In this document: one piece after another, positions 1-39,163 of the stretch
How the letters are laid out: each line of letters starts with the position of its first letter
Numbering within the stretch: position 1 is the stretch's first letter
NCBI GenBank assembly: GCA_947857085.1
Contig: CANUDF010000007.1
Coordinates: 1 to 39,163 of the forward strand
Origin: Candidatus Gastranaerophilales bacterium
Lineage (GTDB): Bacteria; Cyanobacteriota; Vampirovibrionia; Gastranaerophilales; Gastranaerophilaceae
Reading direction: 5' to 3'
DNA: 39,163 nucleotides
Notes under the pieces: generated by a model
Databases searched by the model: none
What the model was told of the DNA's origin: nothing
The model's input: only the letters and a program-made list of their open reading frames with translations
Position numbers and translations under genes: made by a program

Positions 1-1
1 A

Positions 2-2653
2 ACGTATGCACGTCAGTTTCTGGGACAAATGGATAAACCTAATGTCGAATACATTGACGGACTTTCTCCTGCCATTTCTATAGACCAGAAATCAACAAGC
101 AATAACCCGCGTTCAACTGTCGGTACTGTGACTGAAATCTATGACTACCTGCGCCTTTTATATGCACGTGTGGGAGTGCCTCACTGTCCGGAATGCGGTG
201 CTAAAATTAAACCGCAATCTATTGACGAAATCGTTAACAGTATTATGAAGCTTGAAGACGGAACAAAAATTCAAATTCTTGCCCCTGTTGCACGCGGTAA
301 AAAAGGCGAATTTCAGTCTACATTTGAGGAGTTAAAACAAGAGGGCTTTGTAAGAGTTAAGGTTGATGATGAAATCTATAATCTTGATGAAGATGAAATT
401 AAGCTGAATAAAACACAGAAACATACAATTCATGTTGTTGTTGACAGAATTGTTGTAAAAGAAAGCGCGCAATCACGTATAGCCGATAGTGTTCAGATTG
501 CAATGAAAAAGGCTGACGGGATTGCTATTGTTGATATAATCGGTGACAAAGAAGTTATTTACAGTGAAAAATTGGCATGTCCTAAATGTAATTTGAGTTT
601 TGAGGAGCTTGCCCCTAGAATTTTTTCATTTAATAATCCATACGGTGCCTGTGAAAGGTGTTCAGGATTAGGTGCAGATTTTGTTATTGACCCTAATTTA
701 ATAGTTCCTGACAGAACAAAATCACTTGCAGATGGAGCTATTTATCCATGGTCAAAAACTTCAAATACTTATTATGATGATGTTTTGAAATCGGTTGCTT
801 CCCATTACGGAATAGATATGAACACACCGTTTGAAGACTTGCCTGAGGAGCATCAGAAAATAATTTTATACGGCGGTGATGATGTTGTGTCATTCCACGT
901 AAAACGCTTTGGCACTAAACGTTATCATACTCAGCATCACAGATATGTCGGCGTTATTCCTTACTTGGAAAAACGTTATAATGAATCCAACGGCGAATAC
1001 TGGAGGGAAGAAATCGAAAAATACATGGTGACAACCCCTTGTCCTGCCTGTAAAGGAGCAAGGCTTAAGCCGTTTTCTTTAGCCGTAACAATTAAGGATA
1101 AAAACATTTATGAGTTTACGCTCATGTCTGTAGAAGAAGAATATGATTTTATTGAAAATCTTTATCTTGAACTATCAGATTATCATATACAAATTGCAAA
1201 ACAAATCCTTGATGAAATTCGTGCACGCTTGAGGTTTTTAAAAGATGTCGGACTCGGGTATCTTAACCTTTCCCGAATGGCTGGAACCCTATCAGGTGGA
1301 GAGGCTCAGCGTATAAGACTTGCTACCCAAATCGGAAGCGGTTTGTCAGGCGTGTTATATGTATTGGACGAACCGTCTATTGGTTTGCACCAGCGCGATA
1401 ATGACAGGTTAATCAAAACTTTAATAAAATTGAGAAATCTTGGAAACACGCTTGTTGTTGTTGAACATGATGAAGAAACAATACGAAATGCAGACTATAT
1501 TGTTGATATCGGACCAAAAGCGGGTATTAACGGCGGAGAAATTATTGCACAGGGGACAATTGATGATATTATCGCAGCAAAACGTTCAATTACAGGTAAA
1601 TATTTAAGCGGAGAAAAATTTATTCCTATTCCTGACAAGACTCGCGAAGGCAACGGAAAATTTTTACATGTAAAAAATGCATATTTAAATAATCTGAAAA
1701 ATATAGATGTTGAGATTCCTCTCGGAAAAATAGTAGTATTAACAGGGGTTTCAGGTTCCGGTAAATCAACACTGATGCAGGACTTAATTTATGAATATGC
1801 ATTGCATAAGCTTCGCGGTAATAAGCCGAAACCGCAGGGTATTGATGAAATTACAGGCTTTGAAAATATTGATAAAATTATTGACATTGATCAGTCGCCA
1901 ATCGGCAGAACACCGCGTTCAAATCCTGCAACTTATACTGATGTCTTTACTCATATAAGAGAACTTTACTCCAAAACAAACGAGGCAAAGGTGCGCGGAT
2001 ACAAACCAGGCAGATTCAGTTTTAACGTTAAAGGCGGACGCTGTGAGGCTTGTAAGGGCGACGGCTTACTAAAGATTGAAATGAATTTTCTTTCTGATGT
2101 TTACGTAAAATGTGACGTTTGCAAAGGAAAACGCTATAACCGTGAAACTTTAGAGGTTAAGTATAAAGGTAAAACAATTTCCGATGTTTTGGAAATGAGT
2201 GTCAAAGAGGCCTTAGAATTTTTTGACAGTATTCCTGCAATTAAAAACAAACTGAAAACATTAAACGATGTAGGCTTGGATTATATAAAACTCGGGCAGA
2301 GTGCAACAACTTTATCCGGCGGGGAAGCTCAGCGTATTAAATTAGCGTCGGAACTTAATAAAAGAGCTACAGGAAAAACTTTGTATCTGCTTGATGAACC
2401 GTCAGTAGGGTTGCATTGGGCTGATTTGGACAAACTTATAAAAATTTTGCAGAGACTTGCAGATCAGGGGAACACAATTCTAATTATTGAACACAATCTT
2501 GATTTAATTAAGATTGCAGATTATATTATAGACTTAGGGCCTGAAGGCGGTAACAACGGCGGTCAGATAATTGCAGCAGGCTCACCACGTGAAGTTGCTA
2601 AAAATAAAAACTCTTATACCGGTCAATATTTAAAAACAATTTTTGATAAATAG
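2..2653 (+). CDS. uvrA: UvrA, excinuclease ABC subunit A (5' end outside the window)
   Basis: This is the damage-recognition ATPase of nucleotide excision repair, which acts in the cytoplasm with UvrB and UvrC. The frame is open from the first bases of the window: ARQFLGQMDKP, typical of UvrA, runs into the Met codon at 29, so that Met is internal and roughly 65-70 N-terminal residues including the first Walker A are missing. Visible landmarks are a CPECG zinc site, a second Cys cluster (CPKC...CERC), the first ABC signature TLSGGEAQRIRLA with LYVLDEPSIGLH, a second Walker A GVSGSGKST, the C-terminal zinc module (CEAC...CDVC), and the second signature TLSGGEAQRIKLA with LLDEPSVGLH. It ends with TAG, so TAG is a normal stop in this genome. 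The next gene starts 10 nt later, probably in the same transcript. Identification is very secure. Confidence 0.98.
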   Translation, partial: TYARQFLGQMDKPNVEYIDGLSPAISIDQKSTSNNPRSTVGTVTEIYDYLRLLYARVGVPHCPECGAKIKPQSIDEIVNSIMKLEDGTKIQILAPVARGKKGEFQSTFEELKQEGFVRVKVDDEIYNLDEDEIKLNKTQKHTIHVVVDRIVVKESAQSRIADSVQIAMKKADGIAIVDIIGDKEVIYSEKLACPKCNLSFEELAPRIFSFNNPYGACERCSGLGADFVIDPNLIVPDRTKSLADGAIYPWSKTSNTYYDDVLKSVASHYGIDMNTPFEDLPEEHQKIILYGGDDVVSFHVKRFGTKRYHTQHHRYVGVIPYLEKRYNESNGEYWREEIEKYMVTTPCPACKGARLKPFSLAVTIKDKNIYEFTLMSVEEEYDFIENLYLELSDYHIQIAKQILDEIRARLRFLKDVGLGYLNLSRMAGTLSGGEAQRIRLATQIGSGLSGVLYVLDEPSIGLHQRDNDRLIKTLIKLRNLGNTLVVVEHDEETIRNADYIVDIGPKAGINGGEIIAQGTIDDIIAAKRSITGKYLSGEKFIPIPDKTREGNGKFLHVKNAYLNNLKNIDVEIPLGKIVVLTGVSGSGKSTLMQDLIYEYALHKLRGNKPKPQGIDEITGFENIDKIIDIDQSPIGRTPRSNPATYTDVFTHIRELYSKTNEAKVRGYKPGRFSFNVKGGRCEACKGDGLLKIEMNFLSDVYVKCDVCKGKRYNRETLEVKYKGKTISDVLEMSVKEALEFFDSIPAIKNKLKTLNDVGLDYIKLGQSATTLSGGEAQRIKLASELNKRATGKTLYLLDEPSVGLHWADLDKLIKILQRLADQGNTILIIEHNLDLIKIADYIIDLGPEGGNNGGQIIAAGSPREVAKNKNSYTGQYLKTIFDK

Positions 2654-2663
2654 GGAGCAATAT

Positions 2664-3287
2664 ATGAAGAAAATATGTGCATTAATCGTCTTAGCATTTG
2701 TTAGTATGCAGCCTGTGATGGCAAAGAATGTGAAAGTTCAGGCTATGTCTGATTTTACAACAGCCAATCCTCCTTCTGTATGGAAAGTTCGTGTTGTTGA
2801 AGACTTTGTTACTCAAAATGATTATACAATTTCTGCCGGAAGTGTTATAGAGGGTAAAATTGTTGATGTTACCGAGCCTAAAAGGCTTAAACGCAATGCA
2901 ACATTTACATTTCTTCCGGTAAGGTTATATGATGCCGGTAAAAAACAAAACTATGTTATAGAGCAGAATATTATTGGTAAATATAGTTCGCTTAGCGGCG
3001 TAAGTGTCGGTTCTGTTGCTAAATCTGGAGCTATAATGGTCGGTAATAAACTTGTTGACGGCTTTTTCGGGCCGGGTGTTGCTCTTGTTGAAGGGGCAGT
3101 TAAAAATGAACAGGGAAATAGAGCAAAATCTGCTGTAGTTTCTGTTTATGAAAGTACTCCTCTATCATACGCAAACAAAGGTAAAGAAATTGAGATTAAA
3201 AAAGACCAGATATTTGTTATGAGTTTTAAAACAAAAGAAGATGAAACCGAAGACAAACCTAATTACAGTTATACAATTGAAGAATAA
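2664..3287 (+). CDS. Small exported protein of unknown function
   Basis: I do not recognise this family. The frame could begin at 2643, but the ATG at 2664 has AGGGAG 8 nt upstream and gives a clean signal peptide (MKKICALIVLAFVSMQPVMA, cut after the Ala), so I take it as the start; product about 207 residues. The mature part looks like a small beta-rich envelope protein: it has an 'AGSVIEGKIVDV' stretch, like proteins that handle extrusion or trafficking at the envelope, and a Gly/Val-rich centre (SGVSVGSVAKSGAIMVGNKL) that could be a short membrane-associated hairpin. It ends in an acidic, lysine-rich tail. It follows uvrA by 10 nt and is probably co-transcribed, with no obvious functional link. 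A strong hairpin terminator follows. Location is well supported, function is not. Confidence 0.75.
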   Translation: MKKICALIVLAFVSMQPVMAKNVKVQAMSDFTTANPPSVWKVRVVEDFVTQNDYTISAGSVIEGKIVDVTEPKRLKRNATFTFLPVRLYDAGKKQNYVIEQNIIGKYSSLSGVSVGSVAKSGAIMVGNKLVDGFFGPGVALVEGAVKNEQGNRAKSAVVSVYESTPLSYANKGKEIEIKKDQIFVMSFKTKEDETEDKPNYSYTIEE

Positions 3288-3290
3288 AAA

Positions 3291-3312
3291 AGAGCCGTTT
3301 TAAAACGGCTCT
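3291..3312. terminator. Bidirectional Rho-independent terminator
   Basis: A perfect palindrome (AGAGCCGTTTT/AAAACGGCTCT) is flanked by an A-run on the left and a T-run on the right. It can therefore stop transcription both from the uvrA side and from the converging rpsB-tsf operon, whose last stop codon is at 3331. Confidence 0.9.
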
Positions 3313-3330
3313 TTTTTTTATTATTGTAAA

Positions 3331-4194
3331 TTAACCTTTAACCTGATTCATAACTTCTTCGGCAAAATTATCCTGACGTTTTTCAAGACCTTCACCAAGA
3401 ACAAATCTTGTGAATGATTTGATAGTCATTTTACCTTCGATTAATTGTTGAATTGTAACATCAGGGTTTTTAACAAACGGTTGTTCAAGAAGAACTCTTG
3501 ACGCCATAAGTTTGTTAACACGACCTTCAACAATTTTAGCTCTGATATTTTCAGGTTTGCTTTGGATATCTTCTTTACCCATTTCGATTCTTGTTTCTTC
3601 ATCAATAACTGATTGAGGAATTTCTTCTCTTGAAACGAATTCAGGAGCATTTGATGCTATGTGTAAGCAGATATCGTTCATTAATTCTTCGTCTTTTTTA
3701 TCAGTATTTAAAAGAACACCGATTTTGCCGTTGTGAATATATGTAGCAACAGCACCTTCATAGCGTACAAATCTTCTGAAAGTGATTTTTTCGCCGATAG
3801 ATGCTATTTTTTCCTTAATTACATCAGCAATTGTTTTGCCGCATTTAGGGCATGTTGAATTTACAAATGCGTCAACATCAGCAGGATTAGATTCTGCAAC
3901 TGCTTGAGCTAAGCAATTTGTAAGTTCTTTAAATTCTTCATTTTTAGCAACAAAGTCAGTTTCACAGTTAACCTCAACCATAGCTCCGACTTTATCATCA
4001 ACATATGAACCAACTAAACCTTCAGCAGCAATTCTGCCCATTTTTTTATCAGCAGAAGCGATACCTTTTTGGCGAAGAATTTCCATAGCTTTTTCCATAT
4101 CTCCGTCAACTTCAACAAGTGCTTTTTTAGCATCCATCATGCCTGCACCTGTTTTATCACGAAGTTCTTTTACCATTTGAGCTGTAATGTTCAT
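3331..4194 (-). CDS. tsf: Translation elongation factor Ts
   Basis: EF-Ts is the guanine-nucleotide exchange factor that recycles EF-Tu-GDP in the cytoplasm. The N-terminal UBA-like domain (VKELRDKTGAGMMDAKKAL, residues 8-26) and the EF-Tu-contacting core motif NCETDFVAKNEEF (76-88) are diagnostic. Its 287 residues fit the usual length. A CPKCGK pair (residues 115-120) forms a CxxC knuckle that E. coli EF-Ts lacks as far as I recall; it may bind zinc. The start has GGAG followed by TAATAA before ATG. It is the second gene of the rpsB-tsf operon; a hairpin with a T-run lies in the 69-nt gap and could reduce read-through from rpsB. Its partner tuf lies elsewhere in the window (15549-16757). Confidence 0.98.
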   Translation of the reverse strand: MNITAQMVKELRDKTGAGMMDAKKALVEVDGDMEKAMEILRQKGIASADKKMGRIAAEGLVGSYVDDKVGAMVEVNCETDFVAKNEEFKELTNCLAQAVAESNPADVDAFVNSTCPKCGKTIADVIKEKIASIGEKITFRRFVRYEGAVATYIHNGKIGVLLNTDKKDEELMNDICLHIASNAPEFVSREEIPQSVIDEETRIEMGKEDIQSKPENIRAKIVEGRVNKLMASRVLLEQPFVKNPDVTIQQLIEGKMTIKSFTRFVLGEGLEKRQDNFAEEVMNQVKG

Positions 4195-4215
4195 TTATTA
4201 TCTCTCCTTTTTTCA

Positions 4216-4249
4216 TAAAAACCATACGCCGGTAATTTCAGCGTATGGT
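4216..4249 (-). terminator. Hairpin plus T-run between rpsB and tsf (attenuator-like)
   Basis: A 9-bp stem (ACCATACGC / GCGTATGGT) with an 11-nt loop is followed on the minus strand by five Ts. It sits between the rpsB stop and the tsf ribosome-binding site, so it looks like a partial intrinsic terminator that tunes tsf relative to rpsB. It may instead be only an RNA-processing hairpin. Confidence 0.6.
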
Positions 4250-4263
4250 TAAATTCAATATAA

Positions 4264-5049
4264 TTATTCAGCAGCAGTTTCTGTTACTTCTGCCGTTTCA
4301 ACTGTTACGCCTGCATCTTCAGCTTTTACTTCTTCAATTTTAGCTTTTTGATTAGCATTGTTTTCTCTTAGTTGTTTCCCTTCTAAAACAGCATCTGCTA
4401 ATTTAGAAGTTATTAATTTAATAGATCTGATAGCATCATCATTACCCGGGATAATGTAGTCGATACCGTCCGGATCAGCATTTGTATCAGCTAAGCAGAT
4501 AACAGGAATACCGAGTTTGTTAGCTTCTTTAATAGCTATATCTTCTTTTTTCTGGTCAACGATAAAGATTAAGTCAGGCAATCCTCTCATTTCTTTGATA
4601 CCGCCTAAAGTTTTGCTTAATTTAGCTAGCTGACGGTTCAATTGAGCGATTTCTTTTTTAGGAAGTTTTTCAACATGACCGGAAGCGATAAAGTCTTCGA
4701 TTTCTCTAAGTTTGTTAACTCTTGAACGTATAGTATCAAAGTTAGTTAACATACCGCCTAACCATCTTCTGTTAATATAATAAGCACCTGCTCTTGTAGC
4801 TTCTTCAGCAACAACTTCAGCTGCCTGTTTTTTTGTTCCTACAAATAATACGTTTTTATTACGAGCTGCGAATTCTCTGACAACTGCATAAGCTTCATCT
4901 AATAAATCAGTAGTTTTGCGCAAATCAAGTACATAAATACCGTTTCTTGCACCGTAAATATACGGTTTCATTTTAGGGTTCCATCTTTGTGTTTGGTGTC
5001 CGAAGTGTACACCTGCTTCTAAAAGTTCAATCATAGATGCTGTTGGCAT
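4264..5049 (-). CDS. rpsB: 30S ribosomal protein S2
   Basis: This is a structural protein of the small ribosomal subunit. Diagnostic segments are [19 protein letters not shown] near the N-terminus, [32 protein letters not shown], and the nucleotide-fold-like [19 protein letters not shown] followed by [28 protein letters not shown]. Length is 261 residues; the last ~30 form an acidic Ala/Glu/Val/Thr-rich extension, common in S2. The ATG is preceded by AAGGAG at good spacing. It heads the rpsB-tsf operon, with a leader of about 120 nt containing two GC-rich hairpins. Confidence 0.98.
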
Positions 5050-5175
5050 CGGTTTTCTCCTTATGTTAAATGTATTGTACTACGGGCTAAACCGCCCCAT
5101 CCATAATGACCTTGCCGGTGTTTATGCCGGTTTTGCCTGTTTTGGACTAAGCTATGCCTATCGGGCTGGTGTAAC
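5050..5175 (-). promoter_or_regulatory. Structured 5' leader of rpsB-tsf
   Basis: This untranslated stretch of about 125 nt is unusually GC-rich for the window. On the minus strand it can form a CCGG-CATAAACA-CCGG hairpin and a GGGC-GGTTTA-GCCC hairpin just ahead of the AAGGAG site. S2 is known in other bacteria to repress its own operon through the mRNA leader, so an autoregulatory structure is plausible. I do not recognise a catalogued leader family here. Confidence 0.4.
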
Positions 5176-5180
5176 CATCT

Positions 5181-5211
5181 ATAATAATAATACAAACATG
5201 CTGATTAGCAA
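5181..5211 (-). promoter_or_regulatory. Probable promoter of rpsB-tsf
   Basis: On the minus strand, TTGCTA (-35) is followed after 16 nt by TATTAT (-10), within a repeated TAT array that offers alternative -10 registers. A start near 5172 would give the structured leader described separately. Confidence 0.5.
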
Positions 5212-5309
5212 ATTATTTGTGTAATTATGTAACGTATAATTTTAAATGTTAAAATTTATTTCCTTAAATAGCAAAAAAAAATTTATCCGATTATTATAAA
5301 AGATATAAT

Positions 5310-6806
5310 ATGAAAATAAATACGATTTTATTACATAATTATAATAAAAAACATCTGATAAAAAAGAGATATAATAATCAATTTTCTCAAAATTCGTCAA
5401 ATAATGTGATGTGTATTTCTAATTATCATATGGTTAATTTTTATGGACACCCTGATAATATTGAAGGACTAAAATATTTTGAACCTGCCAGAGTGGAAAA
5501 TGGCAAGATTATAAACAAAAATAATAATATACTATTATCTTCAAAGGATGATTTGATAGCTCTATCTAATACCCCAAAATTTTGGGACAATAAAAGTATT
5601 GCTTTGTCATCAAATATAGATTTATCAGACATAAAAAATTGGACACCCATAGGAAACGAATCTAATCCATTTTCTAGTAAATTTAATGGCAACGGCTATT
5701 GTATTTCAAATATTAATGTAGAAAGTAATTCTAATAATCAAGGGCTATTTGGATATATTAAAGATTCAAATATTAATAATGTAAAAATAACTGGTGCATA
5801 TATTAAAGGTAAAAATCAAGCTGGAATTCTCGCAGGTATTGCAAAAAATTCCAATATAAACAGATGTTCTGTTCAAGGGAAAGTAGAAGGACAGCATCGA
5901 ATAGGAGGTTTAGTTGGAATTTCATATAATAATCATTTTTTACAAAATTTAACTGTTGCAAAAGTTAAAGGTACCGAGGATGTAGGAGGAATTATAGGAT
6001 TTGATTTTAATTCAAAGATTTCACAAATATATAATAATTCCGAAATACTAGGGTTAACAAAAAATATTGGAGGTTTACTAGGCTATGGATATAAGACTAA
6101 TATAGAAGATATCGCGGTTAGTATTGTTAATATTAGCGGTTTGTCCAATGTAGGAAATCTTATTGGAAATGGAAAAAATTTAAGCTTAAAAAATATAATA
6201 CTATTTCAAAACTCCCAATTAGATATTTTGGGTAATGAAGATATTGCTGAAATAAGAAATGTCTATCAAAATGAGCAAAGTTTGGAAACCGAATATTTAG
6301 ATAAAAATGTGTGGCACTGCCAAGAAGGACATATTCCTCACCTTAATTGGCAAATAAAAGATAAAAGTTTTAAACAAATTCTATCTGAGGATTTTCCTAT
6401 ATATATGAATGTTTTGAGAAGTATACCTGATGATATAATTGAATCGGATTTTATTGACATAATGTTTGAAGACTTTGAAAAAAGAACGCCATTATATTAT
6501 TGTAAAAATTTTCAACAGGCAGAATCATTAATTAAAAAGGGTGCAGATATATTTCACAAAGATATTTATTTACAAACCCCAATGCATAAATTTTGTGCAA
6601 GCGGAGATACTGAGATTGTCCTTCTTTTATTAAATAATGGTGCTGCTTATTTTCAAAAAGATATTAATGGAAAATATCCTATAGATTTAGCAAAACAAAA
6701 CGGACAATCAGATATCTTAAGAGAATTTACTATTGGGGATAAAGGATTTTCCAAAGTTATAGGTATGAATGAACTAAAAGAAACATTAACAAATAATGTT
6801 TTGTAG
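5310..6806 (+). CDS. GLUG-repeat and ankyrin protein, N-terminal part of an amber-split AAA+ protein
   Basis: Order along the 498 residues: a polar leader with the motif VNFYG (42-46); GLUG-type beta-helix repeats (about 108-348: NWTPIGN...FNGNGYCISN, then IGGLVG, VGGIIG, IGGLLG, VGNLIG); ankyrin repeats (about 392-472: RTPLYYC, QTPMHKFCASGDTEIVLLLLNNGA, GKYPIDLAKQNG). The end, VIGMNELKETLTNNVL, is the first helix of an AAA+ domain. The frame is stopped there by TAG, and the rest of the AAA+ domain continues in the same frame at 6807. GLUG repeats are usual in extracellular adhesins and ankyrins bind proteins, so an interaction or effector role is a guess. There is no clear Shine-Dalgarno site, and a TATAAT touches the ATG. 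No Sec signal is evident. Confidence 0.8.
   Translation: MKINTILLHNYNKKHLIKKRYNNQFSQNSSNNVMCISNYHMVNFYGHPDNIEGLKYFEPARVENGKIINKNNNILLSSKDDLIALSNTPKFWDNKSIALSSNIDLSDIKNWTPIGNESNPFSSKFNGNGYCISNINVESNSNNQGLFGYIKDSNINNVKITGAYIKGKNQAGILAGIAKNSNINRCSVQGKVEGQHRIGGLVGISYNNHFLQNLTVAKVKGTEDVGGIIGFDFNSKISQIYNNSEILGLTKNIGGLLGYGYKTNIEDIAVSIVNISGLSNVGNLIGNGKNLSLKNIILFQNSQLDILGNEDIAEIRNVYQNEQSLETEYLDKNVWHCQEGHIPHLNWQIKDKSFKQILSEDFPIYMNVLRSIPDDIIESDFIDIMFEDFEKRTPLYYCKNFQQAESLIKKGADIFHKDIYLQTPMHKFCASGDTEIVLLLLNNGAAYFQKDINGKYPIDLAKQNGQSDILREFTIGDKGFSKVIGMNELKETLTNNVL
6804..6806 (+). other. In-frame amber codon inside a continuous GLUG-ankyrin-AAA+ frame
   Basis: The TAG is codon 499 of a frame that is otherwise open from 5310 to 8336. 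The codons right after it read PLINPKFSERGIKPLNG and then HGLPRTGKT, exactly what follows 'NNVL' in AAA+ proteins of this type. No ATG, GTG or TTG occurs in frame between 6807 and 6972. This is therefore either a nonsense mutation (one base from TAT, TAC, CAG or AAG) or a recoded codon. Several other genes here (uvrA, DUF3326, the 57-aa gene) end at TAG, so wholesale amber reassignment is unlikely. Confidence 0.85.
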
Positions 6807-6971
6807 CCTTTAATAAATCCAAAGTTTTCCGAACGCGGAATAAAACCTTTAAACGGAATAATTTTACACGGACTCCCAAGAACGGGTAAAACATTTATTG
6901 CGGAGGCATTAGCAGAAGAGCTTGGTAAAAAATGTAAGAAGATAAATATAATAGATCACGGCTCTTTTTAC

Positions 6972-8336
6972 ATGCATGAAACCGCAAAAAGTCTACGAAA
7001 TCAATTTTCTTATTTTGATAAGAATACGGTTGTTTTTATAGACGAAATAGATAGTATTGCTCCAAGCAGAACCGGTATGGGTAATAGAGATTCTGAAGTA
7101 GACCTTGCAGAGCAAGTAAGTGTATTATTAGAGGAGCTTGTAAAATGTAAGGAAAAAGGAGTATTTGTTATAGCTGCCACAAATAATCCTGAAAAAATTG
7201 ATAAAGCTGTAAAAGATAGATTTTCTAAAATGTTTTATGTAGCTCCACCCGATATTCAAGCTAGAATGGTAATGTTCATTGATGGATTAAGCAAAGTTAG
7301 AAATGTTAAGATTGAGAGCAAAGTAGATATAAAAGAATTGGCACTGAAAACAAAAAATTATACTGCAGAAAAAATAGATGTAATTATTAATGACGCAAAT
7401 ATAACTTCACTTAAAAATGGTAGTGATGTTATTACAATGAAGGACTTAACAGATGCAATTAAAAAAGTAAAGGCTCCTATTACACAAGGTGACATTGACC
7501 AATATAAATTTAAAATTTCAACAACTGATACTCAGAATATTGATATGAGTTCAGATATAACGACTTTTGCAGATGTTGCAGGGATGAAAGATATAAAAGA
7601 AAAATTAAAAAAAGATGTCATCCTTCCATTAAAAAATCCTAAATTATACGAACAAATCGTTGGTGAAGCCCCAAACGGACACTTGCTATATGGTGCTCCC
7701 GGGTGCGGAAAAACATGGATAGCTAAGGCTTTAGCTGGAGAAACAGGAAGAACTTTTATAGAAATGGATTCAGGTAATGCAAGTTCTCCGGAAGCAATAA
7801 AAAAAGCATTTAATGATGCAAAATATAATTCTCCTTCAATATTATTTATAGATGAAATAGATGCTTTTGTTCCGCCTCGCGGGATAGGTTATACAACAGT
7901 TGATGATAATAAAATTACATCTGAATTTTTAAGACAACTAAATGAATGCGCTGGAGAAAATGTATATGTGATTGCAGCAACAAATCATCCTGAACTAATT
8001 GATGATGCTGTAAAAAGAACCGGACGATTTGACAGAAAAACTTATGTTCCACCTTTAGATAAAGAGGCAAGATTGGAGTTGTTTAAAATTAAGTTTAAAG
8101 ATTACAAACGACTTAACCAAAATGTCGATTTTGAACAGTTAGCTGAATTGACGCAAAATTATACAGCTGCTCAAATCAATAAAATCATAAGAGATACTAA
8201 ACGAAGTGTATATGAAGATATTGTTAACAATATAGATAAAAATAGTATAGTAACGCAGGAAAAACTACTTGCAAATATATTATTAGTTAAACCAGAATTA
8301 AATGATGAAATTTTGGAGAAATACAGTCAAATGTAA
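6972..8336 (+). CDS. Tandem AAA+ ATPase (CDC48/VCP-like), C-terminal part of the amber-split protein
   Basis: The Met at 6972 is only the first available start; homology begins at 6807, directly after the TAG. Numbering the whole frame from 5310, the first AAA+ module has Walker A GLPRTGKT (521-528), which would be lost if translation began at 6972, Walker B VVFIDE (574-579) and AATNNP. The second has Walker A GAPGCGKT (795-802), Walker B ILFIDE (844-849), AATNHP and arginine fingers in RTGRFDR. Two AAA+ modules in series resemble CDC48/VCP-type hexameric unfoldases, and the second module also resembles FtsH-type AAA domains. No protease domain follows. No ribosome site precedes 6972, so independent translation of a functional D1 is unlikely. 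The unbroken frame downstream of the stop argues for a recent mutation or for read-through. Confidence 0.8.
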   Translation: MHETAKSLRNQFSYFDKNTVVFIDEIDSIAPSRTGMGNRDSEVDLAEQVSVLLEELVKCKEKGVFVIAATNNPEKIDKAVKDRFSKMFYVAPPDIQARMVMFIDGLSKVRNVKIESKVDIKELALKTKNYTAEKIDVIINDANITSLKNGSDVITMKDLTDAIKKVKAPITQGDIDQYKFKISTTDTQNIDMSSDITTFADVAGMKDIKEKLKKDVILPLKNPKLYEQIVGEAPNGHLLYGAPGCGKTWIAKALAGETGRTFIEMDSGNASSPEAIKKAFNDAKYNSPSILFIDEIDAFVPPRGIGYTTVDDNKITSEFLRQLNECAGENVYVIAATNHPELIDDAVKRTGRFDRKTYVPPLDKEARLELFKIKFKDYKRLNQNVDFEQLAELTQNYTAAQINKIIRDTKRSVYEDIVNNIDKNSIVTQEKLLANILLVKPELNDEILEKYSQM

Positions 8337-8410
8337 ATATTTTTATAATATACTAAATTTTTTCAGCAAAAATAAATTATTATGAATATTATAAAGTTAT
8401 GGAGAATCTT

Positions 8411-9190
8411 ATGGAAAGAATACAATTAAAAACGGGAGTTTATTATTTTAAAGGGCAAAGTTCTGAAATCAAACCCAAAAAAGAAAACGGAACACATCTA
8501 TTAGATACTTCTGGTAAGAAAGTAGCAGCAGGTGCAGGATTACTAACCTTAATTACTGTTGCAGGGATAAAAGGCAAATCAATAACTAAAGCTATAAAGA
8601 AGGGTTTTAATAATATATTTAACAAAGGTGTTCAACCTAACTCAAAAACAGAAAAGGGTATGGCTGAGTCTATTCCTCAAGTCAAAAAGTTTATATTAAC
8701 TGAGCCAACGTTTACCTGTGGAGAAGAAAACCCGATTCAGTTTGCTAAAGAAAAAGATGCTTACCTGAAAAGTATTTGGGAAGACACAATTTTCCCAATG
8801 GATGTAGAAAAGAATGTTGCAGGTCTCAAAGCAATAGAAAAATATGGTACGATGCAGCATATTGAAAAGTTACCATTTGAATATTCGATGTCAAAGGATG
8901 ATAAAATAATCGAAGCATTTACAAAAGTAGTAGCTAAACTGGGTGAACCTGAGGATATACATTATTTTCTTTTCCCCTTAAAATATTCTAAAAATTCTGA
9001 TACAAAAATTGAAGTTTTATATTTAGCCAAAGAACTTTTAATGAAGGGAAAGTTGAAAACATTTTCAAGGAATACTTATAGTGGTTTAAAAGAAGCAGTT
9101 GAAACGCATACAAATCATACTAATGAACAAGTTTCTCGTTTAGCAAAAGAAGTATTAGAGATCTTACCTAAAAAGTATTTTAGTAAATAA
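8411..9190 (+). CDS. HEAT-like alpha-helical protein with N-terminal FKG motif
   Basis: I do not recognise this family. An upstream in-frame ATG exists at 8399, but GGAG at 8401-8404 lies 6 nt before the ATG at 8411, so I choose the latter (259 residues). The N-terminus reads ERIQLKTGVYYFKGQ, with the same hxFKG signature as both neighbours. Residues 38-53 (VAAGAGLLTLITVAGI) are hydrophobic and could be a membrane segment. The C-terminal 150 residues are helical, with an IEKYGTMQHIEKLPF...IIEAFTKVVAKLGEPEDIHYF pattern that looks like HEAT/armadillo repeats, usual in protein-binding scaffolds. It lies 74 nt after the tandem AAA+ frame and 19 nt before a second AAA+ gene, so it may be an adaptor or partner of these ATPases; that is inference from position. 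Confidence 0.75.
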   Translation: MERIQLKTGVYYFKGQSSEIKPKKENGTHLLDTSGKKVAAGAGLLTLITVAGIKGKSITKAIKKGFNNIFNKGVQPNSKTEKGMAESIPQVKKFILTEPTFTCGEENPIQFAKEKDAYLKSIWEDTIFPMDVEKNVAGLKAIEKYGTMQHIEKLPFEYSMSKDDKIIEAFTKVVAKLGEPEDIHYFLFPLKYSKNSDTKIEVLYLAKELLMKGKLKTFSRNTYSGLKEAVETHTNHTNEQVSRLAKEVLEILPKKYFSK

Positions 9191-9209
9191 TTATAAAGGA
9201 GAAATAAAA

Positions 9210-10694
9210 ATGAAATTGATACTTCAACCGTTAAATATTACAACCAACGGTATACAAAATATAAAATTAAAATCTGTAATGCAGCAAAATAACTTTTCGC
9301 AGATAACCAGGTTATCAAATTTTCCTATGGGTTATTCAAATATATCTTTCAAAGGTAATGATGATACACCGCATAATAAAAACGTTATAGCAAAGAGTGA
9401 AAAGGAACTTTCTATAGAAGATAAACTGAAGATTCAATCAAAATATCTTTGGGGGGTGAATTGGGATGAAGAAGAAGCAGAACAACGATATAAAAATGAT
9501 GCGGATAATGAAATTACAATAAGGAATAAAGCCGCTTTATTCGGTTTGAGAAAATCTACAAAATTGCGAATAAAAGAAAGTTACAGACAAAAATTTCTTG
9601 CAGAAAAGGCAGAGGCAAAAGCAGCTAAAGATTTGGCATATATATATCCTCTCACAATAGGTATAATAACAGATGTAAAAGCACTGTCAGTTGCTGAAAA
9701 TTTTAAAAATAGACCTACCAGTATGGATAAAAATATTGCAGGTTATAAACAGGAGAAAGAATATTTAAGACGGGTTTTTATTGATGTAATCGCGTTAGAA
9801 AAAACAGGAAAAGATGTGAAGGTACCTAATGGTTTACTTTTGCATGGACCTACAGGTTGCGGCAAAACTGTTATTGCACGAGCTTTAGCCGAAGAAACCG
9901 GATGTGAAATCTTTGATTTACCTACAGGGACAAAAGTTGATCTTTTCAAAGAAATAATACTTGAACAATTGAACGAAGCAAAAGAGAGATATTTGTCCGA
10001 TGGTAAAAGAACTATTATTATTATTAATGAACTGGAAAATTATTTAGATGAAAGTATTGAAAATAAAGCGAATCTCTCTTCAATGAAAGGCATTCTTGAT
10101 TTCTGTGCGGATAAACCATCTAAAGGTAAAAGGGACGGAAGATACGGTACTACTTTTATCTTTACTACAAATCATCCTTCAATGGTTGATACAGATTTAT
10201 ACCTGCGACCAGAAAAAATTCAATTGAAAATAAAATTAATGCCTCCTGAAGGTGAGAATTTTGAGAAAGTTTTCAGGCATTATGTAGAAATAGCTAAAAA
10301 AACTGTTGATGATGAAATAACAAAAGGGCGTAATTTAAAACCGATTTCTGCTGAGTTGCCCTATAGTACTATTGCAAAATATCGTGCACCGTCAAAAGAA
10401 AAAGGTGCAATTAGTTGTGCAAAACTGAAAGAAATAGCTGAAAATGCAACACAAAAATATCTTATGAGTGAAAATAAAAGTGAATTTATAACTTTGCTTA
10501 GAGAGGGATTGCAGGAAAAAAGAGATATTACACCTGCAAAACTGGCTACATACAACAATGAGCTAGAAGCTATTCAGGGGAAAGCTCTCTCAAGGCTTGA
10601 AGAACTTCGTGAAGCAAGAGACATGGGAATTATAACACATGATGAGTTATTAGAGCTCATTGAACTTGAAGAAATGTTATCAGATAAGGAATAA
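9210..10694 (+). CDS. AAA+ ATPase with N-terminal FKG motif and helical C-terminal extension
   Basis: The ribosome site AAAGGAG before ATG 9210 is good. After a polar leader comes SNISFKGNDD (motif 45-49), the third such motif in three consecutive genes. Residues about 85-145 are charged and helical. A single AAA+ module follows: Walker A GPTGCGKT (213-220), then IIIINELEN (269-277), where Asn replaces the usual Walker B Asp but the catalytic Glu is kept, and FTTNHP as sensor 1. The position of the arginine finger (LRPEKIQ) looks degenerate. The last ~120 residues are helical and Glu/Lys-rich. The closest general resemblance is to single-module AAA ATPases acting on protein substrates; the substrate is unknown. 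It is 19 nt from the preceding gene, probably the same operon. Confidence 0.85.
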   Translation: MKLILQPLNITTNGIQNIKLKSVMQQNNFSQITRLSNFPMGYSNISFKGNDDTPHNKNVIAKSEKELSIEDKLKIQSKYLWGVNWDEEEAEQRYKNDADNEITIRNKAALFGLRKSTKLRIKESYRQKFLAEKAEAKAAKDLAYIYPLTIGIITDVKALSVAENFKNRPTSMDKNIAGYKQEKEYLRRVFIDVIALEKTGKDVKVPNGLLLHGPTGCGKTVIARALAEETGCEIFDLPTGTKVDLFKEIILEQLNEAKERYLSDGKRTIIIINELENYLDESIENKANLSSMKGILDFCADKPSKGKRDGRYGTTFIFTTNHPSMVDTDLYLRPEKIQLKIKLMPPEGENFEKVFRHYVEIAKKTVDDEITKGRNLKPISAELPYSTIAKYRAPSKEKGAISCAKLKEIAENATQKYLMSENKSEFITLLREGLQEKRDITPAKLATYNNELEAIQGKALSRLEELREARDMGIITHDELLELIELEEMLSDKE

Positions 10695-10696
10695 AA

Positions 10697-10727
10697 TAAA
10701 AACGGACCCTCCCTCAAAGAACGTCCG
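10697..10727 (-). terminator. Terminator of the cobO-like gene
   Basis: On the minus strand CGGAC ... GTCCG pairs across a 15-nt loop and is followed by TTTTTATTTT. It lies 40 nt past the stop of the gene ending at 10767. The stem is short; in the plus direction there is no good T-run. Confidence 0.55.
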
Positions 10728-10766
10728 GTATTTCATTTCTGAAACAAAAAGGATTTACATTAAAAT

Positions 10767-11300
10767 TTAATATTCAATGCCCTGTCTTGCCATAACACCC
10801 ATATCAAAGTAATGTTTGATAGGTTTCATTTCCGTAACAAGGTGTGCCATAGCCTTAAGCTCAGGGTGAGCGTAACGGCCCGTTAAAACTATTTCAAGGT
10901 TTTCCGGTTTGTTAAGAAGTGCTTCTTTAACATCAGAAACCTTAATCATATTCATAGCAGTGCAAATATTAATTTCATCTAAAATGATTAATTGATATTC
11001 ACCTGATTGAATTGCTTTTTTAGCAAATTCCCAGCCTTTTTTAGCTTCTTTGTAATCGTCCATACATACATTGTGAGAATAACATACTCTGTCCATGCCA
11101 AACTGAACAACATCAAGATTTGGCAAAAATTTTGATGAAGAAACAATCTCACCGTATGAAGTTGCACTGTCACCTTTTGTGAACTGAATAATAAGAACTT
11201 TCCAGCCATGTCCCAGAGCTCTTAATGCTAAGCCCAATGATGCTGTTGTCTTTCCTTTTCCGTCTCCCGTGTAGATTTGTATGTATCCATGTTGTAACAC
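10767..11300 (-). CDS. cobO: Cob(I)yrinic acid a,c-diamide adenosyltransferase, CobO/BtuR family (copy 1)
   Basis: This enzyme transfers the 5'-deoxyadenosyl group of ATP to the cobalt of a corrinoid to make adenosylcobalamin or its precursors. The P-loop TGDGKGKTTAS follows HGYIQIY at the N-terminus, and ALRALGHGWKVLIIQFTKG, IILDEIN and the family C-terminus PIKHYFDMGVMARQGIEY are all present; 177 residues is a normal length. The start is GTG (11298-11300), with GGAG 7 nt upstream. No cobalamin riboswitch box is visible upstream and no other corrinoid gene is nearby, so it may serve salvage. A second, divergent copy lies at 18460-19038. Confidence 0.95.
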   Translation of the reverse strand: MLQHGYIQIYTGDGKGKTTASLGLALRALGHGWKVLIIQFTKGDSATSYGEIVSSSKFLPNLDVVQFGMDRVCYSHNVCMDDYKEAKKGWEFAKKAIQSGEYQLIILDEINICTAMNMIKVSDVKEALLNKPENLEIVLTGRYAHPELKAMAHLVTEMKPIKHYFDMGVMARQGIEY

Positions 11301-11702
11301 TGCCTGTCTCCTCTAAATGCTAAAAGACTACAAAACCTATCCATATTTTAAACGATTTTTTAATTGATTTAATCGTTCTTTGGATGGATTAGTTGCGGAG
11401 TAAATAGAAGCAAAACCCCTTTTGTTTCTAATAAACTTCCCAAATCTCCATTCCCGGATTTGTATATTTATCATAGGATAAATTTAAAAAAAATAAAGTA
11501 GTTTTCAGTCAGGCATGCCAAACTCTTTACATAATATTTTTTAACAAATCCAGAGATAGTTATTTGGTGTGAATTTTCGCTTGAAAAGAGTGTCTGATAA
11601 ATTTTTACAATAAAATACTTAATCTATCTTAAAAATCTATTGCAAAATTGTGAATAAGTCTTGAGCAGATAGTTACAGATGTTTTGTTGATGTGAATTTT
11701 TT

Positions 11703-11731
11703 TTAACATTTATGTAAAGAATCTGTATATT
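11703..11731 (+). promoter_or_regulatory. Probable sigma-70-type promoter of the coiled-coil gene
   Basis: TTAACA (-35), a 17-nt spacer and TATATT (-10) point toward the gene at 11887 and predict a leader of roughly 150 nt. Confidence 0.5.
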
Positions 11732-11845
11732 ATGGGAATAATACAAATGGGGTCGAAATTGGGAAACTTCATGTGCTGCATGTGTTTTAGCATGTTAACT
11801 TTTGTTACAAATCTCTAAACATGTGAAATCGGAGGATTGCTCAAG

Positions 11846-11870
11846 TTTTTATATATTTAAGATATAAAAA
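11846..11870 (+). promoter_or_regulatory. Inverted repeat upstream of the coiled-coil gene (operator or mRNA hairpin)
   Basis: Perfect 9-bp arms TTTTTATAT/ATATAAAAA are separated by 7 nt and lie 17 nt before the start codon. The same two arms occur, with a 9-nt spacer, before the gene at 21056. Confidence 0.55.
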
Positions 11871-11886
11871 ACGAGAGAGCAGATAT

Positions 11887-13560
11887 ATGGTTACACCAGG
11901 TATTCCAAAACCCAAAATATCTTTAACTGATGTACGAAATAGTTCATCAGGTAAATCTACTACCTCGCTAAGTTTAAGAGCCGGCGGGGAGCTTAAATCT
12001 GCTCAAAAAGTAAGTGTATTCACACGTCCATTAGGCAGAAGCAGTCATTCTTCAGGATGGGTTCCTGCACAACGCGTATTTAATCCTTACGATACACAAA
12101 CAAATTATGCCAATAAGATTGCACGCATGCGTGCAGATGCAAACAGATATGCCGGAGTTTATAATATGCGGCCTAATTATCAGTCTGGAACGGTTGTATA
12201 TAGCGGTTCAGGCAGTAACGCTATGGATGCAGCTATGGGTGTCCAACTCGGTATGAAGGCTGCACAGTCAGCATTTGGTTTGTTAAATCACTTGGGCGTA
12301 TTTGGAAATAATGATTCTCAGGTCGGAGCAACTTTAAATTCAAGTGTAGGTAATGCACCTGCGACAATGAAGAGCGTTAGTAACAAAGTTGATACAGCCA
12401 GTACTTTGAATGGCACGGGAGCATCTTCTATTGACAATATGAGGAGTGCGGAAAATTCAGTTTCGTTAAGGACTGCAATAGATTCAGCAAATACTAATGC
12501 TTCAGCATTATCATCGGAAATAACAACATTACAAAATGAATTGCCTTCATTGAAAGAGGCAGCAACTAAGGCAGAAACTCAGATAAAACAATTAGAAACT
12601 GACATAAAAACTAAAGAACAAGATGTTAAGACAAAAGAACAAGATGTAAAAAATAAAGAAAATTCAGTCAAATCTTATGAGTCAAAACTTGACAGCGCTG
12701 AAATGAAATTGAGAAACATGGATACTGCATACAATACAGCTTGTGAAACATATTCATCTGCACAGGCCGCAACACGAAGTGCAGAAGCAACTTTAGCTGC
12801 GACACCAGAAACTATTCCTGGACCAGATGGTACCCCTGTTGACAATCCTGCGTATGCGAAAGCAAAGGAAGCTGTAGAGACGGCTAAAGAAAAAGAACAG
12901 GAAGCACTGAAAGCTAAAGAGGAGGCATTTAATAATTTAAATGAGGCTCAAGATGGTGTTAAGACTGCTAAACAAGAGGTTAATGATGCTAAAAAGAAAT
13001 TAGAGACAGCAGAGGCACAATTAAAAACATCTAATGAAGAACTGGAAAAAGCAAAAACAGAATTAGAAACTTTAGAACAACAAAAAGCTGAACAAGAGGG
13101 TATTGTTGAAAAATATGAAACTGCTGAGAAAAATTTAGAATCTAAAAAAGATGAGTTGGAAAAACTTAATAATGAAATAACAAAACAACAAGAAAGGCTG
13201 GCTAAACTAGAAAAAGAAGAACAAGAAGATGTTAATAACCTAAATAGTAAAATAGATAAAAAGTTTGATAAAATTCAGGATAGAACAGAGAAAATGGATG
13301 AATCTGACGGTATGTCACGAAGAGAAAATCGACTTGTAAGACGAAATAACAGAACAAATGACCAAATAAGCTCATTAATTAATGACAGAAATTCCGCGCA
13401 GGATATTTTAAATAATTCTAAAGATGCAGCCATAGATGATGCTAAAGAAAAATCAACAACAACTTACAAAGGCATAGAACTGAAATATGATGCAAGCACA
13501 AAAATGTTTACATACAATGGCAAGCAGTATAGCGAAGATGAAATAAAAACAGCACTGTAA
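11887..13560 (+). CDS. Large coiled-coil protein of unknown function
   Basis: I do not recognise a family. The first ~130 residues are Ser/Gly/Asn-rich and of low complexity (VTPGIPKPKISLTDVRN..., VVYSGSGSNAMDAAMGVQL). Residues ~195-505 form long heptad-patterned helices rich in Lys, Glu, Ala and Thr, with short tandem repeats (KTKEQDV, KTKEQDV, KNKENSV). A proline-rich break (ATPETIPGPDGTPVDNPAYAKAKEA) splits two coiled-coil blocks, which suggests an antiparallel hairpin. The C-terminal 30 residues (TTYKGIELKYDASTKMFTYNGKQYSEDE) are beta-like. No signal peptide or membrane segment is visible. It is monocistronic, with a promoter and inverted repeat upstream and a strong terminator downstream. 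The layout suggests a structural or non-classically secreted protein; this is inference. Confidence 0.8.
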   Translation: MVTPGIPKPKISLTDVRNSSSGKSTTSLSLRAGGELKSAQKVSVFTRPLGRSSHSSGWVPAQRVFNPYDTQTNYANKIARMRADANRYAGVYNMRPNYQSGTVVYSGSGSNAMDAAMGVQLGMKAAQSAFGLLNHLGVFGNNDSQVGATLNSSVGNAPATMKSVSNKVDTASTLNGTGASSIDNMRSAENSVSLRTAIDSANTNASALSSEITTLQNELPSLKEAATKAETQIKQLETDIKTKEQDVKTKEQDVKNKENSVKSYESKLDSAEMKLRNMDTAYNTACETYSSAQAATRSAEATLAATPETIPGPDGTPVDNPAYAKAKEAVETAKEKEQEALKAKEEAFNNLNEAQDGVKTAKQEVNDAKKKLETAEAQLKTSNEELEKAKTELETLEQQKAEQEGIVEKYETAEKNLESKKDELEKLNNEITKQQERLAKLEKEEQEDVNNLNSKIDKKFDKIQDRTEKMDESDGMSRRENRLVRRNNRTNDQISSLINDRNSAQDILNNSKDAAIDDAKEKSTTTYKGIELKYDASTKMFTYNGKQYSEDEIKTAL

Positions 13561-13650
13561 TAATTTTGTAAAGTTAGATTTATTTACATAAGGCTTTACA
13601 ATTAAGGCAGCTTATATTATAATATTCATATAGCAGTATTGCAAAAGACA

Positions 13651-13680
13651 AAAGAACGGGTACCCCCGTTCTTTTTCTTT
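13651..13680 (+). terminator. Rho-independent terminator after the coiled-coil gene
   Basis: A 10-bp perfect stem AAAGAACGGG/CCCGTTCTTT with a TACC loop is followed by TTCTTTC. It separates the gene ending at 13560 from rimP. Confidence 0.85.
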
Positions 13681-13698
13681 CAGGAAAGGTAGTGTGTT

Positions 13699-14184
13699 AT
13701 GGCAAAACAGGATATTAACAGGCATGAAATTATAGAAAAAATTACCCCGTTAATCGAAAATACCGCCATGCGTTTTAATACCATACCTATTGAAATAGAT
13801 TTTTCCAAAGAAAATCACAGATGGTTTTTACGCATATTTTTATATTCAAAAGAGAGGGATATTACTCTTGATGATTGCGAAAACGTAACAAGAAGCCTTA
13901 GTGATTTTTTAGATGAGCTTATTCCTGTTAAATATTATCTGGAAGTTTCATCTCCGGGGTTGGAAAGAAAGTTTAAATCTGAAAAAGAATTTATTATCTT
14001 TAAAGGTAAAAGAGTAAGCATAAAACTTAAAAATCCTATAGAAGGGGAAACAGAAAAAGTATTTAAAGGCGAAATCCTTGACTATGACACAAATACAGGA
14101 CTGAAATTCTTCAGGTTTGATGACGGAATTGAACTTTTGATACCTAAAGAAAATATTCAATCAGCCAAACTTTATATAGATTAA
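13699..14184 (+). CDS. rimP: Ribosome maturation factor RimP
   Basis: RimP assists maturation of the 30S subunit. The two-domain layout is clear: an alpha/beta N-terminal domain (EIIEKITPLIENTAM... with the conserved LDDCENVTRSLSDFLDE and YYLEVSSPGLERKFKSEKEF), then an SH3-like barrel (FKGKRVSIKLK...FKGEILDYDTNTGLKF) ending in IPKENIQSAKLYID. The 161 residues are normal. AGGAAAGG precedes the ATG. It lies 23 nt before nusA in the widely conserved rimP-nusA pair. Confidence 0.96.
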   Translation: MAKQDINRHEIIEKITPLIENTAMRFNTIPIEIDFSKENHRWFLRIFLYSKERDITLDDCENVTRSLSDFLDELIPVKYYLEVSSPGLERKFKSEKEFIIFKGKRVSIKLKNPIEGETEKVFKGEILDYDTNTGLKFFRFDDGIELLIPKENIQSAKLYID

Positions 14185-14207
14185 TTTATAATGAAAGGAA
14201 GATAAAA

Positions 14208-15440
14208 ATGATTAAAATCGGAACAGCATTATTTGAAGCGTGCGAACAGCTGGAAAGAGAAAGAGGAATTTCAAAAGAAGTTCTTATTGCATCTCTTTGC
14301 GATGCTATGGTTGCTGCTTACAAAAAGCATATGCGTACAAAAGAAGCAGTAAATATTGAAGCTATTCTTGACGAACAGTCCGGCGAAATCGGTGTGTTCA
14401 GTACAAAACTTGTTGTTAACGAAGTTGAGGATCCGGAAACTCAAATTTCTTTAGCTGATGCAAAAGAAATTGATGAAGATGTTGAACTTGATGACGAAGT
14501 TAAAATTGAAGTTACACCCGAACAATTCGGACGTATTGCAGCTCAATCTGCTAAACAGGTTATTACGCAGCGTATAAGAGAAGCTGAAAGAAACCTTGTT
14601 TTACAAGAGTTTATGGATAAAAAAGGCACGTTGACAACGGGTATTATCCAGCGTGTAGAAAACAGAAACGTTATTGTTAATATCGGCAAAACTGATGCAA
14701 TTATGCCTCAAAAAGAACAAATTCCAGGTGAATATTATAAACCCGGTAACAGAATAAGAGTATTTGTTCTTAACGTAAAAGAAACAACAAGACTTCCTCA
14801 AGTAATTGTTTCTCATGCTCATGCCGAAATTGTCAGAGAGTTATTTGAACTTGAAGTTCCTGAAATTGAAGACGGAATTGTTGAAATTAAATCAATTTCC
14901 CGTGAAGCAGGGTACAGAACAAAAATTGCTGTATGGTCAAATGACCCTGAAGTTGATAGTGTAGGTGCCTGCATCGGACCTAGAGGAAGCCGTATCCAGA
15001 CAATTGTCGGTGAACTTAAAAATGAAAAAATAGATATCGTAAGATATTCTGAAGATCCTGTTGAATACATTGTTAACGCTTTATCTCCGGCAAGAGTTGT
15101 TTCTGTTGATATTCTGGCAGATGACGAATACGCTCATGAAGCAATGGTTGTTGTTCCTGATGACCAGTTGTCTCTTGCAATCGGCAGAGAAGGTCAAAAT
15201 GTAAGACTTGCACACAAGCTTACCGGTTGGAAAATCGATATTAAGAGTGTTTCTCAAATGGAAAAAGCTGAAGCACAAAGCTTTGAAGATAATTATTCAG
15301 ATGAAGAAGCTGATGAAACACCTATGATTGACGAAGAAGAACTTCAACAGGAAATTGAAGAAGAAATGAACCAGCAGGCTTATGACGAGGAAGATTTAGC
15401 TCAGGAAGAAGTTGTAGAAGAAGAAACTCCTGAAGAATAA
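14208..15440 (+). CDS. nusA: Transcription termination/antitermination factor NusA
   Basis: NusA binds RNA polymerase and nascent RNA to modulate pausing, termination and antitermination. Domains in order: N-terminal polymerase-binding domain (1-125), S1 domain (about 135-200, TLTTGIIQRVENRNVIVNIGKTDA), KH1 (GYRTKIAVWSND...GACIGPRGSRIQTI) and KH2 (VPDDQLSLAIGREGQNVRLAHKLTGWKIDI). The tail (~345-410) is strongly acidic in place of the extra C-terminal repeats of E. coli NusA; length 410. GGAAG precedes the ATG. Unlike the usual nusA-ylxR-infB order, the next gene is tuf, with its own promoter. Confidence 0.97.
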   Translation: MIKIGTALFEACEQLERERGISKEVLIASLCDAMVAAYKKHMRTKEAVNIEAILDEQSGEIGVFSTKLVVNEVEDPETQISLADAKEIDEDVELDDEVKIEVTPEQFGRIAAQSAKQVITQRIREAERNLVLQEFMDKKGTLTTGIIQRVENRNVIVNIGKTDAIMPQKEQIPGEYYKPGNRIRVFVLNVKETTRLPQVIVSHAHAEIVRELFELEVPEIEDGIVEIKSISREAGYRTKIAVWSNDPEVDSVGACIGPRGSRIQTIVGELKNEKIDIVRYSEDPVEYIVNALSPARVVSVDILADDEYAHEAMVVVPDDQLSLAIGREGQNVRLAHKLTGWKIDIKSVSQMEKAEAQSFEDNYSDEEADETPMIDEEELQQEIEEEMNQQAYDEEDLAQEEVVEEETPEE

Positions 15441-15460
15441 TTCAACCCTTAAAAAGCTTG

Positions 15461-15491
15461 TTGACAAAATTATTTGAGCACATATTATAAT
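15461..15491 (+). promoter_or_regulatory. Promoter of tuf
   Basis: A consensus TTGACA (15461-15466) is followed by overlapping -10 options: TATTAT at a 16-nt spacing or TATAAT at 19 nt. It lies in the 108-nt gap between nusA and tuf. A short inverted repeat (GAGATTAATCTC) overlaps the tuf ribosome site. Confidence 0.7.
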
Positions 15492-15548
15492 AATATGGCA
15501 TAAAAACCAAAATAGTAGTATATAGTAGAAAAAAAGGAGATTAATCTC

Positions 15549-16757
15549 ATGGCACGTGAAAAGTTTGAAAGAACGAAACCGCACGTTAACATTGGTACAG
15601 TAGGCCACGTTGACCACGGTAAAACAACATTGACAGCAGCTATTACAGGTGTTATGGCTGCAGCAGGTAAAGCTCAAGCAAAGAAATTTGATGAAATTGA
15701 CGCTGCTCCTGAAGAAAAAGCAAGAGGTATAACCATCTCTACAGCTCACGTAGAATACGAAACAGATGCAAGACACTATGCGCACGTTGACTGCCCGGGC
15801 CACGCTGACTATGTTAAAAACATGATTACTGGTGCAGCTCAAATGGACGGTGCAATTCTTGTAGTTGCAGCAACTGACGGTGCTATGCCTCAAACTCGTG
15901 AACACATCCTGTTAGCTAGACAGGTTGGTGTTCCTAACTTGGTTGTATTCTTGAACAAATGCGATATGGTTGATGATCCAGAATTGTTAGAATTAGTTGA
16001 AATGGAAGTTAGAGAATTGTTAACTTCTTACGAATTCGACGGTGACAACATTCCGTTCATCCACGGTTCAGCTTTAAAAGCTTTAGAAGCTGTTCAAGCT
16101 AACCCTTCAGTTCAACGCGGTCAAGATCAATGGGTTGACAAAATCTGGGAATTGATGGATGCAGTAGATTCTTACTTCCCAACTCCTGAACGTGATTTAG
16201 ACAAACCATTCTTGATGCCTGTTGAAGACGTATTCTCTATCACAGGTCGTGGTACAGTTGCTACAGGCCGTGTAGAACGTGGTATCGTTAAAGTTGGTGA
16301 TGAAGTTGAATTAGTTGGTCTTGGCGAAACTAAGAAAACAACTGTTACAGGTGTTGAAATGTTCAGAAAACAACTTGATCAAGGTCAAGCTGGTGATAAC
16401 ATTGGTGCTTTACTTCGTGGTATTGATAAAACTGAAATTCAACGCGGTCAAGTACTTGCAAAACCTGGTTCAATTCACCCGCACACTAAATTCACAGCTA
16501 ACGTTTACGTATTGACAAAAGAAGAAGGCGGACGTCACACTCCATTCTTCCCTGGTTACAGACCTCAGTTCTACATCAGAACTACTGACGTAACCGGTTC
16601 AATCAAATTCGACGGTCAAATGGTAATGCCTGGCGATAACGTAGTTATGGAAGTTGAATTGATCGCTCCTGTAGCTATCGAAGAAGGTATGAGATTTGCT
16701 ATCCGTGAAGGCGGACGTACAGTTGGTGCCGGTGTTGTTGACAAAATTATCGAATAA
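15549..16757 (+). CDS. tuf: Translation elongation factor Tu
   Basis: EF-Tu is the GTPase that delivers aminoacyl-tRNA to the ribosome. G motifs are complete: [27 protein letters not shown], followed by the beta-barrel domains ([37 protein letters not shown]). Total length is 402. The insert [20 protein letters not shown] after the G domain is the form I know from cyanobacterial EF-Tu, and is one of the main reasons for placing this genome near Cyanobacteria. Codon choice is visibly biased relative to neighbours (more TTC, AAC, GGT, CGT), as expected for a highly expressed gene. AAAGGAGA precedes the ATG. It stands alone between a strong promoter and a terminator, not in a str operon. Confidence 0.99.
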
Positions 16758-16780
16758 TTTAGACAACATTAGTTAAAGAT

Positions 16781-16819
16781 AAAAAAAGAGGACTTGAATT
16801 TATTTCAGGTCCTTTTTTT
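16781..16819. terminator. Bidirectional terminator after tuf
   Basis: AGGAC ... GTCCT with extra TGAA/TTCA pairing is flanked by a 7-A run and a 7-T run. It serves tuf (+) and the converging ribbon-helix-helix operon (-). Confidence 0.85.
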
Positions 16820-16841
16820 ACATACTTAATATAACCAAAAT

Positions 16842-17069
16842 TTAAGCAAGAAGTGACTCTACAATTTTGGCATTTGTTTGAGCTTGACGGGCATTTATAA
16901 TGTATTTTTTTAATGCTCTGCTTACAAGTTCTTGTCTGTTTTTTGAGTTTTTAACAGCTTCAATTTCATGTAAAGCTTTAGCCGGCAATGCAATCACAAG
17001 GTTTGAATTGTCTTGCGGTAATGCTAAAAACTCTTCAATTGTTGCCATTGTGTAGTCACGTTCCTTCAT
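16842..17069 (-). CDS. Ribbon-helix-helix-like small DNA-binding protein
   Basis: The frame extends to a TTG at 17111, but the ATG at 17069 has AGGAG 4 nt upstream and is the better start (MKERDYTMATIEEF, 75 residues). The core SNLVIALPAKALHEIEAVKNSKNRQELVSRALKKYI fits the MetJ/Arc/CopG ribbon-helix-helix plan: a short strand (LVIALP), then two helices with ...NRQELVSRALKKYI. It shares layout and tail (NAKIVESLLA against NAELLEALLG) with the gene just upstream, so the two look like diverged tandem paralogues. No toxin-like gene is adjacent. It could act as a transcriptional regulator; the DNA target is unknown. Confidence 0.7.
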   Translation of the reverse strand: MKERDYTMATIEEFLALPQDNSNLVIALPAKALHEIEAVKNSKNRQELVSRALKKYIINARQAQTNAKIVESLLA

Positions 17070-17147
17070 TTTTCTCCTAGCCTTTTGCGATTTGTTTAAC
17101 TTTTTCCCCAAAGATTGCTTCTATGTGTTCGACCTGTATTGTCGGAA

Positions 17148-17336
17148 TTAACCGAGCAGTGCTTCAAGCAGTTCTGCATTTGATGCAGCCTTTGCGCTGT
17201 TTCTGATTTGTGATTTGTACATATATGTTCGCAATGCTTCTCTGATTAGTTCTGAACGTGTACGGTTTTCACTTGTTGCTACTGAATCGATTTCGTCCAA
17301 AAACTTTTCAGGCATTGAAATAAGAACTCTTGCCAT
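17148..17336 (-). CDS. CopG/Arc-type ribbon-helix-helix protein
   Basis: The 62-residue sequence RVLISMPEKFLDEIDSVATSENRTRSELIREALRTYM is a textbook ribbon-helix-helix domain: strand RVLISMP contacts DNA in a dimer, and NRTRSELIREALRTY is helix B. AAGGAG precedes the ATG. It is first in a two-gene operon with the related protein 79 nt downstream. Such proteins are antitoxins, plasmid copy regulators or chromosomal repressors; no partner toxin is visible, so a stand-alone regulator is likely. Confidence 0.85.
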   Translation of the reverse strand: MARVLISMPEKFLDEIDSVATSENRTRSELIREALRTYMYKSQIRNSAKAASNAELLEALLG

Positions 17337-17475
17337 AATTTAATCTCCTTTTAATTCCCTAAGATGTATTCCCCTTGTATCTATATAAAAAATTCCTTGC
17401 CAAAAAAATTGCCTGAAATTTTTATATTTGCTAAAATTTTCTTAACAAAAATTTATAATGAATTATAAAAAAAGC

Positions 17476-18207
17476 TTAAAAACGGCGCACATAGTAATTT
17501 TTATCGTTTTTTAAAAGATTACGGATTTTATTCAATTCATTATCCTCAAAATTTTTTGAAAGTATTTTGGCTGTCTTTTCCCTAATTGTATACTCATCTA
17601 TATCTTTGGTTCGGGATACAATTTTTTTTATTGAGGAAAGGCTGACACAGTCCGTAAATTCATATATTGTTTCAAGACACCAGTATAGTTTAAATACTTC
17701 TTTGTTAACTTTGTATTTGCCATCTTGAAAGTCAAATTCTTTTACTTTTTCAATTAAGTTTTCAGTCATATTGAGCAGTTTATCCGTAAAATATTTACAG
17801 AAACTGTCATTGTTTTTCATTGATTTTATTGACGAAATAATATTTCTGCATACATTTGAATTAACGTCAATAATTGCTTTTAGAAAAATGTCATAAATTT
17901 TTTCATCATAGAAGAATAATGCAAATTCAGGGGATTGGATTAGCTCATAGACCTTAAGAGATACTGCTTCTCGAATTTTACCATCCTGTCCTGTTAAGTT
18001 TTTTACAAGAGAAAAGGCTTGTTCTTTGTTTTCAATTGTTGTTAGTTTTAATGCAGCAATTTGTTTTTGTACGATATTACCGGAATTTAAAAAAGTTATA
18101 AGCTCATTTTGTGATAGAGCTTTTTCAAATAAATTTAAAGCCTGATTAAAATTTTCATCTAAAGTTTTATAATAAGTGTTATTCAAATTTTGATTATCGC
18201 TGCTCAT
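17476..18207 (-). CDS. HEAT-like helical protein of unknown function
   Basis: I do not recognise a named family. The 243 residues are almost entirely helical, with repeating ~35-residue units (ALKLTTIENKEQAFSLVKNL, REAVSLKVYELIQSPEFALFF, VCRNIISSIKSMKNN, REKTAKILSKNFED) typical of HEAT/armadillo-like solenoids that bind proteins. No signal or membrane segment. The ATG has no Shine-Dalgarno site; TATATT ends 8 nt before it, so the mRNA could be nearly leaderless. The divergent neighbour at 18290 starts 82 nt away. Function unknown. Confidence 0.75.
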   Translation of the reverse strand: MSSDNQNLNNTYYKTLDENFNQALNLFEKALSQNELITFLNSGNIVQKQIAALKLTTIENKEQAFSLVKNLTGQDGKIREAVSLKVYELIQSPEFALFFYDEKIYDIFLKAIIDVNSNVCRNIISSIKSMKNNDSFCKYFTDKLLNMTENLIEKVKEFDFQDGKYKVNKEVFKLYWCLETIYEFTDCVSLSSIKKIVSRTKDIDEYTIREKTAKILSKNFEDNELNKIRNLLKNDKNYYVRRF

Positions 18208-18240
18208 ACATAATTAATATAACATAAAGTTCAATGAAAT

Positions 18241-18269
18241 TTGCACATATTGCAGTTTTAATGTATTAT
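18241..18269 (+). promoter_or_regulatory. Promoter of the 57-residue gene
   Basis: TTGCAC (-35), a 17-nt spacer and TATTAT (-10) lie 20 nt upstream of the ATG at 18290, with AAGGAG between. Confidence 0.65.
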
Positions 18270-18289
18270 ATAGATTAAGGAGATTTACC

Positions 18290-18463
18290 ATGCAAGAAAT
18301 AATAGCATTTTTTAAAGATATATTTATGATAAAAGAATGTAATGACAGAAAAGTTGGATTATGCCAATTTAAAACAGAAACTCCGGTTGAAAAACCAAGA
18401 AAGTTAGTCTTAAAAGCATCAAAAGATATAAAAATTTCTGATTTAATGCGCAGAAGTGCTTAG
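18290..18463 (+). CDS. Small 57-residue basic protein of unknown function
   Basis: This gene is short but well supported: a promoter with ideal spacing, AGGAG 7 nt before the ATG, and a 57-codon frame ending in TAG. The protein (starts MQEIIAFFKDIFMIKECND, ends SDLMRRSA) has an amphipathic N-terminal helix, two cysteines (residues 17 and 25) and a Lys-rich second half (EKPRKLVLKASKDIKISDL). Its stop overlaps the stop of the converging cobO-like gene by 4 nt, so the two transcripts converge with no terminator between. I do not recognise a family. Confidence 0.7.
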   Translation: MQEIIAFFKDIFMIKECNDRKVGLCQFKTETPVEKPRKLVLKASKDIKISDLMRRSA

Positions 18464-19038
18464 TATTCAATACCTTTTCTTGCGGCAATGCCTGTATCCC
18501 AATAGTGCTTTATCGGTTCTATTTTAGAGACTAAATGTGCAATTTCAATTATTTTAGGATGGGCGTTGCGGCCAGTAAGTACTATTTCCATTTCTTCAGG
18601 TTTGTGTTTTAAAACATCAACAACTTCATCAACGTCAATAAAACCCATATCAATTGCTATGTTTGCTTCGTCAAGAATTATAAGCTGGTATTCATTGTTT
18701 TTGATTGCTTTTTTTGCAAGCTCCCAGCCTTTTTTAATTTCTTTTGAGTCTTTTTCATTTTTGTTGTTCTGGTAAACAATTCTATCAAGCCCAGCCTGTA
18801 CAATTTTAAGGTTATTTTGGATAGTTGGAGAAAGATTCATGAAAGAGTTTAGTTCTCCGTAATCATCTCCGCCTTTAGTAAACATAATTATTAAAACTTT
18901 CCAGCACCTGCCAAGCGCTCTCATGGCAAGTCCGAGAGAAGCCGTTGTTTTCCCCTTTCCATTTCCGGTATAAACCTGAATGTATCCATGCTGTGCCCAA
19001 TTAGGATTTATTAAATTATTTTCGCAATTGTCAATCAT
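18460..19038 (-). CDS. Cob(I)yrinic acid a,c-diamide adenosyltransferase, CobO/BtuR family (copy 2)
   Basis: This is a second member of the family seen at 10767-11300. It has HGYIQVYTGNGKGKTTASLGLAMRALG (P-loop GNGKGKTT), VLIIMFTKGGDDYGELN, LIILDEANIAIDMGFID and the C-terminus PIKHYWDTGIAARKGIEY. An N-terminal extension (MIDNCENNLINPNWA) makes it 192 residues. The two copies differ strongly in the middle, so this is not a recent duplication; they may prefer different corrinoids or be regulated differently. No Shine-Dalgarno precedes the ATG, and a TATAAT ends 8 nt upstream, suggesting a near-leaderless mRNA from a promoter overlapping that of the divergent cyclo-ligase gene. Confidence 0.93.
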   Translation of the reverse strand: MIDNCENNLINPNWAQHGYIQVYTGNGKGKTTASLGLAMRALGRCWKVLIIMFTKGGDDYGELNSFMNLSPTIQNNLKIVQAGLDRIVYQNNKNEKDSKEIKKGWELAKKAIKNNEYQLIILDEANIAIDMGFIDVDEVVDVLKHKPEEMEIVLTGRNAHPKIIEIAHLVSKIEPIKHYWDTGIAARKGIEY

Positions 19039-19056
19039 TTGAATTTATTATATATT
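19028..19056 (+). promoter_or_regulatory. Promoter giving a probably leaderless mRNA
   Basis: TTGTCA, a 17-nt spacer and TATATT end only 6 nt before the ATG at 19063, placing the expected transcription start at or next to the A of the start codon. No Shine-Dalgarno site is present. A minus-strand TATAAT for the divergent gene overlaps this promoter. Confidence 0.6.
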
Positions 19057-19062
19057 AAAAAA

Positions 19063-19569
19063 ATGAAGAATAAAACCGACTATCGTATATACGCAAAAGA
19101 GATTAGAAAAAAACTTAATATTAAACTTTTGAGCAGTAAATTAGTTTCAAAAGTTCGTCAGGAGGCCCATTATATCAGTGCAAAACACGTTATGATTTAT
19201 TATCCGACGAAATATGAAATTGATTTGAGGGAATTGCTCAATGACAACAAAAATTTTTATCTGCCGAAAGTCTCAGGAAATGAGCTTTTGACTTGTCCAT
19301 ATTCAGATAAGCTGGAAAAGTCTCAATTTAGTATTATGGAGCCCTGTTCCAAACCTGTTAATCCTCAAATATTGGATTTGGTTATTGTGCCAGCATTAAT
19401 GGCTGACAATAAAGGCTATAGATTAGGCTACGGCGGAGGGTTTTATGACAGATTTTTGCCTATGTGCACCAATGCGTTTAAGCTTTGTGTTTTACCGCAG
19501 GAGCTTATAATAAAATCGCTTCCTCATGAACCATTTGATGTAAAGCTTGACAAAATTCTATACATGTAA
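19063..19569 (+). CDS. 5-formyltetrahydrofolate cyclo-ligase
   Basis: The enzyme uses ATP to turn 5-formyl-THF into 5,10-methenyl-THF in cytoplasmic one-carbon metabolism. The N-terminal basic helix (YRIYAKEIRKKLN), MIYYPTKYEIDLREL and above all the C-terminal ATP-site motif VIVPALMADNKGYRLGYGGGFYDRFLP are diagnostic. The frame could begin at a TTG (19039), but the ATG at 19063 gives the normal N-terminus; product about 168 residues. The likely leaderless start is described with the promoter. Confidence 0.93.
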   Translation: MKNKTDYRIYAKEIRKKLNIKLLSSKLVSKVRQEAHYISAKHVMIYYPTKYEIDLRELLNDNKNFYLPKVSGNELLTCPYSDKLEKSQFSIMEPCSKPVNPQILDLVIVPALMADNKGYRLGYGGGFYDRFLPMCTNAFKLCVLPQELIIKSLPHEPFDVKLDKILYM

Positions 19570-19596
19570 AAAGGACCCGCGTTTGAGCGAGTCCTT
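19567..19596 (-). terminator. Terminator of the Met/Gln-rich coiled-coil gene
   Basis: On the minus strand AAGGAC-x-CGC/GCG-x-GTCCTT forms a hairpin followed by TTTTT. It lies 45 nt beyond the stop at 19641. Confidence 0.7.
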
Positions 19597-19640
19597 AAAG
19601 GTTAGTTTAAGGATAGGATAAAATTGTTGTATCTAAATTA

Positions 19641-20159
19641 TTAAGCTACATATTTAGGAGCAAAAGCTTTGATACCTGCTTCTTCAGCTTGTCTTACACT
19701 TTGAAGTTCAGCTTCAATCATTTTTAATTGAGATTCAATCTTTTCCTTTTCCTGCATAATTTCTTTTTCTTGCTCGTTTAATAACTTAGCTTCTATTTTT
19801 GCAAATCTTTCACGTTCTTGTTTATACAAGTTTTGTTGAATCCATTGTTGATACATCATTTGAGATTGTGGATCCATTTGTGCCATTTGTTGTGCAAACA
19901 TTGGCTGCATACCCATAAAATTCATTTGAGCATTTTGAACCGCCATATTATGAGAATAATTCATGTACATCATTGTACGACCAAACATTGAGCTTGGAGT
20001 ATTCATCATGTCATACATTGATACTGAACCATCAGCAATATTTGCTGCATATTGTTGCATGTCACTTAACTTTCTTGTCAGTTCCTGCAACCTTGCCTGA
20101 TACCTGAATTGCTGACTAATTAGATCATGTTTGCGAGCGGCGAACATTAAAATAGCCAT
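19641..20159 (-). CDS. Met/Gln-rich coiled-coil protein of unknown function
   Basis: I do not recognise a family. The 172 residues split into an N-terminal helix pair (LISQQFRYQARLQELTRKLSDMQQYA), a methionine-rich low-complexity middle (MFGRTMMYMNYSHNMAVQN; MQPMFAQQMAQMDPQSQMMYQ; about 25 Met in all) and a C-terminal Glu/Lys coiled coil (LLNEQEKEIMQEKEKIESQL) ending FAPKYVA. No Sec signal. AGGAG precedes the ATG. Together with the 130-residue protein at 21056, which also has a Gln-rich helical start and sits on the other side of clpP, it suggests a family of small helical proteins whose role is unknown. Helical, Met/Gln-rich proteins without Sec signals are sometimes substrates or parts of specialised secretion systems; that is speculation. 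Confidence 0.8.
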   Translation of the reverse strand: MAILMFAARKHDLISQQFRYQARLQELTRKLSDMQQYAANIADGSVSMYDMMNTPSSMFGRTMMYMNYSHNMAVQNAQMNFMGMQPMFAQQMAQMDPQSQMMYQQWIQQNLYKQERERFAKIEAKLLNEQEKEIMQEKEKIESQLKMIEAELQSVRQAEEAGIKAFAPKYVA

Positions 20160-20214
20160 CGTCGTAACTCCTACCTTTAAATAACTAACCTTTTTTAACC
20201 TTTACAAATATATA

Positions 20215-20246
20215 AAAACATGCAATGTCAAGTTATTGCATGTTTT
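20215..20246 (-). terminator. clpP terminator overlapping the next gene's -35 element
   Basis: Perfect 12-bp arms (AAAACATGCAAT/ATTGCATGTTTT) with an 8-nt loop are followed on the minus strand by a T-rich run. The sequence TTGACA begins in the loop and ends at the edge of the second arm (20226-20231), and could be the -35 box of the gene starting at 20159. Confidence 0.75.
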
Positions 20247-20275
20247 ACGAGTTTTGTTAAGATATGTTAAAATAT

Positions 20276-20890
20276 CTATTTGTTTTCTTTAGTTATAACT
20301 TTGTCAATCAAGCCGTATTCTAAAGCTTCTTGAGCAGATAAAAAGTGGTCTCGTTCGCAGTCTTCTTTTACTTTTTCATAAGGCTGGCCGGAATTTTCTG
20401 CCATAATACTAATTAACATATCTTTCATTCTTAAGATTTCTTTTGCTTCAATTTCAATATCGGTAGCTTGTCCTTTAGCACCGCCTAAAGGCTGGTGTAT
20501 CATAACTCTTGCATTTGGTAATGCCATTCTTTTGCCCTTGGCTCCTGAACATAATAAAAAAGCACCCATTGATGCGGCATCACCAAGACAAATTGTAGAT
20601 ACATCAGATTTTATTAGCTGCATAGTATCATAAATTGCCATTCCGGCAGTAATTACACCGCCCGGGCTATTTATATAAAGCATAATGTCTTTTTCCGAGT
20701 TTTCGCTATCTAATAATAATAATTGTGCAACTATGGAATTTGCAACTTCGTCATCAATTTCTGTTCCTAAAAAAATAATTCTTTCTCTTAATAATCTTGA
20801 GAAAATATCAAAAGAACGTTCGCCTCTTGATGATGCTTCTATAACTGTAGGGACATAGCCCATAATTTTTAAATAAGTTTCCTGATCCAT
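20276..20890 (-). CDS. clpP: ATP-dependent Clp protease proteolytic subunit
   Basis: ClpP is the serine-protease barrel that degrades substrates unfolded by ClpX/ClpA/ClpC. The catalytic triad is Ser107 ([11 protein letters not shown]), His132 ([11 protein letters not shown]) and Asp181 ([19 protein letters not shown]). [16 protein letters not shown] and [20 protein letters not shown] complete the fold; 204 residues is typical. AGGAG precedes the ATG, and an extended -10 promoter lies ~25 nt upstream. clpX is not adjacent. Confidence 0.98.
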
Positions 20891-20912
20891 ATTTTATTCT
20901 CCTAATATATTT

Positions 20913-20921
20913 ATTATATCA
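20913..20921 (-). promoter_or_regulatory. Extended -10 promoter of clpP
   Basis: On the minus strand TGATATAAT matches the extended -10 form (TGnTATAAT), which tolerates the weak -35 seen here. The start would lie just before the AGGAG site. Confidence 0.5.
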
Positions 20922-21015
20922 CAAATCGTTGAATTTAATCATTTGTTAGGTTGATTGTTTAATGTTAACAAATGTAAAGAAATAAATGCGTGTTGAAATC
21001 AAAGGTTTTCTAATG

Positions 21016-21042
21016 TTTTTATATATATAAGAGATATAAAAA
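21016..21042 (+). promoter_or_regulatory. Inverted repeat upstream of the 130-residue coiled-coil gene
   Basis: Arms TTTTTATAT/ATATAAAAA with a 9-nt spacer end 13 nt before the ATG at 21056. The arms are identical to those at 11846-11870, in the same position relative to a gene of similar type. Confidence 0.55.
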
Positions 21043-21055
21043 AGAGGACAGAGCG

Positions 21056-21448
21056 ATGGCTATTTCTAACATTCATGAAACATTGTTGATGTATACCCAA
21101 CAAAAATCATCAATAAATGAACAATTATCAGGTATAATGTTTAACATGATGTCTGCATCCAGAAAAAGTGCAGAGTTGCAGCAACAGTATAATCAAAAAC
21201 TTCAAGATGCATATTATGATCCTGATTACGGTTATGGCACTGATGAATATATGATTATTGTTGAACAGTACGAAAATGACCATGAGTTTGAGTTAGCTAA
21301 CCTTGAATCATGGGAGTCAGAGCTTGAACTTGAAAAGAATAATTTAGAAACAAGATTAAATGAGATTACTTCTTTTGAAAATACATGGACAAAATTGCTG
21401 CAAACAAATATCAAAAATGACTTCTCATATGGAGGAGCAGGTCAATAA
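21056..21448 (+). CDS. Small Gln/Glu-rich coiled-coil protein
   Basis: The 130 residues contain two helical stretches: residues ~5-50 (LLMYTQQKSSINEQLSG..., SRKSAELQQQYNQKLQDAYY) and ~70-120 (VEQYENDHEFELANLESWES, ELELEKNNLETRLNEITSFE), joined by a Tyr/Asp/Gly-rich turn (YDPDYGYGTDEY). No signal or membrane segment. AGAGGA precedes the ATG, and an inverted repeat lies just upstream. It ends with FSYGGAGQ and a terminator follows, so it is monocistronic. The helix-turn-helix shape with many Gln residues resembles small filament or needle-type secreted subunits, but this is only a resemblance. I do not recognise a family. Confidence 0.8.
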   Translation: MAISNIHETLLMYTQQKSSINEQLSGIMFNMMSASRKSAELQQQYNQKLQDAYYDPDYGYGTDEYMIIVEQYENDHEFELANLESWESELELEKNNLETRLNEITSFENTWTKLLQTNIKNDFSYGGAGQ

Positions 21449-21470
21449 TAGAATTAGTAAATGTGATATA

Positions 21471-21500
21471 AAAAAAGTGGATTTTTTAATCCGCTTTTTT
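21471..21500 (+). terminator. Terminator after the 130-residue gene
   Basis: GTGGATT-TTTT-AATCCGC is flanked by six As and six Ts. The T-run runs directly into the region ahead of the DUF3326 gene. Confidence 0.85.
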
Positions 21501-21516
21501 ATTGTATTATATATAT

Positions 21517-22491
21517 ATGTTGAACTCAGGAGAAAAACTGGGAGCTTTTGTTGTACCTACCGGTATTGGTGCCTCAATAGGCGGATATGCCGGAGATGCA
21601 AGCGTATGGGCCCGTGAGTTTGCCAGACATACTAAACTTATTGTAAATCCGAATGTTGTTAATGCAGGAGGATTTTCCGGTATTACTGATAACATGTTTT
21701 ATGTTGAAGGTTATTCTTTGGATAGCTTTTTTAAAGGAGAAATTTCCTTAAAGCCCTCTTACAATAATAAAATAGGTATTGTTTTTGATAAAGCTATACC
21801 GCAGGATGTTTTGAATGTTCATATAAATACTATAAATGCAGTGAAAACTGTGTATGGTGTTCAAATTATTGGCTATGAAGTTACAAGACAGGATGTCGGT
21901 GTTGAATTTTTTATAAACGATTTAGGAACATCTGTTGGCAGTGTAAAAAATATTAAAGTTTTAAAAGCGGCATCTAAAAAACTATTAGATAACGGAGCAG
22001 ACGCAATAGCAATGGTTTGTCTGTTTGATGATCCGGAAGAAGATAATCTGGATTATGCAAAAGGACTCGGGACAGATCCTGTAGGCGGTGTTGAGGCTGT
22101 TTTGTCTCATTATATATCTAAAGAATTAAAAGCCCCCTGCGCTCATTCTCCTGCATTTAAGGATTACTCTATTTCTCCTTATCTGGTTAATCCAAAATCT
22201 GCCTCTGAATATATAACACCAACGTTTTTGCCGTGTATACTGCTCGGTCTTTCTAATGCGCCTTTAATTGGCGGTGACATTGATATTTCTCAGCTGGATT
22301 ATCTTGTAATGCCATATAATTGTCTCGGTTCAATACCTGTTTATGAATCAGTTAAGAGAAATATTCCTGTTTATGCGGTAAAAGAAAATAATACAGTACT
22401 GGATGTTACTAATGAAAATTTACACAAGGCTGAAAATATTATTTTAGTTGAAACTTATGAAAAATGTCTTGAATTAATCAAAGGTTACTAG
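21517..22491 (+). CDS. DUF3326 family protein
   Basis: VPTGIGASIGGYAGDASVWAREFA, LIVNPNVVNAGGFSGI and FYVEGYSLDSFFKG match, to my recollection, the DUF3326 family, conserved in cyanobacteria with no established function. Later conserved parts include GADAIAMVCLFDDPEEDN...YAKGLGTDPVGGVEAVLSHYISKE, PCAHSPAFKDY and LVMPYNCLGSIPVYESVKRNIPVYAV. The DPVGGVEA and CAHSPA segments look like catalytic or ligand-binding loops. The frame reaches a TTG at 21502, but the ATG at 21517 starts MLNSGEKLGAF and suits the family; product 324 residues. No Shine-Dalgarno is present and TATTAT ends 6 nt before the ATG, so the mRNA may be leaderless. The last 18 nt overlap the converging murI. It ends with TAG. Confidence 0.85.
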   Translation: MLNSGEKLGAFVVPTGIGASIGGYAGDASVWAREFARHTKLIVNPNVVNAGGFSGITDNMFYVEGYSLDSFFKGEISLKPSYNNKIGIVFDKAIPQDVLNVHINTINAVKTVYGVQIIGYEVTRQDVGVEFFINDLGTSVGSVKNIKVLKAASKKLLDNGADAIAMVCLFDDPEEDNLDYAKGLGTDPVGGVEAVLSHYISKELKAPCAHSPAFKDYSISPYLVNPKSASEYITPTFLPCILLGLSNAPLIGGDIDISQLDYLVMPYNCLGSIPVYESVKRNIPVYAVKENNTVLDVTNENLHKAENIILVETYEKCLELIKGY

Positions 22492-23292
22492 TTTTGGCGG
22501 GGTATTTAATTCATAAAATACTTTTGCGGATTTTTTGAATGTTTCTGGATTTGAACTTACAAATATTTCTTCTGAACCTTGTGAAATTTCAAGTAGTCCT
22601 TGCTGTTTTAAATCATTTTTTATGAATTCTGCAAAATATACAGCAGGGTCAATGAATAAGTCACGAGGCTGAAATTTTGTGAGTATATCAAATAAGAATG
22701 GATAATGTGTACATCCAAGAACTATTTTTTCCGGAAAATAGTGCATCATTTCATCTAGTTTTTCTTTAACTAAAGATATTGATTGTGTTTCATTAATTTT
22801 GTTTTCTTCAACAATATGCACCCATTCCGGGCATGCTATCTGAATAACTTCCACGTCCGGATTGTGTTTTTGGATTTCTTTTTTATAAGCATTGGAGCTT
22901 ACAGTTGCGTGCGTCGCAAAAATTCCGATTTTTTTTACTGGTAATTGAGCCAGTATATTTGATGAAGATTGAATTATCGGGTAAATTTTTAAATCATATT
23001 TATCTTTTACTTTATCATAAATAATTGATGACGTTGTGTTACAAGCCATAACCACCGCTTTAGCATTTTTTTCCAAGAAAAAGTTGAAGATATTATCGGA
23101 ATATTCTAAAAGTTCTTTTTCTGTTTTTTCTCCGTATGGCATGTGTTTTGTATCGCCAAAATATATATATTTTTCATCAGGAAGTAGTTTTTTTAGTTTT
23201 GAATATACTGTTAAACCTCCTACACCTGAATCAAAGAATGCTATTGGGCTGTTATTTATGATTTTTGAAATAATTTTCGACTCCTTCAGCAA
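22474..23292 (-). CDS. murI: Glutamate racemase
   Basis: MurI makes D-glutamate for peptidoglycan by a two-cysteine mechanism. It has IAFFDSGVGGLTVYSKLKKLLP and YFGDTKHMPYGEK; the catalytic cysteines are in MACNTTS (Cys84 in this numbering) and LGCTHYPFL (Cys194). The start is unclear. The only canonical start codon before the conserved core is the TTG at 23290-23292, which has no ribosome site; AAGGAG lies just inside the frame (23281-23286) and would suit an ATT at 23272-23274. The gene begins inside the end of the amidase gene (up to 41-nt overlap), so translation is probably coupled. Both genes serve the cell wall. The 3' end overlaps the converging DUF3326 gene by 18 nt. Confidence 0.95.
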   Translation of the reverse strand: MLKESKIISKIINNSPIAFFDSGVGGLTVYSKLKKLLPDEKYIYFGDTKHMPYGEKTEKELLEYSDNIFNFFLEKNAKAVVMACNTTSSIIYDKVKDKYDLKIYPIIQSSSNILAQLPVKKIGIFATHATVSSNAYKKEIQKHNPDVEVIQIACPEWVHIVEENKINETQSISLVKEKLDEMMHYFPEKIVLGCTHYPFLFDILTKFQPRDLFIDPAVYFAEFIKNDLKQQGLLEISQGSEEIFVSSNPETFKKSAKVFYELNTPPKLVTFD

Positions 23293-25087
23293 TTGCTTTT
23301 GCGGTTGCTTGTTTGCGTTTATTGCTTACCAGCTCTGCTCTTTCTCCCTCATTTGAAATGAATCCGATTTCTACTAATATAGCCGGGCAGGTAGTATGAT
23401 TTATAACATAAAATTTGGATTTGAACAAGCCGCGATTCTTGCTGTTTATATTACTGGCAAGTGAGGCATGTACGGTTTGTGCTAATGAAAGACTCTCTTG
23501 ATGATAGTAGTGTGTTTCAATACCTGTAATTTCTGGTTTTTCACTTGAATTTACGTGGACACTGACGAATATATCAGGCTGTTTTGACTCGCTGAATGCA
23601 ACTCTATCCTGCAAAGAAACAGTTTTATCTGTATCTCTTGTCATTTCTACCTGATATCCTTTTTTCTCAAGTAAATCTTTTAGCCTTTGGGCTACATCAA
23701 GTGTTATAGCTTTTTCAGTTATGTTTTCACGAATTGCCCCGACGTCGTTTCCTCCATGACCTGCATCAATAACTATTTTTTTTGACCCACTTTTACTTAC
23801 AACAGGAGGCTTAGTTTTTTTGGGGATTGTGAGCTGGATTTTTAACGTTTTGCTATCAAGTCCAAGATAAGTATTCACAAATGTATCCTGTTCGGTAGGG
23901 ATTGTTAGTTTCATTCCTACCCCCGGAAGAAGTGTTATATTACTGTTTGCAAATATTGTATTATTGAATACTGATTTGTATGTATCTTCATTGTATCTTG
24001 AAACATTGTATAAGTATAGAGTAAGTCTGGAATTAGTTCTTTCAATTCCATGAACGATAGGGTGATTGAACGATAAAATCATTGAACTGGTTTGAGAATT
24101 TGTTTTTTCTGTATTATATGAAATAATATCGCTTGTGCTGCTAAAAAGAGAAGTATGATTTAATTTATCTATATTTGCAATAAGCAATGATTGATTATCT
24201 GTAGAATATACCGGTATATATTTATCTACATTTGGTGATGTAATTACTATACGGGCTTTATTTACTTCAAACTGACCTATTTTAACTGAGTCTGTCTCAT
24301 TAATCTGATATTCTGAATTTCTTATTTCACGATTAACTAAAGTGTTAGGAATATCGTAAACTATGCGCAAAGGATTTTGTAAAATCATTGGTTTTTCAAT
24401 TGTAATAGAGCCGAAACCGCTTAAAAGCGCTCCGTTTGGACGTGGGGTGATTTTACTTATATAATATTTTGTATTTAATTTTAACTCTTTCTTTTTAAGG
24501 TTTATAGTATCCATCTTAGGGGTCTGCTGGATGGTTGTGTTAAATGCCTGTTGAATTTGATCAGTAATTGTTTCTTTTTCTGATATATCAGGCACTTCTA
24601 CCGTTAAGTATTCATAAAAATCACTTGATGATGAATGCTCGTCCCTATAAGTCTTATGAAAATATTGATCCTGCCAAGAAGGATTTTTAAATTTTATTAT
24701 AATATTATTCTTAATCCTTAAAAACTGCAGATTAGATGGTTCAAAGTCATCGTCATAATACATTACGACTCGTACAATATTAGGATTTGTAGTAAACTGG
24801 CTGATTTTAACTTCTTTTATTCCTTTGCAGTTGAATTTCCAATCTTGCTTAGGAATTATAAGAATTGAAGAAGGTATATCAAAATAAGCTCTTTTAGGAT
24901 TTTCCATTTTTATGAGTTTTAACTCATTCATAACAGGTTGGGATGATTCATCCTGCATATTCAAAACTATTAATGAATTTGAGGTATCAAAATTTGCAGC
25001 TGTTATTTTGAATACATCTTCGGCAAATACAGTTTGAGTAAATATAGATATTAATAGTAAAATTAATGTTATAAAAATTTTTTTCAT
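23252..25087 (-). CDS. AMIN-domain N-acetylmuramoyl-L-alanine amidase, exported
   Basis: This periplasmic hydrolase cleaves the amide bond between MurNAc and the stem peptide. An upstream TTG exists, but the ATG at 25087 gives a normal signal peptide (KKIFITLILLLISIFTQTVFA) and about 611 residues. Two AMIN-like beta domains follow (about residues 25-150 and 200-320), which in AmiC-type enzymes target septal peptidoglycan. The C-terminal ~190 residues are an Amidase_3 domain: zinc ligands in DAGHGG, the Glu of GAIREN and the His of VSVHVNS; catalytic Glu in LVEIGFISNEGE. A consensus promoter lies 20 nt upstream. The coding end overlaps murI, forming a small cell-wall operon. Confidence 0.95.
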   Translation of the reverse strand: MKKIFITLILLLISIFTQTVFAEDVFKITAANFDTSNSLIVLNMQDESSQPVMNELKLIKMENPKRAYFDIPSSILIIPKQDWKFNCKGIKEVKISQFTTNPNIVRVVMYYDDDFEPSNLQFLRIKNNIIIKFKNPSWQDQYFHKTYRDEHSSSSDFYEYLTVEVPDISEKETITDQIQQAFNTTIQQTPKMDTINLKKKELKLNTKYYISKITPRPNGALLSGFGSITIEKPMILQNPLRIVYDIPNTLVNREIRNSEYQINETDSVKIGQFEVNKARIVITSPNVDKYIPVYSTDNQSLLIANIDKLNHTSLFSSTSDIISYNTEKTNSQTSSMILSFNHPIVHGIERTNSRLTLYLYNVSRYNEDTYKSVFNNTIFANSNITLLPGVGMKLTIPTEQDTFVNTYLGLDSKTLKIQLTIPKKTKPPVVSKSGSKKIVIDAGHGGNDVGAIRENITEKAITLDVAQRLKDLLEKKGYQVEMTRDTDKTVSLQDRVAFSESKQPDIFVSVHVNSSEKPEITGIETHYYHQESLSLAQTVHASLASNINSKNRGLFKSKFYVINHTTCPAILVEIGFISNEGERAELVSNKRKQATAKAIAEGVENYFKNHK

Positions 25088-25107
25088 ATTAAGAAATCTC
25101 AAATACT

Positions 25108-25136
25108 ATTATAACTTTATTTCTTAATACAATCAA
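25108..25136 (-). promoter_or_regulatory. Promoter of the amidase-murI operon
   Basis: On the minus strand TTGATT, a 17-nt spacer and a perfect TATAAT lie 20 nt upstream of the amidase ATG. Confidence 0.7.
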
Positions 25137-25150
25137 ATTGTAACAATATA

Positions 25151-25345
25151 TTAGAACAAGTTATATTTACCAGCCCAATAAGTGGCTTCGCTTCTGGCTC
25201 CGGACGGAAACTTTTTGATAATAGCGCTAACGTGTGCTTTTGCAGTATGTTTGCTAATGCAGAGTTTTTCACCGATTTGTGTATTATTAAGTCCTTTAGC
25301 CATAAGCTTCAATATTTCTAGTTCTCTATCTGTTAATGAAAACAT
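25151..25345 (-). CDS. Standalone LuxR/GerE-type HTH protein (copy 1)
   Basis: The 64 residues are little more than a LuxR-type DNA-binding domain: SLTDRELEILKLMAKGLNNTQIGEKLCISKHTAKAHVSAIIKK. The 'TQIGEKLCISKHTAKAHV' stretch holds the turn and recognition helix. There is no receiver or sensor domain. AAAGGAG precedes the ATG. Residues 1-45 are identical to those of copy 2 at 26392-26586, while the last ~19 (FPSGARSEATYWAGKYNLF) differ. The DNA repeat explains this: the 5' part and promoter are nearly identical, and the 3' end has diverged or been replaced. It could act as a small regulator, or compete with full-length LuxR proteins for sites. Confidence 0.88.
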   Translation of the reverse strand: MFSLTDRELEILKLMAKGLNNTQIGEKLCISKHTAKAHVSAIIKKFPSGARSEATYWAGKYNLF

Positions 25346-25412
25346 TGTTTTACTCCTTTCATTAACAGAATAACATATATAATTTAAAATACTTTCATAA
25401 TAAATCCTGTTT
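25213..25412. repeat. 200-bp direct repeat, copy 1 (promoter plus 5' part of the LuxR-type gene)
   Basis: Matches 26454-26653 at a constant offset of 1,241 bp with only three mismatches that I could find by eye. It covers the gene's first ~44 codons, the ribosome site and about 67 bp upstream. Similarity drops sharply at both ends. Confidence 0.9.
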
Positions 25413-25475
25413 ATAAAAAATATTTTTATACTTGAAAAAAAAGTTTTTTTTGTATAAAATTGAGATTGCCGATAT

Positions 25476-25549
<74 letters not shown>

Positions 25550-25558
25550 AATAAAAAA

Positions 25559-25585
25559 AGAGATAACTTTTGTTATCTCTTTTTT
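25559..25585 (+). terminator. Terminator of tRNA-Arg
   Basis: AGAGATAAC-TTTT-GTTATCTCT followed by a T-run, starting 10 nt after the tRNA 3' end. The A-run before the stem makes it potentially bidirectional. Confidence 0.9.
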
Positions 25586-25682
25586 ATTTTTTTATATAGT
25601 ATTTTCATTATATATTTTCACATATTTCGGTTATCACAAATAGAATGATTGTTTTTGTCAAAACTCAATGTTTCCTATAAAT

Positions 25683-26351
25683 TTAAGCAGTTATAGAGTT
25701 TGAGATTTTAATAATCATACCATTTAAAAATACAGGTTCCGTATCTTTTGTTGCAGAATTATTGCTTGATACAACTGCAACACTTTCTCCTCTAATAACA
25801 GCATTGGCAATTATATTTAATATTGTTTGTGTTTTTCCTGTTACGGGAGGACCTTCAATAATAGATAAATTATTATCTAGTGCATTGTCAACTGCTTGTT
25901 TCTGGCTAATATTAAAACCAAATGGGAATATTGTAAATTCTTTTTCTTCATTTTTAATCGGTTTTATAATTTTAAAGAATGCACCAATGCAACTATCTTG
26001 TTTCTTTTCTTTAACAGGCAATTCGGCTTTTAAAAAGCTATATAAGATAGTTTCAGGAATGACTTTTTCTATTATTCCATAATTCTTGAGTAAAATGTTA
26101 AAAGTTAAGCCTTTACCTGTTGTATGTTCAAGACCAATCTTATCTGCAATCCTTTTAAAATAATCTAAACGGCTATCTATAAATAATTCTTCTTTGCTTG
26201 TTTCTACAAATTTTACGTCATAGTAATTATAGTTGTATGTCTTATGGTTTTTAAAAGTAACCTTGTAAAATCTGCCACTTCTTACACAACTTACAATATC
26301 ATCTGTTCGTTTTTCACCTTTTAAAAATATTTCTTTGCGTATATTACCCAT
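25683..26351 (-). CDS. Truncated superfamily 1 helicase/AAA fragment, probably decaying
   Basis: The 222 residues look like the N-terminal part of a much larger SF1-type helicase: an N-terminal domain (IVSCVRSGRFYKVTFKNHKTYNYNYYDVKFVE), then the Q-motif-like NISQKQAVDNAL and Walker A IIEGPPVTGKTQTILNII, with VAVVSSNNSATKD after it. The P-loop has Val where Gly is usual (GPPVTGKT). The sequence ends only ~20 residues beyond motif Ia, with an unrelated-looking or C-terminal tail (FLNGMIIKISNSITA), and motifs II-VI are absent. Full-length relatives have several hundred more residues, so this fragment cannot be an active helicase. An internal deletion or frameshift is likely. It lies between two copies of a 200-bp repeat, which fits a recombination-prone spot. 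Confidence 0.65.
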   Translation of the reverse strand: MGNIRKEIFLKGEKRTDDIVSCVRSGRFYKVTFKNHKTYNYNYYDVKFVETSKEELFIDSRLDYFKRIADKIGLEHTTGKGLTFNILLKNYGIIEKVIPETILYSFLKAELPVKEKKQDSCIGAFFKIIKPIKNEEKEFTIFPFGFNISQKQAVDNALDNNLSIIEGPPVTGKTQTILNIIANAVIRGESVAVVSSNNSATKDTEPVFLNGMIIKISNSITA

Positions 26352-26391
26352 TACGAAAAAATAATATCATAAAAACTTTATACTTTATAAC

Positions 26392-26586
26392 TTAAAACAA
26401 ACTGTATTTGTGGGCCAAAAATGTAGCTTCATTTCTGGATGTTGCAGAAAGTTTTTTGATAATAGCGCTAACGTGTGCTTTTGCAGTATGTTTGCTAATA
26501 CAGAGTTTTTCACCAATTTGTGTATTATTAAGTCCTTTAGCCATAAGCTTCAATATTTCTAGTTCTCTATCTGTTAATGAAAACAT
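26392..26586 (-). CDS. Standalone LuxR/GerE-type HTH protein (copy 2)
   Basis: 64 residues. Same first 45 residues as copy 1 (SLTDRELEILKLMAKGLNNTQ...), followed by LSATSRNEATFLAHKYSLF. That tail reads as the more normal end of a LuxR helix (IIKKLSATSRNEA), so copy 2 is likely the parental form. Same AAAGGAG site and upstream region as copy 1. It lies 79 nt downstream of rfbA on the same strand, with its own copied promoter region, so it may be made both independently and by read-through from the glycan operon. A role in regulating that operon is possible but not shown. Confidence 0.88.
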   Translation of the reverse strand: MFSLTDRELEILKLMAKGLNNTQIGEKLCISKHTAKAHVSAIIKKLSATSRNEATFLAHKYSLF

Positions 26587-26653
26587 TGTTTTACTCCTTT
26601 CATTAACAGAATAACATATATAATTTAAAATGCTTTCATAATAAATCCTGTTT
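26454..26653. repeat. 200-bp direct repeat, copy 2
   Basis: Counterpart of 25213-25412. Mismatches noted: ACAGAG/GCAGAG, CACCAATT/CACCGATT and AAAATGC/AAAATAC. The two copies bracket tRNA-Arg and the truncated helicase. Confidence 0.9.
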
Positions 26654-26665
26654 TAGAAATAATGC

Positions 26666-27538
26666 TTATCTTAATATATTTCTGATATAATCAAAATATT
26701 CATTATTTTTGTAATTTTTAATTTGTTCAAGCAGTTCATTTTCTGTTATAAAACCCATTCTGTAAGCAACTTCTTCAAGACATGCAATTTTTATTCCCTG
26801 ATTTTCTTCAATTGTTTGTATGTATTGACTAGCCCTTAAAAGAGAAGCATGAGTTCCTGTATCAAGCCAAGCAAACCCACGGCCAAGTAATTCTACGTTT
26901 AAATTGTTATTTTCAAGGTAAATACGGTTCAAATCAGTAATTTCAAGCTCGCCGCGTGCAGAAGGTTTTAAATTCTTAGCATATTCTACAACTTTATTGT
27001 CATAAAAATACAATCCTGTTACAGCATAATATGATTTTGGATTTGCAGGTTTTTCTTCAATAGAAACAGCTTTGCCGTTTTTGTCAAATTCTACAACTCC
27101 AAATCTTTGGGGGTCCTTAACTGTATAACCGAATACTGTTGCTCCGCCTTTTGATTCAATTTGTTTTACTGTACGTTTTAAAGTACCTGAAAAGCCCGGG
27201 CCGTAAAATATATTATCGCCAAGTATCAATGCAGCGCAATCATTTCCAATAAATTCTTCCCCTAAAATAAAGGCTTGTGCCAAACCGTCAGGGCTTGGCT
27301 GTTCTTTGTATGAAAAATTTACTCCAAATTGTGAACCGTCACCTAAAAGTTTCTTGAAATTTGGGAGATCGTGCGGTGTTGAGATAATGAGAATATCTTT
27401 TATGCCAGCCAGCATTAAGACAGATACAGGATGATAAATCATTGGTTTATCATATACAGGTAAAAGTTGTTTTGATACAGTCATAGTACTCGGCCAGAGT
27501 CTTGTTCCGCTTCCGCCTGCTAAAATTATACCTTTCAT
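26666..27538 (-). CDS. rfbA: Glucose-1-phosphate thymidylyltransferase
   Basis: RfbA joins dTTP and glucose-1-phosphate into dTDP-glucose, the first step of dTDP-rhamnose and dTDP-amino-sugar synthesis. [41 protein letters not shown] is the classic nucleotidyltransferase N-terminus; [20 protein letters not shown] and [13 protein letters not shown] follow. The 290 residues are normal. Its ATG overlaps the rfbD stop (TAATG), so the two are translationally coupled. It is the last gene of the 12.5-kb minus-strand glycan operon. Confidence 0.98.
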
Positions 27539-28365
27539 TATACAGCCTCCTCTATTCTTAATTGTAAATAATCATATAATGCTGCTTCCCAATTCCTGCA
27601 AATTTGGTCATTATCCATTACGCTGTATTGCGGACGTTTTGCAGGACGAGGAAATTCATCAGTTGTGCATGGGACTAAGTTTACATTTAAATTGCTTTGT
27701 TTAAAGATTTCTTTTGCAAACCCGTACCATGATGTATGGCCTGAACCGCATACATGATATGTACCATATGGCTTTTGGAGTAGTTTCAAAATGCCGTTTG
27801 CAAGTTCTACAGTCCAAGTCGGGCATCCAATTTGGTCATCAACAACTTTTAATTCGGGTTTATCTTTTAACGAAAGCATTGTTTCTACAAAATTCTTTCC
27901 GTGAATACCGTATAACCAGCTTGTACGTGCTATATAATATTTTTTACAATATTTTTTAACAGCTTCTTCACCTTGTAGTTTTGTCAAACCGTAATTGTTT
28001 ATAGGATTAGTTTTATCATCAGGCTTATATGGAACATTATTTTTACCGTCAAAAACATAGTCTGTTGATATATAAACCATAGGAATGTCCAGTTTACCGC
28101 ATACTTTTGCTATATTTTCTGCCCCGGCTGCATTTATCTTTGAGGCTGTTTCAAGGTCTTCTTCAGCCTTATCAACATTTGTATATGCCGCACAATGTAT
28201 AACAAGATCGGGATGTGTTCCTGTTATAAACGCCTCAGTTTCTTCGGGTTTTGTTATATCCATGTTGTCAACGTCTGTTTCAATAACAAAACAGCCGGCA
28301 TCTTCCAATATCGGGCATAAGTCCTGCCCAAGCATTCCGTTTGCACCTGTTACAAGTACTTTCAT
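27538..28365 (-). CDS. rfbD: dTDP-4-dehydrorhamnose reductase
   Basis: RfbD reduces dTDP-4-keto-L-rhamnose to dTDP-L-rhamnose with NAD(P)H. It is an SDR fold with [10 protein letters not shown] as the nucleotide-binding loop, [25 protein letters not shown], the catalytic [10 protein letters not shown] with YGLTKLQGE (Tyr-x-x-x-Lys) and RTSWLYG. 275 residues. It begins 1 nt after the rfbB stop. Confidence 0.97.
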
Positions 28366-29346
28366 CTATACCATACCCACTTTCTTTTCTTCTATCTGCC
28401 TCATCCATTCCTGGTTATTTAAATACCAATCAATAGTTATTTTTATACCTTCTTCAAAGGTTAAAGACGGTTTCCAGCCGAGTTCGGATTGAATTTTATC
28501 ATTACAAATAGCATAGCGTCTGTCGTGTCCTAATCTGTCTTCAACATATTTTATAGACGTTTCGTCCTTTCCCATTGCGTCAAGAATTAGTTTTGTAATT
28601 TCCATGTTAGTTTTTTCGTTGTGTCCGCCAATATTATAAACCTCGCCGATTTTTCCTTTATGAAGGACAACATCAATTGCTTCGCAATGGTCATAAACAT
28701 ATAGCCAGTCACGAACATTTAAACCATCACCGTATACAGGAACTTTTTCGCCTTTTAACAGTTGTGAAATAAAGAAAGGAATTAATTTTTCCGGGTATTG
28801 ATAAGGACCGTAGTTATTTGAACAGCGGGTATTTAAAACAGGCATTTTATAAGTTTCGTAATAAGCCCTTACAAGCATATCTGCGCTTGCTTTCGATGCT
28901 GAATAAGGGCTGTTTGGAGCTAGAGGTGTTGTTTCCATAAAATAACCTGTTTTGCCTAATGAACCGTATACTTCATCGGTTGATACCTGTAAAAATCTTT
29001 CAATACCAATTTCTTTTGAAGCTTGTAAAAGATTCAGGGTTCCCTGAACATTTGTTTCGATAAAGATTTCAGGACCAGTGATTGAACGGTCAACATGTGA
29101 TTCTGCTGCAAAGTTTACTACACAATCACAATCTGCAATAAGTTCTCTTACAAGTCTTTTGTCGCAAATGTTTCCATGAACAAAAGAGTAATTCGGATTA
29201 TCTTTTACATCATTAAGATTTTCTATATTCCCTGCATATGTAAGTGCATCTAAATTGATAATTTTATAATCAGGATGTTTTTTAAGAATATGTCTTACAA
29301 AACAGCTTCCTATAAATCCTGCACCGCCTGTTACTAATAACTTCAT
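28366..29346 (-). CDS. rfbB: dTDP-glucose 4,6-dehydratase
   Basis: RfbB turns dTDP-glucose into dTDP-4-keto-6-deoxyglucose, the branch point for rhamnose and 3-amino-3,6-dideoxyhexoses, both apparently made by this operon. It is an extended SDR with TGGAGFIGSCFVRHIL, NFAAESHVDRSITGP, the catalytic STDEVYGSLG and YSASKASADMLV (Tyr-x-x-x-Lys) and NNYGPYQYPEKLIP. 326 residues. It overlaps rfbC by ATGA. Confidence 0.98.
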   Translation of the reverse strand: MKLLVTGGAGFIGSCFVRHILKKHPDYKIINLDALTYAGNIENLNDVKDNPNYSFVHGNICDKRLVRELIADCDCVVNFAAESHVDRSITGPEIFIETNVQGTLNLLQASKEIGIERFLQVSTDEVYGSLGKTGYFMETTPLAPNSPYSASKASADMLVRAYYETYKMPVLNTRCSNNYGPYQYPEKLIPFFISQLLKGEKVPVYGDGLNVRDWLYVYDHCEAIDVVLHKGKIGEVYNIGGHNEKTNMEITKLILDAMGKDETSIKYVEDRLGHDRRYAICNDKIQSELGWKPSLTFEEGIKITIDWYLNNQEWMRQIEEKKVGMV

Positions 29347-29900
29347 AACAATTCTCCTTTATTAATTTCACTAAGTTTTGGCTGAATTTTATCTTTTTCA
29401 CTAAGGATAGGTTCAAAATCAATTTCCCAGTTTATATTTATATCTTTATCATTCCATAGGACACCCCTATCAGCTTTCGGGTTATATTCTCCGCTTGCTT
29501 TATAAAGTAATTCAGCTTCTTCTGATAATACAACAAATCCGTGAGCAAATCCATCCGGTATAAATAACATATGTTTGTTTTCTTCTGATAATTCAACCTT
29601 TACATATTGACCGAAAGTATCAGAATTAGGCCGTATATCCACTGCAACGTCATATATTCTGCCTTTGCTGCATCGTACAAGTTTGGCCTGTCCGTATGGT
29701 TTCGCTTGATAATGAAGCCCCCTTAAAACATGAGCCGTTGATTTGGAATGATTGTCCTGGTTAAATTCTACATCAATCCCATTTGCGGTGAAGTCTGATT
29801 TTTTGTAGCTTTCCATAAAAAATCCGCGGTTATCTCCAAAAACTTTGGGTTTGACTAATATTATATCTTTTATTTTTTGCGGTTCAAATTCAAATGGCAT
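29343..29900 (-). CDS. rfbC: dTDP-4-dehydrorhamnose 3,5-epimerase
   Basis: RfbC epimerises C3 and C5 of dTDP-4-keto-6-deoxyglucose, committing it to L-rhamnose. The cupin fold is shown by VFGDNRGFFMESYKKSDF, FNQDNHSKSTAHVLRGLHYQ (the catalytic His is in LRGLHYQ), DVAVDIRPNSDTFGQYV and FIPDGFAHGFVVLSEEAELLYK. 185 residues. It heads the rfbCBDA group and starts 3 nt after the upstream glycosyltransferase stop. Confidence 0.98.
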   Translation of the reverse strand: MPFEFEPQKIKDIILVKPKVFGDNRGFFMESYKKSDFTANGIDVEFNQDNHSKSTAHVLRGLHYQAKPYGQAKLVRCSKGRIYDVAVDIRPNSDTFGQYVKVELSEENKHMLFIPDGFAHGFVVLSEEAELLYKASGEYNPKADRGVLWNDKDININWEIDFEPILSEKDKIQPKLSEINKGELL

Positions 29901-29903
29901 TGT

Positions 29904-31370
29904 TTAATCCTCCTTAATTTTAAATGAAATTTTAATTCCCAGTAGATTTATTTTAATTCTCTTTTTTTTATTTTTAATCCTTAATTGTGCAAATGAGAAT
30001 AAATCTTGATTACATAATATATATTGTGGCTCAAAATTTTTGATGGAATGTTTTTGGGGACACGTATCATAAAGATATTTTAAATTTTTCTGCCAGATTT
30101 CATATGAACCGCATTCATTAAATGCTTTTTGGCAGCTCTTTATATTTCGTGTTCGTAATTCTTCCGAGCTTAATAAAGCTTTTAACTTTTTAATTAATAT
30201 TTTTTTATTTTTACAATATGCATCACTTTTATATAGATAATCAGTCAGTTGGCAGGTTGATAATAATGGTCTTGAATAGGTAATTGCATCTATCATCCCT
30301 GTTCCGCCGCCTTCGGGATACGAGTCTAAAATAACATCAGAAGCAATAATGTATGTCAGCAATTCTTCAAACTGAACGGAATCCTTTCTTATTAATTGAT
30401 TCTTAAATTGTTTTTGATATTCTGTCCAGGATGGTGATATTTGGGGATTTGGTCCTATTCCTATGCAAATTGTGTTTTTATCAGTCTTTAGTACTGGGAT
30501 AACAAAGTTTAAAAAATCGAAGTTATCAAATGGTTTAAACTTGTTCTCATTACCATAAGTTAAAATTATCTTTTTATCTTCAGGCAGGTTTAATTTTTTT
30601 CTGGCTTCTGTTTTGCTTATTTCTAATTTTGTGCAAGTTTGTTTATTAGCGGGTATGCCTAATAATACAGCTTTAGTAATCCCTCTTTTTTTATTTCTTA
30701 CTTCTGACAAATTATCTTGTATTTGTGCCGTAATGTCTGATATACTAACACCGAACCAGAAGCGGTGATCTGCATGGTTATAGAAGATAACCGGTCTTTT
30801 GAATTCTTTATTTCCAAATGCCAGTATAGGGATAACATCATCCATATGTACATGCAGAATTATATGCTCAAAACTTGAAGCAATTTTTCTAAGTTCCAGC
30901 CCCTTTTCTATATAAGATTTGTCAGGAGCTATCTTATATATATTTCCATGTTTTTCTTTTACGGAACTTTCTAATTGCTCGGGTAATTCTCCTTGTTTAT
31001 CGTATCCGGTAAAAATTAGAGAATGCTTTTCATTTGCAGGTGACTGCTCAATCCATCTTTCCACAACACGTGTATGACCGCCGTAGTTATAAGCTAGTGA
31101 CATTACATGCAGGAATGTATGTTTTTCGTAATCAGCTTCTAATGAACCGAGAGTATGATTTTGTGAAATTTTAAGAAGTTCATTTTCTATAACAGAAGAT
31201 GCAAAATGCCCGGAAAACCAGTAACTTGCAAAACCACCTGCTTTTTTTGCCAAGTCGCATTTTTCTTCCTCTGTGCAGGCATTTTTAACAGAAATTTCCA
31301 TTTCTTCAAATATTTTTTTGTTTTTTTTAATACCTTTTATATATTTTTTTAATGACCGATCTATTTTCAT
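29904..31370 (-). CDS. GT-B-type glycosyltransferase of the glycan operon
   Basis: The 488 residues have an N-terminal extension (~80 residues), then HVMSLAYNYGGHTRVVERWI, which resembles the glycine-rich acceptor loop of GT-B enzymes, HVHMDDVIPILAF, and KKIILTYGNENKFKP with IASDVILDSYPEGGGTGMIDAITYSRPLL, resembling the C-terminal donor-binding region of GT4/GT1-like enzymes. The basic C-terminus (LRIKNKKKRIKINLLGIKISFKIK) is a tail often seen in polysaccharide-locus proteins and may touch the membrane. It overlaps the upstream gene by ATGA. Sugar donor and acceptor cannot be read from sequence. Confidence 0.75.
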   Translation of the reverse strand: MKIDRSLKKYIKGIKKNKKIFEEMEISVKNACTEEEKCDLAKKAGGFASYWFSGHFASSVIENELLKISQNHTLGSLEADYEKHTFLHVMSLAYNYGGHTRVVERWIEQSPANEKHSLIFTGYDKQGELPEQLESSVKEKHGNIYKIAPDKSYIEKGLELRKIASSFEHIILHVHMDDVIPILAFGNKEFKRPVIFYNHADHRFWFGVSISDITAQIQDNLSEVRNKKRGITKAVLLGIPANKQTCTKLEISKTEARKKLNLPEDKKIILTYGNENKFKPFDNFDFLNFVIPVLKTDKNTICIGIGPNPQISPSWTEYQKQFKNQLIRKDSVQFEELLTYIIASDVILDSYPEGGGTGMIDAITYSRPLLSTCQLTDYLYKSDAYCKNKKILIKKLKALLSSEELRTRNIKSCQKAFNECGSYEIWQKNLKYLYDTCPQKHSIKNFEPQYILCNQDLFSFAQLRIKNKKKRIKINLLGIKISFKIKED

Positions 31371-32335
31371 AAAATTTCTTCCTTTTGGATTAATAAGTCT
31401 ATTGCATTTATAAATTCTTCAATTTTTATGTCCTGAATTTTATCTGCAATTATATGTTTAAATTTTTTATTGTTCAAATCAAGTGTTCCCTTATGCATAG
31501 GTGAAAAACATGCCCCCCCCCCTCCTTGTTGGAGACCCATGTGATAAACAGATGTATTAGGTGTAATAATAAATTTTGCGTTTCTTATCAGAGCCGGAAG
31601 TTCGTAAGTTAAGAATTTACAGCACCCGTTAATTATATATTTTTTGTATTTTTCGTCAAGTTTGCTATAAACTTCATTATACAAGCCTAAATCTTTATCC
31701 ATTCCTAACAATAAAATTTTTATATTCAATTTATCTACAATATGTTTTACGGAAGCTTTTATTTGCTGACAGTTAAACAGTCCACTTGCAAAACCACCGA
31801 GAGTGATTAAAACATATTCTTCATCAGGCATTTTATTTGCAGGATGAACAGGAAGTGAGTGTTCAAAAATTTCGGGAACTTTACAGATATTGCTTATAAA
31901 CAGGTTTGAACGTTCTCTGTAAAATAATTCTAATTCAGGGTCTGTATCTTTAATATCTATTACCTGACCATCAGGCTTTAATTTTACATTATTTGCTATT
32001 CCTGACCAGGGACTGTATTTCAAGAAATAGTCTATTTTTAAAATTTTTAAAGGCATAATTTCTGAAAAATTAAGTTTATTTAAACTTGGGTTATCAATAG
32101 GAATAAATATATCAACATAATCCTTATCATTTTTTAGGGCAAAATCAAACCATCTTTGTGTAACGGCCAGTATGATTTTATATTTTCCGAGCTTCGTATC
32201 ATTTTTAAAAAGTCTCAATGCATTCCTTATCCAGAGATAATCTCCCAGACCGGAGGATGCATCAAGTAACAAAATCTTTTTACAGGTTAATCTGTAGTAT
32301 ATGCATTTTAGAAAGATTTTTAAGTTAATTTTCAT
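31367..32335 (-). CDS. GT9/heptosyltransferase-like glycosyltransferase with an internal poly-G tract
   Basis: ILLLDASSGLGDYLWIRNALRLFK at the N-terminus and EYVLITLGGFASGLFNCQQIKASVKHIVDKLNIKILLLG with LIRNAKFIITPNTSVYHMGLQ fit the two Rossmann-like halves of GT9 (ADP-heptose transferase-type) enzymes. A run of ten G (31513-31522) encodes GGGG directly after NTSVYHMGLQQ; at this place GT9 enzymes normally have a conserved loop (as in HLAAALGTP). A one-base change in the tract would truncate the last ~50 residues, so expression could be phase-variable. 322 residues. The sugar is unknown. Confidence 0.75.
   Translation of the reverse strand: MKINLKIFLKCIYYRLTCKKILLLDASSGLGDYLWIRNALRLFKNDTKLGKYKIILAVTQRWFDFALKNDKDYVDIFIPIDNPSLNKLNFSEIMPLKILKIDYFLKYSPWSGIANNVKLKPDGQVIDIKDTDPELELFYRERSNLFISNICKVPEIFEHSLPVHPANKMPDEEYVLITLGGFASGLFNCQQIKASVKHIVDKLNIKILLLGMDKDLGLYNEVYSKLDEKYKKYIINGCCKFLTYELPALIRNAKFIITPNTSVYHMGLQQGGGGACFSPMHKGTLDLNNKKFKHIIADKIQDIKIEEFINAIDLLIQKEEIL
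31513..31522 (-). repeat. Poly-G tract (10 G on the coding strand) inside the GT9-like gene
   Basis: Exactly ten C on the plus strand preceded by TG. It lies within an open reading frame and is followed on the coding strand by CATGTTTTTCACC, similar in position and shape to the CATATTTGTAAACC after the tract at 39110-39119. Confidence 0.9.
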
Positions 32336-32400
32336 TTCTATTTAATACCTCAATAATTTTTTCAACATCTTCTCATCTCTAAAACAAGCGGAAATACAAG
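32325..32400 (-). pseudogene. Out-of-frame remnant of a DegT-type aminotransferase 3' end
   Basis: In a frame different from that of the RgpF-like gene, the coding strand reads [14 protein letters not shown]-stop, parallel to the functional aminotransferase end [14 protein letters not shown]-stop at 33285. Upstream of it, TTTCCGCTTGTTTTAGAG parallels TTTCTCCTGTTTTGGAG of the functional gene, with small indels between. The remnant's stop falls 8 nt inside the following gene, just as the functional stop does. Confidence 0.6.
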
Positions 32401-33292
32401 ATTTACCCCTCCCCTTTGAAACCCGCTTTGTGACTGCATTTCGAGGTTTTGCATTTTGGAGGATAAATTTATTGGCATAAATTTTATATAATGACAGCAA
32501 GTCATTATGAGAAAGAAGTGTCAGAATAAACTTGTGAATAAAGTTATAAGTACTGCCGAATTTGTACCCCTGTGCATTGACAATAAATCCTAAATATACC
32601 TCAATAATATAAGCCAGTGGTGAAAATTTATCTGTTGCAGGCAGTATAAAGTCAGAGACTTGCAGGGTGCCTTGCAGGCATTTTAAAATTTCTGCCCTTA
32701 CTACAAAAATTGTACCTGCAAAATATTGAAAAGTTTTTATTTTTTTGAAATTAACTTCCGGATTACAATTTTTAAAATCAGGATGCGATGACGGATCATT
32801 CGGTCTGGTTATTAGTAATGGATAAAATCCTGCACAGCCGAGTTTTTTGTCTTTTTTAAACATATCAAGAATTTTGTTTATATTGTTTTTGCCTAAAATT
32901 GCATTTATAAGAAAATCACGCCAAAAATTTTCTCCTACATAAAATCTGCATTTAGAAAAATGCGGCAATTTTACTTTGATATTCGTGAAACTTTGCTTGG
33001 TATGAATTTTATAAACTAAATCATAATTATCAAGGTTTATTTTATTTAATATATGAATAAAAGGATATATATCAGCAACTCTTATTTTGTTATCAACTAT
33101 ATCAATAGTTATATTTACATTTTTATTAAATGACAATTTAATGTTCTTAAAAAGATGCTCATTGTACTCACAGCAAGTGATAAATAAATCAAATCCGGTT
33201 ATATCCTGAAGGTTAAGCAAATATTCTTTTATTTCCTGCCACAAATCCTGATAATATAAGTGGCATATTACACAAATCCTTTGATTATTCAT
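32342..33292 (-). CDS. RgpF-like (rhamnan synthesis F) glycosyltransferase-type protein
   Basis: [70 protein letters not shown] and [16 protein letters not shown] match the RgpF/rhamnan-synthesis-F pattern found in rhamnose-rich polysaccharide loci, consistent with the rfb genes in the same operon. 316 residues. The ATG lies in an 8-nt overlap with the upstream aminotransferase. The last ~25 residues look foreign: the DNA there reads, in another frame, as the end of an aminotransferase gene ([14 protein letters not shown] then stop), so the true C-terminus may have been altered by recombination. Confidence 0.8.
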
Positions 33293-34373
33293 ATCTGTTA
33301 ATTACCTCAACAACTCGTTCAACTTCTTCATACTCCAAAACAGGAGAAATAGGAAGACTTAAAATAGTTTGATGTATTTCCTCTGTTATCGGCAAACTTA
33401 AATTATTTAATTCTTTGTAGCATACTTGTTTATGTGGCGGTATTGGATAATGAATTAATGTTTCTATGCCATTATCTTTTAAATATTTTTGTAATCTGTC
33501 TCGTTCTTTTGTTCTGATTGCAAAAATATGCCATACGTGAGCTTTTTCGTCATAAATTTCTGGAAGTATAATTGCAGGATTCTTAATATTTTCTCGATAA
33601 TATTTTGAAATTTCTCTGCGTTTTTCATTATCTTTATCTAGTTCTTTTAGTTTAATATCAAGTACTGCTGCCTGAATTTCATCAAGTCTTGAATTTACAC
33701 CTTTATATATATTATGATATTTGATATTTGAACCGTAGTTTCGTAATGCTTTGATTTTATTAGCTAGAACTTCATCATTTGTTGTTACGGCTCCCCCATC
33801 GCCAAGGCAGCCCAGATTTTTACCGGGGTAGAAGCTGAAACCTGAAGCATCACCAAGATTACCGCAGCGTCTGCCTTTATACATTGCTCCATGAGCCTGG
33901 GCAGAATCTTCAATGATTTTAAGGTTATATTTTTCTGCTAAGCGCCAGATTTTTTCCATTTGTACGGCCTGTCCATAAAGGTGAACAACCATTATGGCTT
34001 TTGTTTTTTCTGTGATTTTTTCTTCTATTAAATCAGGATTTATATTATATGTTTTAATATCCGGTTCAACTAAAACAGGAGTGCAGCCGTTCTGTGAGAC
34101 AGCAAGAATTGAGGCAATGTAAGTATTTGCCGGAACAATAATTTCATCACCAGAACCAAAACCGTAAGCTTTAATTATCAAATTTAAAGCATCTAAGCCG
34201 TTGGCAACTCCTACGCAATACTTTGTTCCGCAAAACTCAGCAAAATTTTCGGTAAAGCTTTCGTTTTCTTCTCCTAATAAATACCAGCCTTTATCCAGAA
34301 TTGTATTAATTTTTTTATCAATTTGCCGGCGAAACCGGTTATTAATTTTTTCTAAATCTAAAAACTTAATCAT
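33285..34373 (-). CDS. DegT/DnrJ/EryC1-family sugar aminotransferase (FdtB/QdtB-like)
   Basis: This PLP enzyme probably aminates C3 of a dTDP-3-keto-6-deoxyhexose. [18 protein letters not shown] and [21 protein letters not shown] are characteristic of the FdtB/QdtB group; [49 protein letters not shown], the PLP lysine in SFYPGKNLG (Lys185) and [16 protein letters not shown] follow. 362 residues. GGAG precedes the ATG. With the FdtA-like isomerase at 38665 and RfbA/RfbB it completes a route to dTDP-Fuc3N or dTDP-Qui3N; which epimer depends on the isomerase. Confidence 0.93.
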
Positions 34374-34387
34374 CTTTCTCCTGTTTA

Positions 34388-35314
34388 TTACAGCTCTTTA
34401 TAAAAATTTAGTTTAGGGGAACATTTACAGCCGATACTTTGTTTAAAATCACAAAGTCCATAATTAGGATAACTATTTAAAGTAGATGTGCCTATATCTA
34501 CTATTATTTTGGATTTTTGTTTGTAATAAGCAAAGATATTGTATGCAAGAAAATTCATAGGACAGAGTTTTTCTGAATTGGGTATATTCCCCCAGTATAC
34601 AACACGTATTACATTGTTGTTTATGTTATGGATAAAAGCTGATGCAATTGTTTGCTCATTATGTTTTACCAAAAAATAATCAGAGGGTATAATTTCTGAG
34701 GTCTTTTTAATATCTTCTATTGCCATCCACAATGGGTATCCTTTATGTTCCCTATTTAATTTTATAATTCTATACATTTCTTCAATGTTGTCTGTCTTTT
34801 CAAAGCTCAAACAGTTCTTGACAGAAATTTTATAATTTCTGCGGGCATCATAGGATAACTTATTAATATAATTATCATCAAAATCTTCAAGATAATATTC
34901 ATAATTTATATCATAATTTTCAATCTTATAATTATTATTAATTAAAGCATTTTGAAGTTTGGTAATATGAGTATTATCATAGAATGTCGGCGGTGTATTA
35001 AATTGAATTTTTTTTATATTATTTTCTGCAGCCCAATAGTTTAAAGCTTGTACAGCTTCCATATAATGAGAAATTCTATTATTAGAAGTGATATTTGAAA
35101 AACAACTAAAGGTTGCGGAAAATGGAAATTTAAGGGTTTCATCTTTTATCCCGCCTGCAAGCCCAAATCGATTTTTCCCATTATTGAATATAAAATAAAC
35201 AACCTCATCAACTTTTGATTTGTTAAGTTCTACAAATTCTACTGTATCAAATTTTGAAAAAGGATTTATAACAATTTTTTTGTATTCTTCCTTCGTTATA
35301 TTTTTTATATCCAT
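34388..35314 (-). CDS. GNAT/FemAB-like N-acyltransferase
   Basis: The 308 residues have a GNAT-like duplicated layout as in FemAB/methicillin-resistance-type or PEP-CTERM-associated acyltransferases: [73 protein letters not shown] (LSxxxRRNxxxS), and [31 protein letters not shown]. Such proteins in glycan loci usually acylate an amino sugar or attach an amino acid. It lies 14 nt upstream of the aminotransferase gene, so N-acylation of its product is the natural guess. Confidence 0.75.
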
Positions 35315-35386
35315 TTTTTAACCTTTATATGATTTTTTATATCATAAATGGTATGCATAATAAAGTATAATTTAAGTTTTGTATAT

Positions 35387-36400
35387 TTATAATTTAACTT
35401 GTTTGCGGCTGAATTTATTACAAATTTGCATAATTAGATTTTCATCAAAAACGGATTTTTTATCTTGAGGAATATTTTTTAATATTTCATTCATAAATTC
35501 AACCGGTATATTATTAGTTAGATAAGAAGCATAACCAGGATGACAAAAGTTTACAGCAGTGAGATAATAAGGAAGTGAATATCCCCATGGCGTAACAGAA
35601 AAAATTGGATTTATATATTCTCCTATTATTTTTAAAACAGGAATAATATTATATTTCCCGTTATAGTTATCATTAATATATTTTGTTATTAATTCCGTAC
35701 ACAGGTTACCGGCACCGCGTCCCATTCCTAAAACAGCTGCGTCAATTATGAGTTTTCTTTCAGTGCAGAATTTTAAAAGACTTTTTGAATTTGAAAATGA
35801 TAATTGGAGATTATTATGAGAATGAAAACATAATGATATACTTTTATCGAGGTTTGTATCTATAATGCAAAATAATCGTTTTATATCATCTTCTTGTAAA
35901 GCCCCTATTGAATCAACAATAGACATTCCATATGGTTGAATTGTATTTATTTCTTCTATAAGCTCCAATAATTCTTTATCTGAATATTCATTGATAAATG
36001 TTGGATTTATAAACAGTTTATATCCCTTGGCTTTTAAGGCTTTGCAATAATTTAAAGCTTCGCTTCTTTTGCATTTTTTAAATATTAATCTTAATCCTTT
36101 TATTTTAGAAAAATGTGCATCAGGAATTTTATCAATTGCAAATTCACCAAATTTAATCATTGCAAATAATTTCTCCGGATTAATATTATCAGGAAGAAAT
36201 TTTTCTGCAATTTCGAAAGAGTTGTAAAGTGTCTTGTTTTCGTATTCTTTTATGTCAGTAAAAAATCCGATTTCTATATAATCTATGCGAGCTTTATCCA
36301 GTAAAGTAATTATCTCTTTTGTCTGGACCGGCTCAAAATTCCAGTTGTTAATATAGCCGCCGTCACGCAGAGTACAATCTAAAACTTTAATGTTTGACAT
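35387..36400 (-). CDS. DRE-TIM metallolyase-type aldolase-like protein
   Basis: IKVLDCTLRDGGYINNWNF is the metal-binding signature of the HMGL/homocitrate-synthase/4-hydroxy-2-oxovalerate aldolase superfamily. MSIVDSIGALQEDDIKRL, SLCFHSHNNLQLSFSNS (His-x-His metal ligands) and DAAVLGMGRGAGNLCTELI complete the TIM barrel. 337 residues. Versions of this enzyme occur in capsule and O-antigen loci, where they may make or cleave an acyl- or keto-branched sugar precursor; the substrate is unknown. It is followed by a 72-nt gap, the longest inside the operon. Confidence 0.85.
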   Translation of the reverse strand: MSNIKVLDCTLRDGGYINNWNFEPVQTKEIITLLDKARIDYIEIGFFTDIKEYENKTLYNSFEIAEKFLPDNINPEKLFAMIKFGEFAIDKIPDAHFSKIKGLRLIFKKCKRSEALNYCKALKAKGYKLFINPTFINEYSDKELLELIEEINTIQPYGMSIVDSIGALQEDDIKRLFCIIDTNLDKSISLCFHSHNNLQLSFSNSKSLLKFCTERKLIIDAAVLGMGRGAGNLCTELITKYINDNYNGKYNIIPVLKIIGEYINPIFSVTPWGYSLPYYLTAVNFCHPGYASYLTNNIPVEFMNEILKNIPQDKKSVFDENLIMQICNKFSRKQVKL

Positions 36401-36426
36401 AATTTTAACTCCGGATATCTATTTGT

Positions 36427-37164
36427 TTAATTTTTTATTCTGCAATTTACAAAAATTTCTGATCCATTTTTAGGAAAATATTCTGTAAGTTTGTTGAGTC
36501 CGTCTAATAATTCTGTACTTAATATATCAGAATTCATGCATGAAAGCATTTTGGCGTTATTAAATACTTTCATAAAGTAACTGCCCTCTTCAAAACTTGA
36601 AAAACCTTGGTCCAAACAATATTTTTTAAGCTTGTCTAAATTGTATGTATGATGTCTTTGATAGTTTTGGGCTGTTTTAGATAAAGAATCAACACTTTTG
36701 ATTAATCCTGCTTCCTTTGCCCATAATAAATGGAAAGAATTTTCGTTCGGAACATTTATATGGATAATTGTATTTGGATTCGATAAAGATTTAGTGATTT
36801 GCATTAATATATCCGGATTGATTAACTCATGAATAAGTGAAGAAATTATTATGAAATCAAAAGTTTTATCCTTAAGTTTATCATATGAGTTTTCAGCAAA
36901 ATCATTTATCACGGTTATTTTATTGTTATAAAATTCAGATTTGCAAATAGTTTCGCAAAATTCTTTTGATGGTTCCACTACAGTAAATTCATCATAGTCA
37001 TGATAAAATTCAAAAATAGAACTCGTACCACAGCCTATTTCAAGAATTTTCACCGGCTTGTAAGTATTTAAAATTTCAAGAACTTTTTTCCTGCGATAAT
37101 AAACTGCTACTTTTTCAAAATCATCGTTTAGATAATCTCTTGTATATTTTGTTATATCTCTCAT
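36427..37164 (-). CDS. SAM-dependent methyltransferase
   Basis: A class I Rossmann methyltransferase: VKILEIGCGTSSIFEFY (SAM motif I), EFTVVEPSKEFCE (acidic motif II), DKTFDFIIISSLIHELINPDILMQ (motif IV), and a helical C-terminal cap (AKEAGLIKSVDSLSKTAQNYQRHHTYNL). 245 residues. The start ATG overlaps the upstream stop (TAATG). In this locus it likely O- or N-methylates a sugar or its acyl group; the acceptor cannot be inferred further. Confidence 0.88.
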   Translation of the reverse strand: MRDITKYTRDYLNDDFEKVAVYYRRKKVLEILNTYKPVKILEIGCGTSSIFEFYHDYDEFTVVEPSKEFCETICKSEFYNNKITVINDFAENSYDKLKDKTFDFIIISSLIHELINPDILMQITKSLSNPNTIIHINVPNENSFHLLWAKEAGLIKSVDSLSKTAQNYQRHHTYNLDKLKKYCLDQGFSSFEEGSYFMKVFNNAKMLSCMNSDILSTELLDGLNKLTEYFPKNGSEIFVNCRIKN

Positions 37165-37691
37165 TAGATTTCCTTTCTAATATTATGTAATAATCTTGCA
37201 GGTACACCCGCATATGTTGAATAAGGTTCCGTATCATGTAATACAACTGCACCAGCACCTATTACACATCCTTTTTTAATTGTAACACCTGGAAAAATTG
37301 TAACATTAGCCCCAATCCAAACATCATCTTCGATTATTATTGGACCTGTTTTAATTAATTTAGTTTTAACATATTCTAAATTTTGAAGTAATTGGGAATT
37401 GATAGGACATGCATCAGAAATAACAGTTAATCCCGGAGCTATAGTAACATTGTTACCTATAAAGACAGCAGGTTTATTGGAACCATCGCTAGCATGAATT
37501 AAACCCAGATTTGAATATGTGTTTTCACCCATAATAATGCCAAGCTTTTTCAAATATATTTTACGGATTCTTGCATCAGGATAATAGTATGCAATAGCTT
37601 TGGAAAATCTTGAAGGCATTTTATCTTCATTATTTTCAAGAAAATTAAATATAAACTTGTCCAAAAATTCTAATAAACTTTTAATAATCAT
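37164..37691 (-). CDS. Hexapeptide-repeat (left-handed beta-helix) acyltransferase
   Basis: The C-terminal ~110 residues have isoleucine-rich hexapeptide turns (VFIGNNVTIAPGLTVIS, GPIIIEDDVWIGANVTIFPGVTIKKGCVIGAGAVV) and the YSTYAGVPARLLHNI ending of the maltose/galactoside O-acetyltransferase family, which acts with acetyl-CoA. The N-terminal ~60 residues (FLDKFIFNFLEN..., FSKAIAYYYPDARIRKIYLKKLGI) are helical. 175 residues. It probably O-acetylates a sugar in the glycan, or supplies the N-acetyl group of the 3-amino sugar as FdtC-like enzymes do. Confidence 0.88.
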   Translation of the reverse strand: MIIKSLLEFLDKFIFNFLENNEDKMPSRFSKAIAYYYPDARIRKIYLKKLGIIMGENTYSNLGLIHASDGSNKPAVFIGNNVTIAPGLTVISDACPINSQLLQNLEYVKTKLIKTGPIIIEDDVWIGANVTIFPGVTIKKGCVIGAGAVVLHDTEPYSTYAGVPARLLHNIRKEI

Positions 37692-37712
37692 TTTTTCCCC
37701 TTTTAACTACTT

Positions 37713-37775
37713 TTATGCTGCTTTAGCTAGCGGAGTGAGTGTAAAGTTGCCCCCCCCCCATCTCTCAGAAGTAGA
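37713..37775 (-). repeat. G10 element, copy a (forms the 3' end of the formyltransferase gene)
   Basis: On the coding strand: TCTACTTCTG, a short AG-rich link, ten G (37750-37759), CAACTTTACACTCACTCC, and a GCAGCATAA end. It encodes STSERWGGG..., ending PLAKAA and stop. Copy b at 39076-39134 has the same order of parts. Confidence 0.75.
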
Positions 37776-38672
37776 GAATACAGGCATCTCAGCCTGTATT
37801 AATCTGTTACCAATTTTGAATTCATCTGCAATAGAAACTGGTGTCCCATTTTTTGTTATACTGTTAATTTCTATTATGTTATCAGCTGTTTTAACCCACA
37901 TTTTATTGTCTATAATATTTACGACAGCTCCGGCTATTCCATAATAATCGTCACATTCCGGTACTAAATTCATATCTGTTATTTCATAAATATTGTTTTT
38001 AAATTCAAAGAAAATTCCTGTACCATAAGGAGAGCCCATGACTCTATAAAGATTATATAAATATTTTGTTGTAATATTCCAGTTTTTGATTAAACCGTCA
38101 TTTTTTCTTAATTTCATACAGCATAGATATTTTTTATTTTTTTGAGATTCTGGTAAAATTTTTCCATTAATGATATCTTGTAAAATATCAGGTAACTTAT
38201 CACAAGCTTGTTTCCGGAGTTTTTTTATTATATCTCCGTATTTTTCATTAGGTGCAACCTTTTCAATAAATCTGTAATAAATATCGCCTCCGTCAAATTC
38301 TTCAGTTGCCTCGTGTAGTGTGTATCCTACTTCATCTTCATTATTTATGATTGCCCAAACATTTGCATTAAATCCACGCCATTTAGGCAAAATCCCGGAA
38401 TGTATATTTAAACAAAGAGTATTCTGAAAATAATGTGTTGGAATTATTTTTGAAAAACTTAATATAAGGCAAATATCCACTTCCAATTTTATAATATCTT
38501 CAAACTTTAATTCCTTGATATTATTATCACATAAAAAGGATTTTTGTTTTAGCGCAATGTCAGGTGACGAATAATCTATAACTACACCAATAATAGAAAT
38601 ATTTTTGCATTTAATAAGTGATGCTGCAATATCCAAATTATTTGTATTACCTATAATAACTAGTTTAATCAT
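37713..38672 (-). CDS. Sugar N-formyltransferase (methionyl-tRNA formyltransferase-like fold)
   Basis: The formyltransferase triad is visible: Asn89 and His91 in LCLNIHSGILPKWRG and Asp127 in EEFDGGDI, all in a PurN/Fmt-type N-terminal domain. With FdtA- and FdtB-like proteins this indicates N10-formyl-THF-dependent formylation of a dTDP-amino sugar (such as Qui3NFo or Fuc3NFo). The last ~20 residues, STSERWGGG...TPLAKAA, do not belong to the family; they are encoded by the G10 element at 37713-37775 and look like an appended tail. 319 residues. The start overlaps the upstream FdtA-like gene by 8 nt. Confidence 0.85.
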   Translation of the reverse strand: MIKLVIIGNTNNLDIAASLIKCKNISIIGVVIDYSSPDIALKQKSFLCDNNIKELKFEDIIKLEVDICLILSFSKIIPTHYFQNTLCLNIHSGILPKWRGFNANVWAIINNEDEVGYTLHEATEEFDGGDIYYRFIEKVAPNEKYGDIIKKLRKQACDKLPDILQDIINGKILPESQKNKKYLCCMKLRKNDGLIKNWNITTKYLYNLYRVMGSPYGTGIFFEFKNNIYEITDMNLVPECDDYYGIAGAVVNIIDNKMWVKTADNIIEINSITKNGTPVSIADEFKIGNRLIQAEMPVFSTSERWGGGNFTLTPLAKAA

Positions 38673-39066
38673 TTTTTATGCTCCCCAAAAATTTTTGGTA
38701 ATCTCTTATATATTCTTTTTCGTTATAGTGTTCACTTGCAAGAACCATAAGTTTGCAGCCATAAGAAAAATGTCTCATTTCCCGCCACATATTTTTGCCT
38801 ATATATAAGCCTATATCAGGCCGGTTAAGCCATACTTCTTCTCTTTTTTCTCCATCATCAAGAACAAATTGGCACGAACCGTCCATTGCAACTATAATTT
38901 GTTCAAGATTTTTATGAGCATGTTTCCCCCTTTCAAAATCAGGAATTGTATCATATATATAATAAACTCGTTTTATATCAAACGGAATATTTTTATTGCC
39001 TTCGAGTGAAATGAGTTTACCTCTTTCATCTCCAAATACTTTCATATTAATTAATTTGTAATTCAT
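38665..39066 (-). CDS. FdtA/QdtA-like dTDP-4-oxo-6-deoxyglucose 3,4-ketoisomerase (WxcM-like cupin)
   Basis: This cupin moves the keto group of dTDP-4-keto-6-deoxyglucose from C4 to C3, giving the substrate for the aminotransferase at 33285. FGDERGKLISLEGNKNIPFDIKRVYYIYDT, RGKHAHKNLEQIIVAMDGS (the His-x-His near the active site), FVLDDGEKREEVWLNRPDIGLYIGKNMWREM and VLASEHYNEKEYIRDY are typical. 133 residues. FdtA (6-deoxy-galacto product) and QdtA (gluco product) cannot be told apart reliably by eye. GAGG precedes the ATG. Confidence 0.93.
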   Translation of the reverse strand: MNYKLINMKVFGDERGKLISLEGNKNIPFDIKRVYYIYDTIPDFERGKHAHKNLEQIIVAMDGSCQFVLDDGEKREEVWLNRPDIGLYIGKNMWREMRHFSYGCKLMVLASEHYNEKEYIRDYQKFLGSIKND

Positions 39067-39075
39067 AAAACCTCA

Positions 39076-39134
39076 CTATGCAGCCTTAGGCAGGAGGTTT
39101 ACAAATATGCCCCCCCCCCTATCCCAGAAGTAGA
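39076..39134 (-). repeat. G10 element, copy b
   Basis: On the coding strand: TCTACTTCTG, GGATA, ten G (39110-39119), CATATTTGTAAACCTCC, then GCCTAAGGCTGCATAG. It shares the 10-mer, the tract length, the downstream CA-x-x-TTT and the GC-x-GCATA[A/G] end with copy a. Confidence 0.75.
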
Positions 39135-39163
39135 TATAACAGTGCTTTTAGCGCTTGCCATTT
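39099..39163 (-). CDS. 3' end of a gene entering from the right edge, with a poly-G tail
   Basis: Only the last ~20 codons are in the window. In the frame that matches copy a of the G10 element, the coding strand reads ASAKSTVISTSGIGGGAYL and then TAA. With eleven G instead of ten the frame would read on as ...GIFVNLLPKAA to TAG at 39076, resembling the PLAKAA end of the formyltransferase. The frame choice rests on this similarity alone. Confidence 0.35.
   Translation of the reverse strand, partial: MASAKSTVISTSGIGGGAYL

Follow-up and report, generated by a model that had tools for sequence, protein, structure and literature searches.

Poly-G tracts at the 3' ends of two genes in a Gastranaerophilales surface-polysaccharide operon: candidates for C-terminal phase variation

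Poly-G tracts located at the 5' side of genes, such as that of pilC in Neisseria, mediate translational phase variation, in which the protein is turned on or off.

A 2010 study of Helicobacter canadensis described C-terminal phase variation (PMC2823697). In this bacterium, HCAN_0643 encodes a 317-aa formyltransferase, is placed in a glycan cluster and carries G11 at its 3' end, with lengths from G8 to G14 among the reads; according to the same study, Fmt-like proteins end in largely unstructured residues (PMC2823697). C-terminal phase-variable genes were later reported in the gonococcus, Neisseria gonorrhoeae (PMC5320596). An initial annotation of the DNA analysed here regarded a repeat that switches its own frame at gene ends as unusual; 3' poly-G switching is already on record in these two organisms (PMC2823697, PMC5320596).

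The window, i.e. the whole stretch of DNA that was analysed (39,163 nucleotides), is the entire contig C7 of a 1.75-Mb Gastranaerophilales genome in 88 contigs. The NusA of this genome shares up to 96% identity with proteins recorded under Candidatus Gastranaerophilales, which places it in that order. It contains two copies, a and b, of a short element with a G10 tract. Quite probably, both are 3'-end poly-G contingency tracts that permit C-terminal phase variation of two genes belonging to the same surface-polysaccharide operon. The likeness to HCAN_0643 lies in a poly-G of at least 10 at the 3' end of a formyltransferase gene of similar length in a glycan cluster, where slippage alters the tail and not the core (PMC2823697). 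On the other hand, H. canadensis belongs to another phylum, copy b affects an FdtA gene, and the length variation of H. canadensis was seen in reads (G8-G14), whereas here it is just a one-G difference between contigs. The gonococcal genes have in common with copies a and b a 3' homopolymer tract and three alternative C-termini, the length differing between strains in the gonococcus; they differ in kind and have shorter tracts, and one of them forms a fusion with the gene behind it, a feature absent from both copies (PMC5320596). A literature search of incomplete coverage found no paper on phase variation in the Gastranaerophilales. The slippage mechanism is shared with the 5' poly-G systems, which are matched in this genome by the prepilin leaders and by a third tract of the operon; those systems flip the protein on and off, whereas copies a and b keep the core intact. 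C-terminal phase variation would thus be extended to gut Gastranaerophilales, non-photosynthetic relatives of cyanobacteria.

The operon and its two tract-bearing gene ends

Copies a and b lie 1.3 kb apart in a polysaccharide operon on the minus strand. By family matches, the operon members are a nucleotidyl transferase, a dTDP-glucose 4,6-dehydratase, a DegT-type aminotransferase, an RgpF-like protein, a methyltransferase, a hexapeptide acetyltransferase, FdtA and a formyltransferase. Judging from these families, the gene set would fit the synthesis of N-acylated amino sugars. The features are the following:

31513-31522, minus strand: G10 tract, the third in the operon, within the ORF 31367-32335 (tract scan and frame reading).
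37164-37691, minus strand: hexapeptide acetyltransferase, the gene following copy a (family match).
37713-38672, minus strand: formyltransferase gene, 319 aa as assembled (G10), whose 3' end is copy a (Formyl_trans_N and Formyl_trans_C).
37713-37776, minus strand: copy a, additional tail STSERWGGGNFTLTPLAKAA and stop (ORF reading; missing from the orthologue of genome G013).
37750-37759, minus strand: tract of copy a, G10; tails at other lengths ...QLYTHSAS or ...ATLHSLR (frame reading).
37777-37800, minus strand: perfect 9-bp inverted repeat AATACAGGC-TGAGAT-GCCTGTATT, immediately before copy a (sequence).
38665-39066, minus strand: FdtA-like gene, second member of a tandem pair, without tail (PF05523 and alignment).
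39076-39163, minus strand: copy b, 3' end of the first FdtA-like gene, which continues on contig C45 (3-470, minus strand; contig-end overlap).
39110-39119, minus strand: tract of copy b, G10 in the window (tail ...GGGAYL) and G11 in C45 (tail ...GGGGIFVNLLPKAA; both contigs compared).

The top NCBIfam match of the formyltransferase is fmt, under the cut-off, and the scan gave no named relatives of this protein. Runs of at least eight G in the window are far over chance (nine overlapping matches versus 0.12 expected). At the tract at 31513-31522, alternative lengths cut a 322-aa protein to 280-287 aa; this tract, in a glycosyltransferase-like ORF, is a conventional one whose position suits phase variation by truncation, unlike copies a and b.

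The elements described for the two copies were recovered at the positions first proposed. The shared string TCTACTTCTG occupies 37766-37775 and 39125-39134 on the minus strand, the G10 tracts occupy 37750-37759 and 39110-39119, and downstream of the tracts CAACTTT (copy a) or CATATTT (copy b) is followed by GCAGCATAA or GCTGCATAG, respectively. The placement of both copies at gene boundaries was likewise correct. When the flanks are aligned outward from the tract, with the G tract omitted, the two copies score 18. Shuffled flanks reached a maximum of 12-14 against all other tracts of the genome, taken from the genome stretches surrounding tracts, and a score of 18 appeared in 0 of 3000 pairwise shuffles. 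The likeness is short yet beyond chance, and the copies probably share their origin via local duplication or conversion inside the operon. The inverted repeat before copy a forms a hairpin in the predicted fold; over the whole stretch at copies a and b, the predicted RNA fold was no better than that of shuffled sequences.

In copy a, the ORF ends with PVFSTSERWGGGNFTLTPLAKAA and the tract is located at residue 306 of 319, giving a protein of 314-319 aa across all frames. The tract of copy b (G10 or G11) is placed about 12 residues from the C-terminal end and allows three tails, depending on the frame. The enzyme core is complete in every frame, and just the 3-11 residues after the glycines differ. 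Both genes therefore carry what characterizes C-terminal phase variation, a homopolymer (mostly of at least 10 G) near the 3' end of the reading frame whose length shifts the last residues without stopping the protein. Slippage at the poly-G would gain or lose one G, and the ribosome would then complete the unchanged core with one of three short tails. The tail, in turn, may change the behaviour of the enzyme through its stability, contacts or specificity. A change of tract length would hence alter the tails and leave the enzymes on. The tracts, the three frames, the tail-free orthologues and the one-G difference between contigs of one locus are direct observations. All frames retain the catalytic domain, a point against the tails mattering, and any effect of the tail is putative. 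By its sequence features, the case belongs to C-terminal phase variation, a switch type known from other bacteria and new to this group. Depending on the frame, the gap to the next gene measures 21-35 nt after copy a and 9-32 nt after copy b. Since these gaps vary only within such ranges, control of the next gene through the stop-to-start distance is possible, not compelling.

Tract length and tails across contigs and relatives

The window ends 29 bases beyond copy b because contig C7 stops there. The first 85 bases of C45 are identical to the last 84 of the window, except that G11 stands in place of G10. The FdtA-like ORF of C45 crosses the tract and reads STSGIGGGGIFVNLLPKA to the contig edge, and the window gives the final Ala and the stop. 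The initial annotation had predicted which tail one extra G would give to copy b; this tail was found in C45, where G11 puts the FdtA-like gene in frame with STSGIGGGGIFVNLLPKAA. The same pair of contigs supports the proposed ability of the frame to switch, as one locus reads G10 in C7 and G11 in C45. The first FdtA-like gene (C45:3-470, minus strand) is directly upstream of the FdtA gene at 38665-39066. We infer that C7 and C45 join into one locus, because the overlap agrees with the gene order of G013 (FdtA preceded by a glycosyltransferase similar to the C45 one and followed by the formyltransferase) and with the tandem FdtA pairs also present in G133 and G186.

A second overlapping contig pair, C25/C36, differs by one G at its tract (G11 versus G12). 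Resting on these contig differences, a length variation of the tract in the population appears to be indicated, and the G10/G11 difference may mirror living subpopulations; one-G differences between contigs might be stutter or assembly error. Numerous contigs (C3, C13, C15, C25, C31, C36, C44, C45, C52, C57, C69, C75, C76 and others) end at a G tract or at most 200 bases from one, and the draft assembly thus breaks at variable or repeated tracts.

The tails had been proposed to be foreign to their protein families, and the relatives agree. The G013 formyltransferase (40% identical) stops 28 residues short of the protein in the window, the G013 FdtA stops soon after the conserved RDY motif, and 27 of 29 loci of FdtA relatives have no G/C tract. 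The two remaining loci are those of G186, where a separate G9 occupies the last codons at the 3' end of the FdtA1 orthologue (138, 143 or 154 aa, depending on the frame), and of G157, with G10 in the middle of the gene. Consequently, the same gene acquired tracts at differing places in separate lineages. In G029, G003 and G186, tracts occur in successive polysaccharide genes and several fall in the last tenth of the gene, although no firm statistic is drawn since two of these loci were picked for having tails. The tails at near-3'-end tracts of the polysaccharide genes of G003 and G029 are unrelated to those of copies a and b, and the exact a/b tails occur in one genome only. The recurrence in the same sugar-enzyme families among Gastranaerophilales makes a role of the tail testable. 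The polysaccharide locus on G029:C18 (L335, 1-20000, and L336) has G/C tracts in at least eight genes, including methyltransferases, a DegT-like protein, a FemAB-like protein and a GT gene.

Prepilin leaders and other readings of the tails

The genome under study (G000) contains about 99 prepilin genes with the N-methylation motif in 1.75 Mb. At least 63 of them have a G or C tract of at least eight in the leader, downstream of a start codon that has a Shine-Dalgarno-like site and ahead of FTLAEV, and in these leaders the frame from tract to motif is always open. As assembled, and depending on our own start-codon rule, 54 of the 63 leaders are out of frame and 9 in frame, the offset being the same in 44 of 63. 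Examples are the stretches L187, L188, L041 and L174 (in C53, C55, C37 and C38). The set has the appearance of a very large phase-variable pilin repertoire, a more striking observation than the tails at copies a and b. A set of this size in a little-studied group suggests surface variation as a main commensal strategy. The leaders are mosaic in G000 and in relatives (e.g. L077, L080, L086), with stretches like AEPRQHIRHWSK inserted at a duplicated FTLAEV motif and with CHCE...SQSH repeats; this pattern suggests that recombination may take place at the FTLAEV site.

The tails might be recycled prepilin leader segments that run from the start-proximal G tract to the prepilin-peptidase site; a copy of such a segment at the 3' end of a sugar gene would have turned an N-terminal switch into a C-terminal one. 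Such an origin, proposed here tentatively, is compatible with C-terminal phase variation and both can be true together. Similarity to the leader class actatcactactttgctagca-Gn-cagtagcttaacctcc extends across both flanks of the tract, with sum p values of 0.001 for copy b and 0.009 for copy a (uncorrected for class choice), but this class is partly defined by a string that the copies share with it; a second leader class has no resemblance to their flanks. A leader of C37 matches copy b in register (VNHPPKG|FTLAE versus VNLLPKAA-stop) with a score of 13 against a null maximum of 12, and several leaders of the genome end with KAA right before FTLAEV. However, the left flank of copy b is read in a frame other than that of the leader, copy a by itself is not significant against all tracts, and there is no prepilin remnant beyond either stop: in both copies the stop comes directly after KAA, in place of the FTLAEV motif that follows in a prepilin. 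Hits of early prepilin queries on copy a were excluded as circular, the queries having contained letters of copy a. As the matches between leaders and tails are short, their common origin is rather doubtful. It is equally speculative, and on the unlikely side, that the poly-G leader of Gastranaerophilaceae prepilins acts as a portable module, copied to the 3' ends of polysaccharide genes and giving switchable C-terminal tails. If true, one short sequence would play two parts, switching some genes on or off from their start and changing the tail of others at their end.

An unlikely alternative is that the tracts are neutral relics, tolerated where the harm is small, and that the tails have no function. 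The core kept in every frame and the largely unstructured last residues of Fmt-like proteins (PMC2823697) would agree with this, but 3'-end tracts recur with differing sequences in the same gene kinds of relatives, a recurrence better explained by selection or biased formation than by one relic. It is improbable that the tails are phase-variable degrons, in which a Lys-Ala-Ala end, similar to the ssrA tag and read in one frame only, would let slippage set the protein half-life through ClpXP. The tails of both copies do end with KAA in one frame only, the genome's tmRNA tag ends with Ala-Ala and a ClpP gene is found at 20276-20890. Nevertheless, an ssrA-like degron is weak, since the tag is AENNVIKADFSRAYALAA, ending with LAA (ALAA) rather than with the KAA of the tails (AKAA, PKAA). 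A search of 383 family genomes for at least eight G followed by Lys-Ala-Ala-stop gave one more in-frame case, in G003, with an otherwise unrelated tail, and an out-of-frame match in G125; roughly that number is expected by chance, and the tails of G186 and G029 end otherwise. As for the first proposal, a mobile or recombinogenic repeat dispersed at the ends of unrelated genes is very improbable and was rejected on copy number: two mutually related copies exist, yet both lie in one operon, the 1.75-Mb genome has no third DNA copy and the search of the 383 family genomes gave no shared tail.

In favour of C-terminal phase variation at the two genes, tracts of at least nine G are common in this family and rare in other families of the order: per genome, they number 11-114 elsewhere in the genus, 0-111 across the remaining family sample and 0-6 in the other families. 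Prepilin matches give the same contrast between the family and the other families of the order. A G10 tract is also located midway in a long repetitive ORF of more than 900 aa, open at the stretch edge (L193, G000:C62:3335), which probably encodes a surface protein.
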